Shown: positions 1 to 64,000 of the stretch, piece after piece
Position numbering within the stretch: the stretch's first letter is position 1
Layout: each line of letters begins with the position of its first letter
NCBI RefSeq assembly: GCF_900143265.1
Contig: NZ_FRDJ01000002.1
Coordinates: forward strand, 124,001 to 188,000
Reading direction: 5' to 3'
DNA length: 64,000 nucleotides
DNA from: Fervidobacterium gondwanense DSM 13020
GTDB lineage: Bacteria > Thermotogota > Thermotogae > Thermotogales > Fervidobacteriaceae
The notes under the pieces: generated by a model
What the model saw: the letters and a program-made list of their open reading frames with translations, nothing else
Told to the model about the DNA's origin: nothing
Databases searched by the model: none
Made by a program: the position numbers and the translations under genes

Positions 1-707
1 TTGTGTGGGTTTAGAGCACCACACTCTTTACACACTTTGAATATATTTTCGTAAATCCACATCTCTTCTTCCTTGAGACCATCCATTAACTCGTGAGCGT
101 TCTCTTCAAATACTTCCCATGCCACTTTTATAATTATACCAGACATCACGACACCAATCAAAGGGTCCATCCATGCTAATCCAATTTTGTTTAATCCAAC
201 CCCAAGGAACACAAGTCCTGAAAGCAGTATATCATTTCTCATATTCTTTGCTTCCGCAATCATTGAATTACTCTTGTATTTCTTACCTGTAGAGTACTCA
301 ATCGTAAACAAGAATGTCTTTCCAGCGACCGACAATACCGCGACTAAAAGGGGTAAGAAACCTTCCAAAACTTGATAACGCCCTGTTATAAGTCTATGCA
401 AACTTTCAATAAGTAGGCTCACGCCAGCATAGAATACGACGAAAGAGATTATCTTAGCACCTATGTTCTCAGCCTTTTGGTGTCCGTAAGGGTGTTCCTT
501 ATCTGGTGGTCTTCGAGAAATTATCGTTGCAAGTAACATTGTAGAAGATGTCAGGATATCGGTAGATGTGTCTATACCGTCCGCTAAAACCGCCATGCTC
601 TTGAAAATCAGCCCAACGGTCACTTTTAGTACTGCGAGCAGTAAATTCGTTGCCACAGCTATTATTGCAACTTGGCGAAGTTTCTTATCAATTGTGGAGT
701 TCTGCAA
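1..707 (-). CDS. Cation diffusion facilitator (CDF) metal exporter, C-terminal end beyond window
   Basis: Read on the minus strand this gives 235 residues without a stop up to the window edge, so the C-terminus is missing. It is a CDF-family antiporter that would export divalent metal in exchange for protons. TM2 carries D46-TST-D50 and TM5 carries N155-MRN-D159, the positions of the transport metal site; the HPYGH segment near residue 72 is also typical. An Asp/Asp plus Asn/Asp site resembles the bacterial MntE-like manganese group rather than the His-containing zinc exporters, but this is inference. The start is a TTG preceded by AAGGAGG with good spacing. It lies downstream of the rplT terminator, so it probably has its own transcript. 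Confidence 0.85.
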   Translation of the reverse strand, partial: MQNSTIDKKLRQVAIIAVATNLLLAVLKVTVGLIFKSMAVLADGIDTSTDILTSSTMLLATIISRRPPDKEHPYGHQKAENIGAKIISFVVFYAGVSLLIESLHRLITGRYQVLEGFLPLLVAVLSVAGKTFLFTIEYSTGKKYKSNSMIAEAKNMRNDILLSGLVFLGVGLNKIGLAWMDPLIGVVMSGIIIKVAWEVFEENAHELMDGLKEEEMWIYENIFKVCKECGALNPH

Positions 708-734
708 TTTAATTCCTCCTTATTGTAGATTTTT

Positions 735-765
735 ATAAAAACAAGGGGCTTATTCAAGCCCCTTG
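735..765 (-). terminator. Rho-independent terminator of the infC-rpmI-rplT operon
   Basis: A 10-bp stem (CAAGGGGCTT with AAGCCCCTTG) around a 4-nt loop is followed on the minus strand by a T-rich run. It lies about 20 bases after the rplT stop codon. Confidence 0.85.
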
Positions 766-785
766 ATGCTGAGAATCATTATCAA

Positions 786-1142
786 TTATTTTCCAAGAGC
801 CGTTTTCGCAATCGCTACGTATTCCTTGAAACTCACTGGATCGTTGACTGCAAGCTCAGCAAGCATCTTTCTATTTATGGTTACGTTTGCTAACTTTAAT
901 CCGTGGATGAGTTCGTTGTATTTCAAGCCTTCATTTCTCGCTGCTATATTGATTCTTGTTATCCAGAGCTTTCTGAAATTCCCTTTCTTGTTTCTTCTTC
1001 CGTCGAAAGCGAATTTAAGAGCTCTATAATAGGATTGTTTTGCAAGGGTATATCTTCTGCCGAGTGCACCTCTGAATCCTTTGGCGAATTTCAGAACCTT
1101 TTTTCTTTTCTTCTTAGCATTTACAGCATTCTTTACTCGCAT
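786..1142 (-). CDS. rplT: 50S ribosomal protein L20
   Basis: This 118-residue basic protein has the L20 N-terminal signature (MRVKNAVNAKKKRKK, then KGFRG and GRRYTLAKQ) and the usual family length. L20 binds 23S rRNA early in large-subunit assembly. In bacteria it also commonly represses its own operon by binding a leader RNA upstream of infC. It is the last gene of infC-rpmI-rplT, separated from rpmI by 18 bases, and is followed by a strong terminator. Confidence 0.97.
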   Translation of the reverse strand: MRVKNAVNAKKKRKKVLKFAKGFRGALGRRYTLAKQSYYRALKFAFDGRRNKKGNFRKLWITRINIAARNEGLKYNELIHGLKLANVTINRKMLAELAVNDPVSFKEYVAIAKTALGK

Positions 1143-1160
1143 GTCTATTCCTCCCTATGA

Positions 1161-1364
1161 TTATTTTTTTCCAAGAAGTCTAAGGATTCTTGAGCTATCA
1201 GAACTTGCAACTACATCTTCGAGTCTTAAAGCGCGGAGCGTTGATCTTCTCTTCTTTCCAGTTTTGTGCCACGCATTTGCATGCCTTCTCATTATTTTTC
1301 CATTCTTTGTTACTTTAAACCTCTTTGCTGCGGTTTTGCTTGTCTTCATCTTTTGCTTAGCCAT
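1161..1364 (-). CDS. rpmI: 50S ribosomal protein L35
   Basis: This 67-residue lysine/arginine-rich protein begins MAKQKMKTSKTAAKRF and contains the family segments HANAWHKTGKKRR and RRSTLRALRL. It is a structural component of the large ribosomal subunit. It sits between infC and rplT in the standard bacterial order with short gaps, so the three genes are almost certainly co-transcribed. Confidence 0.97.
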   Translation of the reverse strand: MAKQKMKTSKTAAKRFKVTKNGKIMRRHANAWHKTGKKRRSTLRALRLEDVVASSDSSRILRLLGKK

Positions 1365-1397
1365 GACTCATCCCTCCTGTAAAAGTTTATTCTATTC

Positions 1398-1919
1398 TTA
1401 CAAATTCTTGGGTTTAAGAACCATCCACATATCTCTGCCTTCAACCTTCGCTTCTTTTTCGACATTACCGATATCAGCTATATCTTTCGCAATTCTATCT
1501 AATATCTCCTTCCCTTTGTCCATGAATGCCATTTCTCTGCCTCTGAACATCACGGTAACCTTAACCTTGTTACCTTCTTCCAAGAACCGTTTAATGTGCT
1601 TAAGTTTTGTCTGATAGTCATGTTCATTTATCGCGGTTCTAAATTTCATTTCTTTAACTTCTATTATCCTTTGGTTCTTCTTTGCCTTCTGCTCTCTCTT
1701 TGCAAGTTCGTACTTATATTTACCGTAGTCCAAAATTCTTGCCACTGGTGGTTGAGCATTTGGTGCAACCAAAATCAAATCTAACCCTCTTGATTTTGCC
1801 AAGTCAATTGCTGTGCTCTTAGACATTACACCAACAGCTTTTCCTTCCTCATCAACAACCCTCAGTTCAGAGAATGGAATCTCTTCGTTCTTTATAATCT
1901 TTTCCTTCTCGTTTTTAAT
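1398..1919 (-). CDS. infC: Translation initiation factor IF-3, probable AUU start
   Basis: IF-3 keeps the 30S subunit free of 50S and proofreads start codons. The protein shows the N-domain (KNEEIPFSELRVVDEEG), the APNAQPPVARILDYGKYKYE segment and the C-domain (FRGREMAFMDKGKE). I placed the start at the ATT at 1919-1917. The AAGGAGG Shine-Dalgarno ends at 1929 and directly abuts the only upstream NTG (GTG, 1928-1926), leaving no spacing, while the ATT has 9 nt. Several bacterial infC genes use AUU, which IF-3 discriminates against for autoregulation. If the GTG were used the protein would gain three residues. Identity is certain; the start codon is inference. Confidence 0.93.
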   Translation of the reverse strand: MKNEKEKIIKNEEIPFSELRVVDEEGKAVGVMSKSTAIDLAKSRGLDLILVAPNAQPPVARILDYGKYKYELAKREQKAKKNQRIIEVKEMKFRTAINEHDYQTKLKHIKRFLEEGNKVKVTVMFRGREMAFMDKGKEILDRIAKDIADIGNVEKEAKVEGRDMWMVLKPKNL

Positions 1920-1928
1920 AAGTTTCAC

Positions 1929-2088
1929 CCTCCTTAGTAGGATTAAAAAAATAAAGCGAGCATGCGCCCGCTTGATTCATTCTTTATAGAATTTAAGTTT
2001 TAACACTTCTGATCTGAACCCAACTAGCCGATTGCCGCTGGGTGGGAAGCCGGGCGCCTCCACTTCAACTAAATGCCTTAAAAAACTC
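1929..2088 (-). promoter_or_regulatory. Structured infC leader, candidate L20/IF-3 autoregulatory attenuator
   Basis: The 160 bases between tRNA-Lys and infC contain no gene but can fold, on the minus strand, into a hairpin (GTGGAGGC with GCTTCCCAC around GCCCG), a second stem (ACCCA with TGGGT around about 16 nt), and then a perfect terminator-like hairpin just before the infC ribosome binding site. In Bacillus the infC-rpmI-rplT operon is controlled by L20 binding its leader. The arrangement here fits such transcription attenuation, but I have not matched it to the L20-leader consensus. The hairpin could instead simply end the tRNA transcript. Confidence 0.5.
1943..1972 (-). terminator. Intrinsic terminator or attenuator in front of infC
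   Basis: An 8-bp stem AAGCGGGC/GCTCGCTT (one G-U pair) with loop GCAT is followed on the minus strand by TATTTTTTT. It lies downstream of the tRNA cluster and 14 bases before the infC ribosome binding site, so it either ends the tRNA transcript or regulates read-through into infC. Confidence 0.75.
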
Positions 2089-2164
2089 TGGTGGGCCGCG
2101 TGGGACTCGAACCCACGGCCACCTGATTAAGAGTCAGGTGCTCTACCTACTGAGCTAGCGGCCC
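2089..2164 (-). tRNA. tRNA-Lys (anticodon CTT)
   Basis: The minus strand folds into a complete cloverleaf. The acceptor stem is GGGCCGC with GCGGCCC, the D-arm is GCTCAGTAGGTAGAGC, the anticodon stem/loop is CCTGACTCTTAATCAGG and the T-arm holds GGTTCGAGTCC. CCA is encoded. Confidence 0.96.
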
Positions 2165-2169
2165 AATTA

Positions 2170-2244
2170 TGGTGCCCCCAGGAGGAATCGAACCTCCATT
2201 TGCGGATTAGGAATCCGCCGTTCTATCCTTTGAACTATGGGGGC
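2170..2244 (-). tRNA. tRNA-Arg (anticodon CCT)
   Basis: The minus strand gives acceptor GCCCCC with GGGGGC, anticodon stem/loop CGGATTCCTAATCCG (anticodon CCT), a T-arm GGAGGTTCGATTCCTCC and an encoded CCA. It is separated from tRNA-Lys by only 5 bases, so the cluster is co-transcribed. Confidence 0.96.
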
Positions 2245-2252
2245 GTCGAATC

Positions 2253-2327
2253 TGGCAGCCCCACGGGGAATCGAACCCCGACCCTCGGACTGAGAATCCG
2301 ATGGACTAGCCGTTATCCTATGGGGCC
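2253..2327 (-). tRNA. tRNA-Glu (anticodon CTC)
   Basis: The minus strand gives acceptor GGCCCCA with TGGGGCT, anticodon stem/loop CGGATTCTCAGTCCG (anticodon CTC), T-arm CGGGGTTCGATTCCCCG and an encoded GCCA end. It is the first gene of the three-tRNA transcript. Confidence 0.96.
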
Positions 2328-2369
2328 TTGTATATATGCATTTGAAAGACTCATCACTAACCGTGTTAT

Positions 2370-2397
2370 ATATTAACATATCACGAGAAATTGTCAA
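2370..2397 (-). promoter_or_regulatory. Promoter of the tRNA-infC transcript
   Basis: A consensus -35 (TTGACA, 2397-2392) and a TAATAT -10 (2375-2370) are separated by 16 bases. Transcription would begin near 2362, about 35 bases before tRNA-Glu. Confidence 0.75.
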
Positions 2398-2431
2398 GAC
2401 TTAATTTTCACGGTCTGTAGTTAATGATGTA

Positions 2432-2440
2432 TGATATAAT
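2432..2440 (+). promoter_or_regulatory. Extended -10 promoter for the HD-GYP gene
   Basis: The sequence TGATATAAT is an extended -10 element without a clear -35. Transcription would begin near 2447, which rules out the ATG at 2441 and supports the ATG at 2459 behind GAGGTGA. Confidence 0.6.
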
Positions 2441-2458
2441 ATGTTTAGAGGTGAGATC

Positions 2459-3709
2459 ATGATAAATGTGCTGCTGAAAACAATCATGTTTGTTCCAAAA
2501 TTTGGTATACATTCGCTTCAGGTCGGTTTTCTGGCATCGAAAATTGCTAAGGAACTGAATTTGGATGAATTTGAAATGTTTTACGCCGGTGTATTACACG
2601 ATATAGGTGTCCTTACTCCACACAAAGGTATCTTGTTAGATGACATTGACAACGAATTTCTTATAAAAGAAGACATCCCGACATATGAATCTCCAACAAA
2701 AGACCATACCCTTATATCGTCTTTCGAAGTTTCAAAAATTTCCGCACTTTTAAAACACTTTCCAAATCTTTCTTCAAGTATACTTTTACATCATGCACTA
2801 CCAAATTACTTGAATGAGTCATCAACAAAGGATGTTGCCGCAAATGTCATTTCTATAAGCGAAGAGATTTCTAAGTATGTGTTAGTAAATGATGAGGAAC
2901 TAACTTATGAGGATTTTCTTGTACCTTTGTCCATGATCAAGAATAGATTTTTCGGCAGTGTTTACGATGCCGCGCTCAAGGTTATTAAGCAAGAGTACAT
3001 AAGATGGATGCTTTACGACATTAAAGCTGGGTTTAACAGGGAAAGATTGATCCAGGAATTCAAGTTAGATACTAAGCTTACCATAGACGAGATTATAGAA
3101 ATCGGTGCCGTGCTTGCTTATATAATTGATTCAAAGAGCCAATTTACAAGAGAACATAGTTGGAGAGTGGCGAAAGTCTCAGCTGCTATTGCGAAAGAAA
3201 TTCTTTTAAATGAGCACGAATTTTTTATTGCTGGTCTATTTCACGACATAGGAAAGATAACTACACCTATAGAAGTCCTCGAAAAAAAGGGGAAGTTAAC
3301 AGCAGCTGAGATGGATATAATGCGCAAACATGTTTATTACAGCTATCTTATACTTTTAGAGCATGAAGACGAACCATGGTTCTGGCCAGCAGTCAGGCAT
3401 CAAGAAAGAATTGATGGGAGCGGTTATCCTTGGAAACTCAGGGGAAACCAAATGAGTTTCAAAGATAAAATATTGCAGGTTGCCGATTATTTCACTGCCG
3501 TTCTTGAGCCCCGCCCTTACAGAGGAGCGAACACACCCGAAAAAGCTTACGAAGAAGTTGAACGTGCGGTTCAAAATGGTGTACTTGACAGCGGACCAGC
3601 GAAAATTTTAAAAGAACTTGTCTTTGGTGGATATAATTTTGACTCTATAGATTTCATGTCATCGATTCAGAAAGATATAAACGATTTCGAGAAAAGCCTT
3701 ATTGAATGA
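2459..3709 (+). CDS. Cytoplasmic tandem-HD / HD-GYP phosphodiesterase
   Basis: This 416-residue protein has no membrane segment. It carries two HD modules. The first (residues about 18-110) keeps an HD pair (LHDIG) but lacks a GYP signature. The second (about 225-400) has REHSWRVA, FHDIGKI, HVYYSY and HQERIDGSGYP, which is the HD-GYP c-di-GMP phosphodiesterase pattern. It probably hydrolyses a cyclic dinucleotide; substrate identity is family knowledge, not visible here. The start at ATG 2459 follows GAGGTGA and lies just downstream of an extended -10. The next gene begins 25 bases later. A second HD-GYP protein and a GGDEF protein also occur in this window. Confidence 0.85.
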   Translation: MINVLLKTIMFVPKFGIHSLQVGFLASKIAKELNLDEFEMFYAGVLHDIGVLTPHKGILLDDIDNEFLIKEDIPTYESPTKDHTLISSFEVSKISALLKHFPNLSSSILLHHALPNYLNESSTKDVAANVISISEEISKYVLVNDEELTYEDFLVPLSMIKNRFFGSVYDAALKVIKQEYIRWMLYDIKAGFNRERLIQEFKLDTKLTIDEIIEIGAVLAYIIDSKSQFTREHSWRVAKVSAAIAKEILLNEHEFFIAGLFHDIGKITTPIEVLEKKGKLTAAEMDIMRKHVYYSYLILLEHEDEPWFWPAVRHQERIDGSGYPWKLRGNQMSFKDKILQVADYFTAVLEPRPYRGANTPEKAYEEVERAVQNGVLDSGPAKILKELVFGGYNFDSIDFMSSIQKDINDFEKSLIE

Positions 3710-3734
3710 GTATAATAAAGTCGGAGGTGTTAGA

Positions 3735-4109
3735 ATGGATTTGAGACAGATTAAGAAAATAGCTATTATAGGTGCCACAACTAATCCGGAAAAGTTTGGG
3801 AATATAGTCTTGAAAGATTTATTGAAAAAAGGATACGATGTTCTCCCTGTCAGTCCAAGGTATGATTTCATAGAAGGACTGAAAGTTTACAAAAGTGTTG
3901 AAGAATTACCGGTCGATACGGAACTTATCGTTTTCATCGTTCCACCTGAAATTGGGATTGAAGAACTGAAGAAGGCTTACGGTACCGGATTTAGAAAATT
4001 CTGGTTCCAACCCGGAGCCGAATCACCAGAAATTCTTGAGTACGCAAAAACGTTGAATGATGCTGAATTCTCATTCATTAAATGCATAATGGTTCAAACA
4101 AATTGGTAA
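3735..4109 (+). CDS. CoA-binding domain protein (YccU-like)
   Basis: This 124-residue protein is a single Rossmann-type CoA_binding domain. It begins IKKIAIIGATTNPEKFGN with a nucleotide-binding glycine turn, continues with the family segments VLPVSPRYDFIEGLKVYKS and VFIVPPEIG, and has WFQPGAESPEI near the C-terminus. Members of this family bind CoA, but their cellular role is largely unknown. ATG 3735 is chosen because GGAGGTG lies 8 bases upstream; an earlier in-frame ATG at 3702 overlaps the preceding gene. It is probably co-transcribed with the HD-GYP gene. Confidence 0.85.
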   Translation: MDLRQIKKIAIIGATTNPEKFGNIVLKDLLKKGYDVLPVSPRYDFIEGLKVYKSVEELPVDTELIVFIVPPEIGIEELKKAYGTGFRKFWFQPGAESPEILEYAKTLNDAEFSFIKCIMVQTNW

Positions 4110-4147
4110 TCTATGGTTATCGAATATTTTCTTAAGGGGTGTATAAC

Positions 4148-5083
4148 TTGACAGAAATTCTTGAAAAGGTTCAAAAAGTTTTTGCTAATATCAAAGTATC
4201 AGAATTTATGACGAAGGACGTCGTGTATGTGAAACCAGATAGAACGGTAGCTCAGGTAAAAGAGATCCTGCGACTAAAGAGGATTTCAGGTGTCCCAGTT
4301 GTGGACGATGAAGGAAAAGTTGTTGGAATAATAAGCATAGAAGATATTATTAAGTGCCTTGAAAATGGTACTCTCAACGAACATGTTGAAAAACATATGA
4401 CGCAGAATGTTATTTGCTTAGATGAAAATTCAACTTTGCAAGATGTAATTAAACAATTTGAAAGATATAGGTATGGTCGTTTCCCAGTAGTCGATAATAA
4501 TAACCGTCTCGTTGGTATCGTAACCAAAAACGACATTTTAGCCGCTGTTGCTACAAGACTTGGTCTTCTTTATTTGCATGACGAGCGTCGGAAAGAGGTA
4601 CTTGATGAGGATATTCTGAATAGATCCCTTGTCACGGGCGAAGAAATTGACAAAAAAGGGGCAGATTTCTATTTCAAGGTTGATTATTTCGACATAAATC
4701 TTGCTGGAGTTGGTGCTGCACAGCTAAAGAAGTTTCTTATAAGTAAGGGAATAGATTCATCAAACGTGAGACGTGTAGCGGTAGCTACTTACGAAGCCGA
4801 GACGAATGTTGTTATCCACAGTGGAAGCGAAGGCGAGATATTCTGTTTTATATATCCAGATAGGATAGTTGTGAGAGTAGAAGATAAGGGCAAGGGTATC
4901 GAAAGTATAGAACTTGCAATGAAAGAGGGCTATTCTACAGCGCCGGACTATGTCCGAGAACTTGGATTTGGCGCTGGAATGGGGCTACCAAATATGAAAA
5001 GATTCTCAGATAAGATGGTTGTTTTATCTGAAAAGGGTAAGGGTGTAATAGTTGAAATGGTTTTCTATATTCAACCTTCCTAA
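4148..5083 (+). CDS. CBS-pair protein fused to an RsbW-like GHKL ATPase domain
   Basis: The protein has about 311 residues. Residues 15-135 form two CBS motifs (VSEFMTKDVVYVKPDRTV, then VEKHMTQNVICLDENSTL), which bind adenine nucleotides. Residues about 185-305 form a GHKL-type ATPase with N-box YEAETNVVIH, G1 box VEDKGKGI and G2 box GFGAGMGLPNMKR, as in anti-sigma kinases of the RsbW/SpoIIAB type. No histidine-kinase phosphoacceptor domain is visible, so a serine kinase or anti-sigma role sensing nucleotide charge is plausible but inferred. TTG 4148 is preferred because AGGGGTG lies 6 bases upstream; the GTG at 4139 overlaps that site. Confidence 0.78.
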   Translation: MTEILEKVQKVFANIKVSEFMTKDVVYVKPDRTVAQVKEILRLKRISGVPVVDDEGKVVGIISIEDIIKCLENGTLNEHVEKHMTQNVICLDENSTLQDVIKQFERYRYGRFPVVDNNNRLVGIVTKNDILAAVATRLGLLYLHDERRKEVLDEDILNRSLVTGEEIDKKGADFYFKVDYFDINLAGVGAAQLKKFLISKGIDSSNVRRVAVATYEAETNVVIHSGSEGEIFCFIYPDRIVVRVEDKGKGIESIELAMKEGYSTAPDYVRELGFGAGMGLPNMKRFSDKMVVLSEKGKGVIVEMVFYIQPS

Positions 5084-5156
5084 TTTCGAATTGAACGATT
5101 TCAGATTTTAGAAAGTCAAATTATTGTACGCTTCAAAAATTAGGGAGGGAAATTGT

Positions 5157-5822
5157 ATGGATCAGAATTTGTTAACATGGGTACTTATCGGTGTTTTAGC
5201 GGTTGGTATAGTTGTCGGTGCGATATTTTTCTTGATGCCAAAAGATAAGTACATTGAGGTCGACGGGGTTAAGGTCTGGAAAATTCCAAACGATGCTGAA
5301 ATTATATTTGTGGATCAGTCGAAAGCCGCAAGTGTGAAGAGTCTTGTTCAAAAAGGGCAACTTATTGCGTTTGTTGGCGAAGCACAGGGAACAGGCACGT
5401 CTCAAGACAAGGAAAAAGCAAAGATTCGTGCGTATCAACAAGTTGCAGAGTTTCTTAATGCAAAAGTGCAGACATTTGCCCAACTTGTAGAAGGTCAGCT
5501 TCAAAACGTTCAAGTGTCAGGTAATAAGCAAGAGATAGTCAGCGCATCTGTTGATGCTTATAAGAGGGTTACATCCCTGCTCGCGGATGCCAATATTTCA
5601 GGAGCGTATGTTTTTGCCGTTTGGACAGTCAAACAAGGTAATGTAGTCAACACCTATTCTTTGTTAGTCTACGATCCTGCTCAGATTATAAAGCTACTTG
5701 AAATTGATGCAGTGGTAAAACAAAAAGTCGATGAGCTTGGAAAGCAAGGAGTGAACTTCTTCGAGAACTTGAATGCAGTTCTCGGTGAAGCGACAAAAGG
5801 GACTCCGATGGAACAAAAGTAA
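5157..5822 (+). CDS. Membrane-anchored extracytoplasmic protein, paralogue of the 8184 gene
   Basis: This 221-residue protein has one N-terminal hydrophobic helix (residues 6-28) ending in LMPKDK, so the rest should lie outside the cytoplasm. I do not recognise a named family. The central part (QDKEKAKIRAYQQVAEFLNA, then TFAQLVEGQLQ) resembles the alternating alpha/beta pattern of LPP20-type envelope domains. It shares the blocks LVEGQLQ.V, DAYKRVT.L and SGAY..A.W with the third gene of this cluster, so the two are paralogues flanking a larger relative. The start ATG follows GGGAGGG. A strong terminator follows. Confidence 0.75.
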   Translation: MDQNLLTWVLIGVLAVGIVVGAIFFLMPKDKYIEVDGVKVWKIPNDAEIIFVDQSKAASVKSLVQKGQLIAFVGEAQGTGTSQDKEKAKIRAYQQVAEFLNAKVQTFAQLVEGQLQNVQVSGNKQEIVSASVDAYKRVTSLLADANISGAYVFAVWTVKQGNVVNTYSLLVYDPAQIIKLLEIDAVVKQKVDELGKQGVNFFENLNAVLGEATKGTPMEQK

Positions 5823-5838
5823 TATACTTTTATTCTTG

Positions 5839-5870
5839 CCCCCTGCAGGTGTGCAGGGGGTAATTTTATT
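5839..5870 (+). terminator. Intrinsic terminator
   Basis: A 9-bp stem (CCCCCTGCA with TGCAGGGGG, loop GGTG) is followed by TAATTTTATTTT. It lies between the first and second envelope-protein genes, so these may be differently expressed despite being adjacent. Confidence 0.75.
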
Positions 5871-5910
5871 TTAAGCTTGCACTTTGTAGTGCAGGCAAGG
5901 AGGTGTTTAC

Positions 5911-8133
5911 ATGGATACAACTACAATAATATTAATATCCGCAGTACTTGTTGGTGCTATCGTAATTGGATTCCTGTTCCTCATGCCGAAAGAAGAACCT
6001 TCTCGACCATTAGACACATCTTCAGCTGTTAAAACCATGGAAGACATTAATAAAGTGATGTCCAGTAGTTCAGGTTCGGCAACACCATCTACTCCTTCTC
6101 AACCAACGCAGCCGACTCAACCAACTCAACCTTCTCAGGGTACACAGTCTCCACAACAGCCTTCTACCTCTCCAGTACAACCACCAGCTCAGTTATCAAG
6201 TGCGTACATTCAGGCATACGGAGAAGGATATGGCAAGACAGAATTGGAAGCAGAGGAAATCGCTAAGAATAATGGATTAAAGAATCTAACTGAACAGCTC
6301 TATGTTCAGGTAAAAACATCTGCAGAGCTGAAAGAAAAGCTAACAACAGTTATCCAGGATGGAAAAGTCAGGGAGAAATTTGAAAGCCAGTATGAAAAAA
6401 CTATACAGACGAAAACAGAATTTGAGTTAACGGGGGTTACTTACAGGTTAGTCGAAAGAAAGCAATCCGGGAATCAATACTACGCCAAAGTGCAAGTATA
6501 TATAGAAGCAGAAAAGGCAAAGCAAGCATTAGAAGCTTACATAGCGATCAATATCGGCAAAACTTTGCTGGACAACAAGATGGTATTCACTGCGAAGAAT
6601 ATTGCTGACAAGTACGAACCACTCCTTTCCCAAAATGTGTTTCCACCCAAAATCAGTGAGGAACTTACTAGTTTGATAAGTCAAATAAAATCAAAATATG
6701 ATAAAGTTCAAGGGCTCATAAAAAATATAAATTCTGCACAGGTTAGAGATGCACAAACTGCATTCGACGCTGCAGACTTGGTAAACCAGTTATTTGCGAC
6801 AGTCAATGATTTACCAGCGAATTTAATAGATACTGAAAAACTCAGACCTTACTTGAAGGATGTCAAAATATCGCTAAGCGGTCCTAAGGAAGTCCTTCTT
6901 GGTGAGCAGGTTAAGGTCGAGGTGAAAGTCGAGCCCGGTACTGTGAAATCCTTATTCGTCTATGGTGATAATATTGAAACGCAGGATTTAGTTACCCTTC
7001 AAAATGGAACAGCAGTTTTGTCTGCCATAGTAAAAGCTCCAAATTCAAAATTGAATGTGTCGTTATCTGGTATTGTTGAGAGTGCCTGGGCACCGGGAAG
7101 CGTTACCCAAGATCCTGATATTTTGCGAACAACTTATAAAGGTGAGCAGGAAATAAAGATTATTGCTGGTGGTACGTCAAAGATACTTTCTGACCAAAAG
7201 CTTATGCGGGAAAATGCAATTAAAGATGCTCTTGTAAAGACTATCAAAAAAGTAGCATCAGAACTTCTGGCTGGTTCGGATAGAGAACTACTTGACATAC
7301 CGATAGACGATTACATCCTCGGCAAAGTTGTCGGAGCTATTGACTATGAGATAACGGCTACAGGCGAGTATAGCGGTTTGTATTACGTTCTTGTAAGTTC
7401 TACGATTTCAAAGGACGTTTTTGAAGCGTACGTAAAAGATGCGCTCAGAAATGCACCATCTGGTTTTGCTATGATTATAACAGAAGGTGATACTCTCGGA
7501 TATGTTGAACCGGCCTTGATTGACGAATTAACAAGGTCAAAAATAAACCTCGTGTCGAAGGATTTTTCGAAAAAGGTACTCGAAACCCAAGCGAAAACTA
7601 ATCTTCCACCAGCTACGCTTGCAAAGATAACTGCACTGAGCGCTGCAAGGTATCTTTTGTACGTTACAGTAAATTACACATCAACATACCTTTCGGATTA
7701 TAAGGTTTATTCTGTCCGCACGCTTGTAACAACTCAAATAATTGATACAATCACCGGTAATATACTTGCAGCACCGAGATTTGAAGAAACCAATACTGGA
7801 GCAACAGAACAGGCGGCAATCTCAAAAACTGTCTCGGGACAGAAATTCAAAGATTACGTAAATGAGTTGATAAGCTCGTTAAGATTCGAAAATGTAGCAA
7901 CGAAAGCAGCTTATAGGTACACATTCATACTTGAAAAGACCATTTACGGTTCGATATTACTTGATAATTTGAACGCAAAATTCAAAGATATGAAGGTAAT
8001 AGAAAAGGTTGATACAAAACTGATTGTCGAATTGGAAAACGTACCTCCTTCAGATTTCGAAAGGTACCTTTCAAGTATCGATGTTTTGAAGATCAAAAAG
8101 ACATCAGATAATACATATCAAGTTACAAAATAA
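5911..8133 (+). CDS. Large membrane-anchored envelope protein with LPP20/FlgT-like domains
   Basis: This 740-residue protein has an N-terminal helix (residues 5-27, ending LMPKEE), then a Pro/Gln/Thr/Ser-rich linker (about 45-95, repeated QPT), then extracytoplasmic domains. Residues about 98-215 (AYGEGYGKTELEAEEIAKNN, alternating helix/strand) look like an LPP20-type domain. The segment near 420-520 (QKLMRENAIKDALVKTIKKV) and the following MIITEGDTLGYVEPALIDEL recall the N and M domains of FlgT-like proteins. These assignments come from pattern only. No catalytic motif is evident. The two neighbours carry the same anchor-plus-domain design. The start follows AAGGAGGTG. Confidence 0.7.
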   Translation: MDTTTIILISAVLVGAIVIGFLFLMPKEEPSRPLDTSSAVKTMEDINKVMSSSSGSATPSTPSQPTQPTQPTQPSQGTQSPQQPSTSPVQPPAQLSSAYIQAYGEGYGKTELEAEEIAKNNGLKNLTEQLYVQVKTSAELKEKLTTVIQDGKVREKFESQYEKTIQTKTEFELTGVTYRLVERKQSGNQYYAKVQVYIEAEKAKQALEAYIAINIGKTLLDNKMVFTAKNIADKYEPLLSQNVFPPKISEELTSLISQIKSKYDKVQGLIKNINSAQVRDAQTAFDAADLVNQLFATVNDLPANLIDTEKLRPYLKDVKISLSGPKEVLLGEQVKVEVKVEPGTVKSLFVYGDNIETQDLVTLQNGTAVLSAIVKAPNSKLNVSLSGIVESAWAPGSVTQDPDILRTTYKGEQEIKIIAGGTSKILSDQKLMRENAIKDALVKTIKKVASELLAGSDRELLDIPIDDYILGKVVGAIDYEITATGEYSGLYYVLVSSTISKDVFEAYVKDALRNAPSGFAMIITEGDTLGYVEPALIDELTRSKINLVSKDFSKKVLETQAKTNLPPATLAKITALSAARYLLYVTVNYTSTYLSDYKVYSVRTLVTTQIIDTITGNILAAPRFEETNTGATEQAAISKTVSGQKFKDYVNELISSLRFENVATKAAYRYTFILEKTIYGSILLDNLNAKFKDMKVIEKVDTKLIVELENVPPSDFERYLSSIDVLKIKKTSDNTYQVTK

Positions 8134-8183
8134 TCAAAACCGTCTGTCGCTTTAAAGCAAATGTCTAAGGGGAGGCTGAAACG

Positions 8184-8840
8184 ATGGGATTAGATAGCAC
8201 TACAGCGTGGATTATACTTGTGGTTTCAGGAATTCTGTTAGCAGGATTGCTTATATTTCTTCTCTTACCAAAAGAGGACGTACAATGGATAACAGCAAAC
8301 GGTGTAAGAATACAGAGCATACCAAAAGATGCAAATATTGTGTACGTTAACAACAGTATGGAGAAGAGGGTTGCGGAACTTTACAAATCAGGGAAGCTTC
8401 TTGCATTTCGTGGCGAAAGTATCGGTGGTGGAATAGACACTGTAACGGCACGTGATAAGGCAAAAATTAACGCGTTTAAAGAACTTTCCGAATATTTCAC
8501 AGCAAGGGTCCATACATTTGCTACATTAGTTGAGGGACAACTCCAGTCGGTTACTGGACAAAACGCACAACAAGTCAAAAGTGTTGCTCTCGATGCTTAT
8601 AAAAGAGTAACACAGCTCTTTTCTGACGCTCAAGTATCAGGTGCCTACATCTACGCGATCTGGGAAGAAAGAGTGGGAGCGCTTGTGTACACATATGTAC
8701 TTTTAGTTTTTGATCCAGCAGGTGCTATTGAAGCGTTAAAACAAAATGAAGAAATTTCTAAACAAATTGAAGAACTCGGAAAGTCTGGCGTCGATTTCTT
8801 CAAAGCACTCAATGCCGTTATCGAAGAAGCTCAAAAATAG
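8184..8840 (+). CDS. Membrane-anchored extracytoplasmic protein, paralogue of the 5157 gene
   Basis: This 218-residue protein has an N-terminal hydrophobic helix (residues 9-30, ending LLPKED) and an extracytoplasmic domain. It matches the 5157 product throughout: SIPKDANIVYV, ARDKAKINAFKELSEYF, TFATLVEGQLQSV, DAYKRVTQLF and SGAYIYAIW. Function is unknown. The two may form a heteromeric complex with the 740-residue protein between them; that is inference from the shared anchor and synteny. The gene ends in a strong bidirectional terminator against lepB. Confidence 0.75.
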   Translation: MGLDSTTAWIILVVSGILLAGLLIFLLLPKEDVQWITANGVRIQSIPKDANIVYVNNSMEKRVAELYKSGKLLAFRGESIGGGIDTVTARDKAKINAFKELSEYFTARVHTFATLVEGQLQSVTGQNAQQVKSVALDAYKRVTQLFSDAQVSGAYIYAIWEERVGALVYTYVLLVFDPAGAIEALKQNEEISKQIEELGKSGVDFFKALNAVIEEAQK

Positions 8841-8858
8841 ACTAATAAGAAAACAAAA

Positions 8859-8880
8859 AAGCGGGGAAAGCTCCCCGCTT
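8859..8880. terminator. Bidirectional intrinsic terminator
   Basis: AAGCGGGGA pairs with TCCCCGCTT around a 4-nt loop. It is flanked by a T-run on the minus-strand exit (TTTTTTGTTTTC) and a T-rich stretch on the plus-strand exit. It serves the converging 8184 gene and the lepB operon. Confidence 0.85.
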
Positions 8881-8888
8881 CATTCTTC

Positions 8889-9797
8889 TTATTTCTTCTC
8901 TGCAATCAATGGCTGAACAGGTCCAAATGCTTTGAAAGGCCAAATTCTAAGAATTGGACGTCCAACAACCGCACTTTTTGGAACGAAACCGAAATATCTA
9001 CTGTCAAGACTTTGTGAAGAATTATCTCCCATGAAGAAATAGAAACCTTTTGGGATCTTTACATAAACTTGCCCGTTCTCTTCCCATACATAGTTTGAGA
9101 AGTCGATATTGTTTGGGATAAGATATCTATCGACAAATACAGTGTAATCTATACCGTAGGGTACAGGCTCAAGACCACCCAATATGCTAAATACTATATT
9201 CGCAATCTCGTTCCCATCTCTTGAAGCTAAATTAAAGAGATATTCTCGGTATTTTGGCTTGTCATTTCTCAACCGGCTTGCCTCAGCAAGATAGCTCCAC
9301 AGTTTTGGATACTTAAATATTCCTTCAAGAGTATAATTCACGCTCTTTAAATGTTCCGGTATCTTACCGTTTACAAATAATTTCCAGTTTCCGTCGACAT
9401 TTTTGAGAGTTATAACATCTCCTTCTTTTGCAACAAGACGTTTAACATATTTTACAGAGCCTGAGAATTGCTTTGGTGTGAACATATCCATGAACTTGTC
9501 GAATGCTCTTAGCATTTGCTGGGCTCTCTCGTCAGGGAAAGGAGTATAGAATACTACTATCTCTCCTATTTCTGGTTCGCGTGCCGAATATGTTATTTTT
9601 TCAACAAACAGACGGTCCCCTACATTTATTGTGGGGACCATAGATGGTGTAGGGACGAGCATTGTTTCAAACACAAAAATTCTTATTATAGTTGCTGCAA
9701 CTACCGCATAGATTAAAGTCAAAAAAACTTCCTTAACTATGCTTTTAGCTTTCTGCCCTTCTTTTGTTCTTTTATCTGTAATATTTGATTTGGGCAT
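8889..9797 (-). CDS. lepB: Signal peptidase I
   Basis: This 302-residue type I leader peptidase removes signal peptides from exported proteins at the outer face of the cytoplasmic membrane. Residues about 22-44 form the N-terminal membrane anchor. The catalytic Ser is S52 in PTPSMVPT and the general base Lys is K119 in YVKRLVA. The C-terminal box MGDNSSQSLDSRYFG follows. Between the Lys and the GDN box lies a long segment (residues about 140-245) larger than in compact Firmicutes enzymes. It is the last gene of the ffh-rplS operon, starting 1 base after rplS, and ends at a strong terminator. Confidence 0.95.
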   Translation of the reverse strand: MPKSNITDKRTKEGQKAKSIVKEVFLTLIYAVVAATIIRIFVFETMLVPTPSMVPTINVGDRLFVEKITYSAREPEIGEIVVFYTPFPDERAQQMLRAFDKFMDMFTPKQFSGSVKYVKRLVAKEGDVITLKNVDGNWKLFVNGKIPEHLKSVNYTLEGIFKYPKLWSYLAEASRLRNDKPKYREYLFNLASRDGNEIANIVFSILGGLEPVPYGIDYTVFVDRYLIPNNIDFSNYVWEENGQVYVKIPKGFYFFMGDNSSQSLDSRYFGFVPKSAVVGRPILRIWPFKAFGPVQPLIAEKK

Positions 9798-9798
9798 T

Positions 9799-10146
9799 TT
9801 ATTTTCTCTCCTTAATTTTCACCTTACCCTTGACGTTTCTGAGATAGTAAAGCTTTGCCCTTCTCACTCTTCCTTTCTTTATAACCTCTACCTTTTCAAT
9901 GGTTGGAGCATAAAGTGGGAATATTCTTTCAACACCTATTCCGCCTGCAGCAACTCTTCTTACTGTGAACGTTTTGCTAACTCCCGAACCTCTGATAGCT
10001 ATAACGATACCTTCATAAGCCTGGATTCTTTCCTTGTCACCTTCTCTTACTCTCACGTGGACTCTTACGGTATCTCCAGGTCTGAACTGAGGAACTTCCT
10101 TAAGTTGGCTCTTTTCGATGATTCTCACTAAGTTGTCCATGCTCAT
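9799..10146 (-). CDS. rplS: 50S ribosomal protein L19
   Basis: This 115-residue protein carries the L19 signature: [60 protein letters not shown] and RAKLYYLR. L19 lies at the interface of the 30S and 50S subunits. Its position after rimM, trmD and a SPOUT methyltransferase is the usual bacterial arrangement. Confidence 0.97.
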
Positions 10147-10170
10147 ATGTATGACCTCCCTTTTGCTATT

Positions 10171-11475
<1,305 letters not shown>

Positions 11476-11488
<13 letters not shown>

Positions 11489-12015
11489 TCCGGAAGCTTG
11501 ACCTGAATTTTCTTTCCTTCCTTGTCGATCTTTAGAACGTACCGTTCAATAACTGGAATCATAATCTCTTCCTTAGAGCTTTTATTCTTCTTCACAACTA
11601 TCACATCGTTATTCCCAGTTTCTACGATGTCTTCAACAAGACCAATATAATTTTCGTTTTCGTCATAGACTTCGGAATTGAGTAGTTCGTAGAAGTAATA
11701 TTCTCCATCTTTCGACTTTGGAAATGCCGATTTGTCTACATAAATTACAAATCCTTTAAGTTTCTCAGCTTCAGATATAGTATTTACACCAGCTATGTGG
11801 ACAATAAAATATCCGTGAGCCTTTTTGATCTTTTCGAATTTGCAATACGTAAACTTTTTCTGAGCCTCATTATATGCTATTACTTCAACGAGCTTAGCAA
11901 TTACTTCTGGCAGATTTGTAAAAGTGTGTAGTTTCAAATCTCCATTTAAACCGTGAGTATTACTCAATACACCAACAGGTATCTTTTCTTTCAAAAGTTC
12001 TTCTACTTTCCTCAT
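11476..12015 (-). CDS. rimM: 16S rRNA processing protein RimM
   Basis: This 179-residue protein contains the RimM N-domain (PVGVLSNTHGLNGDLKLHTF, where most homologues have GxxHGxxG) and the PRC-barrel C-domain (YYFYELLNSEVYDENENYIG, ending MIPVIERYVLKID). RimM binds S19 and assists 30S head maturation. It overlaps khpA by 4 bases and trmD by 13 bases. Confidence 0.95.
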
Positions 12016-12236
12016 CTTATCACCTTCAGGATGAAGTCAGAATCATCGGCCATAGCGGAAAGCAATATCTTAATAGATTTGATTGTCCTGCCGTCTTTAC
12101 CGATAACCTGACCCACATCCTCTGGATGGACAGAAATATCAAAAACCTTTTTTCCGCCCTCTTCATACTCGACTACTACGACATCGTCTGGGTGTTTTGC
12201 TATTGACTTGAGGACGTACTCGAGGAAATCTTTCAC
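12012..12236 (-). CDS. khpA: KH-domain RNA-binding protein KhpA
   Basis: This 74-residue protein is a single KH domain with the RNA-binding loop VIGKDGRTIKSIK near residue 40. KhpA (YlqC) binds RNA, often as a dimer with KhpB, and sits between rpsP and rimM in many bacteria. I chose the GTG at 12236 because GAAGGAGG lies 7 bases upstream; this gives the normal family length. An upstream in-frame ATG would add 11 residues unrelated to the family. Confidence 0.92.
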   Translation of the reverse strand: MKDFLEYVLKSIAKHPDDVVVVEYEEGGKKVFDISVHPEDVGQVIGKDGRTIKSIKILLSAMADDSDFILKVIR

Positions 12237-12290
12237 GCTTATGCCTCCTTCTGACCGTTCCATAGTCAAGAATGCTTATCCTTAAACTTC

Positions 12291-12560
12291 TCACTTCTTT
12301 GCTTTTGCAGCTTCAAGCTTTTCGTAAAGTCCAAGTTTTCCAAGAAGTTTTGAAACTGTTTCACTTGGCTGAGCACCTTTCAACATCCACTCAACTGCTT
12401 TATCAATGTCAACCTTCACTTCATATGGTTCCTTGAGTGGGTTGTAATAACCAAGGCTCTCGATGTACGCACCATCGCGTTTCTTTCTTTGATCAACGAC
12501 GACGATTCTGTAGAATGGTTGTTTCTTCTTTCCCATGCGTGTTAATCTAATCCTAACCAC
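12291..12560 (-). CDS. rpsP: 30S ribosomal protein S16
   Basis: This 89-residue protein starts [20 protein letters not shown], the S16 signature, and continues [18 protein letters not shown]. It is an assembly protein of the 30S body. The GTG at 12560 is selected because AGGAGGTG lies 6 bases upstream; the GTG at 12569 is part of that ribosome binding site. Confidence 0.96.
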
Positions 12561-12597
12561 TAACAACACCTCCTAAGTTTTCTATGTGATGACATCG

Positions 12598-13902
12598 TCA
12601 GAATTTCAAGCCCTTCAAACCGAATGGCATTCTCCCTTTTTTCATCATCTTCATAAGCTTTTTCATTTCTTCATAAGATTTCAAGAGTTTGTTTATATCT
12701 TGCACTGTTGTACCGCTCCCATTGGCGATTCTCTTCTTTCTACTTGCGTTTATTATTGAAGGATTGTTTCGCTCTTCTGGTGTCATTGAGTTAATTATAG
12801 CCTCCACTTTCTTAAGTTCTTTTTCACTTGTGTTCAAATCGACTTCGGGCGCACCAGGCAGAGCCTCAAGAATCTTGTCCATTCCAAGCTTTTTGATCTC
12901 TTTAATCTGCTCTCTGAAATCGTCCAAAGTAAATTCCGCTCTCATGAATTTTTCGCCCATCTTTTGCATCTTTTCTTGGTCTAATTCTCTCTCAACTTTT
13001 TCGATCAGAGAAAGCACATCACCTAAACCAAGAATTCTGTTTGCCATTCTGTCGGGATAGAACTCGTCGAAATCATCTATCTTTTCTCCAACACCAACAA
13101 ATTTAATGGGTTTTCCGGTGATATATCTTATTGTGAGTATTACACCACCGCGTGAGTCACCGTCGAGTTTTGTAACAACAAATCCACTCACGTCAAGCCT
13201 TTCGTTGAAAACCTTACCAGAATTAACGGCATCTTGACCGGCCATGGCATCGACAGTTAGGAGTATCTCATCTGGATTTACCATGTCCTTTATCTTTTCA
13301 AGTTCATTCATCATTTCATCGTCGATATGTAAACGTCCGGCAGTATCTAAAATTACGACATCATATCCGCTATCCTTAACTTGCTTCATTGCTTCCTCAA
13401 CGATTTTCAACGCATTCTTTCTATCACCAGTTATGACTGGCACATTTATCTTTTTTCCTAAGGTTTCCAACTGATCAATTGCTGCAGGTCGGTAAGTATC
13501 AGCGGCAACTAAAATTGGATGTTTACCTTGCTTTTTAAGATAGTTAGCTATCTTAGCAGCACTTGTTGTTTTACCGGTACCCTGAAGACCTACCATCATA
13601 ACGTACGATGGGTTGTGAATCAACCTGAACGATTCTTTCTCACCCAACAATTTTATTAGTTCGTCTCTAACTATTTTAATGAACATCTGATCAGGAGTAA
13701 GTGATTTAAGCACCTCTTCGCCAAGTGCCTTTTTCTTGATCTCTTCAACAAACTCTTTAACTACTTTGTAGTTAACGTCTGCTGCTAAGAGAGACGTCTT
13801 TACTATTTGTATGGCTTCTTCTATATTCCTCTCTGTGATCTTTCCTTTACCAGCCAATGTCTTAAATGCATTGGATAACTTATCCCTTAAACCCTCAAAC
13901 AT
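12598..13902 (-). CDS. ffh: Signal recognition particle GTPase Ffh
   Basis: This 434-residue protein is the SRP54 homologue that recognises signal sequences on nascent chains and delivers them to FtsY. The N-domain precedes the GTPase with P-loop GLQGTGKTTSAAK, DTAGRLHID and TKLDGDSRGG. The C-terminal M domain (residues about 300-434) is methionine-rich with GSGTTVQDINKLL, which binds SRP RNA. ATG 13902 follows GGGGTGATAAG. It is the first gene of the rpsP-rimM-trmD-rplS-lepB operon, placing signal recognition and signal cleavage (lepB) in one transcript. Confidence 0.97.
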   Translation of the reverse strand: MFEGLRDKLSNAFKTLAGKGKITERNIEEAIQIVKTSLLAADVNYKVVKEFVEEIKKKALGEEVLKSLTPDQMFIKIVRDELIKLLGEKESFRLIHNPSYVMMVGLQGTGKTTSAAKIANYLKKQGKHPILVAADTYRPAAIDQLETLGKKINVPVITGDRKNALKIVEEAMKQVKDSGYDVVILDTAGRLHIDDEMMNELEKIKDMVNPDEILLTVDAMAGQDAVNSGKVFNERLDVSGFVVTKLDGDSRGGVILTIRYITGKPIKFVGVGEKIDDFDEFYPDRMANRILGLGDVLSLIEKVERELDQEKMQKMGEKFMRAEFTLDDFREQIKEIKKLGMDKILEALPGAPEVDLNTSEKELKKVEAIINSMTPEERNNPSIINASRKKRIANGSGTTVQDINKLLKSYEEMKKLMKMMKKGRMPFGLKGLKF

Positions 13903-13933
13903 CTTATCACCCCGCAGAAGTGTTCCGTAGAAT

Positions 13934-13961
13934 ATCATACATTCTATTGCAGAAAAATCAA
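13934..13961 (-). promoter_or_regulatory. Promoter of the ffh-lepB operon
   Basis: TTGATT (13961-13956) and TATGAT (13939-13934) are separated by 16 bases and lie about 30 bases upstream of the ffh start. Confidence 0.65.
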
Positions 13962-14091
13962 TTAATTAAACAAGTCATAGGTAACAAAGACGAAAAAGAT
14001 ATGTTAATTTTAGGTGTCCATAGTTAGATGAGTTTACTTAACAAACACATTTGTCGTTACATAATTGCAAAGATAGAAATTGGAGGTTTTG

Positions 14092-14100
14092 TGCTATAAT
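14092..14100 (+). promoter_or_regulatory. Extended -10 promoter upstream of the MFS gene
   Basis: TGCTATAAT is an extended -10 without a recognisable -35 at normal spacing. The 14-base block TTTTGTGCTATAAT is repeated exactly at the FKBP promoter (15625-15638). Confidence 0.6.
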
Positions 14101-14254
14101 CCGTAATGAGCTATTTTAAATCATTCTGGAAGATGAACATACAGGCTTTTATTCATAAATCCGTTACACAATCTTGCTTTATGGCTGAAGTTACGATGCC
14201 TTTTATGGATTTAACTTAAGGGAAGAATGTTAAAGGAATATTGGGGGGATTGGT

Positions 14255-15616
14255 TTGATATTTCTTATCAATCTTTATACCCTTCTGGTTGGTATATCGC
14301 GTGCTGCGTACACCGCGTTATTCAATTTGTATCTTAAATCATATGATATCCCCAATACTGTTATTGGGAATGCAACATTCTATTATTCTTGGGGGATGGC
14401 GATTGGTGGGTTCTTATTTGCCGGGATTTCAGATAAGATAGGGAGAAAAAAGACCATTTTATTTACGATGCCTCTTTATGGATTATTTGGAATACTTAGA
14501 CTTCTTAACTTGCAATGGGCATTATACTTGTATTTAGTATCCTTTCTGTTTGGATTTTTCGATACATCAGTCATAATGCCTACAATATCGGTTATTGAAA
14601 ATTCAGACGAGAAGAAGAGGCTAAGAAACTCGAATATAAACTTCGCCATAGTAATGATTACTGGTGTCATTGGATATTTCGGTGCTGGGGTACTCTCAGA
14701 ACGTATTGGCCTGTATCCAAGTCTCAACATCTCAATGGTACTTGCAATATTGTCCGTACTGCCAGTATTGGCATTTCCAAATGTTCGTATAAAGAAAAGA
14801 TTAATTAAGAGGAAAAATGAATTGTCACCGTCACAGCTGATAATGTTAATTTATTACATATCTTCCGGTGCGCTTGTTAGTTTGGCTGCTGGAGTTTTTA
14901 TAAATTTTGGAAATGTCATTTTCTATGACCTATTTTCATTCTCAACGGCTATGATTACTGTTGTGCTTGCGATATCTCAGTTATCCACAGCGGCGACATC
15001 TCTTTTTTCACACAAACTTACTCACAGATACGGCTATAAATTGTCGCTGTTTTTGATATACCTTAGTGTTTCAGTTCTAATTTTCCTGATGCCAATTTTC
15101 ATGCTTAATTCATATGTTTTCAGCATTGCTTACATTCTCAGATACGTCTTGATAAATATTTCAACACCGCTCTACATGGTATTCTGCCTATCTTATCTTC
15201 CAAGACAGTACATAGCTACATATTCAGGATTGAGCTACTTTGTTAATAATGTCATGCGGGCAGTGTCAGCACAAATATTTACAAAATTGTCTGTAACCGG
15301 TGAGACAGATTACAATAAGCTTTTTGGAGTTACTGGATTGTTTTATCTATTGAACACATTACTCACACTGTTTGTGTTCTACCTGATGTATAAAGTGTCA
15401 GAACAGAATACTAATTCTGAGGCCCACAAATTATCAGAAAAGCAGAACAGCAAGAAAAGTAGACCTGTTCCTAAAGCGAAGAAAACTTTTCCACTTTTTA
15501 GAAGAACAACTCATGTTAGTATTCATATCCATACTCCTAATACAACGACGAAAAGGCATTATGTTTCTGTGTTCGTTAAACAAGGATCAGTAAGGAGAAA
15601 AAGAAGCGACTTTTGA
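14255..15616 (+). CDS. Major facilitator superfamily transporter
   Basis: This 453-residue protein has about 12 predicted membrane helices and the MFS loop 2-3 signature GISDKIGRKKT near residue 60. The last 65 residues or so are a hydrophilic, Lys/Arg/His-rich cytoplasmic tail unusual for the family. The substrate cannot be read from the sequence. The start is a TTG behind GGGGGGAT. It has its own extended -10 promoter with a long leader, and the FKBP gene downstream has a separate promoter. Confidence 0.85.
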   Translation: MIFLINLYTLLVGISRAAYTALFNLYLKSYDIPNTVIGNATFYYSWGMAIGGFLFAGISDKIGRKKTILFTMPLYGLFGILRLLNLQWALYLYLVSFLFGFFDTSVIMPTISVIENSDEKKRLRNSNINFAIVMITGVIGYFGAGVLSERIGLYPSLNISMVLAILSVLPVLAFPNVRIKKRLIKRKNELSPSQLIMLIYYISSGALVSLAAGVFINFGNVIFYDLFSFSTAMITVVLAISQLSTAATSLFSHKLTHRYGYKLSLFLIYLSVSVLIFLMPIFMLNSYVFSIAYILRYVLINISTPLYMVFCLSYLPRQYIATYSGLSYFVNNVMRAVSAQIFTKLSVTGETDYNKLFGVTGLFYLLNTLLTLFVFYLMYKVSEQNTNSEAHKLSEKQNSKKSRPVPKAKKTFPLFRRTTHVSIHIHTPNTTTKRHYVSVFVKQGSVRRKRSDF

Positions 15617-15624
15617 TTTTGAAA

Positions 15625-15638
15625 TTTTGTGCTATAAT
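15625..15638 (+). promoter_or_regulatory. Extended -10 promoter for the FKBP-PelF-DUF2194-DUF155 operon
   Basis: TGCTATAAT lies 34 bases upstream of the FKBP start. The block TTTTGTGCTATAAT is identical to that before the MFS gene. Confidence 0.6.
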
Positions 15639-15671
15639 CAAAATGTCGAAAAAAACAAAGGATGTGATTTT

Positions 15672-16091
15672 ATGGGTATTAAGAATGGAGATAAGATCAA
15701 GGTTCATTACACAGGGATGTTTGAGGATGGTCAGGTTTTTGACACTTCGCTCAACAGAGAACCGCTCGAATTTGTAGTTGGAGCAGGTCAAGTTATTCAA
15801 GGTTTTGAAGAAGAACTTATCGGTTTGGAAATTGGTGATAGGAAGAAATTTCTTATACCTTTTGAAAAAGCTTATGGCCCAGTAAGAGAAGACTTAAAAT
15901 TCAGTGTTCAAAGATCGATGCTTCCTGAAGATGCTAATGTAGGAGACCTTCTTGAAGTTCACCAACAAGACGGTGGTTTCTTCGTTGTGCGAATTGAGGA
16001 ACTCAATGAAAATGTTGCGATACTTGATGCAAACCATCCGTTGGCTGGAAAGAACCTTATATTTGAGGTTGAGATCATAGAAATTTCGTAA
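15672..16091 (+). CDS. FKBP-type peptidyl-prolyl isomerase, SlyD-like
   Basis: This 139-residue protein has the split FKBP fold with an insert-in-flap domain. The pattern is KIKVHYTGMFEDGQVFDTS, LEFVVGAGQVIQGFEEELIG, the IF domain (about residues 65-115), then NHPLAGKNLIFEVEI. SlyD-like proteins combine prolyl isomerase and chaperone activity. The His-rich metal-binding tail of E. coli SlyD is absent. The start ATG lies behind GGATGTGA, and the glycosyltransferase gene begins 4 bases after its stop, so the two are coupled. Confidence 0.9.
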   Translation: MGIKNGDKIKVHYTGMFEDGQVFDTSLNREPLEFVVGAGQVIQGFEEELIGLEIGDRKKFLIPFEKAYGPVREDLKFSVQRSMLPEDANVGDLLEVHQQDGGFFVVRIEELNENVAILDANHPLAGKNLIFEVEIIEIS

Positions 16092-16095
16092 TTTT

Positions 16096-17499
16096 ATGCG
16101 TGTATGCTTGATTGTTGAAGGAACGTATCCTTACATTACAGGTGGGGTTTCTTCATGGATTCAAATGATAATTGAAAATATACCTGACGTAGAATTCGAC
16201 GTGGTCCATTTAGCACCGTGGAAATGGTCACGTCCTTTTTCTTATAAAATGCCAGTTAATTTGAAGAGCGTGTACGAATATCCGCTTTTTTCTGTGGATT
16301 TCAAGAAGGACGGAGAAATGTTAGATGAAAAGGAAATAGTTCGTAACATAAGACAACTACTCTTTTTGAAGGAAAGTAGAGTTGAGTTTTTTTCTAACAT
16401 CCTTAGATCTGTTTCAGGAAAACATATTGATTATATACTTCAAAGCAAGACATTTTGGCAATTTCTGGTTGACATTTACGAACGTTACTTTTATGAAGAA
16501 GGGTTTCCAAGTTTCTATTGGACAATTATAGGTTTTGTGCTTCCAATTTTAAGCGCCATCCAATCAATCCCACCAAAAGCTGATATATATCATTCAACAA
16601 CCACCGGCTACGCAGTTCTCAGCGCTCTTTCTGGAAAATATATACACAAGGGAAAGCTGATAGTAACAGAACACGGGATATATCATCGTGAAAGAGAAAT
16701 AGAGATCATAAAATCAACGAGTATTCAAGAAATATATAAGAAGACATGGATTGAGATTTTCAGACTCATAAGTGAAACTGCTTATCAAGAGTGTGATGCG
16801 CTAACAACCCTCTTTGAAAAAAATCAGCTCTTCCAATTTGAGTTGAACGCCGATATCCGCAAGTCTCGAGTTATTCCCAATGGTATTGATGTTAAAAAGT
16901 TTTCAGCAATCGAGCCTGTCGAACATGACACATTTAACATAGGAATGATTGGCAGGGTTGTGCCAATAAAAGACGTGATAACTGGAATTAAAGCGTTCGA
17001 TATTTTTGTAAAGAAGCATCCAAATTCAAAATTGTACATCATCGGACCAACAGACGAGGATGAAGAATATTATCAAAGGTGCGTTGACATTGTTAGACTT
17101 TTTAACTTGGAAGAAAAGGTAATATTCACTGGCAGGGCGAATGTCTTGGATTATTATCCTCTGATCGATGTTTTGCTAATAAGCAGTATCTCCGAGGGTC
17201 AACCGCTTGTACAATTAGAGGCTATGGCATCAGGCATTCCAGTTGTTGTTACAAACGTAGGGAATTGCCCAGAAATCGCGCTTGACCCTGATGGGCAATC
17301 TGGTTTTGTTGTTGAGCCGAAAGATTATCAAGCCATGGCTGAAAAACTTGATGTTTTAGCATCAGATAAACACTTGTGCAAAACTTTTGGTGAAAATGGA
17401 AGAAAAATTGTACAGGAAAAATACAACTTAGAAAAGATGATTAGCGAGTACAGAAGGTTGTATGAGGAGGTTTTGAGTAGTGCAATACAAAACACTTAA
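16096..17499 (+). CDS. Family 4 glycosyltransferase, PelF-like
   Basis: This 467-residue protein is a GT-B retaining glycosyltransferase. The N-terminus VCLIVEGTYPYITGGVSSWI and the segment TEHGIYHRERE are characteristic of the PelF group. The C-terminal GT4 half has GMIGRVVPIKD and the E-x7-E pair in SEGQPLVQLEAMASG. PelF polymerises the cationic Pel exopolysaccharide from a UDP-sugar. Here no PelD, PelE or PelG is present, so the product is unknown. The gene has no strong ribosome binding site and probably depends on coupling to the FKBP gene; it overlaps the DUF2194 gene by 20 bases. Confidence 0.88.
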   Translation: MRVCLIVEGTYPYITGGVSSWIQMIIENIPDVEFDVVHLAPWKWSRPFSYKMPVNLKSVYEYPLFSVDFKKDGEMLDEKEIVRNIRQLLFLKESRVEFFSNILRSVSGKHIDYILQSKTFWQFLVDIYERYFYEEGFPSFYWTIIGFVLPILSAIQSIPPKADIYHSTTTGYAVLSALSGKYIHKGKLIVTEHGIYHREREIEIIKSTSIQEIYKKTWIEIFRLISETAYQECDALTTLFEKNQLFQFELNADIRKSRVIPNGIDVKKFSAIEPVEHDTFNIGMIGRVVPIKDVITGIKAFDIFVKKHPNSKLYIIGPTDEDEEYYQRCVDIVRLFNLEEKVIFTGRANVLDYYPLIDVLLISSISEGQPLVQLEAMASGIPVVVTNVGNCPEIALDPDGQSGFVVEPKDYQAMAEKLDVLASDKHLCKTFGENGRKIVQEKYNLEKMISEYRRLYEEVLSSAIQNT

Positions 17500-19717
17500 T
17501 AAGTTTGTAAAAGTCATGATTGTTCTAATATGGTCTTTAATACTATCAGAAACAATTGTATATTCAAAGACTCTCTTGCTGTATAAGGGATCAGAACAGG
17601 GATATGGATACAGTATCCTTCTGAAGTATGTTGCCCCAGCCTTGAAAGACATACTTGAAGATTACGAAATAATTGATGTCGAAAGTCTGAACTTCATCAG
17701 TTTTGATTTAAATAATTATGATTTAATAGTAACATGCTATTACACGCCTCAAATGAGAGATGCTAAGAAGTATCTCGAGAAACTCTCGATGTTTTTGATC
17801 AATGGTGGAAAGTTATTCATTATAAACAATCTCGGAGCAACACTTGATTCATCTGGTGAAAACCATCCGGGTTTATATGAAATCAATTCTGTGTATAATC
17901 TGCTTGGTTTGTCATACTATTTCGGCTGGAGAAAGGTTAAACCAAGTACCATAAATATAAATGAGAATTTTATAAACACGACCTTGCTGAAATTTGAAAA
18001 TGAAAGAGATGTTGAGCGCTACACACCAATAAGTACGTTTATCAAAACTCTTGTTGAACTGAAAGATCAGCAAGGTAATACATATAACATGGCTTTTCTA
18101 AGTCCACTTGGTGGACTGATAGCGTACAACTATCTTTTCGATGATGACGGGAAAATTGTACTCGACCTTCAGAAGATTTTTTCGAACATACTTATTGGCA
18201 ATGATGAAGAATTCAAAATATTAGTTGTTGGTCAAGATAACTATGAGCTTCGGAAAGCTCTTGATTACACCTCATTCAAATATCAATGGAAAAAGCAGAT
18301 GTCATCTGTACTGTCCACATATGATTTGGTGTTTCATTTTGGTGGTAGTTATCCACCGGCCGACAAGAACCTTGTAAGTTATTTATCTAATGGTGGAACT
18401 GCTGTTATTATTGGAAAAGGTAGTAACTTAAGTTTTGTTGATTACATGACAGTAAGTGACGAAGTTTTTCCAGTGCCGGCAAATTTGAAATTTAATGTAA
18501 AGAAGAACATCAGTTGGGAAAAACCACCACAAAATTCGAAGGTTCTTGTAACCTCATCAAATGGCGAAGCGCTTGTTTGGTCAATTCCACTTGGAAATGG
18601 TACCGTGATATTCTACCCAATTGAATTGGTAAGTAAAACCTACAGAGGCTTGCTTATGCAAAGTGCTTTGTCACAGCTTAAAGTATCAATACAACCTATA
18701 GTGAACAGCTGGTCTATGCATCTTGATGACTTTCCATTACCTGCATATAAAAGGAAGATTGACATAATTACGAGAGAATTTGGAGATATCACTGACAATG
18801 AGTTCTACTACAACATCTGGTGGCCAATGATGAAGCAACTTTCGAAGGAGTTTTCGATTAAATATACTACTATATTTGTCGCAAATTATAATGCTTCCGT
18901 GACTTGGCCATTTAGTTTTCAAGAGTATACGAATACACCAGAACAGATGCGAGCTCTTCAAGAACTTATCAGCAGCTCTTACGAGATAGGGTTGCACGGA
19001 TACAATCACATTCACTTGACTCAAGAAAACTGGAAACAGGAGAATCTCGAAACTGTTCTAAAGCTTTACAAAACTTTTCTAAAGAATACATTAGGTGACA
19101 ACTACATACCTTATGTTTATGTTGCACCTAATAATATAATAGACTCATTCGGAGTTGAAACATTGCTCAGAATTTTTCCAAGCATTAAAGTGATAGGCAC
19201 ATCTTATACCACAACTCAAAAACTTTTTGACGAATTTGAGGTTATTCATGAAAAAGTTGTTGTAATGCCAAGAACCACATTTGGATACTATCCCGCTGAA
19301 AATCTCTTGGCAAGTTCAATACTTTCACTCATGACCTTTGGTACATTTCAGTACTTCCTGCATCCTGATGATTTATTCTCCAAAGACAGAAATCCTGATG
19401 GGAAAACTTGGAAGGAGATGTATAATAGCCTTAGAGAATTTCTTTCGACTATGACAAGGTATTACCCTTTCTTGAGAAATCACACAGCATCTGAGAGTGG
19501 TGAGATTCTTTATGATTTCTTAACTCAAAAACCCATAATAAGAAAATTTGCAAACAAACTAAGCGTTGAGATTCCTATTGGCCACCATTTGCCCAGGTAC
19601 TATTATTTGAGAGTACGAGGAGAATTTTCGATTTATGGTGGCAGAATAGTATATTCTTATGGCAATCTTGTTGTGATTGAGCAAATGGAAAATAAAATGG
19701 AGATAATCTTAAAATAA
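17480..19717 (+). CDS. DUF2194 protein with deacetylase-like domain, exported
   Basis: This 745-residue protein begins with a hydrophobic segment (residues about 10-28, signal peptide or anchor). The N-terminal half resembles a glutamine-amidotransferase-like fold (NNYDLIVTCYYTPQM, FLINGGKLFIINN). Residues about 410-650 contain SMHLDDFPLPAY and EIGLHGYNHIHLT, matching the Asp-Asp and His-x3-His metal motifs of NodB-like polysaccharide deacetylases. Activity outside the membrane on the glycan made by the PelF-like enzyme is a reasonable inference. The GTG start follows GAGGAGG and overlaps the glycosyltransferase end. Confidence 0.75.
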   Translation: MQYKTLNKFVKVMIVLIWSLILSETIVYSKTLLLYKGSEQGYGYSILLKYVAPALKDILEDYEIIDVESLNFISFDLNNYDLIVTCYYTPQMRDAKKYLEKLSMFLINGGKLFIINNLGATLDSSGENHPGLYEINSVYNLLGLSYYFGWRKVKPSTININENFINTTLLKFENERDVERYTPISTFIKTLVELKDQQGNTYNMAFLSPLGGLIAYNYLFDDDGKIVLDLQKIFSNILIGNDEEFKILVVGQDNYELRKALDYTSFKYQWKKQMSSVLSTYDLVFHFGGSYPPADKNLVSYLSNGGTAVIIGKGSNLSFVDYMTVSDEVFPVPANLKFNVKKNISWEKPPQNSKVLVTSSNGEALVWSIPLGNGTVIFYPIELVSKTYRGLLMQSALSQLKVSIQPIVNSWSMHLDDFPLPAYKRKIDIITREFGDITDNEFYYNIWWPMMKQLSKEFSIKYTTIFVANYNASVTWPFSFQEYTNTPEQMRALQELISSSYEIGLHGYNHIHLTQENWKQENLETVLKLYKTFLKNTLGDNYIPYVYVAPNNIIDSFGVETLLRIFPSIKVIGTSYTTTQKLFDEFEVIHEKVVVMPRTTFGYYPAENLLASSILSLMTFGTFQYFLHPDDLFSKDRNPDGKTWKEMYNSLREFLSTMTRYYPFLRNHTASESGEILYDFLTQKPIIRKFANKLSVEIPIGHHLPRYYYLRVRGEFSIYGGRIVYSYGNLVVIEQMENKMEIILK

Positions 19718-19729
19718 GAGGTGTATTGT

Positions 19730-20494
19730 GTGAAATTTATAGCTCTGGACTTAGGTGACGATATTAATATAAAGAAATTGATGCAGGAAAAATCTTCGCA
19801 TGTTGAGTACATAAGATGGGAAGAACCTTTTAAATTCAAGTATGGGGATGGCATGGTATATGTTTATTCATTTGGAGCTGTTGTCGGGTTGAACGTTCCA
19901 ACAAAGCAATTTAACACTTTACTATCTGAGCTCGATGAATATGTGGTTGGTCAAGTTAAACATACTTCTATCGAAACACTTGAAATTATAACGAATAAAG
20001 AAAAAGAGTTAGAAGTTTTTGAAGATAGGTTCTATGTTCCAAAACTCGACGACGGCGTTATCGCAACTGTAGCTTTCGTATTAGCTCAGAGTGTCTCTTT
20101 AGAGCGAGTTGAACAAAAGACAGGTGTTCTCATAGACGAAATAGAAAAATTTCTCTCTGAAAAAGGAAAAGTAGCAAAAGGAAGAAAATCTCTCGGATTA
20201 GCAATGAAGATATTGAAGACTCGACATGAGATACTATCCGACGTTATGATTCTGGATAAACCAGACATTACTTGGGAAAGCGAAGTCTATGATCAAATAT
20301 ATCAGAAGCTCTCCCGTTACTATGAATTATCAAGACGGTACAAAAATGTCACAACCAAACTTGATCACGCTTTTGAAGTTGCGAGTGTATTGCTCGAAAT
20401 TCATAGCGAAAGTAAGGCTAACTTTTTAGAATGGATGATTATTCTCCTTTTTGTTGTAGAAATCGCCATGTCGCTTATAGAAAAACTTTTTTAA
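19730..20494 (+). CDS. RMD1/YagE family (DUF155) protein with C-terminal membrane helix
   Basis: This 254-residue protein has the DUF155 layout: a YVYSFGAVVGLNVP segment near residue 40, a long helical middle (FVLAQSVSLERVEQ, SDVMILDKPDITWES), and a C-terminal membrane helix (WMIILLFVVEIAMSLIEKLF). Homologues include yeast Rmd1 and mitochondrial RMND1, but the bacterial function is unknown. The GTG at 19730 is chosen since AAGAGGTG lies 6 bases upstream. It follows the DUF2194 gene by 12 bases, which suggests a membrane-tethered role linked to envelope glycan synthesis, though this is only context. Confidence 0.8.
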   Translation: MKFIALDLGDDINIKKLMQEKSSHVEYIRWEEPFKFKYGDGMVYVYSFGAVVGLNVPTKQFNTLLSELDEYVVGQVKHTSIETLEIITNKEKELEVFEDRFYVPKLDDGVIATVAFVLAQSVSLERVEQKTGVLIDEIEKFLSEKGKVAKGRKSLGLAMKILKTRHEILSDVMILDKPDITWESEVYDQIYQKLSRYYELSRRYKNVTTKLDHAFEVASVLLEIHSESKANFLEWMIILLFVVEIAMSLIEKLF

Positions 20495-20552
20495 ATTAAC
20501 GCTATTGTAGTATAATTAATTTTGCCAATATCTTCAAAAGGAGGGATAAGGT

Positions 20553-22079
20553 ATGAGAAAGTACGTTGTTTTGCTTTTTTTAGTGTTGAGTCTTTTGGCG
20601 TTAGCGGTTAAGATCACGGTTTTCCACGTTAACGATACTCATGGTCGTGCGTGGTCCTTCACCGACTCAGCAGGAAATGTCATAGGCGGTTTTGCAACAG
20701 TTGCGTCTATTATTGATGCCGAACGCAAAGTAAATCCCAACGTACTCTTCTTACACGCTGGTGATATCAACACAGGCGTTCCAGAATCAGATTTGTTGAA
20801 TGCTTTACCTGATATTTTTGTTCTCAACAGAATGAAGCTTGATGCAGTCGCAGTAGGAAACCACGAGTTTGACAAACCACGCGATGTGCTTTTAAAACAA
20901 ATCTCGTGGGCAAAGTTTCCATTCTTGAGTGCGAATATTTACAAAGGTGGCGAACCACTCTTTACACAATACATAATTAAGAACGTTGGAGGAGTTAGAA
21001 TAGCTATAATTGGCTTTACAACTGAACATACCAAAATTTTGGAAGGTCCAAATTCGGAAGATCTCGAATTCAAAAATGTTGTTGAGGTTGCAAAAAAACT
21101 AATTCCAGAAATTAGAAAACAAGCAGATGTTGTAATTGCTCTCACACACCTCGGAGTTGGACAAGGGTATTCAGATATTTACACAACCGCAGACCAATTG
21201 GCTCAGAATGTCGAAGGTATAGACTTGATAATCGATGGACACAGCCATACAAATATGACAACACCGATGGTTGTTAATGGAGTTCCAATTGTTCAAGCGT
21301 TCGAATGGGCAAAGATACTTGGAAAAGTCGATATGGAAATTGAAAATGGTAAGGTTGTAAAAATAGAGTGGAGTGCTATACCTGTCATCCAGTCAAAAGT
21401 TGTTGGAAAAGACGAAGCAGGTAAGAATATATACCAGGTTGTGACACCTGAAGCACCTTATGTGAAGACCGCTCTTGATTACTTCAAAAAATTAGGTGGC
21501 GCAAAACTTGATACGGTAATCGGCAGAACCGAAATACTCCTGAACGGTGAAAGAGCGGATGTCAGATCAAAGACAACGAACCTCGCAAACTTGATAGCAG
21601 ATTCAATGAAGTGGAAAACAGGTGCAGATGTGGCACTTACAAATGGTGGAGGTATAAGGGCATCGATAAAACCGGGTGAGATAAAGATTCGCGATGTACT
21701 CACAGTGCTGCCATTCGGAAACACCCTTTACGTTCTTGAAATGAAGGGCTCTGACTTAGTTAAGGTTTTTGAATACGCCGCTTCCGTTCCGAACGGTCAG
21801 GGAGCATTCTTACAGGTTGCTGGCGCAACATGGAAAGCAGAAGGCGGAAAACTTACAGAGTTACTCATCGGTGGAAAACCAGTTGACCCAGAAAAGATTT
21901 ACAAAGTTGTCACGAATGACTATATGGCAGCGGGTGGCGACGGATACGCAACTCTCAAGGGTCAAAAAGGATACAATACCTTCTACGTCATGGCTGACGT
22001 TGTTGTAGAATATATACAGAATGTTCTTGGCGGTAAGATAACTACCTACGATGATAAGCCAAGGGTAGAAAGAAAATAA
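20553..22079 (+). CDS. Secreted 5'-nucleotidase / metallophosphoesterase (UshA-like)
   Basis: This 508-residue protein has a signal peptide (residues 1-18). The metallophosphoesterase domain shows FHVNDTHGR, HAGDINTG, VGNHEFD, ALTHLG and DGHSHT, which supply the dinuclear metal ligands. The 5'-nucleotidase C-domain has TNGGGIRASIKPGEI and NDYMAAGGDGYA. It would dephosphorylate extracellular nucleotides for salvage. A TATAAT at 20511-20516 and GGAGGGAT before the ATG indicate its own promoter, and a very strong terminator follows. Confidence 0.92.
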   Translation: MRKYVVLLFLVLSLLALAVKITVFHVNDTHGRAWSFTDSAGNVIGGFATVASIIDAERKVNPNVLFLHAGDINTGVPESDLLNALPDIFVLNRMKLDAVAVGNHEFDKPRDVLLKQISWAKFPFLSANIYKGGEPLFTQYIIKNVGGVRIAIIGFTTEHTKILEGPNSEDLEFKNVVEVAKKLIPEIRKQADVVIALTHLGVGQGYSDIYTTADQLAQNVEGIDLIIDGHSHTNMTTPMVVNGVPIVQAFEWAKILGKVDMEIENGKVVKIEWSAIPVIQSKVVGKDEAGKNIYQVVTPEAPYVKTALDYFKKLGGAKLDTVIGRTEILLNGERADVRSKTTNLANLIADSMKWKTGADVALTNGGGIRASIKPGEIKIRDVLTVLPFGNTLYVLEMKGSDLVKVFEYAASVPNGQGAFLQVAGATWKAEGGKLTELLIGGKPVDPEKIYKVVTNDYMAAGGDGYATLKGQKGYNTFYVMADVVVEYIQNVLGGKITTYDDKPRVERK

Positions 22080-22115
22080 TAACATAACAAAATCTAGCAA
22101 ATTTTAGGATTTTCG

Positions 22116-22151
22116 AAGGCGGGGCAATTTTCAAGCCCCGCCTTATTTTTT
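22116..22151 (+). terminator. Rho-independent terminator of the nucleotidase gene
   Basis: A 10-bp perfect stem (AAGGCGGGGC with GCCCCGCCTT) is followed by ATTTTTT. Confidence 0.92.
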
Positions 22152-22175
22152 CACAGTAGTTAGTAATTGCCGTTC

Positions 22176-22205
22176 TTAACATTTTTTTGTGAAATGTTGT
22201 ATAAT
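22176..22205 (+). promoter_or_regulatory. Promoter of the niaR-pncA operon
   Basis: TTAACA (22176-22181) and TATAAT (22200-22205) are separated by 18 bases, 31 bases before the niaR start. A short inverted pair (CACC ... GGTG) lies in the leader at about 22216-22230 and could be part of a NiaR operator; this is not verified. Confidence 0.6.
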
Positions 22206-22236
22206 AAAGCTGAACACCGAAACAGGGGTGATTAGA

Positions 22237-22752
22237 ATGGAAAGAAAGTATCAGATTTTAGAAGTGCTTAAGAAGAGTAAGACACCCATTAAGGGAAAAG
22301 ATTTGTCGGAGATGTTTAATGTAAGTAGACAAATGATAGTCTCAGACATCGCTGAGTTAAGAGAGGAAGGATACAAAATTGTTTCCACAAGAGATGGATA
22401 TGTCTTTGACCATGGCAATACTGTGAGAAGGGTCATTGCTGTGAAACACAATGTGAGTGATATATATGACGAACTCAAAAAGATTGTAGAAAACGGTGGT
22501 AAGGTTCTCGATGTTATAGTTGAGCATCCAATATACGGAGAATTGACAGGTCGTATAGATGTGGGGACTCTTGATGAAGTTGAGAAATTTGTATCTCTGC
22601 TTGCCTCAACCGGTACTAAACCGTTGTCTGAAATATCAAACGGTATCCACCTACATACAATTGAAGCACCAGACGAAGAGACGATGAATAAAATACTGAA
22701 AGCAATAAGAAGATATCGAATAACAAAAGATAATGAAGAGGCGACAGAATAA
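22237..22752 (+). CDS. niaR: Niacin-responsive transcriptional repressor NiaR
   Basis: This 171-residue regulator has an N-terminal winged helix (KGKDLSEMFNVSRQMIVSDI) and a C-terminal 3H domain. The domain's histidines are seen in VKHNVSDIYDEL, VEHPIYGE and GIHLHTIEA, which bind metal and nicotinate. It represses NAD salvage or transport genes when niacin is available. Here it is followed after 30 bases by a nicotinamidase gene, which fits. The start ATG lies behind AGGGGTGATTAG. Confidence 0.9.
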   Translation: MERKYQILEVLKKSKTPIKGKDLSEMFNVSRQMIVSDIAELREEGYKIVSTRDGYVFDHGNTVRRVIAVKHNVSDIYDELKKIVENGGKVLDVIVEHPIYGELTGRIDVGTLDEVEKFVSLLASTGTKPLSEISNGIHLHTIEAPDEETMNKILKAIRRYRITKDNEEATE

Positions 22753-22782
22753 AAACGTAAGTCTAAACAGGGGGTGGTTCTA

Positions 22783-23307
22783 ATGGAAGCTCTTATAATT
22801 GTTGATTTACAAAACGACTTTGCAAAACCAGGTGGTGCATTATACTTTCAAGGTGCAGAGAATGTCATTTCTCCAATAATAGAATTGGTTAATGATTTCA
22901 AAAAACGGAATCTTCCGATCATTTACACTCGAGATTGGCACGAAGATAACGATTATGAGTTCGACGTATGGGGCGTCCATTGTCTGCACGATACTAAGGG
23001 CAGTGAAATTGTCGATGAATTAAAAGAAGCTTTAGTTGGATACGATAAGGCATACGAAATTAAGAAGAGTAGGTACTCTGCGTTCTATGGAACAAACTTA
23101 GAAAATCTGCTCAAAGAACTCGGAGTAACGAGTGTTCATGTTGGTGGACTGGTTACTCACATATGTGTCCTATTTACGGTTGAGGAGCTTAGAAATAGAG
23201 GAATAGAAACAACTGTCCATACAAAGTGCGTTGATAGTTTTGACAAGGCAATGCACGAATTCGCTTTACGTCAAATGAAGGAAGTGTTACTTGCTAAGTT
23301 GGTATAA
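22783..23307 (+). CDS. pncA: Nicotinamidase, isochorismatase family
   Basis: This 174-residue cysteine hydrolase would convert nicotinamide to nicotinate. The catalytic triad appears as Asp in IVDLQNDF, Lys in EIKKSRYSAF and Cys in VTHICVLFT. The metal site DWHEDND with a following His (GVHCLHD) is typical of nicotinamidases rather than of other isochorismatases. Co-transcription with niaR supports the assignment. ATG 22783 is used because GGGGGTGG lies just upstream. Confidence 0.87.
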   Translation: MEALIIVDLQNDFAKPGGALYFQGAENVISPIIELVNDFKKRNLPIIYTRDWHEDNDYEFDVWGVHCLHDTKGSEIVDELKEALVGYDKAYEIKKSRYSAFYGTNLENLLKELGVTSVHVGGLVTHICVLFTVEELRNRGIETTVHTKCVDSFDKAMHEFALRQMKEVLLAKLV

Positions 23308-23428
23308 GAACATTTTCTTTCCAAATACGAGAACGCAATTGTAATCAATCTTAATAGGATGTTAATTGTACTTTGTCGAAAGTGTGTTAAACTTACTTAG
23401 CATGTGTGAATATCTAACATATTGCACG

Positions 23429-23503
23429 CCACACCTTTCTCCTTGCTGATTGGAAATCCGCCCGAATTTTATCGTAAAGAGAAAAAAGCAAGGTGAGGGG
23501 TGG
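23429..23503 (+). other. Long imperfect stem in the DEAD-box helicase leader
   Basis: The arm at 23429-23446 (ending CTCCTTGC) can pair with 23488-23503 (starting GCAAGGTGAGGGGTGG). The helix has about 15 pairs with one mismatch and one bulge around a 41-base loop. It covers a Shine-Dalgarno-like AGGTGAGGGG, 35 bases upstream of the chosen start. Confidence 0.4.
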
Positions 23504-23537
23504 AGAAAATATCGCGAGGAGAGAGGTAGAAGAACAT

Positions 23538-25160
23538 ATGAACAGTACGACAAGTGTTGAAACAAAACTTAGTTTCAAAAATTTTGGTTTAAGCGATGAA
23601 ACACTCAAGGCTATTGAAGAAAAAGGGTACGTGGAACCAACGGAAATACAGAGGTTAGTCCTCCCAATAGCTTTGGGAACAGATAAGGACATCATTGCGC
23701 AAGCTCAAACTGGTACTGGGAAAACCGCAGCCTTCGGAATTCCAATACTTGAAAGAATTGACTTCAAATCAGGCAAGAGTATCAAGGCTTTGATAGTAAC
23801 ACCAACAAGGGAACTTGCATTGCAGATATACGAAGAGTTGAAAAGTCTTAAAGGAAACCGAAGAATCAGAATAGCCACAGTATATGGTGGGCAGTCGATG
23901 GAAAGGCAGTTAAAGGATCTGGAAAAAGGCGTTGACATAGTTGTTGGTACACCTGGAAGACTGCTTGACCACATTAATAGAAAGACAATGGATCTCTCGA
24001 ATGTCCAATATTTGGTACTTGATGAAGCAGATAGAATGTTAGACATGGGATTTCTTGACGACGTTTTGGAGATTATAAAACAAACGCCAGAGTCTAAAAG
24101 AACGTTCCTTTTCTCGGCAACTATGCCAAAGGAAATAGTTAACATAGCAAGAAAATTCATGAAAGAATACGAACACATCTCAACAGTTGGAGAAGAGCTA
24201 ACCACAGAGAATGCAGAGCAGATTTATTTCGAAGTCGATGAAGCTGATAAATTACCACTTCTTTGCAGAATTATTGATATGAATCCTGGTTTTTACGGTA
24301 TCATCTTCTGTCAAACAAAATCCGAAGTGGACGAACTATCAAAGAAACTTTCTGATCTTGGATACAACGCAGATGGTTTGCATGGAGATTATTCTCAGTA
24401 CCAACGCGAAAGAGTTCTCGACAAGTTTAGAAAGAGGCAATTGAATATTCTTGTGACCACCGATGTTGCCGCTCGTGGAATCGATATAGAAGGTCTTACA
24501 CATGTGATTAACTATTCAGTACCGAGAGACCCGGAATATTATGTACATAGAATAGGAAGAACTGGCAGAGCAGGAAAAAAAGGGTTTGCCATTACATTCG
24601 TTACTAAAGATGAATATTATCACTTTTCAAAAGTCAAGAGATTTGCAAAAGCCAAGATTGTAAAAGACAAAGTACCAATGGTTGAAGAAATCCTTAATAG
24701 ACAGCTTGAAAATATTGTAGAAAGTATAAAATCAATGCCCCATGTATCAAATGAACTATATAAGGATATAGCGCAGAAACTTCTTCAAGAGATGGGACCT
24801 ACGGAAGTTGTTGAAATGCTCCTGCACGCCCTTCTCAAAGAGAGAATAGATGTCGAAAGATACGGAAACATAAAGCCAAAGGATTTCTCGAAGAATGTTA
24901 GCAAAGATTCAACAGTGAGATTGTTTGTTGCTCTTGGAACTTCAAAAGGCCTCGACAAGAAAAAACTCGTTGAGTACATTTCTGAAAAGACGGGAATCGA
25001 ACAAAGGAACATTAACAACGTGCGTATATTTGAAACCTATTCTTTTATAGACGTGAGCGAAATCGATGCGGAAATAATCATGAAGACTTTCAACAAGAGT
25101 TCAAGAAGAGGCAAGAAGCCATCACGGCCGCTTGTGCAAATTGCAAAACCAAAGAATTAA
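23538..25160 (+). CDS. DEAD-box RNA helicase with DbpA-type C-terminal domain
   Basis: This 540-residue protein has all core motifs: the Q-motif near VEPTEIQ, AQTGTGKTAAFG, PTRELALQ, VGTPGRLLD, DEADRMLD, FSATMP, TTDVAARGIDIEG and HRIGRTGRAG. After a helical linker, residues about 455-530 form a DbpA-type RNA-binding domain (VRLFVALGTSKGLDKKKL), placing it with DeaD/CshA helicases that remodel rRNA and structured mRNA. The ATG at 23538 follows GAGAGGT; a GTG at 23493 would add 15 residues not expected from the family. The leader has an unusual long stem. Confidence 0.92.
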   Translation: MNSTTSVETKLSFKNFGLSDETLKAIEEKGYVEPTEIQRLVLPIALGTDKDIIAQAQTGTGKTAAFGIPILERIDFKSGKSIKALIVTPTRELALQIYEELKSLKGNRRIRIATVYGGQSMERQLKDLEKGVDIVVGTPGRLLDHINRKTMDLSNVQYLVLDEADRMLDMGFLDDVLEIIKQTPESKRTFLFSATMPKEIVNIARKFMKEYEHISTVGEELTTENAEQIYFEVDEADKLPLLCRIIDMNPGFYGIIFCQTKSEVDELSKKLSDLGYNADGLHGDYSQYQRERVLDKFRKRQLNILVTTDVAARGIDIEGLTHVINYSVPRDPEYYVHRIGRTGRAGKKGFAITFVTKDEYYHFSKVKRFAKAKIVKDKVPMVEEILNRQLENIVESIKSMPHVSNELYKDIAQKLLQEMGPTEVVEMLLHALLKERIDVERYGNIKPKDFSKNVSKDSTVRLFVALGTSKGLDKKKLVEYISEKTGIEQRNINNVRIFETYSFIDVSEIDAEIIMKTFNKSSRRGKKPSRPLVQIAKPKN

Positions 25161-25188
25161 TCAAGCTTAGTTTAAGATAATAGTGAAA

Positions 25189-25220
25189 AAGGCTCGCAAT
25201 TTGCGAGCCTTTCGTTTTTT
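25189..25220. terminator. Bidirectional terminator between helicase and UPF0173 genes
   Basis: AAGGCTCGCAA pairs with TTGCGAGCCTT and is followed by TCGTTTTTT on the plus strand. The minus-strand exit is TTTTTCAC. Confidence 0.88.
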
Positions 25221-25227
25221 ATCATAT

Positions 25228-25917
25228 TTAGACGCCTTCACAAGAAATACTTTCACCTGGTTTCAAAATAACACATCTCAGTCCAAGTTTTTCTACACCG
25301 TCTTTGAACTTCTCGGCATCAGCATGTATTATATCCCAGGTATTGTAATGTATAGGTACGACAGTCTTAGGTTTGAACATTTCAACAGCGATTAACGCAT
25401 CTTCCACATCCATTACGAAATTACCGCCTATCGGTATGAAAGCGATGTCTACGCCTTTCAATAGTTCCATTTCCTTTGTCAAACCGGTGTCACCAGCATG
25501 GTAAATAGTTTTGCCTTCAGCTTTAATCAAGAATCCGCAGGGATTACCCCCATATATTACCTTATCTCCATCATGAATACCAGAACCGTGGAGTGCTGGT
25601 GTGAGTTTCACTTTCCCAAATTCAAAGTAGTATACCCCTCCAACGTGCATTGGATGCACTTTACACCCTTTGGTTTGGAGATAATTGCAAAGTTCATAGT
25701 TTGATATAACAGTGGAGCTATGCTCCTTACAGATTTCTACAGTATCTCCTATGTGATCAGCATGTCCGTGAGTAACTAATACGTAATCAATCTTTGGAAG
25801 CTCAAATCCCTTTGGAAAAGCAGGATTTCCGGATATGAAAGGGTCTATTATCACGTTGTACTTTTCTTCGATATCGCTTACAAGTACAGCGGCATGTCCC
25901 AAAAATGTAACTTTCAT
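25228..25917 (-). CDS. UPF0173 metal-dependent hydrolase
   Basis: This 229-residue protein is a metallo-beta-lactamase-fold hydrolase. It has [27 protein letters not shown] and VPIHYNTW, supplying the dinuclear metal ligands. Members are common in thermophiles and are close to the UlaG/L-ascorbate lactonase branch, but the substrate is unknown. It is the last gene of the nqr transcript (33 bases after the 149-residue gene) and ends at a bidirectional terminator. Confidence 0.88.
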
Positions 25918-25950
25918 AAATCCCCCTCCTTTAATAGTAGTGAAGAAAAT

Positions 25951-26400
25951 TCATTCGTATAATACTGCCTTAATAATTGCAGGTTCTAATCTAAATCTTG
26001 CACCCTTTCCTTGAAGGAAATGATGCGCCGCAAGCAGATGAATGGACAGTTCACTGTACATTAACTCACTATTGTTGTTCACATTTCTCACAACCGCTAC
26101 GCGCTTTCTAAAAATCCCGTCTTGAAATGGACAAGCTAAAAATCCGCGTGCCTCGTCTACACGTATCTCCCATTTTTCGAACCTAATCGGTTCGCCAAGC
26201 CCTTTCAGACCTTCTTTCATAAGTTTTCTCATCAATTTCGCTACCTCAACAAAATCAAGCCCTAAGAACTGAAATTCTTCTTCATCCGCAGCTATTATAT
26301 CTACGATATTTCTATCATCATCTCCTAAAAATCCATCTGCTGTTATCTTGCCTGGTTTCATATTCTCTTGAGCTCTTATATATTTGGGAGTCATTTTCAT
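25951..26400 (-). CDS. Conserved-looking 149-residue protein of unknown function in the nqr operon
   Basis: I do not recognise this protein. It has no membrane segment or signal peptide. It starts MKMTPKYIRAQENMKPGKIT, has an acidic stretch (DIIAADEEEFQFLG), and ends in a helical region with SIHLLAAHHFLQGKGARFR. Two cysteines or more are not clustered, so no iron-sulfur motif is visible. It starts 15 bases after nqrF behind GGGGGGAT, so it is co-transcribed with the NADH-oxidising subunit and may be an assembly or regulatory factor. That role is inferred from position only. Confidence 0.7.
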   Translation of the reverse strand: MKMTPKYIRAQENMKPGKITADGFLGDDDRNIVDIIAADEEEFQFLGLDFVEVAKLMRKLMKEGLKGLGEPIRFEKWEIRVDEARGFLACPFQDGIFRKRVAVVRNVNNNSELMYSELSIHLLAAHHFLQGKGARFRLEPAIIKAVLYE

Positions 26401-26415
26401 ATGTATCCCCCCTCA

Positions 26416-27525
26416 TCATGCGAATTTGTCGTAATAGACATCTTTGACTCCATGGTTATCAAAAACCTGGACACACGCGTTTATCATTCCGGGACTACCG
26501 CACAAATAACCTTCTTTTGGATTCTCATTTGGTATAACACTCTGCAAATATTTATCAAGAACATTTGTAATAAGTCCTGTTTCTCCGTCCCAATTATCCT
26601 CCGGTAGTGGATCAGAAAGCGCTGGTATGAAGTGAAATTTATCCCATTTCTTTTCAAGTTCTCTGAAAATTTCAACGTAGTACAGATCTCTCTTACTTCG
26701 AGCTCCGAAGAAGTACCAAACATTTCTATCTGTGATTCCCCTCTCCCACATATCGAAGATTATGGATTTTATCGGTGCCATTCCACTTCCACCAGCAACC
26801 ATTATCATATCAGCGTTTGTATCGCGCATGTAAAAATCGCCGAAAGGTCCAACAACCTCTACAATATCTCCTTCTTTCATGTATTTGTGAACGTAAGTGG
26901 TAGCTATACCACCAGGAACTAATCTTATCAACAGCTCAACATGATTCTTATCACTTGGCGAAGAAGAAATGGAATATGCTCTTTGTGTTGATTCTCTTAT
27001 GTTTTCGTAAGGTGGTATAACCAGTTGAACGTATTGACCTGCTTTGAAACTAACTTCTTTAGGCTCGACAAGCCTTATTCTTAATTCCTTTATGTCGTAC
27101 GTAACATCTTTCAAGCTTTCAACAATTCCTTTGAATTTCCTAATATTGAAGAGTTCTTCCGGCAAGTAAATCTTGATATCCTTTTTCAATTTTATTTGAC
27201 ATGCAAGCCTTACGTTAGCATTTATTTCTTCTTTTGACATGTACGGTAATTCGGTGGGCAGATGTGGACCGACATCGGACAGGACTTTAACTTTACATGC
27301 ACCGCAACTACCTCTCCCGCCACAAGCCGAAGGTACGAAAATTCCTTGTGAACTGAGTGTTTGAAGCAACGGAGAACCTCCGTTTACTTTCAAGACCTTT
27401 TTTGAATCATTTATATCTATCTGCACTTCGCCGTAATTATTTACTATGCTATCAACTATGGTGATAATTATTGCAAGGACTGTACTAACCGCTGATACAA
27501 CTAAAGGCGCAATAATCATACTCAT
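26416..27525 (-). CDS. nqrF: NqrF-type NADH dehydrogenase subunit (2Fe-2S, FAD)
   Basis: This 369-residue protein has an N-terminal membrane helix (residues about 2-25) and a plant-type ferredoxin domain with cysteines in SACGGRGSCGACKVKV and RLACQIKL. A ferredoxin-reductase module follows, with FAD motif RAYSISSSPSD and NADH-binding AGGSGMAPIKSIIFDMWERG, ending GYLCGSPGMI. In Na+-NQR this subunit takes a hydride from NADH and passes single electrons to the membrane core. No NqrA, RnfB or RnfC gene accompanies it here. ATG 27525 lies 5 bases after AGGTGA. Confidence 0.92.
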   Translation of the reverse strand: MSMIIAPLVVSAVSTVLAIIITIVDSIVNNYGEVQIDINDSKKVLKVNGGSPLLQTLSSQGIFVPSACGGRGSCGACKVKVLSDVGPHLPTELPYMSKEEINANVRLACQIKLKKDIKIYLPEELFNIRKFKGIVESLKDVTYDIKELRIRLVEPKEVSFKAGQYVQLVIPPYENIRESTQRAYSISSSPSDKNHVELLIRLVPGGIATTYVHKYMKEGDIVEVVGPFGDFYMRDTNADMIMVAGGSGMAPIKSIIFDMWERGITDRNVWYFFGARSKRDLYYVEIFRELEKKWDKFHFIPALSDPLPEDNWDGETGLITNVLDKYLQSVIPNENPKEGYLCGSPGMINACVQVFDNHGVKDVYYDKFA

Positions 27526-27561
27526 ACAAATCACCTGCCCATTTTACAAAATCGCTCCGCT

Positions 27562-28164
27562 TTACTGAACGTTTATCATGCCAGCGAAACCTATGAACGC
27601 CATAGCCATGATTCCGATAGTGATAAGTGTTATACCAACACCCTTTAACGGGGCTGGAACAGGAGCATTGTCTGTTTTCTTCCTAATTGCAGCCAAAAGA
27701 ACTATTGCAAGCCACCAGCCAATTCCGCTGCCTAAACCAAAAAAGACTGACTGGATGAAAGAATAATTGCGCAGTTGCATGAAAAGTGCAACACCAAGGA
27801 TAGCACAGTTAACTGTTATTAATGGTAAGAATATACCAAGGACCATATAAAGTGTTGGTGAAACTCTATCGATTATCATCTCGAGAACCTGAACAACAGC
27901 CGCGATGACGATTATATAAACTATGTATCTAAGATAACCTAAATCAAGTGGTTGAATTATGTACTTCTCTATCAACCAGTTCAGAGCCGTGGTCACGGTC
28001 ATAACAAGCGTAACAGCAACGCCCAGTCCGTTAGAAGACTTGAGGTCTTTTGAAATAGATATAAAAGAACACATCCCTAAGAAGTTTGTTAATAATATAT
28101 TGCTTGTAAGGATAGATGCAAAGAAGAGAATTAATGGGTTTATGTTAGGAATTAAACCTGTCAT
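27562..28164 (-). CDS. nqrE: NqrE/RnfA-type membrane subunit
   Basis: This 200-residue protein has six membrane helices and the NqrDE/RnfAE fold. Cysteines in LGMCSFISIS and ITVNCAILG correspond to the pair that, with two in NqrD, hold the intramembrane iron centre of Na+-NQR and Rnf. It overlaps nqrD by 4 bases. Whether it is closer to NqrE or RnfA needs a phylogeny; I use the Nqr name because of the linked nqrF. Confidence 0.9.
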   Translation of the reverse strand: MTGLIPNINPLILFFASILTSNILLTNFLGMCSFISISKDLKSSNGLGVAVTLVMTVTTALNWLIEKYIIQPLDLGYLRYIVYIIVIAAVVQVLEMIIDRVSPTLYMVLGIFLPLITVNCAILGVALFMQLRNYSFIQSVFFGLGSGIGWWLAIVLLAAIRKKTDNAPVPAPLKGVGITLITIGIMAMAFIGFAGMINVQ

Positions 28165-28814
28165 CTTTTATCACCCCCTACTTGTGCTGGCTGTTGTACG
28201 CTTTGTCTCGATGTCTGAATATCTTTCTTTATCTGTGCACCTCTCACTATCCAAATAAAAGCAGCAAGTACGAAAAATGCACTTGGTGGCATTACCATAA
28301 TTGTCCACTTTGTAAAGGAATCAGGTAGAACTGGAAATCCTAAGATTGTACCAAATCCGAGAAGCTCCCTGAAGAAAGCAACGGTGACAAGCACCAACAT
28401 ATATCCGAGACCGGCTGTGAAACCATCCCAGAACGAGATTAGAGGCTTGTTTCCTTGCGCAAACGCTTCTGCACGTCCCATTATGATGCAGTTGGTAATT
28501 ATCAATCCAACATATGGACCAAGAGCTTTACTAACCTCAGGTACGTACGCCCTCAGTATTATATCAACGACAATCACATAGAATGAGATCACAAGAACCT
28601 GAGTGATCATCCTGACCTTTCGAGGTATGATGTTCCTTATCATTGAGATAGTGAGATTTGACAGGGCGGTAACGAGAGTAACACCTATAGTCATAATAAG
28701 TGTGTTGCGCAGATTGTTTGTGACTGCTAAAGTAGAACAGATTCCTAATATTTGAACAAAAACAGGATTTTCAAGCCAAAAGTTGTTCTTGAAAATCTTC
28801 TTGAAATCTGACAT
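28161..28814 (-). CDS. nqrD: NqrD/RnfE-type membrane subunit
   Basis: This 217-residue protein has six membrane helices. It contains the paired cysteine sites GICSTLAVTNNL and IITNCIIMGRAEAFA, the counterparts of the NqrD iron-centre ligands. A hydrophilic C-terminal tail (about residues 195-217, Gln/Ser-rich) extends beyond the usual end. It lies between nqrC and nqrE with short overlap, as in other nqr and rnf operons. Confidence 0.9.
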   Translation of the reverse strand: MSDFKKIFKNNFWLENPVFVQILGICSTLAVTNNLRNTLIMTIGVTLVTALSNLTISMIRNIIPRKVRMITQVLVISFYVIVVDIILRAYVPEVSKALGPYVGLIITNCIIMGRAEAFAQGNKPLISFWDGFTAGLGYMLVLVTVAFFRELLGFGTILGFPVLPDSFTKWTIMVMPPSAFFVLAAFIWIVRGAQIKKDIQTSRQSVQQPAQVGGDKR

Positions 28815-28815
28815 A

Positions 28816-29424
28816 TCACTTCACCCCCAACAATTCTTTTAAAATGGGGATATAAGTTGCTATGATTTTCTCAATAGATTTTGAAGTCAAAGTTGCACCT
28901 GTTATTGCATCGACTTGACCATCGTCTTTTGTTTCACTCACTTTTGTTGTTGATACGATGATTCTATCATTCACAAGACTTTCGTTTTTAAATTGATCCT
29001 TAAACCAACTTTCTTCGATTCTACCACCAAGTCCCGGTGTTTCACTTTGAGATATGAAATCTATACCTACTATTTTTGAGACGTCTTTATTCACAGCCAA
29101 AACACCGGAGATATTTCCCCAAAGACCACTTCCGTTGAATAAAATAGCATATACTTCGTCACCGTTAACAACAGCGGAAAATAAGGTATACGAACCTACA
29201 TTTTCAACCTTAACTTGCGATTTATATATCTCCAATGCCTCTTCATTCGATTTATAACTTATCCCCATTGCATTCAAAACAGCCCTTACTGTAAACAATT
29301 CTTGATTGATCTTTACCTTTGACGTTGTTAAGTAATTCAAACCAGAAAGTACAAATACAAAAACAAAAGATATAACAAAAGTAAAAATCACGGTATAAAT
29401 TTTACTCTCCCTGTCAAATTTCAT
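28816..29424 (-). CDS. nqrC: NqrC/RnfG-type flavoprotein subunit
   Basis: This 202-residue protein has one N-terminal membrane helix (residues about 12-33) and an extracytoplasmic FMN domain. The Thr for covalent FMN is in DAITGATLTSKSIE, and SQSETPGLGGRIEESWF is the conserved flanking block. At 202 residues it is closer to RnfG length than to the longer proteobacterial NqrC. The FMN domain faces outward, which matters for the neighbouring secreted heme-binding protein. The flavin transferase ApbE is not in this window. Confidence 0.9.
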   Translation of the reverse strand: MKFDRESKIYTVIFTFVISFVFVFVLSGLNYLTTSKVKINQELFTVRAVLNAMGISYKSNEEALEIYKSQVKVENVGSYTLFSAVVNGDEVYAILFNGSGLWGNISGVLAVNKDVSKIVGIDFISQSETPGLGGRIEESWFKDQFKNESLVNDRIIVSTTKVSETKDDGQVDAITGATLTSKSIEKIIATYIPILKELLGVK

Positions 29425-30350
29425 GCTCCCACCTTCTTTGCTTCAGGAACGGATTTTTTCACTTTTTTCTCTTTTATAATTTCATCAAGAAGTGGTGCGA
29501 ATACATTTCCTATTAAGATCGCGAAACTCCATCCCTCAGAGAATAGTGAGAACGTCCTTATAATAACACCGCTTACACCTATTATCATTCCATAAATCCA
29601 CTGCGATTTAACCTTCTTTGGTGCAGTTATTGGCTCTGTTGCCATAAAGACTGTTACAAAAATCAAACTACCAGACATGATAGCAGGTAATGTTGGCAGT
29701 GCCTTGGGCACGTTGAGAATGTCTAAGAAGAACGTTAACAATGCAGCAGCGCCATATGTGGAGAGCATAAGCCTCCAGCTTGCTGTCTTTGTGTAGATTA
29801 AATATACAGCAGCTGCCAGAATCAGAAAGACAGGCGCCTCACCAAAAGAGCCAGCGCGCCAACCCAAGAATAAATCTAAAATATTAACTAGACCGTTCTC
29901 TCTTAATATCTGCAAAGGCGTCGCGGAAGTAATGGAATCAAGACCAAGAATGGAAGGTCTGACCCAATTCGTAGTCATGTAGACTGGAAAGGTTATATAT
30001 ATAAACAACCTTCCAACAATAGCGGGATTAAAAACGTTCCTTCCAAAACCGCCATATACTTCTTTACCAAAAGCCACTCCAAACGCAATTCCAAGCGCTG
30101 CTACCCAGAATGGAACCTTTGGAGGAAGCGAAAGCAAAAACAACATTGCCGTGACAAGAACAGCTTCACTAACAGGTTTGTTTTTGTTCCTTTCAAATGC
30201 GTATTCAACCAAAATGGCAACGCCAAACACAACCACGGCATTAATCAAAACTGTGAAACCGTAAGCAAATACAGAGAACAATAAAATAGGCAATAGAGCA
30301 TACAACATCTTTCTCATCATGGGTTGCTTCTGAAAAAAGCTCTTTGCCAT
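29421..30350 (-). CDS. nqrB: NqrB/RnfD-type membrane subunit
   Basis: This 309-residue protein has about 10 membrane helices and begins MAKSFFQKQPMMRK. The flavinylation site reads DSITSATPLQIL, with Ser replacing the Gly of the usual SGAT motif; the Thr is retained. The length matches RnfD better than proteobacterial NqrB, whose N-terminal extension is missing. It is the first gene of the operon; nqrA, which usually precedes it, is absent. ATG 30350 follows AAAGGGGTGG. It overlaps nqrC by 4 bases. Confidence 0.9.
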   Translation of the reverse strand: MAKSFFQKQPMMRKMLYALLPILLFSVFAYGFTVLINAVVVFGVAILVEYAFERNKNKPVSEAVLVTAMLFLLSLPPKVPFWVAALGIAFGVAFGKEVYGGFGRNVFNPAIVGRLFIYITFPVYMTTNWVRPSILGLDSITSATPLQILRENGLVNILDLFLGWRAGSFGEAPVFLILAAAVYLIYTKTASWRLMLSTYGAAALLTFFLDILNVPKALPTLPAIMSGSLIFVTVFMATEPITAPKKVKSQWIYGMIIGVSGVIIRTFSLFSEGWSFAILIGNVFAPLLDEIIKEKKVKKSVPEAKKVGA

Positions 30351-30412
30351 AGCACCACCCCTTTCTGATTGAAAGTACAATTTATCATCCCACACAATGT
30401 ACAGCATATATA

Positions 30413-30442
30413 ATTATACCATGTTTTGTTTTTTCTAAACAA
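30413..30442 (-). promoter_or_regulatory. Promoter of the nqrBCDEF operon
   Basis: TTGTTT (30442-30437) and TATAAT (30418-30413) are separated by 18 bases on the minus strand, about 63 bases before the nqrB start. Confidence 0.6.
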
Positions 30443-30493
30443 CAAAGTAGTCAAATTTCTCTAACTTCAATTTAGGTAAAACTAAGTCTTAAT

Positions 30494-30522
30494 TTGCTTA
30501 GAATTCTATTTTCTGATATAAT
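30494..30522 (+). promoter_or_regulatory. Promoter of the cytochrome-like gene pair
   Basis: TTGCTT (30494-30499) and an extended -10 TGATATAAT (TATAAT 30517-30522) are separated by 17 bases. It lies divergent to and about 50 bases from the nqr promoter, so one regulator could act on both. Confidence 0.7.
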
Positions 30523-30551
30523 AAAAAATGGAGTTGCAAGGAGGTGGAATT

Positions 30552-31424
30552 ATGACAAGATTTTCAACAGCAGCAGTGCTATTAGTTGTTATGGTGATGA
30601 CTGTATTTGCCGGACATCTTGACAACATTTTCAACATTTCTAACTTCAGTGGTCAGTACAAAATCATCTCACCTCAAACTCTTGAAAAGACTTCCGGCTG
30701 GGTTTCTGTTGAAGGTGTAATTTACAATCTTGGTAGTTCAGTGTTGAAAAAGCACGTAAAACTCTCAGAAATCGATTCAAAATTGCTGACGAAAGACAAA
30801 ATTGTGGGATTGCTTGGTGTTACGTACTCTGAATTATCCAAATACAACGGTAAGAATGCTCCAGTTATGGTATCTGTGGGCGGTATTATCTATGACTTGA
30901 GCAATTCTAAATCATGGAGTGGTGGAAACCACAAGAATCAACATACAGCTGGTCAAGATTTGACATATGATATTTTAAAACTCTCACCACACGGGATAAG
31001 CAAAATCAAATCCTTCCCATCGTATGGTGTTCTTGTCTTTACGCCAGATGAGATGTTAAAATTCGATGGAAAAAACCAGAAAAAGATATACGTTTCCGTG
31101 TACGGAATAGTCTACGATGCAACCTATTCAAGAAAATTCTCAGGTGGTGAGCATTACGGACATGATATGGGTGTTGACCTAACAAATGAAATACTCTCAT
31201 TGCAAGGTCACGTTAACTTGCTGAGCAAATTGTATGCAATAGGATTGTACGTATTTGATGAAAAAAGCATTGCGAAATTCGACGGCAAGAACAACAAACC
31301 GTTTGTAATTGCCGATGATAAAGTTTACGATATCTCCAAAAATTCTGATGGCGTGAAAGCCGGCTCTATGCTTACAGGTACACCTCGAAAAGAATGGTTA
31401 GTCGTAGGATATGTATTCAAATAA
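30552..31424 (+). CDS. Secreted protein with four cytochrome b5-like repeats
   Basis: This 290-residue protein has a signal peptide (residues 1-20, ending VFA). It then has four repeats of a small heme/steroid-binding (cytochrome b5-like) module: about 40-90, 91-165, 163-236 and 235-290. Each has a VSV.G.IYDL-like strand. Repeat 2 keeps WSGGNHKNQHTAGQDLT with SPHG, and repeat 3 keeps FSGGEHYGHDMGVDLT with QGH, so both have candidate axial histidines (H127/H131/H147; H201/H204/H220). Repeats 1 and 4 have lost them. It probably binds one or two hemes outside the membrane. The start ATG follows GGAGGTGG. Confidence 0.8.
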   Translation: MTRFSTAAVLLVVMVMTVFAGHLDNIFNISNFSGQYKIISPQTLEKTSGWVSVEGVIYNLGSSVLKKHVKLSEIDSKLLTKDKIVGLLGVTYSELSKYNGKNAPVMVSVGGIIYDLSNSKSWSGGNHKNQHTAGQDLTYDILKLSPHGISKIKSFPSYGVLVFTPDEMLKFDGKNQKKIYVSVYGIVYDATYSRKFSGGEHYGHDMGVDLTNEILSLQGHVNLLSKLYAIGLYVFDEKSIAKFDGKNNKPFVIADDKVYDISKNSDGVKAGSMLTGTPRKEWLVVGYVFK

Positions 31425-31455
31425 CCTATGACTTAAACAAGAAGGGAATGATTAA

Positions 31456-31830
31456 ATGCTTTTTCGCTACCTTGGAATAACCAGTGCTATTCTACTATTT
31501 TTTCAACTATCATTGTTCTTGTTCAGAAGATTGTACAAGTACCTTCCAAAAAAACCAAAGGTGTTTATACCATTGCTGAAATTTCTTAAGAATGCCCATA
31601 CTTATACTGGGATAGCTCTTGTTGTAATAGGATTCATTCACGGAATGCTGATACTTGGAAGAATTCAGCTTCATACAGGATGGATACTCTGGTTTGGTGC
31701 ACTAATTATGTTTATCAGTTTCCTTTTCAAGAATAGAGTAGGCAAGAAATGGATAGTGATTCACAGAGCAATGGGGTTTGTCCTTTTGATGCTCTTAGCT
31801 ATTCATTACTTCTTCCCATGGATTCTGTGA
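31456..31830 (+). CDS. Four-helix membrane protein with two His-X13-His pairs, candidate di-heme cytochrome b
   Basis: This 124-residue protein has four predicted membrane helices (about 4-25, 47-67, 74-92, 103-122). H48 and H62 lie in helix 2, and H103 and H117 in helix 4, each pair separated by 13 residues. This is the classic spacing that places two bis-histidine b hemes on opposite sides of a membrane in cytochrome b, formate-dehydrogenase-type and ferric-reductase-type proteins. A fifth His (H73) is at the helix 3 edge. It follows the cytochrome b5-like gene by 31 bases and is presumably its membrane partner. Heme content is inferred. Confidence 0.72.
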   Translation: MLFRYLGITSAILLFFQLSLFLFRRLYKYLPKKPKVFIPLLKFLKNAHTYTGIALVVIGFIHGMLILGRIQLHTGWILWFGALIMFISFLFKNRVGKKWIVIHRAMGFVLLMLLAIHYFFPWIL

Positions 31831-31850
31831 CTAAGAAGACTGGTAAAATG

Positions 31851-31900
31851 GCCTCCCTGTTCTTGATCCGGTGTGGGTTCAGGGAGGCTTTTTGATTTTT
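31851..31900 (+). terminator. Intrinsic terminator of the cytochrome gene pair
   Basis: GCCTCCCTG pairs with CAGGGAGGC across a 20-nt loop and is followed by TTTTTGATTTTT. Confidence 0.85.
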
Positions 31901-31911
31901 GGTAAAACCAC

Positions 31912-31939
31912 TTGACATATCTTAACGTAGTAGTAAAAT
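31912..31939 (+). promoter_or_regulatory. Promoter of the Asp23/Gls24 gene pair
   Basis: A consensus TTGACA (31912-31917) and TAAAAT (31934-31939) are separated by 16 bases. The -10 overlaps the first of three inverted repeats. Confidence 0.7.
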
Positions 31940-31980
31940 CTATTTACTGCGTATTAAAATACTATGTTACACAGTAACAT
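31932..31980 (+). promoter_or_regulatory. Three consecutive inverted repeats, candidate operator array
   Basis: AGTAAA-N5-TTTACT (31932-31948), GTATT-N2-AATAC (31951-31962) and ATGTTAC-N3-GTAACAT (31964-31980) follow one another from the -10 to about +35. The arms are perfect in each. Confidence 0.5.
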
Positions 31981-32019
31981 TTTTTAAGTTATTTTAACCG
32001 TGGTATGGAGGTGATTATA

Positions 32020-32352
32020 GTGAAGTTTCAAGGAACTTGTGGAGAGGTTGAAGTGACACAAAAGGCGTTAAAGAAAATAGTATATTACTCATTAACAGAG
32101 CTTTCTGATAAGTTAAGTGTATCCGCGAGAAACTGGCTGCAGAAGGTTTTAAACATATTCTCTTCGGAAGAGTCAAACTTGGTTATCAATGATGATTCCG
32201 GTGTGACGATTGACCTGTACGTAGCTGTTGGTTATGGAATAAACATCCCTGAAACTTTTGCAGTTGTCAAAGATAAGATTATAGAATCCTTTAAGAAGCA
32301 TTTTGCAATTGAAAATGTAGATGTAAACATGCATGTTACCGAACTTAAGTAA
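32020..32352 (+). CDS. Asp23/Gls24 family protein
   Basis: This 110-residue protein has the Asp23 layout: an N-terminal GEVEVTQKALKKIVYYSLTE segment and a beta-rich core VTIDLYVAVGYGINIPETF followed by VDVNMHVTEL. These proteins are small, soluble, and in Gram-positives often tied to envelope stress or fatty-acid metabolism. The function here is unknown. GTG 32020 is chosen since TGGAGGTGA lies 6 bases upstream. The segment between the first two blocks is longer than in most members. A second, more divergent copy follows 32 bases later. Confidence 0.8.
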   Translation: MKFQGTCGEVEVTQKALKKIVYYSLTELSDKLSVSARNWLQKVLNIFSSEESNLVINDDSGVTIDLYVAVGYGINIPETFAVVKDKIIESFKKHFAIENVDVNMHVTELK

Positions 32353-32384
32353 CTGCATGATACAAAAACATGGGAGGGTTGAAC

Positions 32385-32714
32385 ATGGGTTATGTTGAAA
32401 TAAATTCCAATGTCTATCCAGAGATTGCGTACAGAAGTATTTGTGAGTATCTTGGAATTCAAGAGGCAGATAAAGTTATTAATTTTAAGAAAGGAAACAT
32501 AGTTGTTGAAAAAGTACAATCTGCAAATGAAGACCAAAAGGAGATAGTTAGACTTTTTATTTCTCTGCCCGCTGAATTTAACAGTAATTTTGTAGAGTTT
32601 GCTAATTCTATTGCTTGTCACGTAAAAAAGAGTGTTCAAGAGATGACTGGTATGATGGTTGAAACAGTGAATGTGAAAATATCCGATGTTTTAAATGAAA
32701 CGATTGCTGAATAG
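32385..32714 (+). CDS. Divergent Asp23/Gls24-like protein
   Basis: This 109-residue protein has the same general pattern as the preceding one: GYVEINSNVYPEIAYRSICE, an amphipathic middle with VRLFISLPAEFNSNFVEF, and a C-terminal METVNVKISDVL strand. It lacks some of the core glycine residues, so the assignment is weaker. Co-transcription suggests the two act together, possibly as hetero-oligomers. The start ATG follows GGGAGGG. Confidence 0.65.
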   Translation: MGYVEINSNVYPEIAYRSICEYLGIQEADKVINFKKGNIVVEKVQSANEDQKEIVRLFISLPAEFNSNFVEFANSIACHVKKSVQEMTGMMVETVNVKISDVLNETIAE

Positions 32715-32753
32715 CTCTTGGTAGTTTTTTGCGTGCATTTGTTTTTCAGTCAA

Positions 32754-32781
32754 TTGTGTTCTGATGAATTAGATGTATAAT
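32754..32781 (+). promoter_or_regulatory. Promoter of the hemolysin III family gene
   Basis: TTGTGT (32754-32759) and TATAAT (32776-32781) are separated by 16 bases, about 83 bases before the start codon. Confidence 0.55.
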
Positions 32782-32863
32782 AAATAATATAATGATCAGT
32801 GTTATGCTATTGGACTTAAAGCCTTTCAATGGCTCTTTAGATTGTTGAGTAGGGGGAGCAAAG

Positions 32864-33526
32864 ATGGCAAAAATAAAAGATAAAGAAAATATAGAAAAAT
32901 ACACTATAGGGGAAGAGATAGCAAATTCAGTTACTCATGGAGTAGGTGCACTTTTAAGCCTCGCCGGTTTTGTTATCCTTATAATTGTTGCTGCTAACAA
33001 CGGAGGTGGAGGTAAACTTGCCTCAGCGATAGTTTATGGTATTTCTTTGTTTATTCTGTACATGAATTCAACTTTATATCACTCAATCCAACACAAAAAG
33101 GCAAAATACGTTTTAGAAATCATGGACCACTCATCGATATATATTCTGATTGCAGGAAGTTATACACCTTTCCTTATAATATCCTTAAAAGGATGGCTTG
33201 GATGGACTTTATTCAGTATAATTTGGGCTTTAACTATTGTTGGTATTGTCTTTAAGGTATTCTTTGTAAAAAAATTCATGATTTTGTCAACTTTGCTTTA
33301 TATACTGATGGGTTGGATGGTTGTCTTAGTTTTTAAACCGCTCGTTAATAGTGTATCAAATGTGTCTCTTATGTTTCTCGTTGCTGGTGGTATATTATAT
33401 ACGGTTGGAGCTATCTTCTATGTATGGAGGGGTTTCAAATATCATCATATGATTTGGCATCTTTTTGTTTTGCTTGGAAGTTTGAGTCACTATTTTGCTA
33501 TACTTGATGTGCTATTGACTAAATGA
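32864..33526 (+). CDS. Hemolysin III / PAQR family membrane protein
   Basis: This 220-residue protein has seven membrane helices and the family motifs EIANSVTHGVGA, MNSTLYHS, IMDHSSIYILIAGSYTPF and MIWHLFVLLGSLSHYFA. The Ser, Asp and His residues in these form the metal site shared with PAQR receptors and ceramidase-like enzymes. Despite the name, a hemolytic role is not expected here. A membrane-lipid hydrolase activity has been proposed for the family. GGGGGAG precedes the ATG. Confidence 0.9.
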   Translation: MAKIKDKENIEKYTIGEEIANSVTHGVGALLSLAGFVILIIVAANNGGGGKLASAIVYGISLFILYMNSTLYHSIQHKKAKYVLEIMDHSSIYILIAGSYTPFLIISLKGWLGWTLFSIIWALTIVGIVFKVFFVKKFMILSTLLYILMGWMVVLVFKPLVNSVSNVSLMFLVAGGILYTVGAIFYVWRGFKYHHMIWHLFVLLGSLSHYFAILDVLLTK

Positions 33527-33561
33527 GAGACGTTAACTCATAATATTCACGGGGTGATAGT

Positions 33562-36003
33562 TTGAAAGTATTGCCTGGTTTACTCACGGTCCTTTTTCTA
33601 ACATTCTTGATGTCAGTTTTTGGACAGACTTTTGCCTCTAATAATTTTACGATCAACATAGAAATTAGGTTCCCTGATAATATCTTTTTCGACTCGTCCC
33701 CAGATTTGGAAAACGACTTTGCTGCGGAGATAGTTTTCGAAGCTCCTAATGGAATGAGAATGTTATTTCCATCACATAGCCTCATTAACAGCTTTTCAGT
33801 TTCTAATCCAGGTCATTATAGAGTATTTGTTGATGTGTTTTATAAGAGCAAAAGGTATTTCACTGGAAATGGTGAAACATACGTTGGATGGGATAAACCA
33901 GATAGCTTCTTAGTTGTAAATCTAAAGCCCATTACCTCAAAACTTTTAATTACATTCAAGATGGACCAAAAGAGTGAATACTTTAAGGGTAAAGTTATAT
34001 ATTTGGAGAATGTGATCAGCAAAGAGCTCACAACGTTTAGTCAACTAAATGAAGAAGAACCAATAAACTTGGAGCTTCTTCCGAGCAATTATGAAATCGG
34101 TATTGCAAAAAACGATGGTTCGCTTACTAAGTTGGTCAACTATCCTATGGCACTTCAACCCGGTGAATTCTCAGCAATAATGATGAAAGTTGATACAAAG
34201 AAAAACAGTATAATTTTAGAAAAAAATGTTGCTCGCCTGTCAAAAGTAATCTCATTTGATTCAGAGGCAAAGAGGATATGCTTCGAACTAGAAGGAGATT
34301 TTAAGCTGTCAAAAGATGTAAAAGTGGTTGGGTATGAAAAATCAAATTGGGCTAATGTTCTCTACCCTGGTGTGAAAAACTTGATCGTTGAATTTTCAGG
34401 CGATCGCATATCACGAATTCTTTCCTTTGAGAATGATTTTCCAAAAAGAGTGAGAGTTCTTGTTAGCTCGAGGATTAATTCAGTTGGTGGTATGGTTTCA
34501 AATAAATTCAGCGATTTACTAATAGAACTTAACGGAATTTATGATTTGTATTCAGGGGTAGGTAATAACTTAGTGCGTCTTCTTTCACTGGTAGGAAATA
34601 GAAAAGTTATGTTGTATAAGAATAATGACTTTGTATACATTGAAACAGAAAGTGGAATATTCGGACCGTTTATAGATGGAACAAGGTTTTATTTGAAAAG
34701 TAAGAATTCTGATTCGTATGTTCTACTCGTTCAGAGAAGCAGAAACAAGTATTATGGCGATTTTGAAATACTGGCCACAACACAAGGTGGATTTTATTTG
34801 ATAAACGATGTAGAAATAGAACAGTACCTCTATTCCGTTGTCTCAAGCGAAATGCCCTCGACTTATCATTTAGAAGCTCTTAAAGCTCAAGCAGTAGTTG
34901 CCAGAACATACGTTATAGACAAGATTCTTTCTGATCGAAGGTATACAAAAATTGGTGCAAACATTGACGATTCAATAAATTTCCAAGCCTACAACACACA
35001 AAAAACAAACGAAAAAGCAGTAAGTGCTGTAAAATTAACCAGCGGAGAGCTAATGCTCTACAACTCTAAACCTGCATCGACATTTTACTATGCTGTTTCA
35101 GGTGGCGTAAACTTCGATGTTAAGGATGTCTTCAAAATGTCGGTACCATATCTGAAATCGAAAATCAACGGTACAAATATGGCAAGCATCTATTTTTTAG
35201 ATGATGAACAAAGTATTCTGAATTTTTTGAAAAACTGGGATAGACAATCACTGAGCGAGATTGGCTTTGTTGAAGTCGAGAACGGATTTTTTAGATGGAA
35301 AGTTGAGTTTTCTCCACAAGAACTGTACGAGCGTTTAAGTAATCTGAAAGTAAAGTCAGTGTCAATGAAGAATTCTCAGTCTACAAGAGATAATACTCGC
35401 ACCCTGCTTTATAGCGTGTTAGACTTGTCGAAAAAATTAGATGAAAAATATTGGAGTAATAATCCTGTTATTGTTGAAAACACTGATTTAAAAATTGAGG
35501 AAGCGGAAATTTTATCTTTGCGAGAGGAGCAAGGAATTAACTGTTTACAATATTCTAAGAATAATGCTCCCGTAGAAGTTACTGAGGAAGGAGTTACTGA
35601 AGAGGATAAGGAAAATGAAGAGAAAATTACAGACATATATATAAGCAAAAGAACTAATGGAAGATACGTGGAAGAACTCACTGTAGAGACGGCAGACAGC
35701 ATATATAAACTTTCCGAAGCTGACGTTAGAAAACTTTTTGATATTTCAGGAAAGAAAATCACTTTACTTAATGGGATACAACGTGATGACTTTTCTTCAT
35801 TCCCCAGCAAATTCTACTCCATTGATGTAATTAGGGACAGTGAACTAAACATTAATTCTGTAGTCATCTATGGCGGTGGGTTTGGACACGGCATTGGTTT
35901 GAGTCAAGTTGCCGCAAATGCATTTGCCAAAAAATACGGCTGGACATATCAACAGATATTAGAGTATTTCTATAGTGGCACAAAGCTTATAAAAGTTTAC
36001 TAA
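33562..36003 (+). CDS. Exported SpoIID/LytB-domain protein
   Basis: This 813-residue protein has a signal peptide (residues 1-25). The N-terminal 400 residues are beta-rich and unassigned. The SpoIID catalytic domain begins near residue 415 with EIEQYLYSVVSSEMPSTY and LKAQAVVARTYV, has STFYYAVSGGVN near 510, and ends with GGGFGHGIGLSQVAANAFAK. SpoIID-type enzymes are lytic transglycosylases acting on stem-peptide-free peptidoglycan. An acidic insert (about residues 660-690, repeated TEEG/TEED) interrupts the domain. The organism is not expected to sporulate, so a role in growth or wall remodelling is more likely. The start is TTG behind GGGGTGA. Confidence 0.88.
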   Translation: MKVLPGLLTVLFLTFLMSVFGQTFASNNFTINIEIRFPDNIFFDSSPDLENDFAAEIVFEAPNGMRMLFPSHSLINSFSVSNPGHYRVFVDVFYKSKRYFTGNGETYVGWDKPDSFLVVNLKPITSKLLITFKMDQKSEYFKGKVIYLENVISKELTTFSQLNEEEPINLELLPSNYEIGIAKNDGSLTKLVNYPMALQPGEFSAIMMKVDTKKNSIILEKNVARLSKVISFDSEAKRICFELEGDFKLSKDVKVVGYEKSNWANVLYPGVKNLIVEFSGDRISRILSFENDFPKRVRVLVSSRINSVGGMVSNKFSDLLIELNGIYDLYSGVGNNLVRLLSLVGNRKVMLYKNNDFVYIETESGIFGPFIDGTRFYLKSKNSDSYVLLVQRSRNKYYGDFEILATTQGGFYLINDVEIEQYLYSVVSSEMPSTYHLEALKAQAVVARTYVIDKILSDRRYTKIGANIDDSINFQAYNTQKTNEKAVSAVKLTSGELMLYNSKPASTFYYAVSGGVNFDVKDVFKMSVPYLKSKINGTNMASIYFLDDEQSILNFLKNWDRQSLSEIGFVEVENGFFRWKVEFSPQELYERLSNLKVKSVSMKNSQSTRDNTRTLLYSVLDLSKKLDEKYWSNNPVIVENTDLKIEEAEILSLREEQGINCLQYSKNNAPVEVTEEGVTEEDKENEEKITDIYISKRTNGRYVEELTVETADSIYKLSEADVRKLFDISGKKITLLNGIQRDDFSSFPSKFYSIDVIRDSELNINSVVIYGGGFGHGIGLSQVAANAFAKKYGWTYQQILEYFYSGTKLIKVY

Positions 36004-36024
36004 GTCAATCTAAGTGAATTGCTA

Positions 36025-36882
36025 CTAGAGTTTCCTGAACATTTCGTATTGAGTTAATACTATGTTAAATTTATTTTCTAAGAGAGCCTGATGCAACTTG
36101 TCATCTTCCGCAACAGAAACAACAGATATCAAATGAGCATTTGTATTTTGGAGAATATAGTCAACCGAGATATTAATGATAGATGACCAGTCCAAATCTT
36201 CTGAAGATTTCGGGGCACAATCTACAATGTAAGCACTGTTATCTTCATTCTTGCCCCATACTAAGTATCCTTCGACATTTTTAAAGTGCAATCGTACAAG
36301 GTTATATCTTCCGTCAGAAAGTAGGAGCGTAATTGGCTCACGCTGCCAATTTACTTTCCGTGGGATATTTATCTCGTTAGAGATAGCTATGGAATAGACA
36401 AGCCTATTATCAGCGGTAAATGAAGAGTATTTGATTGTCGATGGTTGAGGATTATTCAAAACGAAAGTATTTAGATTACGCACTTTTCGGAATCCGTTCT
36501 TGTCGTAAAAACGTACGGCTCGTTCATCTGAAGATGCAACCTCAAGGAATATACTATCTATATTTTTGGTTTTCAAATGCCTGAAAGCATGCTTCAGAAT
36601 TTGCTCGGCTAAACCTTTTCCTCGCTCATTAGTGACTACTCCCATCGCGTCAATCCTTGCCTTGCTTCCTCGAACAGCAGTTAGTATGAAACCAAGCGGT
36701 TCATTGCCACGCAGAAAGATGAACGAATCAGCAAAAGATATGGAGTTTTCGCGTGCGTCCATTTTGAAAGATAAAACGTTCCAATTTATTGGAACTACAT
36801 AATCAGCAAAGATTCTGTTTACTAACTCAACAAAATCTATCAAAGGGTATTCTGCTAACGTTACAACTCTCGTTTCAGTCAT
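36025..36882 (-). CDS. GNAT-family N-acetyltransferase
   Basis: This 285-residue protein has an N-terminal GNAT domain (residues about 5-155). The acetyl-CoA loop is VTNERGKGLAEQILKHAFRH, followed by IFLEVASSDERAVRFYDKNGF. The C-terminal half (about 160-285) looks like a second, degenerate GNAT-like or accessory domain with no CoA loop. The substrate cannot be inferred. It ends 21 bases from the converging SpoIID gene with no clear terminator. GGGGTG precedes the ATG. Confidence 0.82.
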   Translation of the reverse strand: MTETRVVTLAEYPLIDFVELVNRIFADYVVPINWNVLSFKMDARENSISFADSFIFLRGNEPLGFILTAVRGSKARIDAMGVVTNERGKGLAEQILKHAFRHLKTKNIDSIFLEVASSDERAVRFYDKNGFRKVRNLNTFVLNNPQPSTIKYSSFTADNRLVYSIAISNEINIPRKVNWQREPITLLLSDGRYNLVRLHFKNVEGYLVWGKNEDNSAYIVDCAPKSSEDLDWSSIINISVDYILQNTNAHLISVVSVAEDDKLHQALLENKFNIVLTQYEMFRKL

Positions 36883-36921
36883 ATAAACACCCCCTTGGAA
36901 GTTAAAGAACCTCGGTTAACA

Positions 36922-37242
36922 TTATTTGTCTTTCAGAACGGTTTTGATTGCTCTTACCAAATTTTCGTCCTCAATCCCAAGAACCGATATTTCCTTCTTT
37001 CCAACAGCCTTTGCCAAAGTCTTCTTATCAAACACTTCAAAATAATCAACGTTGTTAATATCGCATCTTATTATAATATCCTTCTTAACCCTCTCACCTG
37101 CATCCTTCGCTATGATTAATAGTTTATCCTTAATTTTTGGGTTATTTAGATATTCTTTTATCATATCTTTTCCAAACACTATCTTATTTGCCTTTGCAGC
37201 GAATCCCAAGTAACTCAGTACTCTAATAAGTTTTTCTTCCAT
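36922..37242 (-). CDS. L7Ae/YlxQ-like K-turn RNA-binding protein
   Basis: This 106-residue protein matches bacterial L7Ae-family proteins: RVLSYLGFAAKANKIVFGKD, LLIIAKDAGERVKKDI and the C-terminal ISVLGIEDENLVRAI. The family binds kink-turn RNAs; YlxQ usually lies by nusA-infB, but here it stands alone between folE2 and an acetyltransferase gene. It may be a ribosome-associated or k-turn-binding factor. Confidence 0.82.
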   Translation of the reverse strand: MEEKLIRVLSYLGFAAKANKIVFGKDMIKEYLNNPKIKDKLLIIAKDAGERVKKDIIIRCDINNVDYFEVFDKKTLAKAVGKKEISVLGIEDENLVRAIKTVLKDK

Positions 37243-37279
37243 TGTTTCACCTCAATGAGATAATCGTTCAATAATGATT

Positions 37280-38062
37280 CTAAATATGAATTTCGTCACT
37301 CATAACACAGGCGTATGCGTTATGCAAATGAATTGATTCAAAACTTTCAACTTCAACTTTGTACCATCTTATTTTATCATATCTTTTAAGTTCAAGTGCA
37401 ACATCTCTTGCTACATCTTCAACAAACTTAGGATTGTCATAAGCGTGTTCAGTTACATACTTTTCATCTGGTCGTTTTAGCAAAGTGTATAGGGGCGAAC
37501 TTGCGTTTCTCTCCACAATTTCAATTATCTCTTCAAACCACACCATTTCCTTGCTTTCAAATGTGACTGTGCAGAAAGCTCTTTGATTGTGGGCTCCACG
37601 CTCACTGATTTCTTTAGAGCACGGGCATAAAGTGTGTATTGGAACTCTAACGCTTGAAAGAAAGTTAAAAGACTCATCGTACATTTCTGCTTCAAATGAA
37701 CACTCGTATTCAAGATAACTTTCACTCCTGGACACAGGAGCCTGTTTCCTGAGAAAGTACGGGAAAGATATTTCGATAAAGGATCTTTTTGCATGTAGAA
37801 CTTCCTTCAATCTGGAAAGTATCTCTCTAATTCTTCTTGGATTAATTTCAAGATGGTACTCATTTAAGACTTCGATGAATCTACTCATGTGCGTGCCTCT
37901 ATATCTCTTTGGAAGATCAACATACATATTTACAGTAGCAACCGTCGACTGAGAACCATTTGTCTTGTCCAGAACAACTACGGGATATCTTACCCCTTTA
38001 ACGCCAACCCTTCTTAGATAGACATTTCTACTATCATGTTGACTTTGAACATCTTTGAGCAT
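37280..38062 (-). CDS. folE2: GTP cyclohydrolase FolE2
   Basis: This 260-residue enzyme is the type IB GTP cyclohydrolase that forms 7,8-dihydroneopterin triphosphate for folate or for modified tRNA bases. The metal-binding Cys lies in TLCPCSKEISERGAHNQRA, and the C-terminus has SFESIHLHNAYACV. Length and blocks agree with the Thermotoga enzyme family. No other folate gene is adjacent. GGAGGTC precedes the ATG. Confidence 0.92.
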   Translation of the reverse strand: MLKDVQSQHDSRNVYLRRVGVKGVRYPVVVLDKTNGSQSTVATVNMYVDLPKRYRGTHMSRFIEVLNEYHLEINPRRIREILSRLKEVLHAKRSFIEISFPYFLRKQAPVSRSESYLEYECSFEAEMYDESFNFLSSVRVPIHTLCPCSKEISERGAHNQRAFCTVTFESKEMVWFEEIIEIVERNASSPLYTLLKRPDEKYVTEHAYDNPKFVEDVARDVALELKRYDKIRWYKVEVESFESIHLHNAYACVMSDEIHI

Positions 38063-38106
38063 CGTCTAGACCTCCGAGAAAAAAAATTAATGATTTTAGA
38101 AGGAGA

Positions 38107-38640
38107 CTAATATGAAGTTGATAGTTTATTCAAAGCTTCTTCGACTCGTTTTTTCATGTCTCCAATCGATATTTCTCTGAGCAACATCAAAGCCTCTTTT
38201 CTGTATATTGAATACTGGAAATTATCTATAAACGATGACAGGAAAAGTTTTGCACTTTCAATTTCTCCAATTTTGTAAAGTGACATTCCAAGGTAAAAGT
38301 ATATCTCATCAGCCCAAGGGTTTTCCTCGTCTTTGATGGTTCTCAATATATCAGCCGATTCTGAATAATTACCATTTCTGTAAGCGCTCTTGGCATTATC
38401 TATTTTCGTTCGTATAGACGTTATTTTTTGTTTTGAAACCAGATTTACCAGATCTTTCAGGTCATTTTCAGAAACGAACTTTTCAAAGTTTTGATCATTA
38501 TTTACGTAAAGTTCGTACGCTTTGACTACCTTTTTTGTCTGCTCTAACTCATTTGATATTTTCAGACTATGAGAATAACTTACTATAAACAATACAGCAA
38601 ATATAGTTAAAAGGATTAGACTAAATTTCTCTACTTTCAT
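38107..38640 (-). CDS. Membrane-anchored TPR-like protein, last gene of HD-GYP operon
   Basis: This 177-residue protein has an N-terminal helix (residues about 5-25) and two to three tetratricopeptide-like repeats (KSAYRNGNYSESADILRTI, YFYLGMSLYKIGEIESAKLF). It probably acts outside the cytoplasm as a protein-interaction scaffold. Its start overlaps the stop of the HD-GYP gene by 4 bases, so it belongs to the same signalling unit. Confidence 0.75.
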   Translation of the reverse strand: MKVEKFSLILLTIFAVLFIVSYSHSLKISNELEQTKKVVKAYELYVNNDQNFEKFVSENDLKDLVNLVSKQKITSIRTKIDNAKSAYRNGNYSESADILRTIKDEENPWADEIYFYLGMSLYKIGEIESAKLFLSSFIDNFQYSIYRKEALMLLREISIGDMKKRVEEALNKLSTSY

Positions 38641-40124
38641 ACACGCATCTCTCCGGGTAAGTTATCTTTATCTTCGAATTCGCGTGATTCTCCATGATTA
38701 TTTAAAAGAATGTCAGAATTTGAAAAGTGTTCAAGAACAGTTTCCCTGAATACATTAAATAGCTCAGGATCGAACTTAGTGCCAACCATGGTTTGCATAA
38801 GTTCTAAGGCTTCTGATGGAGTCAATGCCTTCCTATACGGTCTGTCTTCGGTAAGAGCTATATAAACGTCAACAAGTGCTACAATTTGCGCTCTGAGGCT
38901 TAGTGTATCTTTTGAAAGACCATCAGGATATCCGCTACCATCTACATTTTCATGATGATGCCTGACTATATCCGCTACGAGTTCCCAACCTGGAATCTGT
39001 AAGACGACACGTTCTCCTAATATTGTATGCTCTTTCATAACTTCGAACTCTTCCAAACTTAGCTTTCCGGGTTTTAGGAGAATTCTATCGGGTATTCCAA
39101 TCTTTCCAACATCGTGCAATATTGCACCGTACTTTATTGCGTTGAGTTCCTCGGGGTCAACAATTCCGAGCCTTGAAGCAACTGATAAAGAAAGCTGCAT
39201 AACCTTCCTTGAATGTTCACCTGTGCCAACGTCTTTAAGCTCCACCGTTTCAGCCAAAGTATTAATAAGTAGAAAATTTCTTTCTTCTAAAGCTGATTGC
39301 ATCTCTTCAATTTGAGACATTGTATTCTCAAGTTCTTCTGTTGTCGATTTATACCCTTCAATTGCTTCAACGTATCTTGAAAACAAGTTTTCCAAAGCTT
39401 GCTGTATCTTTCTCAGAGGTTCATGTTGAGTTTCAATTGGTTTATATTCTACATGCTCGCCAGTTTCTACACGCATAATCATATCGTTAATTATTGTCTC
39501 CAGAGCTTCTGTAGCTTTCTCCAAATCTCTCTGTTTATTCCAATGAATTCGGTTGATCGAGAGGAATGCAATCAGAGGTATGAATCCCCAAAGAGCCATG
39601 ATGGAGGCTCTAAGCAATGTGATTTCGGTTGCCGGAATGATTGAAATATCGAATTTTGAATTTGTTGTTGCTGAATGCTTGAGAAATCTTGGAAGCGTAT
39701 TGTTCTCCAATGCACCAATCAAGCCATAATTGTTTGAGTAAACAATTTTTCCGTCTAATGAAATAGCTACGGTATAGTCATCTGAAGGGAAGACGATCGC
39801 CGAAAAAGGTATTTCTATGAGTATCAATTTATCGCTTTCCTTCGTCACGTATTTTAGAGAATATTCTTTAGTCGAAATACCAGGCAAATAACTGTTCGGC
39901 CCCATTTTAAGATAATTTGAATAATCGTAATCGTTTATCTTAAAATCGTTCGAAAGTTCAGTAATTATGCCTATTCTGTTTTCTATGTGCTTGTCAATTG
40001 TGATCGCGAAATTCTTGAGATATACCGATGAGTAATTCAAAACTGAAGAAAAGTATAAGTAAGTCGAAAACAAAAAAACTATTAAAGAGAGAACAAGGAT
40101 AATTATGATGTATTTTGCTTTCAC
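38637..40124 (-). CDS. Transmembrane HD-GYP cyclic-di-GMP phosphodiesterase
   Basis: This 495-residue protein has a TM helix (about 4-27), an extracytoplasmic sensor domain (about 28-175) and a second TM (about 178-198). A coiled-coil/HAMP-like linker (about 205-290) follows, then a C-terminal HD-GYP domain with HSRKVMQ, LHDVGKIGIPDRIL, RHHHENVDGSGYPDGL and VDVYIALTEDRPYRKA. All metal ligands appear intact, so it should hydrolyse c-di-GMP in response to an external signal. It overlaps the upstream binding-protein gene and the downstream TPR gene by 4 bases each. The start is GTG behind AGGAGGT. Confidence 0.9.
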   Translation of the reverse strand: MKAKYIIIILVLSLIVFLFSTYLYFSSVLNYSSVYLKNFAITIDKHIENRIGIITELSNDFKINDYDYSNYLKMGPNSYLPGISTKEYSLKYVTKESDKLILIEIPFSAIVFPSDDYTVAISLDGKIVYSNNYGLIGALENNTLPRFLKHSATTNSKFDISIIPATEITLLRASIMALWGFIPLIAFLSINRIHWNKQRDLEKATEALETIINDMIMRVETGEHVEYKPIETQHEPLRKIQQALENLFSRYVEAIEGYKSTTEELENTMSQIEEMQSALEERNFLLINTLAETVELKDVGTGEHSRKVMQLSLSVASRLGIVDPEELNAIKYGAILHDVGKIGIPDRILLKPGKLSLEEFEVMKEHTILGERVVLQIPGWELVADIVRHHHENVDGSGYPDGLSKDTLSLRAQIVALVDVYIALTEDRPYRKALTPSEALELMQTMVGTKFDPELFNVFRETVLEHFSNSDILLNNHGESREFEDKDNLPGEMRV

Positions 40125-41050
40125 TCTAAAAATACCTCCTTGAACTGTCCTTCTATCACTTTGTAAAGACCTATTTTCTGACTTATTCCATCTGGTGTAA
40201 AGTACAAATATCCCTCTCTGGTGTTTATGATTGATCTGCTTAAAAACCTTTTCATCTGCTCAATTGATAAAAACCTATGATCCGTTAATAGTCTCTCACA
40301 TTCTTCTATTAGCTCTGTCTCCGTGTTTCGAACGCTTAAGGAAGGAACTATTGCATATGTATTTGCAACAACACTTCCGCCTAACGAGAGGAACTCAGGA
40401 GTGAAAGCTGCCTCACTTACTATTATTCTTACATCGTCATCTTTTGTCCTAATATATTTCACTATTTTAGCAGATTCTGTGCCTATAGTTGTCAAGATAA
40501 CCGTATCAAATTGGCTAATCTCAATTGAAAAAAGAGAACTTACATCATCATAATAAACGTAGTTGCCTTCAAACACGTTCAGTAAGCTCTTAAATTCGTC
40601 GGCATATTCTCTATTATTATCATCCAGAACAAGCAATATACGTTTGGCTTCGAATAATTTAAGGTACTTTTTAAATACATCTATTATTTGCAAATTGCTT
40701 GGAGTGAGAGAATAAAAATAACCTGAATTCAAAAGCTTCGTAGAGGAAATTGTTGGAGAGATCGAAAGCATCTTGTATTTCTTTAAATATGGCAATATTT
40801 TCATTCCATCTGTTGACATTGATGGACCTATAACAAACTTAATTCCGAGTCTGGAAAAATACTGAAATGCTTTGTCGACGTTTCCCAAAGTGTTAAAAGT
40901 AACAAGATTTAGCACTGCCTTTTTCTCACTGAGATAGTCATCGGCATGTGTAATTGGGTTGTAAACATATCCAACAGTTTTAGAAGAATAATTAAACCAT
41001 GTGTAGACGACAAGGAACATTAAAAATAAAACTATGAATAGTTTTCTCAT
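40121..41050 (-). CDS. Membrane-anchored periplasmic-binding-protein-like receptor
   Basis: This 309-residue protein has an N-terminal uncleaved-looking hydrophobic segment (residues about 3-21) with no lipobox cysteine. The rest resembles a type 1 (leucine/branched-amino-acid) binding protein: GIKFVIGPSMSTDGM, LSISPTISSTKLLNSGYFYS and DTVILTTIGTESAKIVKYI. It has no ABC transporter neighbours and is coupled to the HD-GYP gene, so it likely presents a ligand to that receptor rather than feeding transport. ATG 41050 follows GGGGTG; a GTG at 41062 is part of that site. Confidence 0.75.
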   Translation of the reverse strand: MRKLFIVLFLMFLVVYTWFNYSSKTVGYVYNPITHADDYLSEKKAVLNLVTFNTLGNVDKAFQYFSRLGIKFVIGPSMSTDGMKILPYLKKYKMLSISPTISSTKLLNSGYFYSLTPSNLQIIDVFKKYLKLFEAKRILLVLDDNNREYADEFKSLLNVFEGNYVYYDDVSSLFSIEISQFDTVILTTIGTESAKIVKYIRTKDDDVRIIVSEAAFTPEFLSLGGSVVANTYAIVPSLSVRNTETELIEECERLLTDHRFLSIEQMKRFLSRSIINTREGYLYFTPDGISQKIGLYKVIEGQFKEVFLE

Positions 41051-41085
41051 CTTTTTAGACACCCCACATGGTTATAGATTATTGA

Positions 41086-41772
41086 TTAGATAAAAAGCCT
41101 GACATCATCGGTGATAACATAATCTATTAAATCAAAAATATCTTTAATTACATCCTTTGAATTCACAGTCCAGAATACAATCTTTACATCAAGCCTTTTA
41201 AGTTCCTTCAGTATACTTTTCAGTCTTTCAGGATACTGCATATAACCTTCAATAGGAAGGTGTGCACTGTATGTATTAGTTTTGAATAACTGTAATATTC
41301 CTTCGTCACTCATTGAAAGGTGGCGATCATCAAAAAGATATCCGAACTTGAGAGTTGGATACTTTTGCTTTAGTTCCGAAATAAGAGTATGGTTAAACGA
41401 ACTGTATATTATTTCTCCCTGATAAAGCTCTTCACACATCTTTAATGCAATTTCGCCAGCCTCGTATTCTTTCAGCTCTATATTCAAGCACTTGCCATCA
41501 GGAGCTGCCTTTAGAAACTCTTCTAACGTAGGGATGGTTAGTCCATCACAAGAATGTTCTTTTAGCTCAGCTAAAGTTAAATCATGAACTTTAAGATCGC
41601 TTCCATCAAAAGTTGAAAGATTATCATCGTGAATCAATACAGGAACACCGTCTCTTGTTAGTCTAACGTCCGTCTCGATACCGTCTGCTCCAAGATCAAT
41701 CGCCTTTAAAAGCGAGGCGAGAGTGTTTTCCTTAACCAAAGTTGGAATTCCTCTGTGACCAAGAATATACAT
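41086..41772 (-). CDS. Glycerophosphodiester phosphodiesterase
   Basis: This 228-residue GDPD-family protein has LGHRGIPTLVKENTLASL, GADGIETDVRLTRDGVPVLIHDD and CLNIELKEYE, supplying the catalytic His pair and metal ligands. It would cleave glycerophosphodiesters to glycerol-3-phosphate. It has no signal peptide and so is cytoplasmic. It precedes the binding-protein/HD-GYP operon by 35 bases and may be co-transcribed from its own extended -10 promoter. Confidence 0.92.
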   Translation of the reverse strand: MYILGHRGIPTLVKENTLASLLKAIDLGADGIETDVRLTRDGVPVLIHDDNLSTFDGSDLKVHDLTLAELKEHSCDGLTIPTLEEFLKAAPDGKCLNIELKEYEAGEIALKMCEELYQGEIIYSSFNHTLISELKQKYPTLKFGYLFDDRHLSMSDEGILQLFKTNTYSAHLPIEGYMQYPERLKSILKELKRLDVKIVFWTVNSKDVIKDIFDLIDYVITDDVRLFI

Positions 41773-41804
41773 TATCTCATCTCCTATTGAAGGGTTACAA
41801 AAAA

Positions 41805-41833
41805 ATTATATCAGAATTTTATTCCTAATCCAA
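41805..41833 (-). promoter_or_regulatory. Promoter of the GDPD gene and downstream signalling operon
   Basis: TTGGAT (41833-41828) and an extended -10 TGATATAAT (TATAAT 41810-41805) are separated by 17 bases on the minus strand. Confidence 0.65.
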
Positions 41834-41861
41834 ACACAAATTTAAGAATTCTTGTAACAAA

Positions 41862-41892
41862 TGAAAAAAGGTCTTGGGCAAACCCAAGACCT
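41862..41892 (-). terminator. Terminator of acpP
   Basis: AGGTCTTGGG pairs with CCCAAGACCT around a 4-nt loop, and the minus strand then reads TTTTTTCAT. Confidence 0.88.
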
Positions 41893-41917
41893 CTATTGAA
41901 CTTATCTACTTTTCAAA

Positions 41918-42151
41918 TCAAATTCGCAACTTTATGGCGTCCACTACATCTTTAACCGTTTTAATCTTTGATAAGTCTTGGTCACTGATTTTTACACCGA
42001 ACTCATCTTCAAAAGCCATAACTAAGTCCACTATGTCTAAGGAATCTGCTCCTAAATCTTCAGTCAAACTCTTTTCCAGTTTAACGTCTGACGCATCAAC
42101 ACCAAGTTGCTCAGCGATGATTTCACATACCTTGCTTTCAAGTTCTTCCAT
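41918..42151 (-). CDS. acpP: Acyl carrier protein
   Basis: This 77-residue acidic four-helix protein carries the phosphopantetheine Ser in [17 protein letters not shown]. It shuttles growing acyl chains among the Fab enzymes. It is transcribed divergently from the degV-fab operon, and terminates at its own hairpin, so ACP is made from a monocistronic message. GGGGGTATATA precedes the ATG. Confidence 0.97.
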
Positions 42152-42228
42152 ATTATATACCCCCTTCTACTTCTTAAGACTTTTAGTTTCCAAATTCAAT
42201 ACGTTGTGACTCCTCACCAACGCAAATT

Positions 42229-42257
42229 AATATACCATATAAAATGTTTGTTGTCAA
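42229..42257 (-). promoter_or_regulatory. Promoter of acpP
   Basis: TTGACA (42257-42252) and TATATT (42234-42229) are separated by 17 bases. The -35 lies inside the inverted repeat TTGTT-GTC-AACAA (42248-42260), a possible operator. Confidence 0.7.
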
Positions 42258-42290
42258 CAACTATTTTTATGTATAGCAAAAAAATTAAAC

Positions 42291-42319
42291 TTGACTAATT
42301 TTGTTGATGTTGATATAAT
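42291..42319 (+). promoter_or_regulatory. Promoter of the degV-fab operon
   Basis: TTGACT (42291-42296) and TATAAT (42314-42319) are separated by 17 bases, with TG two bases upstream of the -10. It is divergent to the acpP promoter, 34 bases away. Confidence 0.8.
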
Positions 42320-42361
42320 TTGTTTGAGCTTCAGCTAGCTATCTTTTGAGAGGTGAGTAAA

Positions 42362-43210
42362 ATGGTAACTTTCATCACTGACACTGGTTGTGATATTCCT
42401 AAGGCTTTGAATCTGCCTTATGAAGTCGAGTATTTGCCACTAAGGGTATTTTTGAAAAATCAAGAATACGATGACAAAGTGACAATAACACCTGAAGAAC
42501 TTTATAATGATGAGCTAAAAGGTGAACTCGCGAGTACTTCTCTACCAAGGCCGGAGATTATCGAAAAAAGAATAAAAGGTGCTGCTGAGAAGAGTGAGTA
42601 TGTATATGTAATAACCATATCTGCAAAACTTAGTAACACGCACGACCTTATAAAGAATATAGTCAATTCGCTAAATCTGAAGAATGTAAAGGTCTTAGAT
42701 TCAAAAACCGCTTCAATAAAGCAAGCATATGTCCTCTTAAAGGCTATGGAGTATGTTCAGAAACGAGACAATCTTACGCAGGCTGTTATAGACAGTATAG
42801 TTTCCAATAGCCTTCTTGTGTTTTATGTGCCAACTTTGGAATATCTCTATAAAGGAGGACGAATAGGTAAAGCAAAAGCGCTTTTGGGAAAAGTTCTGAA
42901 TATAAAACCAATTCTCACGACAGATAATGAAGGCGAAGTCAGCACACTTGCAACAGCTCGTTCTGTAGAACTTGCAATATCGTCGATGGCTAATCTTGCT
43001 AAGAATTTTGTTCAGAGCAAAGGGTTGGAAAATTCTTATTCTATTGTAGGCGGCTACACGATCGGTTCCACAAAGGTTAATTTAGAAAGGCTGCTTAGTA
43101 ATTTCTCTACTTCAAGTGTGATCGGCTCTTCAACAATAGGTTCAGCGATAGCTGCTCACGTTGGTCCTGAGGCGTTCGGGTTGGTTATAGGCGAAAGGAT
43201 AGAGTTATAA
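42362..43210 (+). CDS. DegV family fatty-acid-binding protein
   Basis: This 282-residue protein starts VTFITDTGCDIP and has YVYVITISAKLSNTH, VLDSKTASIKQA, LYKGGRIGKAKAL and a C-terminal SSVIGSSTIGSAIAAHVGPEAFG. These are the DegV features; members bind a fatty acid in a cleft and some act as FakB, presenting exogenous fatty acid to a kinase. Its place as first gene of the fab operon fits a fatty-acid role. ATG 42362 follows GAGAGGTGAG. Confidence 0.92.
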   Translation: MVTFITDTGCDIPKALNLPYEVEYLPLRVFLKNQEYDDKVTITPEELYNDELKGELASTSLPRPEIIEKRIKGAAEKSEYVYVITISAKLSNTHDLIKNIVNSLNLKNVKVLDSKTASIKQAYVLLKAMEYVQKRDNLTQAVIDSIVSNSLLVFYVPTLEYLYKGGRIGKAKALLGKVLNIKPILTTDNEGEVSTLATARSVELAISSMANLAKNFVQSKGLENSYSIVGGYTIGSTKVNLERLLSNFSTSSVIGSSTIGSAIAAHVGPEAFGLVIGERIEL

Positions 43211-43246
43211 CGACTAATCTTTACAATGCAGTGGAGGTGTTTGAAA

Positions 43247-44476
43247 TTGAGAAAGGTCGTCATAACAGGTATGGGGGTTGTGTCTCCTTTGGGAAATAGT
43301 ATTAGAGAATTCTCCCGGAATCTTAGAGGTATGGAGATTGGTATTGATCGTATAACGTCATTTGATGCTTCGCACCTTCCTGTCCAGATAGCAGCTGAAA
43401 TTAAAGATTTCAAACCAGAAGAATATATGGACAAAAAGCTTGTAAAAAGGCTCGATAGGTACTCACAATTCGCTTTGGCAGCGGCAAGACAAGCAGTTGA
43501 GATGAGTGGACTAACGTTCAACGGCATTGAAGATCGAGTTGGCGTTTTGATATCTTCAGGTATGGGTGGATTTCTAACTCTATCTGAACAGAACGAGGTA
43601 TTGCGAGAAAAAGGACCGGATAGGGTTAGCCCATTTTTGATACCGATGATCTTAATAAACATGGCAAGCGGCGTTGTAGCTATGGAATTTGGATTAAAAG
43701 GTCCTAACTTTGCACCTGTTAGTGCGTGTGCAACCTCTGTTCACTCGATAGCCATAGGTTCTATGCTGATAAGACATGGATATGCTGACGTAGTGTTAGT
43801 CGGTGGCACAGAAGCCACTATTGCACCACTTCCAATAGCTGGTTTTGCATCTATGCGGGCTCTTTCAACAAGAAATAATGAACCCAAGAAGGCTTCGAGA
43901 CCATTTGACAAAAACAGAGATGGTTTTGTGATGGGAGAAGGTGCAGGCGTTTTAGTCTTAGAAGCCGAGGAGTTTGCAATCAAGAGAGGTGCCAGAATAA
44001 TAGCCGAAGTTAAAGGTTTTGCGATGAACGATGACGCACATCATTTCAGTGCACCTGATCCAGAAGCCAATGGTTCATCTAAGGTGATGAAAGCTGCCAT
44101 AAATGATGCGACACTCAAACCAGAAGATATAGATTTTGTTAACTGCCATGCTACGAGTACACCAGCAGGTGATGAGGTTGAACTTAAAGCAATAGAGAAA
44201 GTTTTTGGTGAACATGTAAAAAATATCTATGTCAATGCAACAAAGACACTCACTGGTCATTTGCTCGGAGCAGCCGGTGCTGTTGAAACGATAGGTGCGA
44301 TAATTCAGATGAACGAGGGATTTGTACACGGCATGCCCAACCTTGAAGAACTTGATGGACCTGAATATTTCAATATTCCACGTGAAACAGTCAAAGCAAA
44401 CATAAGAAACTTTGTCAAAAATTCTTTCGGTTTTGGTGGCCATAACGCTTCCGTGGTGGTGGGAAAATATGTCTAA
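43247..44476 (+). CDS. fabF: 3-oxoacyl-ACP synthase II
   Basis: This 409-residue condensing enzyme elongates acyl-ACP with malonyl-ACP. The catalytic Cys is in VSACATSVHSI (about residue 163) and the two His are in NCHATSTPAGDEVE and GHLLGAAGAVE. FGFGGHNAS closes the protein. TTG 43247 is used because GGAGGTG lies 7 bases upstream; the ATG at 43226 precedes that site. It overlaps fabZ by 8 bases. Confidence 0.95.
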   Translation: MRKVVITGMGVVSPLGNSIREFSRNLRGMEIGIDRITSFDASHLPVQIAAEIKDFKPEEYMDKKLVKRLDRYSQFALAAARQAVEMSGLTFNGIEDRVGVLISSGMGGFLTLSEQNEVLREKGPDRVSPFLIPMILINMASGVVAMEFGLKGPNFAPVSACATSVHSIAIGSMLIRHGYADVVLVGGTEATIAPLPIAGFASMRALSTRNNEPKKASRPFDKNRDGFVMGEGAGVLVLEAEEFAIKRGARIIAEVKGFAMNDDAHHFSAPDPEANGSSKVMKAAINDATLKPEDIDFVNCHATSTPAGDEVELKAIEKVFGEHVKNIYVNATKTLTGHLLGAAGAVETIGAIIQMNEGFVHGMPNLEELDGPEYFNIPRETVKANIRNFVKNSFGFGGHNASVVVGKYV

Positions 44477-44927
44477 CATCTCAATGAAGAGGGAAGACAT
44501 AATGAATATTTTACCACACAGAGAACCTATACTTTTGGTTGACGAAGTTATGGAAAAAGGTGAAGATTATATTATAGCCAAGAAGTACATTACAGCTAAT
44601 GAACCTGTTTTGAAAGGGCATTTTCCTGATTATCCTATATATCCTGGCGTCTATATCATCGAAGGTCTTGCACAAAGTGCTGGACTTCTCTTACTTAAAC
44701 CAGACTTATCAAACACCGTTCCGTTGTTTTTGGGTATCGACGAAGCAAGATTTAAGAAAGAAGTAAGGCCAGAGTGTGAGCTTGTTTACAATGTAAAACT
44801 CCTTGAACAAAAAGGTCCAATAACATTTGTTGAAGGAAAAGCGCTTGTAAATGGGCAAATTGTAGCGAAAGCGAGATTAATGCTTGGCGTTAAGGAGAAT
44901 AACAACGGTGGGGTTGATGCTGTATGA
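44469..44927 (+). CDS. fabZ: 3-hydroxyacyl-ACP dehydratase FabZ
   Basis: This 152-residue hot-dog-fold enzyme has ILPHREPILLVDEV and the active-site block GHFPDYPIYPGVYIIEGLAQ, with catalytic His and Glu. It dehydrates 3-hydroxyacyl-ACP. The start ATG overlaps the fabF end, and the stop overlaps the fabK start by 4 bases, so all three are translationally coupled. Confidence 0.95.
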   Translation: MSNISMKREDIMNILPHREPILLVDEVMEKGEDYIIAKKYITANEPVLKGHFPDYPIYPGVYIIEGLAQSAGLLLLKPDLSNTVPLFLGIDEARFKKEVRPECELVYNVKLLEQKGPITFVEGKALVNGQIVAKARLMLGVKENNNGGVDAV

Positions 44928-45913
44928 AGATGAACAGAGTGTGCGAATTACTGAATATTGAATATCCAATCATCATGGGTGGAATGTCTTGGGCAGGAAC
45001 GCCAGTCCTTGCAGCTGCTGTGTCAAACGCAGGTGGACTTGGAATAATCGGTTCCGGTGCGATGAAGAGGGAACATTTGAAAGAAGCGATTGACAAAATC
45101 AGAGCGCTCACAGATAGACCTTTTGGTGTCAATATTATACTTGTCTCACCATATGCCGACGAACTTGTTGATTTGGTCATTGAGGAGAAAGTACCAGTCG
45201 TAACTTTTGGAGCTGGAAACCCTGGTAAGTACATGTCAAAGCTTAAGGAAGCTGGCACTAAAGTAATACCAGTGGTAGCTTCCGACAATATGGCAAAGAT
45301 GATGGAACGCATCGGAGCTGATGCTGTTATAGCGGAAGGTATGGAATCTGGAGGACACATTGGGGAGGTCACCACACTTGTACTTGTCAATGCAGTGTGC
45401 AAGGCTGTTAAAATCCCTGTAATAGCCGCGGGTGGAATTGCAGATGGTAGAGCAATGGCAGCCATGTTCGCTCTTGGAGCTGAAGGGATACAGATGGGAA
45501 CAAGGTTCATTGCAACTGTTGAAGCAGACACTCACGAAAATTTTAAGAAGCTTATACTCAAATCTTCAATACGCGATACTGTTGTAACTGGAGCAGCACT
45601 CGGTCATCCGGCAAGAGTTATAGAAACCAGATTTGCAAAAAAGGTAAAAGAATTGGAAACTAAGAGTTTGCAGGAGGCGGAAGAAGTCTTAGTTGGAAGC
45701 TTAAGAAAAGCTGTCGTAGATGGTAATATCGACGAAGGCTCGTTTATGGCAGGGCAGTGTGTAGGCTTAATAACCGAGATAAAGACTGTAAAAGAAGTAA
45801 TTGAAGATATCATCATTGAATTCCACAGAGCAATTGAAGATTTGATTGAGAAATCTCGTCTTGTAAGTAATTCAAAGGGCTTTAATGATGAAAAAGTGGG
45901 GGTGAAAATATGA
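44924..45913 (+). CDS. fabK: Enoyl-ACP reductase II (FMN-dependent)
   Basis: This 329-residue TIM-barrel flavoenzyme has IIMGGMSWAGTPVLAAAVSN, VTFGAGNPGKY, AEGMESGGHIGEVTTL, IPVIAAGGIADGRAMA and LGAEGIQMGTRF, the FabK pattern. It reduces trans-2-enoyl-ACP using NAD(P)H. FabK replaces FabI in many anaerobes and Gram-positives. It overlaps both fabZ and fabD by 4 bases. Confidence 0.95.
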   Translation: MKMNRVCELLNIEYPIIMGGMSWAGTPVLAAAVSNAGGLGIIGSGAMKREHLKEAIDKIRALTDRPFGVNIILVSPYADELVDLVIEEKVPVVTFGAGNPGKYMSKLKEAGTKVIPVVASDNMAKMMERIGADAVIAEGMESGGHIGEVTTLVLVNAVCKAVKIPVIAAGGIADGRAMAAMFALGAEGIQMGTRFIATVEADTHENFKKLILKSSIRDTVVTGAALGHPARVIETRFAKKVKELETKSLQEAEEVLVGSLRKAVVDGNIDEGSFMAGQCVGLITEIKTVKEVIEDIIIEFHRAIEDLIEKSRLVSNSKGFNDEKVGVKI

Positions 45914-46809
45914 TAAGGGCATTCATATTCCCTGGCCAAGGTTCTCAATACAGTGGTATGGCTAGTGACTTTTCCAAATATGAATCTTGGGACGAATACG
46001 CTCAAAAAGCAAATGAAGTATTAGGCTTTTCTATCACAGAAATCATGGATGGTGACGAGGAAACTCTTAAACTTACAGAAAATGCCCAGCCTGCAATATA
46101 TCTTGCAAGTTATGTTGCATATGTTGAGATCTTTAAGAAAGGTATAGAACCTGAATACGTGGCTGGACACAGTCTTGGCGAGTACACAGCACTTGCTGCC
46201 GCTGGTGTTTATGACTTCGAAACGGGCATATATTTAGTTAGAAAGAGGGGCGAGTATATATCGCAAGCTATCGAACCAGGTAAAGGAAGTATGGCTGCTG
46301 TTATCGGTGTATCTGCTGAAGAGCTTGAAGAACTTGTGAAAAAATATGAAGGATTATACATCGCAAATTACAATTCGAATGAACAGACCGTAGTTAGTGG
46401 AAAAGCAGAGAGTATTAAATCTTTTGTGATTAATTTAACAGAACAAGGAAAGAGAGCAATGGAATTAAAGGTTTCTGGTCCATTCCATACACCATACCTT
46501 GATAGCGCAAGGGAGAAGATGGCAAAGGAAATTGAGCATATAAAATTTAATAAGCCAAAATATCCGATAGTTATGAACAGTGTTGCAAAAGAAATCTCAG
46601 ATCCGCATCAGATAAAACACTATGTCTTAGAGCAAATAAGTGGACCAGTTTATTGGAAACAATCGATCGACAGAATGTTGGAACTTGGTGTCGAAGAGTT
46701 CATTGAGCTCGGACCTAAGAACGTGTTGTCATCAATGCTTAAGAAAGCTAAGTTTAATGCCAAACACTTCACAGCTGTTGTTCAGGAGGGGGTCTTGGAT
46801 GGCAAATAA
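45910..46809 (+). CDS. fabD: Malonyl-CoA:ACP transacylase
   Basis: This 299-residue enzyme loads malonyl groups onto ACP. It begins FIFPGQGSQYSGM, has the nucleophile elbow VAGHSLGEYTALAAAG, and KVSGPFHTPYLDSA with the catalytic His. Its end overlaps the bioY start by 11 bases. Confidence 0.95.
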   Translation: MIRAFIFPGQGSQYSGMASDFSKYESWDEYAQKANEVLGFSITEIMDGDEETLKLTENAQPAIYLASYVAYVEIFKKGIEPEYVAGHSLGEYTALAAAGVYDFETGIYLVRKRGEYISQAIEPGKGSMAAVIGVSAEELEELVKKYEGLYIANYNSNEQTVVSGKAESIKSFVINLTEQGKRAMELKVSGPFHTPYLDSAREKMAKEIEHIKFNKPKYPIVMNSVAKEISDPHQIKHYVLEQISGPVYWKQSIDRMLELGVEEFIELGPKNVLSSMLKKAKFNAKHFTAVVQEGVLDGK

Positions 46810-47353
46810 TTACAGATATACACAAAATAAATCGGAAAGGACTCTTCGGCTTGGGTTCATACCACTTTTTACAGCTTTGACAGCAGTTGGTGCACAGATT
46901 TCACTCCCTATTGGTAGTGTTCCGATTACGCTACAAATGCTATTTGTCTTCCTAACAGGTTTTCTACTTGAGCCAATCGACGCTTTTGTATCTATGGCAC
47001 TATACTTAGTACTTGGAGCAAGTGGTATACCTGTTTTTGCAAATTTTTCAGCAGGATTATCACATCTTGTTGGTCCAACCGCAGGGTACCTTTGGGCATT
47101 TCCTATCTCGGCATTGTTGATAGCAAATTTGAGAAGGAAACTGGGCAATATTTTTGCAGGGTTCGTAGGATTATCGATAGTCTATTTTCACGGTTGGTTA
47201 GTTCTTGGAATGTATCTGAAGAACTTCAGTAAGGCTTTTTTAGTCGGTGTAGTTCCGTTTGCGTTAATCGATGCAGTCAAATTAGCTCTTGCGATATACG
47301 CAGCTCAAAAGATTGAAAAAGTATTAGGAGGAAGCGTGTATGGGAAAGCTTGA
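46799..47353 (+). CDS. bioY: Biotin ECF transporter substrate-binding protein BioY
   Basis: This 184-residue membrane protein has six helices and the BioY blocks ALTAVGAQISLPIGSVPITL, GFLLEPIDAFVSMALYLVLG and GPTAGYLWAFPISA. It imports biotin, needed by acetyl-CoA carboxylase to supply malonyl-CoA to the fab enzymes encoded around it, so its position inside the operon is functionally sensible. ATG 46799 follows CAGGAGGGGG. It overlaps fabG by 14 bases. Confidence 0.92.
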   Translation: MANNYRYTQNKSERTLRLGFIPLFTALTAVGAQISLPIGSVPITLQMLFVFLTGFLLEPIDAFVSMALYLVLGASGIPVFANFSAGLSHLVGPTAGYLWAFPISALLIANLRRKLGNIFAGFVGLSIVYFHGWLVLGMYLKNFSKAFLVGVVPFALIDAVKLALAIYAAQKIEKVLGGSVYGKA

Positions 47354-48038
47354 TGGAAAAGTTGCTATAGTGACGGGGGCATCTGGCGGGATAGGTAGGG
47401 CAATTGCTAAGGAACTATCAGACGAAGGCGCTGTGGTGATTGGTTTCAACTACGCTCCAACAGGCGCTGATAATGAGTATGTTGTTGATATAACGGACCG
47501 AAAAAGTGTTGAAAATGCGGTCCATGATGTGATTCAGAAGTTCGGAAGGATTGATATGTTAATCAACAACGCTGGTATTACTAAGGATAATCTTACTTAT
47601 AGAATGAGCTATGAAGACTGGGATAGCGTCATCAACACAAACCTGACTGGTGCTTTCAACTTGGTTAAATCATGCATAAGAGATATCGTTAAAAATCAAG
47701 GAGTTATTATCAACGTTTCGTCAGTAGTTGGACTGGAAGGTAATATAGGTCAAGCAAACTATTCAGCATCTAAAGCGGGACTGATTGGGCTGACAAAATC
47801 TCTGGCTAAAGAATTTGGAAGAAAGAACGTCCGGGTTAATGCAATAGCACCAGGATTCATTGAGACTCCAATGACCGAGAAATTACCAGAAGAGATAAAA
47901 AAAGCAGCGATAGAGAAGATATCGATGAGAAGATTTGGAAAACCGGAAGAAGTCGCAAAAGTAGTTAGATTTCTTGTTGCAGAAGCAACATATATAAATG
48001 GTCAAGTAATAGTGATTGATGGCGGTATGGAATTGTAA
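47340..48038 (+). CDS. fabG: 3-oxoacyl-ACP reductase
   Basis: This 232-residue SDR enzyme has the cofactor motif VTGASGGIGRAIA, NNAG, and the catalytic Ser-Tyr-Lys in NVSSVVG and YSASKAG. It ends YINGQVIVIDGGMEL. It reduces 3-oxoacyl-ACP with NADPH. It is slightly shorter than usual because the loop after strand 2 is trimmed (NYAPTGADNEYVVD). It is the last gene of the operon, before a terminator. Confidence 0.94.
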   Translation: MGKLDGKVAIVTGASGGIGRAIAKELSDEGAVVIGFNYAPTGADNEYVVDITDRKSVENAVHDVIQKFGRIDMLINNAGITKDNLTYRMSYEDWDSVINTNLTGAFNLVKSCIRDIVKNQGVIINVSSVVGLEGNIGQANYSASKAGLIGLTKSLAKEFGRKNVRVNAIAPGFIETPMTEKLPEEIKKAAIEKISMRRFGKPEEVAKVVRFLVAEATYINGQVIVIDGGMEL

Positions 48039-48111
48039 TTTCAGTTGCTTAAAACTGAAATACTCCTCCTCTCTAAGTGTTGCCTATCGTATAGCTTTAA
48101 TACCATAGTTG

Positions 48112-48138
48112 CCGGTCCAAAGAACGGACCGGTATTTT
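48112..48138 (+). terminator. Terminator of the fab operon
   Basis: CCGGTCC pairs with GGACCGG around a 7-nt loop, followed by TATTTTT. Confidence 0.85.
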
Positions 48139-49071
48139 TCATTCACTTTCGCGAAGAAATCTTCTTATCTCCAGAAGAACTTTTTCATTCCAGAGAGGTA
48201 AATGTCCCTCGCTTGGTATCAGAATGAATTTTGACTTTTTAATATGTTCTGACAAGTACTTCCCTATACTTGGTGGTGTGATGGTGTCGTTTTCACCATA
48301 TATTATAAGTGTGGGAATGTTCAAATTACTTAAGTCTATTTCTATCTCTTCTTGTGCAATTTTGTCCTTAGAGAACTTAACGAGTACTTCCGCAGGCAGG
48401 AAATAATTTTGTGAGAAAATATAGTCAAAGTGTTCCATATTTTTCAAATCCTTTGTCTCACCGAGGAAATTTCTGTACACAAATTTCACAACAGGATAAG
48501 TCTTCAAACCTACGTTTAACAATAGCGTAAGCCTATCGAATGTTTCTTCATCTGATGGTACATTCGAATTAACGTTTATATTTTCATTTGATTGTCTAAA
48601 ACTAAATGCAGAATCCACCAAGATAAGTCTTTCGACTCGACCAGGCTGGTTGATAGCCGTTAGTATTGACAAATAACCACCCATAGAATGACCAACAAGA
48701 GTGAATTGGTTTATATTTAATGATTCTATGAAAGATATAATTACTTTAACCAAGTTTCTATCTGAGTAATCAAAGGTTACGCTTTTTTCTGACAGACCAA
48801 ACGGTGGAATATCTAATGCGACACACCGATATTCTTTGGATAGTTCTCCCATTAAAAAGTTCCAATCATATGATGAACCACCAAATCCATGTAAAAAGAC
48901 TACTGTCTTCCCATTAACAGGACCGCTCTCTCTGTAAGATAAAGTCAGTCCTTCAATTCGAACTGTCCTAATTTCCTTAGAAAGCTGTTTATGTAGATTT
49001 CTTGTAGCTATGTCAGTTGTGATGAGAAATGCCAAAAGGCTTATTAGTATAGTTCGAAGAAGATTAGCCAC
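48139..49071 (-). CDS. Alpha/beta hydrolase, membrane-anchored
   Basis: This 310-residue protein has an N-terminal hydrophobic helix (residues about 2-20) that may anchor or export it. The hydrolase fold has VVFLHGFGGSSYDWNFLM (oxyanion hole), nucleophile VGHSMGGYLSIL, acid IIYGENDTITPP and the catalytic His in PSEGHLPLWNE. The closest general group is epoxide hydrolase/haloperoxidase-like esterases; the substrate is unknown. GTG 49071 follows GAGGTG by 6 bases. Confidence 0.88.
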   Translation of the reverse strand: MANLLRTILISLLAFLITTDIATRNLHKQLSKEIRTVRIEGLTLSYRESGPVNGKTVVFLHGFGGSSYDWNFLMGELSKEYRCVALDIPPFGLSEKSVTFDYSDRNLVKVIISFIESLNINQFTLVGHSMGGYLSILTAINQPGRVERLILVDSAFSFRQSNENINVNSNVPSDEETFDRLTLLLNVGLKTYPVVKFVYRNFLGETKDLKNMEHFDYIFSQNYFLPAEVLVKFSKDKIAQEEIEIDLSNLNIPTLIIYGENDTITPPSIGKYLSEHIKKSKFILIPSEGHLPLWNEKVLLEIRRFLRESE

Positions 49072-49261
49072 TTTAAACACCTCTTTCAATAAGCACATAT
49101 TTAGACAATGCTTACCTTATTCAATTATACTCCTGCTGGTATTTGCCTAAATTAACATAAAAGAAAAAAACAATTTATCAGAGAGTGTATACGAGAAATT
49201 AGAAAAGTATGGTAGAATTATACAGGTACTTTTCTAAAATTTTGATTTTGGAGGTGTGAAA

Positions 49262-51907
49262 ATGAGTAAAAAGTGGGTTTATTTCTTTGCCGACGGCAAA
49301 GCCGAAGGAACCGCTCAAATGAAAGAGTTGCTTGGCGGTAAGGGTGCAAACCTTGCTGAAATGACAAACGCCGGTGTTCCAGTACCTCCTGGCTTTACTA
49401 TCACAACTGAGGTTTGTAAGTATTACTACGACAACAACAGAACTTATCCACAAGATTTAGCAGAACAAGTCAACGCAGCAATTAAAGAGTTGGAAAAAGT
49501 TACAGGAAAAGGTTTTGGGGATCCGATAAAACCTCTTCTTGTATCAGTCAGGTCCGGTGCTGCAATTTCCATGCCAGGAATGATGGACACAATCCTCAAC
49601 CTCGGTCTTAACGACGAGACAGTTAAGGGTCTTGTTGAAATGACCAACAATGAAAGATTCGCATACGACTCATACAGAAGGTTCTTACAGATGTTTGGTG
49701 ATACTGCACTTGGCATTCCTCACTCTGATTTCGAAAATGCACTCTCTGAAATGAAAGCTAACAAAGGTGTAAAGCTCGATACAGACCTCGATGCAGAAGA
49801 CCTTAAGAAGCTTGTCGAAATTTACAAGGAAATTTACAAGAAACATGGAAAAGAATTCCCACAAGATGTAAATAAACAGCTATGGGCAGCTATTGAGGCT
49901 GTTATTTGGTCATGGATGAGCGACAGGGCAATTAAGTACAGAGAAATTCACGGAATCAAGGAAGGACAACTTCTCGGAACAGCTGTTAACATCGTTGCCA
50001 TGGTATTCGGTAACATGGGTGACGACAGCGGTACTGGTGTCTGCTTCACGAGAGATCCAAACACTGGAGAAAAGGTACACTATGGAGAGTTCTTGCCAAA
50101 TGCGCAAGGTGAAGACGTTGTCGCAGGTATAAGGACACCATATCCTCTCGAAAAGATGAAGGAAATGATCCCACACGCGTATGATGAACTTATTGAAATA
50201 ATGGATAGACTTGAAGCATATTTCAAAGATATGCAAGACATCGAATTCACAGTTGAAAGAGGAAAACTCTACATTCTCCAAACAAGAAATGCTAAGAGAA
50301 CAAGCCAGGCAGCTATAAGAATCGCTGTTGATATGGTACACGAAGGGCTTATCGACAAGAAGACAGCAGTCCTTAGAGTACAGCCGTCAGACATTGAAAG
50401 AGTCCTCCATCCAAAATTCGATGAAAATGAAAGAAAGAATGCAAAAGTTATAGCAAAGGGACTTCCAGCGTCACCAGGTGCTGCAACAGGTAAGATTTAC
50501 TTCGACGCACACAAGGCTGAGAAAATGGCTGAAGCAGGAGAAAAAGTGCTGCTTGTAAGACCTGAAACAAGCCCTGAAGATGTTGGCGGTATGAACGCAG
50601 CAGAAGGCATACTCACCGCACGTGGTGGTATGACATCGCACGCGGCAGTTGTCGCAAGAGGTCTTGGTAAGCCAGCGGTAGTTGGTGCAGAGAGCATATA
50701 TGTTGACGAAGAAGAAGGCTTCCTTAAAGTTGGAGATTTTGTTGTCAAAGAAGGAGAATGGCTCTCAATCGATGGTACGACTGGTGAAGTTTTCCTCGGT
50801 AAAGTGACAACAGTCAAACCACGCGGTCTTGAAGGACCAGTTGCAGAACTGCTATCATGGGCAGACGAATTCAGAAAACTCGGCGTTAGGGCAAACGCAG
50901 ACGTTCCAAGAGACGCAAAGGTTGCAAGGGAATTCGGAGCAGAGGGTATCGGTTTGTGCCGAACAGAACACATGTTCTTTGAAAAGGACAGAATACCAAA
51001 GGTCAGAAGAATGATCGTTGCGAGAACAGTTGAAGAAAGAGAAGCAGCACTTGCTGAACTTCTGCCACTCCAGAAAGAAGACTTCAAAGGCCTCTTCAGA
51101 GAAATGAAGGGTTACCCGGTTACAATAAGATTGATTGACCCACCACTCCACGAATTCTTGCCACACGAAGAAGAACAGATGGCGGAAGTTGCTGCTCAGA
51201 TAGGTATAAGCGTAGAAGAACTTAAGAAAGTTGTTGAACAACTCCACGAGCTCAACCCAATGCTTGGGCACAGAGGCGTGCGACTTGTCATAACATATCC
51301 TGAGATAGCTGTTATGCAGACGAAAGCAATAATTCTTGCCGCAATAGAGCTCAAGAAAGAAGAAGGAATTGACGTTGTTCCAGAAATAATGATTCCTCTT
51401 GTAGGACACATTAACGAACTTAAATACATTAAAGATGTTGTAATAAAGACCGCTGATGAACTTATCAAACAACATGGCGTTGAACTTAAATACCTTGTCG
51501 GTACGATGATTGAGGTTCCAAGAGCGGCAGTTACAGCTGATCAGATTGCTCAAGAAGCTGACTTCTTCAGCTTTGGTACAAACGACCTTACACAGATGAC
51601 CTTTGGATTCAGTAGAGATGACGTTGGTAAGTTCTTGCCAGAGTACCTTGCAAAAGGTATACTCGAAGATGACCCATTCAAACACGTTGATACACAAGGC
51701 GTTGGTCAGCTCGTTAAGATGGCTACAGAGAAAGGAAAAGAAGTCAAGGAAAAACTCAAATGTGGAGTTTGTGGTGAACACGGTGGAGATCCAAAATCCA
51801 TCATGTTCTTTGCCACAACAAAACTCGACTATGTCAGCGCATCACCATACAGAATTCCAGTTGCAAGACTTGCAGCTGCACAAGCAAGCATCAAATACAG
51901 AAGCTAA
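49262..51907 (+). CDS. ppdK: Pyruvate phosphate dikinase
   Basis: This 881-residue enzyme interconverts pyruvate, ATP and phosphate with PEP, AMP and PPi. In anaerobic thermophiles it often works with PPi-linked glycolysis. The N-terminal nucleotide-binding domain has LLGGKGANLAEMTNAGVPVP and VSVRSGAAISMPGMMDTILN; the phospho-His is in LTARGGMTSHAAVVARG. The PEP-binding barrel has RTEHMFFEKDR, FGTNDLTQMTFGFSRDD and the catalytic Cys in KCGVCGEHGGDP. Length is normal. ATG 49262 follows GGAGGTG. Codon use looks strongly biased, as for a highly expressed gene. Confidence 0.97.
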   Translation: MSKKWVYFFADGKAEGTAQMKELLGGKGANLAEMTNAGVPVPPGFTITTEVCKYYYDNNRTYPQDLAEQVNAAIKELEKVTGKGFGDPIKPLLVSVRSGAAISMPGMMDTILNLGLNDETVKGLVEMTNNERFAYDSYRRFLQMFGDTALGIPHSDFENALSEMKANKGVKLDTDLDAEDLKKLVEIYKEIYKKHGKEFPQDVNKQLWAAIEAVIWSWMSDRAIKYREIHGIKEGQLLGTAVNIVAMVFGNMGDDSGTGVCFTRDPNTGEKVHYGEFLPNAQGEDVVAGIRTPYPLEKMKEMIPHAYDELIEIMDRLEAYFKDMQDIEFTVERGKLYILQTRNAKRTSQAAIRIAVDMVHEGLIDKKTAVLRVQPSDIERVLHPKFDENERKNAKVIAKGLPASPGAATGKIYFDAHKAEKMAEAGEKVLLVRPETSPEDVGGMNAAEGILTARGGMTSHAAVVARGLGKPAVVGAESIYVDEEEGFLKVGDFVVKEGEWLSIDGTTGEVFLGKVTTVKPRGLEGPVAELLSWADEFRKLGVRANADVPRDAKVAREFGAEGIGLCRTEHMFFEKDRIPKVRRMIVARTVEEREAALAELLPLQKEDFKGLFREMKGYPVTIRLIDPPLHEFLPHEEEQMAEVAAQIGISVEELKKVVEQLHELNPMLGHRGVRLVITYPEIAVMQTKAIILAAIELKKEEGIDVVPEIMIPLVGHINELKYIKDVVIKTADELIKQHGVELKYLVGTMIEVPRAAVTADQIAQEADFFSFGTNDLTQMTFGFSRDDVGKFLPEYLAKGILEDDPFKHVDTQGVGQLVKMATEKGKEVKEKLKCGVCGEHGGDPKSIMFFATTKLDYVSASPYRIPVARLAAAQASIKYRS

Positions 51908-51922
51908 TAATTGTCTTTCTCT

Positions 51923-51949
51923 CGGGGCGCTTTTGCGCCCCATATATTT
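51923..51949 (+). terminator. Probable terminator after ppdK
   Basis: GGGGCGC pairs with GCGCCCC around TTTT. The following ATATATTTAT is only moderately T-rich, so efficiency may be partial. Confidence 0.6.
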
Positions 51950-51983
51950 ATTGCTGTGAAAAAGAATATGGAGCGTGGTTTGA

Positions 51984-52442
51984 ATGGTTACCTTGATTTT
52001 CTCAATCATCTCATCCGTTCTGACTTTTTTCCTAACAAAGAACTACTTATCTTTTCTACTAATTCTACTTGGCGTATATTTCTTGATAAGAAAGAACGAA
52101 CGAGCTGAATCACTTGCAGGTTTAAATATGCTGCTTATAAGTGCTATGGCACTCTTCGGGAAATTCAAATTTTACGACGACACGCAAATATTCCTAATTA
52201 TAAGGGGTATATTCTTAATGTTTATTGGAACATTCTTAGTCATACTATATGACCTAATGAAGAAATGGTATTCTTTAATCCCAATGTTATTACTGACCGG
52301 AATGGGTATAGGTGCGATAGGATATCTGAGGTGGGGTATGAAAGGTTATTTCCTCGGACTTATTCTCATTCCGGTTATCATTCGTGAATATCACCTTCAG
52401 AAAAAGGCAACTGATGAGTTGAATAACATAAACAATAAATAA
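51984..52442 (+). CDS. Small membrane protein of unknown function
   Basis: This 152-residue protein has about four to five hydrophobic segments (around 2-16, 20-36, 45-58, 67-88, 95-112, 117-130) and a charged C-terminal tail ([18 protein letters not shown]). I see no motif that identifies it. It is encoded just before glmU with 22 bases between, and so may be co-transcribed with glmU-prs. Confidence 0.65.
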
Positions 52443-52464
52443 ATTGGCAAAGAGGTGGGGTATA

Positions 52465-53823
52465 ATGAAGGTTCTCATACTTGCCGCTGGTCTAGGAAAA
52501 AGAATGAAGTCTAAGTACCCAAAGGTTGTTCACAAAATCCTCGGAAAACCGATGATAAATTGGGTTATTGACCTTGGAAAGAGATTTGGTGAAGTCGGTG
52601 TTGTTGTTGGTCACAAAGCAGAAATCGTTAAAGGATACTTACCGATGGATGTGCGAACATATCTTCAAGAACATCAGCTTGGCACAGGACACGCAGTAAT
52701 GTGTGCAAGGGAATTTATAGACGAAAATGATGATGTGTTAATTTTATACGGTGACGTGCCTCTTCTCAAGAGTGAAACGATAGAAAAGTTGAACGAAATA
52801 CATAAGAGTAGAAATGCTGATGTTACTGTACTTTCATTTATCGCTGACGACCCAACTGGGTACGGTAGAATAATCAGACAGGATGGAAGGATAAGGATTG
52901 TTGAGCACAAAGATGCTTCGGAAAGCGAAAAAGAGATAAAAGAAGTAAACAGCGGCATATATATATTCAAAGGAAACTTTCTTTTAGCAAATTTGGATAG
53001 ACTGAACAATAACAATGCACAGGGTGAATACTATCTAACTGATCTTGTAGGTTTGGCTCAAAATGCCGAGGCTTTAATCTTAGATGACCCAATCCAAGTT
53101 TCAGGCGTAAACGACAGAATCCAGCTCGCCCAGCTTGAAAGTATAGCAAAAGAGAGAATTCTCAACGAATTGATGCTCTCGGGTGTTACGATCGTTGATC
53201 CGCAATCGACGTTCATAAGTCCTGATGTAGTGATAGGTATGGACACTGTTGTCCATCCATTTACCATTATAGAAGGCAAGACAACAATAGGTGAAGATTG
53301 TGAAATAGGTCCATACACGAGAATTATCGATTCGGAAATAGGAAATAAAGTGAAAGTTATGAGATCCGAACTTGAAGGTGTGAAGATAGAAAACAACGTC
53401 TCGGTCGGGCCATTTGCCCGATTGAGAGAAGGAACTGTGCTTAAAGAAAATGTGAAGATAGGTAATTTCGTTGAAACGAAGAAATCCATAATCGGCAAGA
53501 ATTCAAAGGCGCAACACCTGACATACCTCGGTGACGCAACTGTTGGAGAAGACGTAAATGTTGGGGCTGGTACAATAACTTGCAACTACGATGGATATAA
53601 AAAGTATCCGACACATATAAAGGATAAAGCGTTTATTGGTAGCAATTCATCACTCGTTGCGCCTGTCACAATTGGTTCAGGGGCAATCGTTGGTGCTGGA
53701 TCTGTTATCACTGAGGATGTTCCTGACGATTCATTAGCACTTGGAAGAGCGAGACAGACAATCAAGGAAGGTTGGGCAAAACAAAAGAGGGAGGCTATGG
53801 AGAATGCAGATAACAAGAAATGA
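52465..53823 (+). CDS. glmU: Bifunctional GlmU: GlcNAc-1-P uridyltransferase / glucosamine-1-P acetyltransferase
   Basis: This 452-residue enzyme makes UDP-GlcNAc for peptidoglycan. The N-terminal pyrophosphorylase domain has [39 protein letters not shown] and EVNSGIYIF. The C-terminal left-handed beta-helix (residues about 250-430) has many hexapeptide repeats and the acetyltransferase block [23 protein letters not shown] 52465 follows AGAGGTGGGG. Its end overlaps prs by 20 bases. Confidence 0.96.
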
Positions 53824-54751
53824 AATGAAAATTTTCTCAGGAAATGCGAACAGAGTCTTGGCTGAAAAGGTTGCAAGTTACATTGGAATGCGACTTGGCG
53901 ATATTACCGTTGGCAAATTTGCAGACGGGGAAATAAACGTAAGAATAGAAGAAACGGTCCGCGGCCACGACGTCTTTGTTATTCAACCAACATGCCCTCC
54001 AGTTAATGAGAACTTAATGGAGTTACTCATTATGATAGATGCATTTAAACGAGCGTCAGCAAACAGCGTTGCAGTCGTAATGCCTTATTACGGGTACGCA
54101 AGGCAAGACAGGAAAGCCAAAGGACGAGACCCAATCACTGCTAAACTCGTAGCCAACCTTATTACCGTTGCCGGTGCAACAAGAATAATGACCGTTGACT
54201 TGCATGCAGAACAAGTTCAGGGGTTCTTTGACATACCAGTTGACAACTTGTGGAGCTTCCCAGTTTTTCTGGAAACTTTGAATAAGGACGGCTTACTTAA
54301 CGAAGATGCCGTTATAGTTTCGCCAGATGTTGGTGGTGTGAAACGTGCCAGACAGATTGCTGAGAAAGTTGGTTTACCATTGGCGATATTGGATAAGAGA
54401 AGACCAAAAGATAACGTCGCAGAAATACTCAATATTATAGGTGATGTAAGTGGAAGAACTGCTATAATTGTCGACGACATCGTTGATACTGCAAGATCTC
54501 TTGTTGAAGGTGCGAACGCAATTAAGAATGCTGGTGCAAGTAGGGTTGTTGCTTGTATAACACATCCAGTGCTTTCTTCGGGTGCTGTTGAAAGAATAGA
54601 GAATTCGAGTATTGAAAAGATTTATATTAGTGATACAATATATCATCAGAGTCTTCCGAAAAAATTCTACATTGTTTCCGTTGCACCACTTCTTGGAGAG
54701 GCTATTATACGTGTAAGAAAGAATCTATCTGTAAGCATACTTTTTAAATGA
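53804..54751 (+). CDS. prs: Ribose-phosphate pyrophosphokinase
   Basis: This 315-residue enzyme makes PRPP from ribose-5-phosphate and ATP for nucleotide and amino-acid synthesis. It has [58 protein letters not shown] and the PRPP loop [19 protein letters not shown] 53804 lies within the glmU end, the usual glmU-prs arrangement. Confidence 0.96.
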
Positions 54752-54808
54752 TGAAAAATAAAGAATAAAATAAAAACCTTAAAAAAAGAAAAAAAGGAGG
54801 TATTCGAC

Positions 54809-55465
54809 ATGGAGCACGTAGTTAACGCGCAGCTTAGGTCGGTAGTAGGAAAAAAGCGCGCAGTCAGAAGATTGAGAGCACAGGGCGTCATTCCAGCGAT
54901 AGCCTACGGTCCTGGAGTTGAAAAACCATTGAACTTGACGCTCAAGAAGGCTGATTTTATGAAACTTTTTAAAGAAGTTTCCGAATCAACACCTCTCACA
55001 CTTGTTGTGAATGACGAGAGCGGAAAAGAAGTATTGAAGCACATGGCATTCATTAAAATGGTACAGTACGACAAAGTAACTGATGAAGTTAAACATATCG
55101 ACTTTTACATTCCAGAAGCTCACCACAAAATGAAAATCAACGTTCCAGTACACTTCATTGGCAAGGCTATTGGTGTTGAAAAAGGTGGAATACTGGAAGT
55201 TGTACACCACGAAGTTGTTGTTGAAGCACTCCCAGACAGAATTCCAGAAGTTATAGAAATCGATGTTGCTAACCTTGGCCTTGGTGAAAGTATAAGAGTA
55301 AAAGACGTAAAACTTCCGGAAGGCGTTAAAATTGATATGGAACCAGAAGATGTTCTTGTTACAGTAGTAGTTCCAAGAGGTCTTGAAGTTGAGGAAACAA
55401 CAGCAACAACAGAAAGTGTAGAACCAGAAGTGCTGAAGAAAGGTAAGAAGGAAGAGGAAGAATAA
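54809..55465 (+). CDS. rplY: 50S ribosomal protein L25 (Ctc/TL5 type)
   Basis: This 218-residue protein is the long, two-domain L25 form. The N-domain (VGKKRAVRRLRAQGVIPAIA, YGPGVEKPL) binds 5S rRNA, and the C-terminal beta domain has VPVHFIGKAIGVEKGGIL and HHEVVVEALP, ending in an acidic tail. GGAGGTATTC precedes the ATG. glmU-prs-ctc-pth is a common bacterial order. Confidence 0.95.
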   Translation: MEHVVNAQLRSVVGKKRAVRRLRAQGVIPAIAYGPGVEKPLNLTLKKADFMKLFKEVSESTPLTLVVNDESGKEVLKHMAFIKMVQYDKVTDEVKHIDFYIPEAHHKMKINVPVHFIGKAIGVEKGGILEVVHHEVVVEALPDRIPEVIEIDVANLGLGESIRVKDVKLPEGVKIDMEPEDVLVTVVVPRGLEVEETTATTESVEPEVLKKGKKEEEE

Positions 55466-55511
55466 GAATAAGAGAATTATACCCGAAGATTTTGAAATAA
55501 AAAAGACTGTA

Positions 55512-55537
55512 AAAAGTCCCCCGAATGGGGGACTTTT
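55512..55537 (+). terminator. Intrinsic terminator between rplY and pth
   Basis: AAAAGTCCCCC pairs with GGGGGACTTTT around GAAT, 47 bases after the L25 stop and 42 bases before pth. pth would need read-through or a promoter of its own, which I do not see clearly. Confidence 0.8.
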
Positions 55538-55578
55538 CTAACAAGGAAAACAAATTTGTGAGAGGTGCAGAAATTAAG

Positions 55579-56109
55579 ATGATAATAATAGGACTTGGAA
55601 ATCCGGGTGAAAAATACGAGAATACACGTCATAATGTCGGATTCATGGTACTCGATAAATTGTCTAAATCATGGAAAAGGGGACCCAACTATCTATATTC
55701 TGATATAAACATCTTTGGCGAAAAAGTAAGACTTGTGAAACCTACAACGTACATGAACTTAAGTGGAGAGGTCTTTAAATATTTACCGCATGATGATATA
55801 ATTGTGGTGTATGACGACCTTGATCTACCACTTGGGAGGATAAGGATCAGAAAGAATGGTAGTGCTGGTGGACATAACGGTATTAAATCCATAATATCGT
55901 TTATTGGTCAAGATTTTCCGAGGATAAGAATAGGAATTGGACCAAAACCACAAGATGTTGATGCAGCTGACTACGTACTCTCAAATTTCAGCCAAGAAGA
56001 ATTCGAAAAATTGGAAAAAGTTATGGAACTTACGATCGAAGCCATAAAAAGTATAATCTCTGAAGGTATAGATAAGGCTATGAATAAGTATAACTCTGCA
56101 ACGGTATAG
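55579..56109 (+). CDS. pth: Peptidyl-tRNA hydrolase
   Basis: This 176-residue enzyme recycles peptidyl-tRNA released prematurely. It has IIIGLGNPGEKYENTRHNVGF with the catalytic His, TTYMNLSGEVF, VVYDDLDLPLGRIRIRKNGS with the Asp, and GGHNGIKSI. ATG 55579 gives the canonical N-terminus; AGAGGTG lies 11 bases upstream. Confidence 0.95.
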   Translation: MIIIGLGNPGEKYENTRHNVGFMVLDKLSKSWKRGPNYLYSDINIFGEKVRLVKPTTYMNLSGEVFKYLPHDDIIVVYDDLDLPLGRIRIRKNGSAGGHNGIKSIISFIGQDFPRIRIGIGPKPQDVDAADYVLSNFSQEEFEKLEKVMELTIEAIKSIISEGIDKAMNKYNSATV

Positions 56110-56131
56110 AGGCCAGAAGGTGATAGATGTT

Positions 56132-56587
56132 ATGACTAATGAAAAAGACGTTAAGTGTACAAGGTGTGGAAGTAGAGCACAAATTTCACAGAAGGTATAC
56201 GTAGATGGTACTTACAAGATAATATCTTACTGCAAGAAGTGTGTAAGTGAAATTTTCTCATTTGAAAGTGAGAAATTCACTCGAGCGGGGATTCAAACGA
56301 TTGTCTCTCACAAAAAGCTCATGGAAGAATCCCCCGCGAAAAACAAGAAATTCGAATTTTCGTTAGAATTCCTTTATTCAGAGCAACCGAGTACAATCCA
56401 GCTAACTATGTTTCCAAGAGATGCTAACTTGTATGGAAAAATTGTATCTGATATAGAAGGCAGAAGGTTGACTTTACTTGAGCATAAATTAAGCAAAGCT
56501 ATCAGAAAAGAAGATTATGAGAAAGCGAAAAAGCTCAAAAAAATGATAGATGAAATAAACAGAAAATTAAAGCAACAGCCCTGGTGA
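56132..56587 (+). CDS. McsA-like protein with one CxxC-CxxC zinc site and UVR motif
   Basis: This 151-residue protein has a zinc-ribbon-like N-terminus (CTRCG at residues about 8-12 and CKKC about 35-38) and a C-terminal UvrB/UvrC (UVR) motif (HKLSKAIRKEDYEKAKKLKKM). McsA, the activator of the arginine kinase McsB, normally has two such zinc sites, so this is a reduced version. No McsB or ClpC gene is adjacent. An unlinked regulatory or scaffold role is possible. Its stop lies inside the terminator hairpin. Confidence 0.75.
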   Translation: MTNEKDVKCTRCGSRAQISQKVYVDGTYKIISYCKKCVSEIFSFESEKFTRAGIQTIVSHKKLMEESPAKNKKFEFSLEFLYSEQPSTIQLTMFPRDANLYGKIVSDIEGRRLTLLEHKLSKAIRKEDYEKAKKLKKMIDEINRKLKQQPW

Positions 56588-56608
56588 TACTTCCGGGCTG
56601 TTGTTTTT
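56573..56608. terminator. Intrinsic terminator overlapping the McsA-like stop codon
   Basis: CAACAGCCC pairs with GGGCTGTTG across a 13-nt loop and is followed by TTTTTAAT on the plus strand. The minus-strand exit is weaker but may serve the converging permease gene. Confidence 0.75.
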
Positions 56609-56610
56609 AA

Positions 56611-57339
56611 TCATAAAATATAGTTGAGAGCTGATAGAATCATCATTATTGCGACGACAATCCTTATTATTTTCTTTGTTACCATCATATTCAAATAAGA
56701 ACCTATATATCCTCCAAAGAATGCCCCAATTCCTAAGATTAACCCCGGTAATAATTCAATCTTGCTCTTAAAAGAGAAAATAGCCAATGAGAACACAGTA
56801 AAAAGTAATGTTAGGAATATCTTTATTGCGTTAGCTTTCCTTATATCAAACCCCTCTAACATAGTTAGAGCGTATATCAAGAAAAAACCAACACCCGCTT
56901 GGATATATCCACCGTATATCCCTATAAGAAAGAATACAAGAAAACTAACAACCCTATTTGATTTAGATTTTCGCCCTTCTTCCCATATTTTCGGAGAAAA
57001 CAAAACAAAATATGACATGATCAAAAATAGAATACCAACGCTTAATTTGACAACATTCTCTGGTAAACTCAGAACTGTCAAAGTTCCGCATATTGCTCCA
57101 AGAACAGTTGGAATTGAAACGAAAATAATATCATTTAGCCTAATCTCTTTTCTTCTAAAAAAACTCCAAGTAGCAGATATATTTTGTAGCAGTATTCCAA
57201 TTCTATTTGTTCCATTGGCAACTGTTGTAGATAGTCCATAAAATCCTAGTACAGGAAGTGTAAGAAAAGATCCGCCACCTGCTAACACGTTGATGACACC
57301 TGCAAACAAGCCAGCGAGAAAAAGCAATAACTCGGCCAT
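56611..57339 (-). CDS. TauE/SafE family anion permease
   Basis: This 242-residue protein has about seven membrane helices and the repeated TauE motif (GLFAGVINVLAGGGSFLTLP near the start; GIYGGYIQAGVGFFLIYALT at about 145). The family exports sulfite or organosulfonates, but the substrate is not visible here. ATG 57339 is shared by one base with the stop of the M42 gene (TGATG), so translation is coupled. Confidence 0.87.
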   Translation of the reverse strand: MAELLLFLAGLFAGVINVLAGGGSFLTLPVLGFYGLSTTVANGTNRIGILLQNISATWSFFRRKEIRLNDIIFVSIPTVLGAICGTLTVLSLPENVVKLSVGILFLIMSYFVLFSPKIWEEGRKSKSNRVVSFLVFFLIGIYGGYIQAGVGFFLIYALTMLEGFDIRKANAIKIFLTLLFTVFSLAIFSFKSKIELLPGLILGIGAFFGGYIGSYLNMMVTKKIIRIVVAIMMILSALNYIL

Positions 57340-58358
57340 CAGTACACCTCCAAAAACTTCTTTAACAGTCGGATAAGATTCCACAAATCTGTTAAACTTA
57401 TCATCTCAACCTGTGAATGCAAATATCTAACTGGGACGCTTAGCGCTATCATCGGCACACCTTTCTCAACGAACACACTTGCATCGTTTCCACCGCCCGT
57501 AGCACCGATTTGAATTGGAATACCGTTATCTTTTGCAATTGAGATCATATACCGAACATATTCAACATCAGAAATTGAGCTGTTGTCAAGAGCTCTAATG
57601 ACTGGACCTTTACCAAGTTCAATGTGCCTGTTCTGTTTACTACAACATGCAAAAGAATCGACTGCGATTGCCACATCGGGAGAATAATTGGTTGCCAGTG
57701 CTTTTGCGCCTCTTAGTCCAACTTCTTCTTGAACGGTCCACGCAAAAACTACTTTTGATTTGTTAGAAAACCCTCTTGAACATTCAACTAACGTGTAACA
57801 TCCAAATCTATCATCCAAACTCCTCATCGCGATGTAATCATTATTCAAGATAGCATAATGCTTTTTAAATACCGCATAGTCCATCACGTCGATACCTAAT
57901 TTTAAAACTTCGTCTTTGCTTTTTGCACCAACATCAATTACCTTATCAAAGTTGACTCCGTCCGCTTTCAGATGTGGTGGCACTGCTCCAATCACACCGG
58001 GGATCACACCGCCTCTTGTTATAATCTCAACAAACGAGCCTTGAATTGCATCTTCGATAATTCCACCGACATTTCTCACTTCAAGTTTTCCATCTTCTCT
58101 TACACTTGTTATATAGAAACCTATCTCGTCCATATGTGCCATAATTAGTATCTCTTTATGATTTTCGGTTCCAAACTTTTCATAGAGTAAATTCCCAATC
58201 TTGTCTGTCTTTAACTGGCCGTTTTCTACTCTTAGTAATTTTGAGATCTCGTTTCTAACATTCTCCTCTCTCCCTGATACCCCGGGAACGCTACAAAGTG
58301 CGATTAAATCTTCCACATTCACATCTACTGAACTACCTGCTGAAAAGCTTGATAACAT
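57339..58358 (-). CDS. M42 family aminopeptidase
   Basis: This 339-residue dinuclear metallopeptidase has IMAHMDEIGFYIT, RSLDDRFGCYTLVE, WTVQEEVGLRGAK and AVDSF; RYLHSQVEM supplies the last His. These match the metal ligands and general base of M42 enzymes, which form dodecameric shells and trim peptides in thermophiles. The original 'endoglucanase' label of the family is outdated. ATG 58358 follows GGGGGGAGTGAT. Confidence 0.92.
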   Translation of the reverse strand: MLSSFSAGSSVDVNVEDLIALCSVPGVSGREENVRNEISKLLRVENGQLKTDKIGNLLYEKFGTENHKEILIMAHMDEIGFYITSVREDGKLEVRNVGGIIEDAIQGSFVEIITRGGVIPGVIGAVPPHLKADGVNFDKVIDVGAKSKDEVLKLGIDVMDYAVFKKHYAILNNDYIAMRSLDDRFGCYTLVECSRGFSNKSKVVFAWTVQEEVGLRGAKALATNYSPDVAIAVDSFACCSKQNRHIELGKGPVIRALDNSSISDVEYVRYMISIAKDNGIPIQIGATGGGNDASVFVEKGVPMIALSVPVRYLHSQVEMISLTDLWNLIRLLKKFLEVY

Positions 58359-58466
58359 AACATCACTCCCCCCAATTCGAAATGAAAACCGCTTCTTATA
58401 AATAAAGTATATCATAAAACTTATTCGTAATGCTAAGTTATCCCGGATACAAATAAATTTTTTCTA

Positions 58467-58506
58467 TTGACAAAAATTTTGGTATAGTATAAAATATTTT
58501 TGTCAA
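58467..58506 (+). promoter_or_regulatory. Promoter with 11-bp inverted repeat, candidate operator
   Basis: TTGACA (58467-58472) and TAAAAT (58490-58495) are 17 bases apart. The perfect inverted repeat TTGACAAAAAT (58467-58477) and ATTTTTGTCAA (58496-58506) brackets the -35 and the sequence just after the -10. A dimeric repressor or a stem in DNA/RNA is plausible. Confidence 0.65.
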
Positions 58507-58534
58507 AAACCAAATAAAATGTGGAGGGATAGTT

Positions 58535-59806
58535 ATGGGTGGTCGTGATGATATTTACAAGTATGAGAAAAGAAACCTTTCACTGATTATTAGCGGGAGG
58601 TTTGAATCGTTAATAGGCGCTGCGGCATTAATGGTTGCGATGCCACTGTATATACTTGATAAGACAGGTTCCGGTATGATGATGGGGATATTTACCCTTC
58701 TTGGTATTCTCCCCAGACTGATAATAACACCATTTGGTGGCGTTATCGGTGATAGGATAAACAGAAAGCATATAATGGTGATCCTTGATGAACTTCGCGG
58801 AATCTTGCTCTTAATAATGTACCTTCTTGCTTTGTCCAATAAACTCTCTATACCGTTGTTGTTATTCTTCAGAGCGGTTCTGTCTTTTTTTGATGGACTA
58901 TTCGACGGACCAACAGGTGCTATGTTTGGTGATGTTGTTAGGAAAGAAAACTTGAAACGTGCTACATCACTGAATGCAATGGCTAATAGTGTAGCAAACA
59001 TTATAGGTCCTATAGTAGGTTCAATGCTTTACGGGTATTACGGTTTTGCAAACGTTCTCATTCTCACGGGCTTGTTATACGTTTTCTCTGGAATTACCGA
59101 GTTGTTCATAATCTATAATCATTCTAGAAGAGAAGGCAAGTTGAACTTCTTAAAAGATTTAGTTGAAGGGATTAAATTTGTCAAGGATAATAATGGATTG
59201 AGATTTCTCTTTACGTTCGCAATTGTCATAAACTTTTTAATGTCTTCGCTTTTCAGTGTTGTCTGGCCATATTTATTAAGAACCGTTTGGAAATTTTCGT
59301 CTAACCAATTCGGTTCGTTCCAGGTTTTTGGAACGCTTGGAGCATTGGTTGGAAACATTGCCATAATGTTTTTCCTTCATAAATTTAGTTCAAAACTTCT
59401 GATTTCCTCTGGATTACTCATTCAACAAACAACAACGTTAATTTTCTCGTTTATGATAATGCCATTTTTCGGGTTTAACAATCCTCAGCTGTATATCATA
59501 AATTCCATAGGCGTCTTCATCTTCAGCTTCTTTAACGTACTTGTTAACATCCCAATAAACGCAAATCTGCAGTTGTTGGTTCCATCTGAGCTGCGTTCAC
59601 GAGTTTTCTCGGTCCTGTCTTTCCTCGCAACTGGTAGTGTACCGATATCTTCCATGTTATACGGCTACTTAATAGATAGAATCAGTCCATTTTGGCTCTT
59701 TCTTGGTGTGAATATTATATCTACTGTTGTTGTTGTAATATTCTTACTCACAGCACCGAAAGAAGCTTATGAACCCGTTCCGCATGATTCAACAGCTGTT
59801 GTTTAA
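58535..59806 (+). CDS. Major facilitator superfamily transporter
   Basis: This 423-residue protein has about 12 membrane helices with the MFS loop GGVIGDRINRKHIM near residue 68 and RAVLSFFDGLFDGPTGAMFGD. It resembles the drug/enterobactin-exporter branch (MFS_3). The substrate is unknown. GGAGGGAT precedes the ATG. Its promoter carries an unusually long inverted repeat, so expression is probably controlled. Confidence 0.88.
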   Translation: MGGRDDIYKYEKRNLSLIISGRFESLIGAAALMVAMPLYILDKTGSGMMMGIFTLLGILPRLIITPFGGVIGDRINRKHIMVILDELRGILLLIMYLLALSNKLSIPLLLFFRAVLSFFDGLFDGPTGAMFGDVVRKENLKRATSLNAMANSVANIIGPIVGSMLYGYYGFANVLILTGLLYVFSGITELFIIYNHSRREGKLNFLKDLVEGIKFVKDNNGLRFLFTFAIVINFLMSSLFSVVWPYLLRTVWKFSSNQFGSFQVFGTLGALVGNIAIMFFLHKFSSKLLISSGLLIQQTTTLIFSFMIMPFFGFNNPQLYIINSIGVFIFSFFNVLVNIPINANLQLLVPSELRSRVFSVLSFLATGSVPISSMLYGYLIDRISPFWLFLGVNIISTVVVVIFLLTAPKEAYEPVPHDSTAVV

Positions 59807-59814
59807 TAAAAATA

Positions 59815-59823
59815 TGTTATAAT
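59815..59823 (+). promoter_or_regulatory. Extended -10 promoter for the ZIP transporter
   Basis: TGTTATAAT is an extended -10 immediately after the MFS stop codon. No -35 at the normal distance is visible. Confidence 0.55.
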
Positions 59824-59851
59824 ACTAAGTGAATTTACTGAAGCTAAAGGA

Positions 59852-60601
59852 GTGGTCGTTATCTCTGACTTTGTGCGTGGAGTGGTACTTAGTTCACTTG
59901 CTGGAATTACAACAGTTGTAGGGGCTATTCCTTTGCTAGTTTTTCATAAGCATTTTGGCGAAAAATTGATAGATGCACTATTAGGTATGGCTGCCGGAAT
60001 AATGCTGGCTGCCAGTGCTTTTAGTCTAGCCGGTCCGGCGTTAGAAATTGGCGGAGGCATTAGATTCTCTGTTGGTTTCCTGCTTGGAGCATTATTAGTT
60101 GACCTTTTCGACAAATTTTCACCGCACGAACATTTTCTCAAAGGCCATGAAGGAGCTGAACTAAGAAGGTTGGCAAAAATATGGCTTTTTGTAATAGCCA
60201 TAACTATTCATAATTTTCCAGAAGGAATGGCTGTTGGGATTAGTGGCTACACTCCCGAAGCGATAGACGTGGCCATTGCGATAGGTGCTCAGAATATTCC
60301 AGAAGGTGCAGCAACGATGGTTGCTTTGATGAACGCTGGGTATTCTGTAAGAACGTCGCTTCTTGTTACGCTTCTTACTGGTATTGTCGAAGTAATTGGT
60401 GGTATTTTCGGCGCTGGTTTGATATTGATAAGCCAAAAGCTTTTACCATACATGCTTGCCTTCGCCGCAGGTGCTATGGTTTTCGTTGTTAGCGATGAGG
60501 TCATACCAGAAACTCATTTGAGGGGCAATGAAAGGCTCTCGACATACTTTTTGATATTCGGTTTTTTAGTAATGTCTGTTCTTGATGTTTTATTAGGATA
60601 G
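59852..60601 (+). CDS. ZIP family metal transporter (GufA-like)
   Basis: This protein of about 249 residues has eight membrane helices and both ZIP signatures: HNFPEGMAVGISG in one helix and QNIPEGAATMVAL in the next, whose His/Asn/Gln/Glu residues form the metal path. It imports Zn2+ or a related divalent metal. The start is uncertain. The AAAGGAG site ends inside the first GTG (59852), leaving no spacing. The ATC at 59861 lies at a good distance, while the next NTG (59873) is 20 bases away. Coordinates use the GTG. Confidence 0.88.
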   Translation: MVVISDFVRGVVLSSLAGITTVVGAIPLLVFHKHFGEKLIDALLGMAAGIMLAASAFSLAGPALEIGGGIRFSVGFLLGALLVDLFDKFSPHEHFLKGHEGAELRRLAKIWLFVIAITIHNFPEGMAVGISGYTPEAIDVAIAIGAQNIPEGAATMVALMNAGYSVRTSLLVTLLTGIVEVIGGIFGAGLILISQKLLPYMLAFAAGAMVFVVSDEVIPETHLRGNERLSTYFLIFGFLVMSVLDVLLG

Positions 60602-60610
60602 AGTCGTTTA

Positions 60611-61999
60611 TTAAAAAGTTGGGGAATTTTCCTTAGGCAGGAACATATAGCTCGCTCTGTCTTTTCCTGTTCGTTTTGATATGTACAACATCTCATCAGC
60701 AGCCTTTAGAACCTCTGTTGGGGATGAGTAGTATTCTGAGCTAACTACGCCACATGAAACAGTACAATTTCCATGCGAAAATTTTGTGCTGCGGACCGTG
60801 TCTAAGATGTCGTCAATCAATCGAACCACACTATCCGAATCTACTTTTGGTAGAACAGCACAGAATTCTTCCCCACCATACCTTCCAACGATACCATTCC
60901 CCTGAATCTTTTCTTTCAATATTTTACCTATTATTTTAAGTACCTCATCACCAACAATGTGACCAAACGTGTCGTTCACTCTCTTAAAATTGTCCACATC
61001 AAACATGGCGACATAGTATACAAAATTGGACCTTTTGGAAAGCTCGTGAGTCTCTTCTAAAAACCTAAGTAGTTCCTTCTTGTTGAACAATCCCGTTAGC
61101 CCGTCTATCGTTGATGCTACTCTTAATTCTCTAAAAAGATTCATTGTATTAAAAAGCAGTGCAAGACTTTCGTATGCTTCTGTTACTATCTTTGTAAGTG
61201 CTCTTGAGTCTGATGCTTTTGAAAATGAGATCAGCCCTATTTCGTTTTCATCATACTTTATTGGGAATGTTATAGCGTTATTTATTTTTAGTTCCTGACC
61301 ATATCCACCTATGTATGACCAATCAGATGGCTGAATTGGCTTTTCAAAGTTTTTCACTAACTCATCGTGTAACGTCTTACGTGTTGTCTGAAACCCAAAA
61401 TTATATATGCGTCCTTCGACGGGCGACAACAAAAGAACAGCAGAGGCAGAAAACTGAGCAAAGTTTTCAAACAAATTAACAAGTTTTCTAACCACATAAA
61501 CTTCATCGCGTGCGAATTGAATTAAGGATAATATTTCTCTGTTCAAAACTTCGGATCTCATTTTCTGTTCTAAAACATCATATATGCTGCTTACGTAGAA
61601 CTTTTCAGTACCTTTGTTTGCACAAAAGTTCATTTCTATGAAAGTTTCAATCTCTTTTTCGAGCTCATCCTTAGGAAGTAATTTTGAAAGAAATTTGTTG
61701 GCACCACTGTGTTCAGCCCAAAATTGATTGATTATATCATCAGAACCTGTTAGAACAACGATTCCTGCGTCTTTGAACGCAGGAATCGACCTAAGGTAAA
61801 GGCACATCTGTAATCCTGAAATACCAGGCATATTGTAATCAGTAATTATAATATCCGGAAAGTTTTTCAGTGCGAGCTCTATACCTTGCATAGCGTTTTC
61901 CGCAGTATATACCGCTTCGATTTGAAATTTTTCAAGAATGCTCTGCAAGACCAATCGCCAAAACTTACTGTCATCGACCACAAGAACTTTCTTACCCAC
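60611..61999 (-). CDS. Response regulator with GAF-like and GGDEF domains (diguanylate cyclase)
   Basis: This 462-residue protein has a receiver domain (residues 1-125; VVDDSKFWR, phospho-Asp in IIITDYNMPG, LTGSDD). A GAF-like middle domain (about 165-300) follows, then a GGDEF domain with LTGLFNKKEL, MFDVDNFKRVNDTFGH and the active site RYGGEEF. The inhibitory RxxD site, normally just before GGEEF, reads QGNG, so product inhibition is probably absent. It should make c-di-GMP upon phosphorylation. No histidine kinase gene is adjacent. The window also encodes two HD-GYP hydrolases. Confidence 0.93.
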   Translation of the reverse strand: MGKKVLVVDDSKFWRLVLQSILEKFQIEAVYTAENAMQGIELALKNFPDIIITDYNMPGISGLQMCLYLRSIPAFKDAGIVVLTGSDDIINQFWAEHSGANKFLSKLLPKDELEKEIETFIEMNFCANKGTEKFYVSSIYDVLEQKMRSEVLNREILSLIQFARDEVYVVRKLVNLFENFAQFSASAVLLLSPVEGRIYNFGFQTTRKTLHDELVKNFEKPIQPSDWSYIGGYGQELKINNAITFPIKYDENEIGLISFSKASDSRALTKIVTEAYESLALLFNTMNLFRELRVASTIDGLTGLFNKKELLRFLEETHELSKRSNFVYYVAMFDVDNFKRVNDTFGHIVGDEVLKIIGKILKEKIQGNGIVGRYGGEEFCAVLPKVDSDSVVRLIDDILDTVRSTKFSHGNCTVSCGVVSSEYYSSPTEVLKAADEMLYISKRTGKDRASYMFLPKENSPTF

Positions 62000-62046
62000 T
62001 TAATATCCTCCCATGCATTGTCTATTAAGGTTGGAATTCAGCAATA

Positions 62047-63195
62047 TTATACAACATTTTTCTCTTTTTCAACAACCATGTTTTCGAATCTTTTCAAACC
62101 GAGGTATGATATGTCGGTATGAAGTGTCTTACCAAACACTAGTAGCTCGGCAAGAGCCTCGCCAACTGCCGGTGCAACCATGAATCCGTGTCCAGAGTAT
62201 CCTACAGCATAGTAATAACCTTTGACTTTCTCACTTTCACCGATTATTGGCTGTGCATCCGGGGACATGTTATACATTCCACTCCAATGTCTAATCAATC
62301 TAACGTTCTTTAGAAACGGGAAAATTCTTATCATTTTGCTGGTAAGTTCTTTCTCGAATTTGAATGTCACGTTGTAGTTTATGCCAGGTTTCTCATCTTT
62401 ATCTCCTTGACCGAGTATGAATTGCCCATGTTGTGTCTGTCTCATGTAGAAATTGCCTGAAAAACTTATAGCCATCATTGGAAAGAAATTTTCAAGAGGT
62501 TCAGTAACCATTATCTGATGTCTGTAACTTTCCGTAGGAAGTTCAACACCAACCAGTTCAGATATTTCTCTCGACCAGGGACCCGAAGCGTTAACAACCA
62601 CATCGCAAGAGAAATAACCCCTCGAAGTATTTATTCCTACCACCCGATCGTTTATAACATCTATATCTGTTACTTCTGTGTGTGTAAATATCGCACCTCC
62701 CATTTTTCTAATCGCTTGAGCATATCCAATTACTGCCTTGTGCGGATTTGCATGTCCATCTGTTTGGCAAAACGTTGCCAGCTTTAATCCCTCAATATTT
62801 ATATAAGGATACCTCTTGCTCACTTCGCTTGGTGAGAGAATCTCAACATTCAGTCCTTCTTCTCTTTGCATCAAAACGTTGCGTTCGAATTGTGCAGCTT
62901 CATTCTCAGTATACGAAAGTACCAAATAACCACCTTGTGTATACTCAATATCCATCCCTACATCCTCTTTGAATCTTTCAAATAACTTAACACTCCTCAT
63001 TGCGAGTCTTACATTTGGTCTTGTTGACCATTGTTGCCTAATACCACCTGCACACCTTCCTGTTGAACCTGAAGAAAGGTACGATTTCTCAAATATAGCA
63101 ACTGAAGTCTTACCCAATTTACACAGAAAATACCCAAGAGCTGTTCCCGTTATTCCTCCGCCTATAATACACACATCATATTTTTTGTTACTCAT
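62047..63195 (-). CDS. FAD-dependent amino-acid dehydrogenase/oxidase-like subunit (DAO family)
   Basis: This 382-residue flavoprotein has the FAD dinucleotide fold VCIIGGGITGTALGYFLCKLG, SSGSTGRCAGGIRQQW, NASGPWSREISELVG and a C-terminal YAVGYSGHGFMVAPAVGE. It belongs to the glycine/D-amino-acid oxidase superfamily, close to sarcosine or proline dehydrogenase beta subunits. The adjacent iron-sulfur gene suggests a dehydrogenase complex passing electrons to ferredoxin-like centres rather than to oxygen. ATG 63195 follows GGAGGTGGG. It overlaps the iron-sulfur gene by 8 bases. Confidence 0.87.
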   Translation of the reverse strand: MSNKKYDVCIIGGGITGTALGYFLCKLGKTSVAIFEKSYLSSGSTGRCAGGIRQQWSTRPNVRLAMRSVKLFERFKEDVGMDIEYTQGGYLVLSYTENEAAQFERNVLMQREEGLNVEILSPSEVSKRYPYINIEGLKLATFCQTDGHANPHKAVIGYAQAIRKMGGAIFTHTEVTDIDVINDRVVGINTSRGYFSCDVVVNASGPWSREISELVGVELPTESYRHQIMVTEPLENFFPMMAISFSGNFYMRQTQHGQFILGQGDKDEKPGINYNVTFKFEKELTSKMIRIFPFLKNVRLIRHWSGMYNMSPDAQPIIGESEKVKGYYYAVGYSGHGFMVAPAVGEALAELLVFGKTLHTDISYLGLKRFENMVVEKEKNVV

Positions 63196-63964
63196 TTTTG
63201 CCCACCTCCGACGAAAAATCATCTCTTGAATTATTACCAGCATTAGCTATAGCCTCAAATGGGATAGGCATTGTAGGTGGGCGATATGCGCCAAGTTGGA
63301 TGTCAGAAATATTCATACCAGTCTTTTGGGAAAGGATTTGTAACGTAAGTGTTCGACAGGTCTTTCCTCCACACGGTCCCATTCCGATTCTTAATACACG
63401 TCTTAACTCCTCGTAATCCGTTACCCCCATATCGATTACTTGTTCAATATCCTTCCTTGTTATTTCTTCACATCTACAGACGAATTCTTCTGACTCTTTT
63501 ACAAATTGGAAACTTCGAACTGCGTATTCAAGTCCTTTCGGCACTTCTAAAAAGATGATATGTGTTTTTCCTTTGTTGTTTACAGTCACGTTCTGAACTC
63601 TTCCTTGTGAAATGACTCTTCCTTCCTTGTCAAGCAAATCTACAACTTGATTTTTTTCTGGCATAGGTAGTAATTCGTATGGTATACCAATAATTGATGA
63701 GTTTTCCTTTTCCTGAATCAAGAATATTGCAAGCCCTGGACATTTCATAACACAGATGCCGCATCCTATGCATTTATCGTAGTCTATTTGTGGAATTCCG
63801 TTTATGTTCCCTCCAACGTTTATTGCACCGGTTGGACAAGATGTTTCACATGGGTTACACGGTATCGCCTCGGGACATTCTATAATCGCTCTCAATTTTC
63901 CAGCGGGTCCAATGTCCTCTTGAATTTCTTCCCTGTAACCACCCGATGGAAAGGTTATACCCAT
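63188..63964 (-). CDS. Iron-sulfur protein (4Fe-4S plus BFD-like 2Fe-2S), dehydrogenase partner
   Basis: This 258-residue protein has 4Fe-4S cysteines in CNPCETSCP and CIGCGICVMKCP near residues 35-85. A BFD-like 2Fe-2S domain at about 165-225 has VCRCEEIT and GPCGGKTCR. The layout resembles the electron-transfer subunit of amino-acid (proline, hydrogen-cyanide-synthase-like) dehydrogenase complexes. ATG 63964 follows AGAAGG by 9 bases and gives a typical N-terminus. The frame stays open to the window edge, so a longer N-terminus cannot be excluded. Confidence 0.82.
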   Translation of the reverse strand: MGITFPSGGYREEIQEDIGPAGKLRAIIECPEAIPCNPCETSCPTGAINVGGNINGIPQIDYDKCIGCGICVMKCPGLAIFLIQEKENSSIIGIPYELLPMPEKNQVVDLLDKEGRVISQGRVQNVTVNNKGKTHIIFLEVPKGLEYAVRSFQFVKESEEFVCRCEEITRKDIEQVIDMGVTDYEELRRVLRIGMGPCGGKTCRTLTLQILSQKTGMNISDIQLGAYRPPTMPIPFEAIANAGNNSRDDFSSEVGKNE

Positions 63965-64000
63965 CCTTTTCAGACCTTCTCGTACTTTACTTGAAAATGG

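Follow-up and report, generated by a model that had tools for sequence, protein, structure and literature searches.

In the genome of Fervidobacterium gondwanense DSM 13020 a small gene encodes a four-helix membrane protein in which four histidines are arranged in two identically spaced pairs, and this raises the question of whether so short a polypeptide could bind two hemes and carry electrons across the membrane and, if so, with which partner. The gene lies within the 64,000-nucleotide stretch that we analysed (hereafter, the window) and we named it DH. It occupies positions 31456 to 31830 of the + strand, with an ATG start, 124 codons for amino acids and a stop, and, on the basis of its ORF and translation, of an AlphaFold2 model and of its invariant histidines, we annotated the product as a predicted di-heme b cytochrome. 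The translation places histidines at positions 48, 62, 73, 103 and 117, four of which form the pairs H48-x13-H62 and H103-x13-H117, each enclosing 13 residues, exactly as an earlier note on this DNA had read them in the 124-residue ORF. When the residues of DH were shuffled, two disjoint H-x13-H pairs were obtained in 616 of 200,000 cases (0.3%); thus, the pattern is unlikely, although not impossible, to arise from the composition alone and, taken by itself, is suggestive.

Homologues of DH were found by protein search in 23 of 61 genomes, including that of the window, and by profile search the family was found in 43 of the 103 genomes available for the phylum. To these we could add one Bacillota sequence, from Acetoanaerobium, which is the only record of DH outside Thermotogota known to us. 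The earlier note had indicated an alignment of homologues as a check of its reading, with poor conservation of the four histidines as the outcome that would refute it. We therefore aligned 25 diverse members of 120–145 aa, including the window protein, to which the others are 30–68% identical, and the Bacillota sequence: all four histidines and both 13-residue spacings are invariant in 25/25 members. Only six columns of this alignment are invariant, namely H48, G52, H62, G75, H103 and H117. At the level of the sequence, this conservation of both residue and spacing is the decisive evidence for the His-pair observation. Moreover, dN/dS values of ~0.10–0.25 between close homologues indicate that these pairs of genes are under purifying selection. 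The fifth histidine is part of the motif H73-T74-G75 (31672–31680, + strand), placed in the extracytoplasmic loop connecting helices 2 and 3, beside the predicted outer heme site; G75 never changes, and position 73 is His in 20 members, Tyr in 4 and Gly in 1, a variability that suggests that H73 is not needed. H73 is absent from the DH of two closely related genomes, G005 (L031) and G001 (L032).

Another check proposed in the earlier note, a structure prediction, gave a confident four-helix bundle (AlphaFold2 from a 21-sequence alignment, pLDDT 92.3), with helices at residues 2–28, 37–67, 74–90 and 98–119; helix 2 carries one histidine pair and helix 4 the second, as that note had stated and as in cytochrome b. 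As far as the alignment and the model reach, neither of the two outcomes that the note had named as refuting its reading occurred. A Foldseek search with this model returned nothing significant. In a second look by VIA, the model matched cytochrome b6 (Z 12.1), the designed diheme protein 4D2 (Z 11.7–11.9) and superoxide oxidase 5oc0 (Z 10.2), and bc1 cytochrome b, SpNOX, STEAP and b561 were also among the high-ranking folds, mixed with unrelated helical bundles; since a Z of ~12 can be reached by helical bundles through their arrangement alone, we use the fold match as supporting evidence only. The last residue of the model aligns to residue 204 of the chicken bc1 chain, or 203 of the ovine one, and, counting back without gaps from these range ends, H103 and H117 would coincide with the known heme ligands on helix D of bc1 cytochrome b. 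When the family profile was compared with the PDB sequences, no match was found at E ≤ 10. The orientation of the bundle in the membrane is suggested by the distribution of charges. In fact, the mean net charge over 27 DH homologues is +7.7 in loop 1-2 and +4.0 in loop 3-4, and ~0 in the other segments, which by the positive-inside rule suggests an N-out/C-out topology. In such a topology H48 (helix 2, codon 31597–31599) and H103 (helix 4, codon 31762–31764) would face the cytoplasm as the predicted ligands of one heme, and H62 (helix 2, codon 31639–31641) and H117 (helix 4, codon 31804–31806), all on the + strand, would be the predicted ligands of a second one towards the outside, on the same side as the exported b5 protein described below.

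The gene immediately upstream of DH, of which the earlier note made no mention, is located at 30528–31424 on the + strand and ends 31 bp before it. It encodes a secreted cytochrome-b5M repeat protein, listed as 298 aa long with a signal-peptide-like N-terminus, although an alternative start is possible at a second ATG at 30552. The protein matches the Pfam family Cyt-b5 at 1.7e-20, with 73.2 bits against a cut-off of 23.7; the closest solved structures by sequence are the prokaryotic cytb5M 6nzx (7e-13) and 6vz6 (2e-8), and the same two structures are the best Foldseek matches (2e-7, TMt 0.88) of its AlphaFold2 model (pLDDT 88.9). Two domains could be delimited on the + strand, both by a PF00173 match: domain A, the best conserved also in the alignment, at 30822–30992 (G000:C2:154822-154992), and domain B at 31041–31244 (G000:C2:155041-155244). 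Domain A reads W-S-G-G-N-H ... H-T-A-G-Q-D-L-T ... S-P-H and retains the b5M motif W-x-G-G-x-H ... H-x-A-G-x-D-L-T ... P-H. By score, motif and fold the partner gene is of the Cyt-b5/b5M type, and the binding of heme is predicted for its product. It belongs to the family of the prokaryotic cytb5M of known structure (6nzx, 6vz6), from which it differs in having several domains, in being exported and in being encoded beside DH. On the other side of DH, a GC-rich hairpin followed by T5 (31850–31893, + strand; RNA fold -27.8 kcal/mol, z -2.9) is the likely terminator of the two genes. A strict consensus terminator scan did not list this hairpin, probably because of its long loop; its position 3' of DH, together with the T-run, is consistent with a b5-DH operon.

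The association of the two genes is not confined to the window. A b5 gene adjoins an intact DH on the same strand in 23 loci, a number that includes the window and L001; either gene may come first, and the two often overlap by a few bases. Cyt-b5 was found in 30 of the 43 genomes with DH vs 6 of the 60 without it (Fisher p = 3e-10, with kinship ignored). The two genes are apart in the f11 genomes of genus g31. In one genus (L041, L094–L098) the DH-b5 pair lies downstream of an apparent betaine/choline-type ABC transporter operon. In G004 (L047), G036 (L048) and G030 (L043/L068), DH is broken by frameshifts, stops or a deletion, and the neighbouring b5 gene is intact. Outside the phylum, Acetoanaerobium noterae has a gene for a lipoprotein with a Cyt-b5 (b5M) domain and, 10 bp later, the DH homologue. 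Other b5M proteins, encoded on plasmids of Peptoclostridium, Alkalihalophilus, Lactobacillus and Enterococcus (L108–L111), are stand-alone, with no annotated DH-like neighbour.

The partner of DH can also be a different one. DOMON, another extracytoplasmic domain that often binds a b heme, was detected in only 2 of the 103 phylum genomes, in both of them immediately downstream of DH, and in neither of these genomes was a Cyt-b5 domain detected; at the two loci (L081 and L084, from two genera of another family), the gene after DH encodes a secreted protein of ~180 residues in which DOMON scores above the cut-off. The swap of one extracytoplasmic b-heme domain for another beside the same membrane protein would imply that DH gives electrons to, or takes them from, a heme outside the membrane, and we regard this b5M/DOMON exchange as the strongest evidence for such an electron transfer.

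Other neighbours of DH were also considered. In G101 (L080) and G102 (L086) DH overlaps or abuts the 3' end of a methyl-accepting chemotaxis protein gene, which suggests a possible link with redox sensing. In the window, an nqrB-C-D-E-F cluster, assigned by Pfam/NCBIfam, runs divergently on the - strand (26416–30407), 120 bp upstream of the b5M gene, and neither NqrA nor RnfC was seen beside it within the window. We rejected this cluster as the electron donor of DH, and did not count it in the module, since we saw it linked to DH in this genus only and the linkage is dispensable elsewhere. Directly after nqrF, at 25951–26400 (- strand), lies a gene for a protein of 149 aa, conserved at 69–90% identity in four related genomes and with no Pfam match. 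In the closely related G005 (L031) and G001 (L032) DH is found beside nqr, with no b5 gene at the locus and neither Cyt-b5 nor DOMON detected anywhere in the genome. Such cases, like the separate genes of genus g31 and the broken copies of DH, count against the two-gene module.

As for the family to which DH could be assigned, the window protein belongs to no Pfam or NCBIfam family. It gave no match at E ≤ 1 to DUF4405 (PF14358), for which the best of its relatives among those listed reached 23.3 bits, with a cut-off of 26.7. Likewise, it had no match to the prokaryotic cytochrome b561 family (PF01292; cut-off 30.1 bits, best listed relative 22.0) or to the ferric reductase-like family (PF01794; cut-off 28 bits, relatives ≤16.1 among those listed, best E over all DH members 5.5e-4). 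For DUF4079 (PF13301; cut-off 31.4 bits), the Bacillota homologue only gave a match, of 21.8 bits and nearly full length. By hhalign against one DUF4405 protein and a small DUF4405 set, only the His-bearing helix was aligned, with no significance; the profile used was poor (six short sequences), and this outcome is no evidence against kinship. We consider that DH works like DUF4405, b561, ferric reductase and DUF4079 proteins, and we file it as a member of none of them.

The comparison with known systems is nevertheless informative. A member of DUF4405 binds heme B, and the family has been proposed to act as a transmembrane electron carrier (PMC11334425). As in DH, where they are present in 25/25 members, four central histidines are conserved, and a full-length example (L103, in G024) has two H-x13-H pairs. 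By contrast, DUF4405 proteins are described with six helices (PMC11334425), instead of the four of the DH model, and their neighbours are apbE/flavinylation genes, whereas those of DH encode b5M or DOMON partners. In Arabidopsis, the CYBDOM protein HYP1, for which a chain of three b hemes has been proposed, carries electrons across the membrane and reduces external Fe(III) (PMC10784544). CYBDOM/b561 proteins share with the DH module a transmembrane two-heme bundle serving an extracytoplasmic b-heme domain, which in their case is DOMON; however, they are single polypeptides with five b561 helices and ascorbate as donor, while in the DH module the helices are four, the genes are separate and the usual partner is b5M. 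Of the traits that describe CYBDOM, we found a four-His membrane protein whose gene accompanies that of an exported b-heme-type domain (DOMON at 2 loci, b5M at 23 with an intact DH), and found neither a fused polypeptide nor a b561 match. Cytochrome b6 and the N-terminal half of cytochrome b also have four helices, with His pairs in the second and in the fourth and 13–14 residues between them, but they show no sequence match with DH, which is about half their size and has no Rieske/quinone context.

Small two-heme bundles are also known. E. coli superoxide oxidase CybB (5oc0, of the PF01292 family, to which DH relatives have weak similarity) is one of them, with a four-helix plan similar to that of DH, although it has 174 residues and is linked to quinone. 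Designed four-helix diheme bundles of ~100 residues exist as well, namely the soluble 4D2 (7ah0, ~104 residues) and the membrane protein CytbX (PMC10120048); unlike DH, they are artificial, have no homology to it, carry symmetric ligands on alternating helices and hold their hemes closer. With superoxide oxidase at 174 residues and designed bundles at ~104, the statement of the earlier note that DH is far smaller than known di-heme b cytochromes was overstated.

Taken together, these data make it likely, in our judgement, that DH represents a minimal b cytochrome, with four helices and two hemes, and forms the membrane half of a two-gene electron-transfer module, comparable to a split CYBDOM. 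Helices 2 and 4 would clamp two b hemes by bis-His ligation, with H48-H103 on the cytoplasmic side and H62-H117 on the outer side; we infer both the occupancy by heme and this pairing of the histidines. Electrons from a cytoplasmic carrier would cross the two hemes and reach the exported b5M repeat protein of the same operon, or, in two relatives, a DOMON domain that would receive them in place of b5M. The exported heme domains could then pass the electrons to an extracellular acceptor, e.g., Fe(III), S0 or a metal chelate. The direction of this flow, the donor, the acceptor and the scavenging of heme are also features of the module that we infer. No donor-binding domain or quinone site is evident in DH; an acidic donor, such as a ferredoxin or a flavodoxin, would be a good match for its strongly basic loops on the cytoplasmic side. 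Thus, the minimal transmembrane electron wire imagined in the earlier note is partly supported. It gains linked and interchangeable extracytoplasmic heme-domain partners, but it is probably not a stand-alone protein: DH probably carries electrons through the membrane by means of two hemes and in concert with an exported heme protein. The two b hemes of the same note agree with the x13 pairs that helices 2 and 4 carry in a cytochrome b-like bundle, and their binding is predicted in a host without recognisable heme synthesis.

This absence of heme synthesis is the point at which the heme reading of DH is weakest. HemB and HemC are absent from the genome of the window, which is 99% complete, and from 99 of the 103 phylum genomes, the same four having both; ferrochelatase was found in 0/103, and all the matches to AhbD in the phylum were below the curated family cut-off, most of them being partial radical-SAM matches. 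The Acetoanaerobium record contains HemB, and neither ferrochelatase nor AhbD was found in it. In G046 (C56, ~20000–27500; L072, L077) a tetrapyrrole cluster encodes HemB, HemC and two radical SAM proteins resembling AhbD; it is one of the rare candidates for the synthesis of heme or of a siroheme-type compound, with no DH match listed there. A paper on T. maritima reports that neither cytochromes nor quinones are found in such heterotrophs (PMC9431562). The hosts would thus have to import heme, or DH would use a cofactor other than heme.

The first of these possibilities opens the way to a different function, in which the secreted b5M or DOMON protein would capture environmental heme and DH would relay it through its His pairs across or within the membrane. 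Hosts lacking any recognised heme route and a partner that is an exported protein of heme-binding type would fit such a role in heme acquisition or handling. Nevertheless, we consider it unlikely, since no ATPase or permease is consistently linked to DH, its fold and its spacing of 13 residues match sites in which bis-His ligation fixes the heme for electron transfer, and the DH module itself may be the sole consumer of heme. An opposite direction of flow could also be envisaged, as in E. coli superoxide oxidase, with DH taking electrons from extracytoplasmic superoxide or another reductant into the cell. These anaerobes do meet oxygen, and the 174-residue superoxide oxidase 5oc0 is among the fold matches of DH. 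Superoxide oxidase uses ubiquinone. This requirement is at odds with organisms reported to be without quinones (PMC9431562), and the enzyme has no equivalent of the multi-domain exported partner, making inward flow improbable.

The lack of heme synthesis could instead mean that the histidines of DH serve as ligands to metal ions (Fe, Cu, Zn) or to a cofactor other than heme, with the b5 domains acting as binders of lipid or steroid type. MAPR-type b5-like domains are indeed linked to non-redox roles. On the other hand, two exactly spaced bis-His pairs on helices 2 and 4 of a bundle with heme-type folds, the replacement of the partner by DOMON, which itself often holds a b heme, and the binding of heme B by DUF4405 (PMC11334425) leave little probability to this explanation. 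Finally, a chance arrangement of histidines in an ordinary small membrane protein, for which a shuffle rate of 0.3% would not be negligible on a genome-wide scale, has practically no probability left, being already refuted by the conservation, in 25/25 members from two phyla, of both the residues and their spacing.

We return, thus, to a di-heme carrier acting with an exported heme protein. In its full extent, the proposal is that Thermotogota carry a two-gene heme wire, made of DH and b5M or DOMON, which would use scavenged heme to deliver electrons to extracellular acceptors and would amount both to a prokaryotic CYBDOM in two pieces and to a minimal natural counterpart of the designed diheme proteins; we advance it tentatively, giving it slightly less than an even chance. 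If this were true, two small proteins would give thermophilic anaerobes thought to be cytochrome-free (PMC9431562) a conserved way out for electrons, and the heme would have to come from outside. Few natural membrane cytochromes with two hemes would be as small as DH, whose size approaches that of the designed bundles, and DH would offer a simple model of transmembrane electron flow; the swap of b5M for DOMON would illustrate how fused proteins of the CYBDOM type could be assembled from parts. For the physiology of these organisms, the DH module is a concrete candidate for an electron route to Fe(III) or sulfur outside the membrane.
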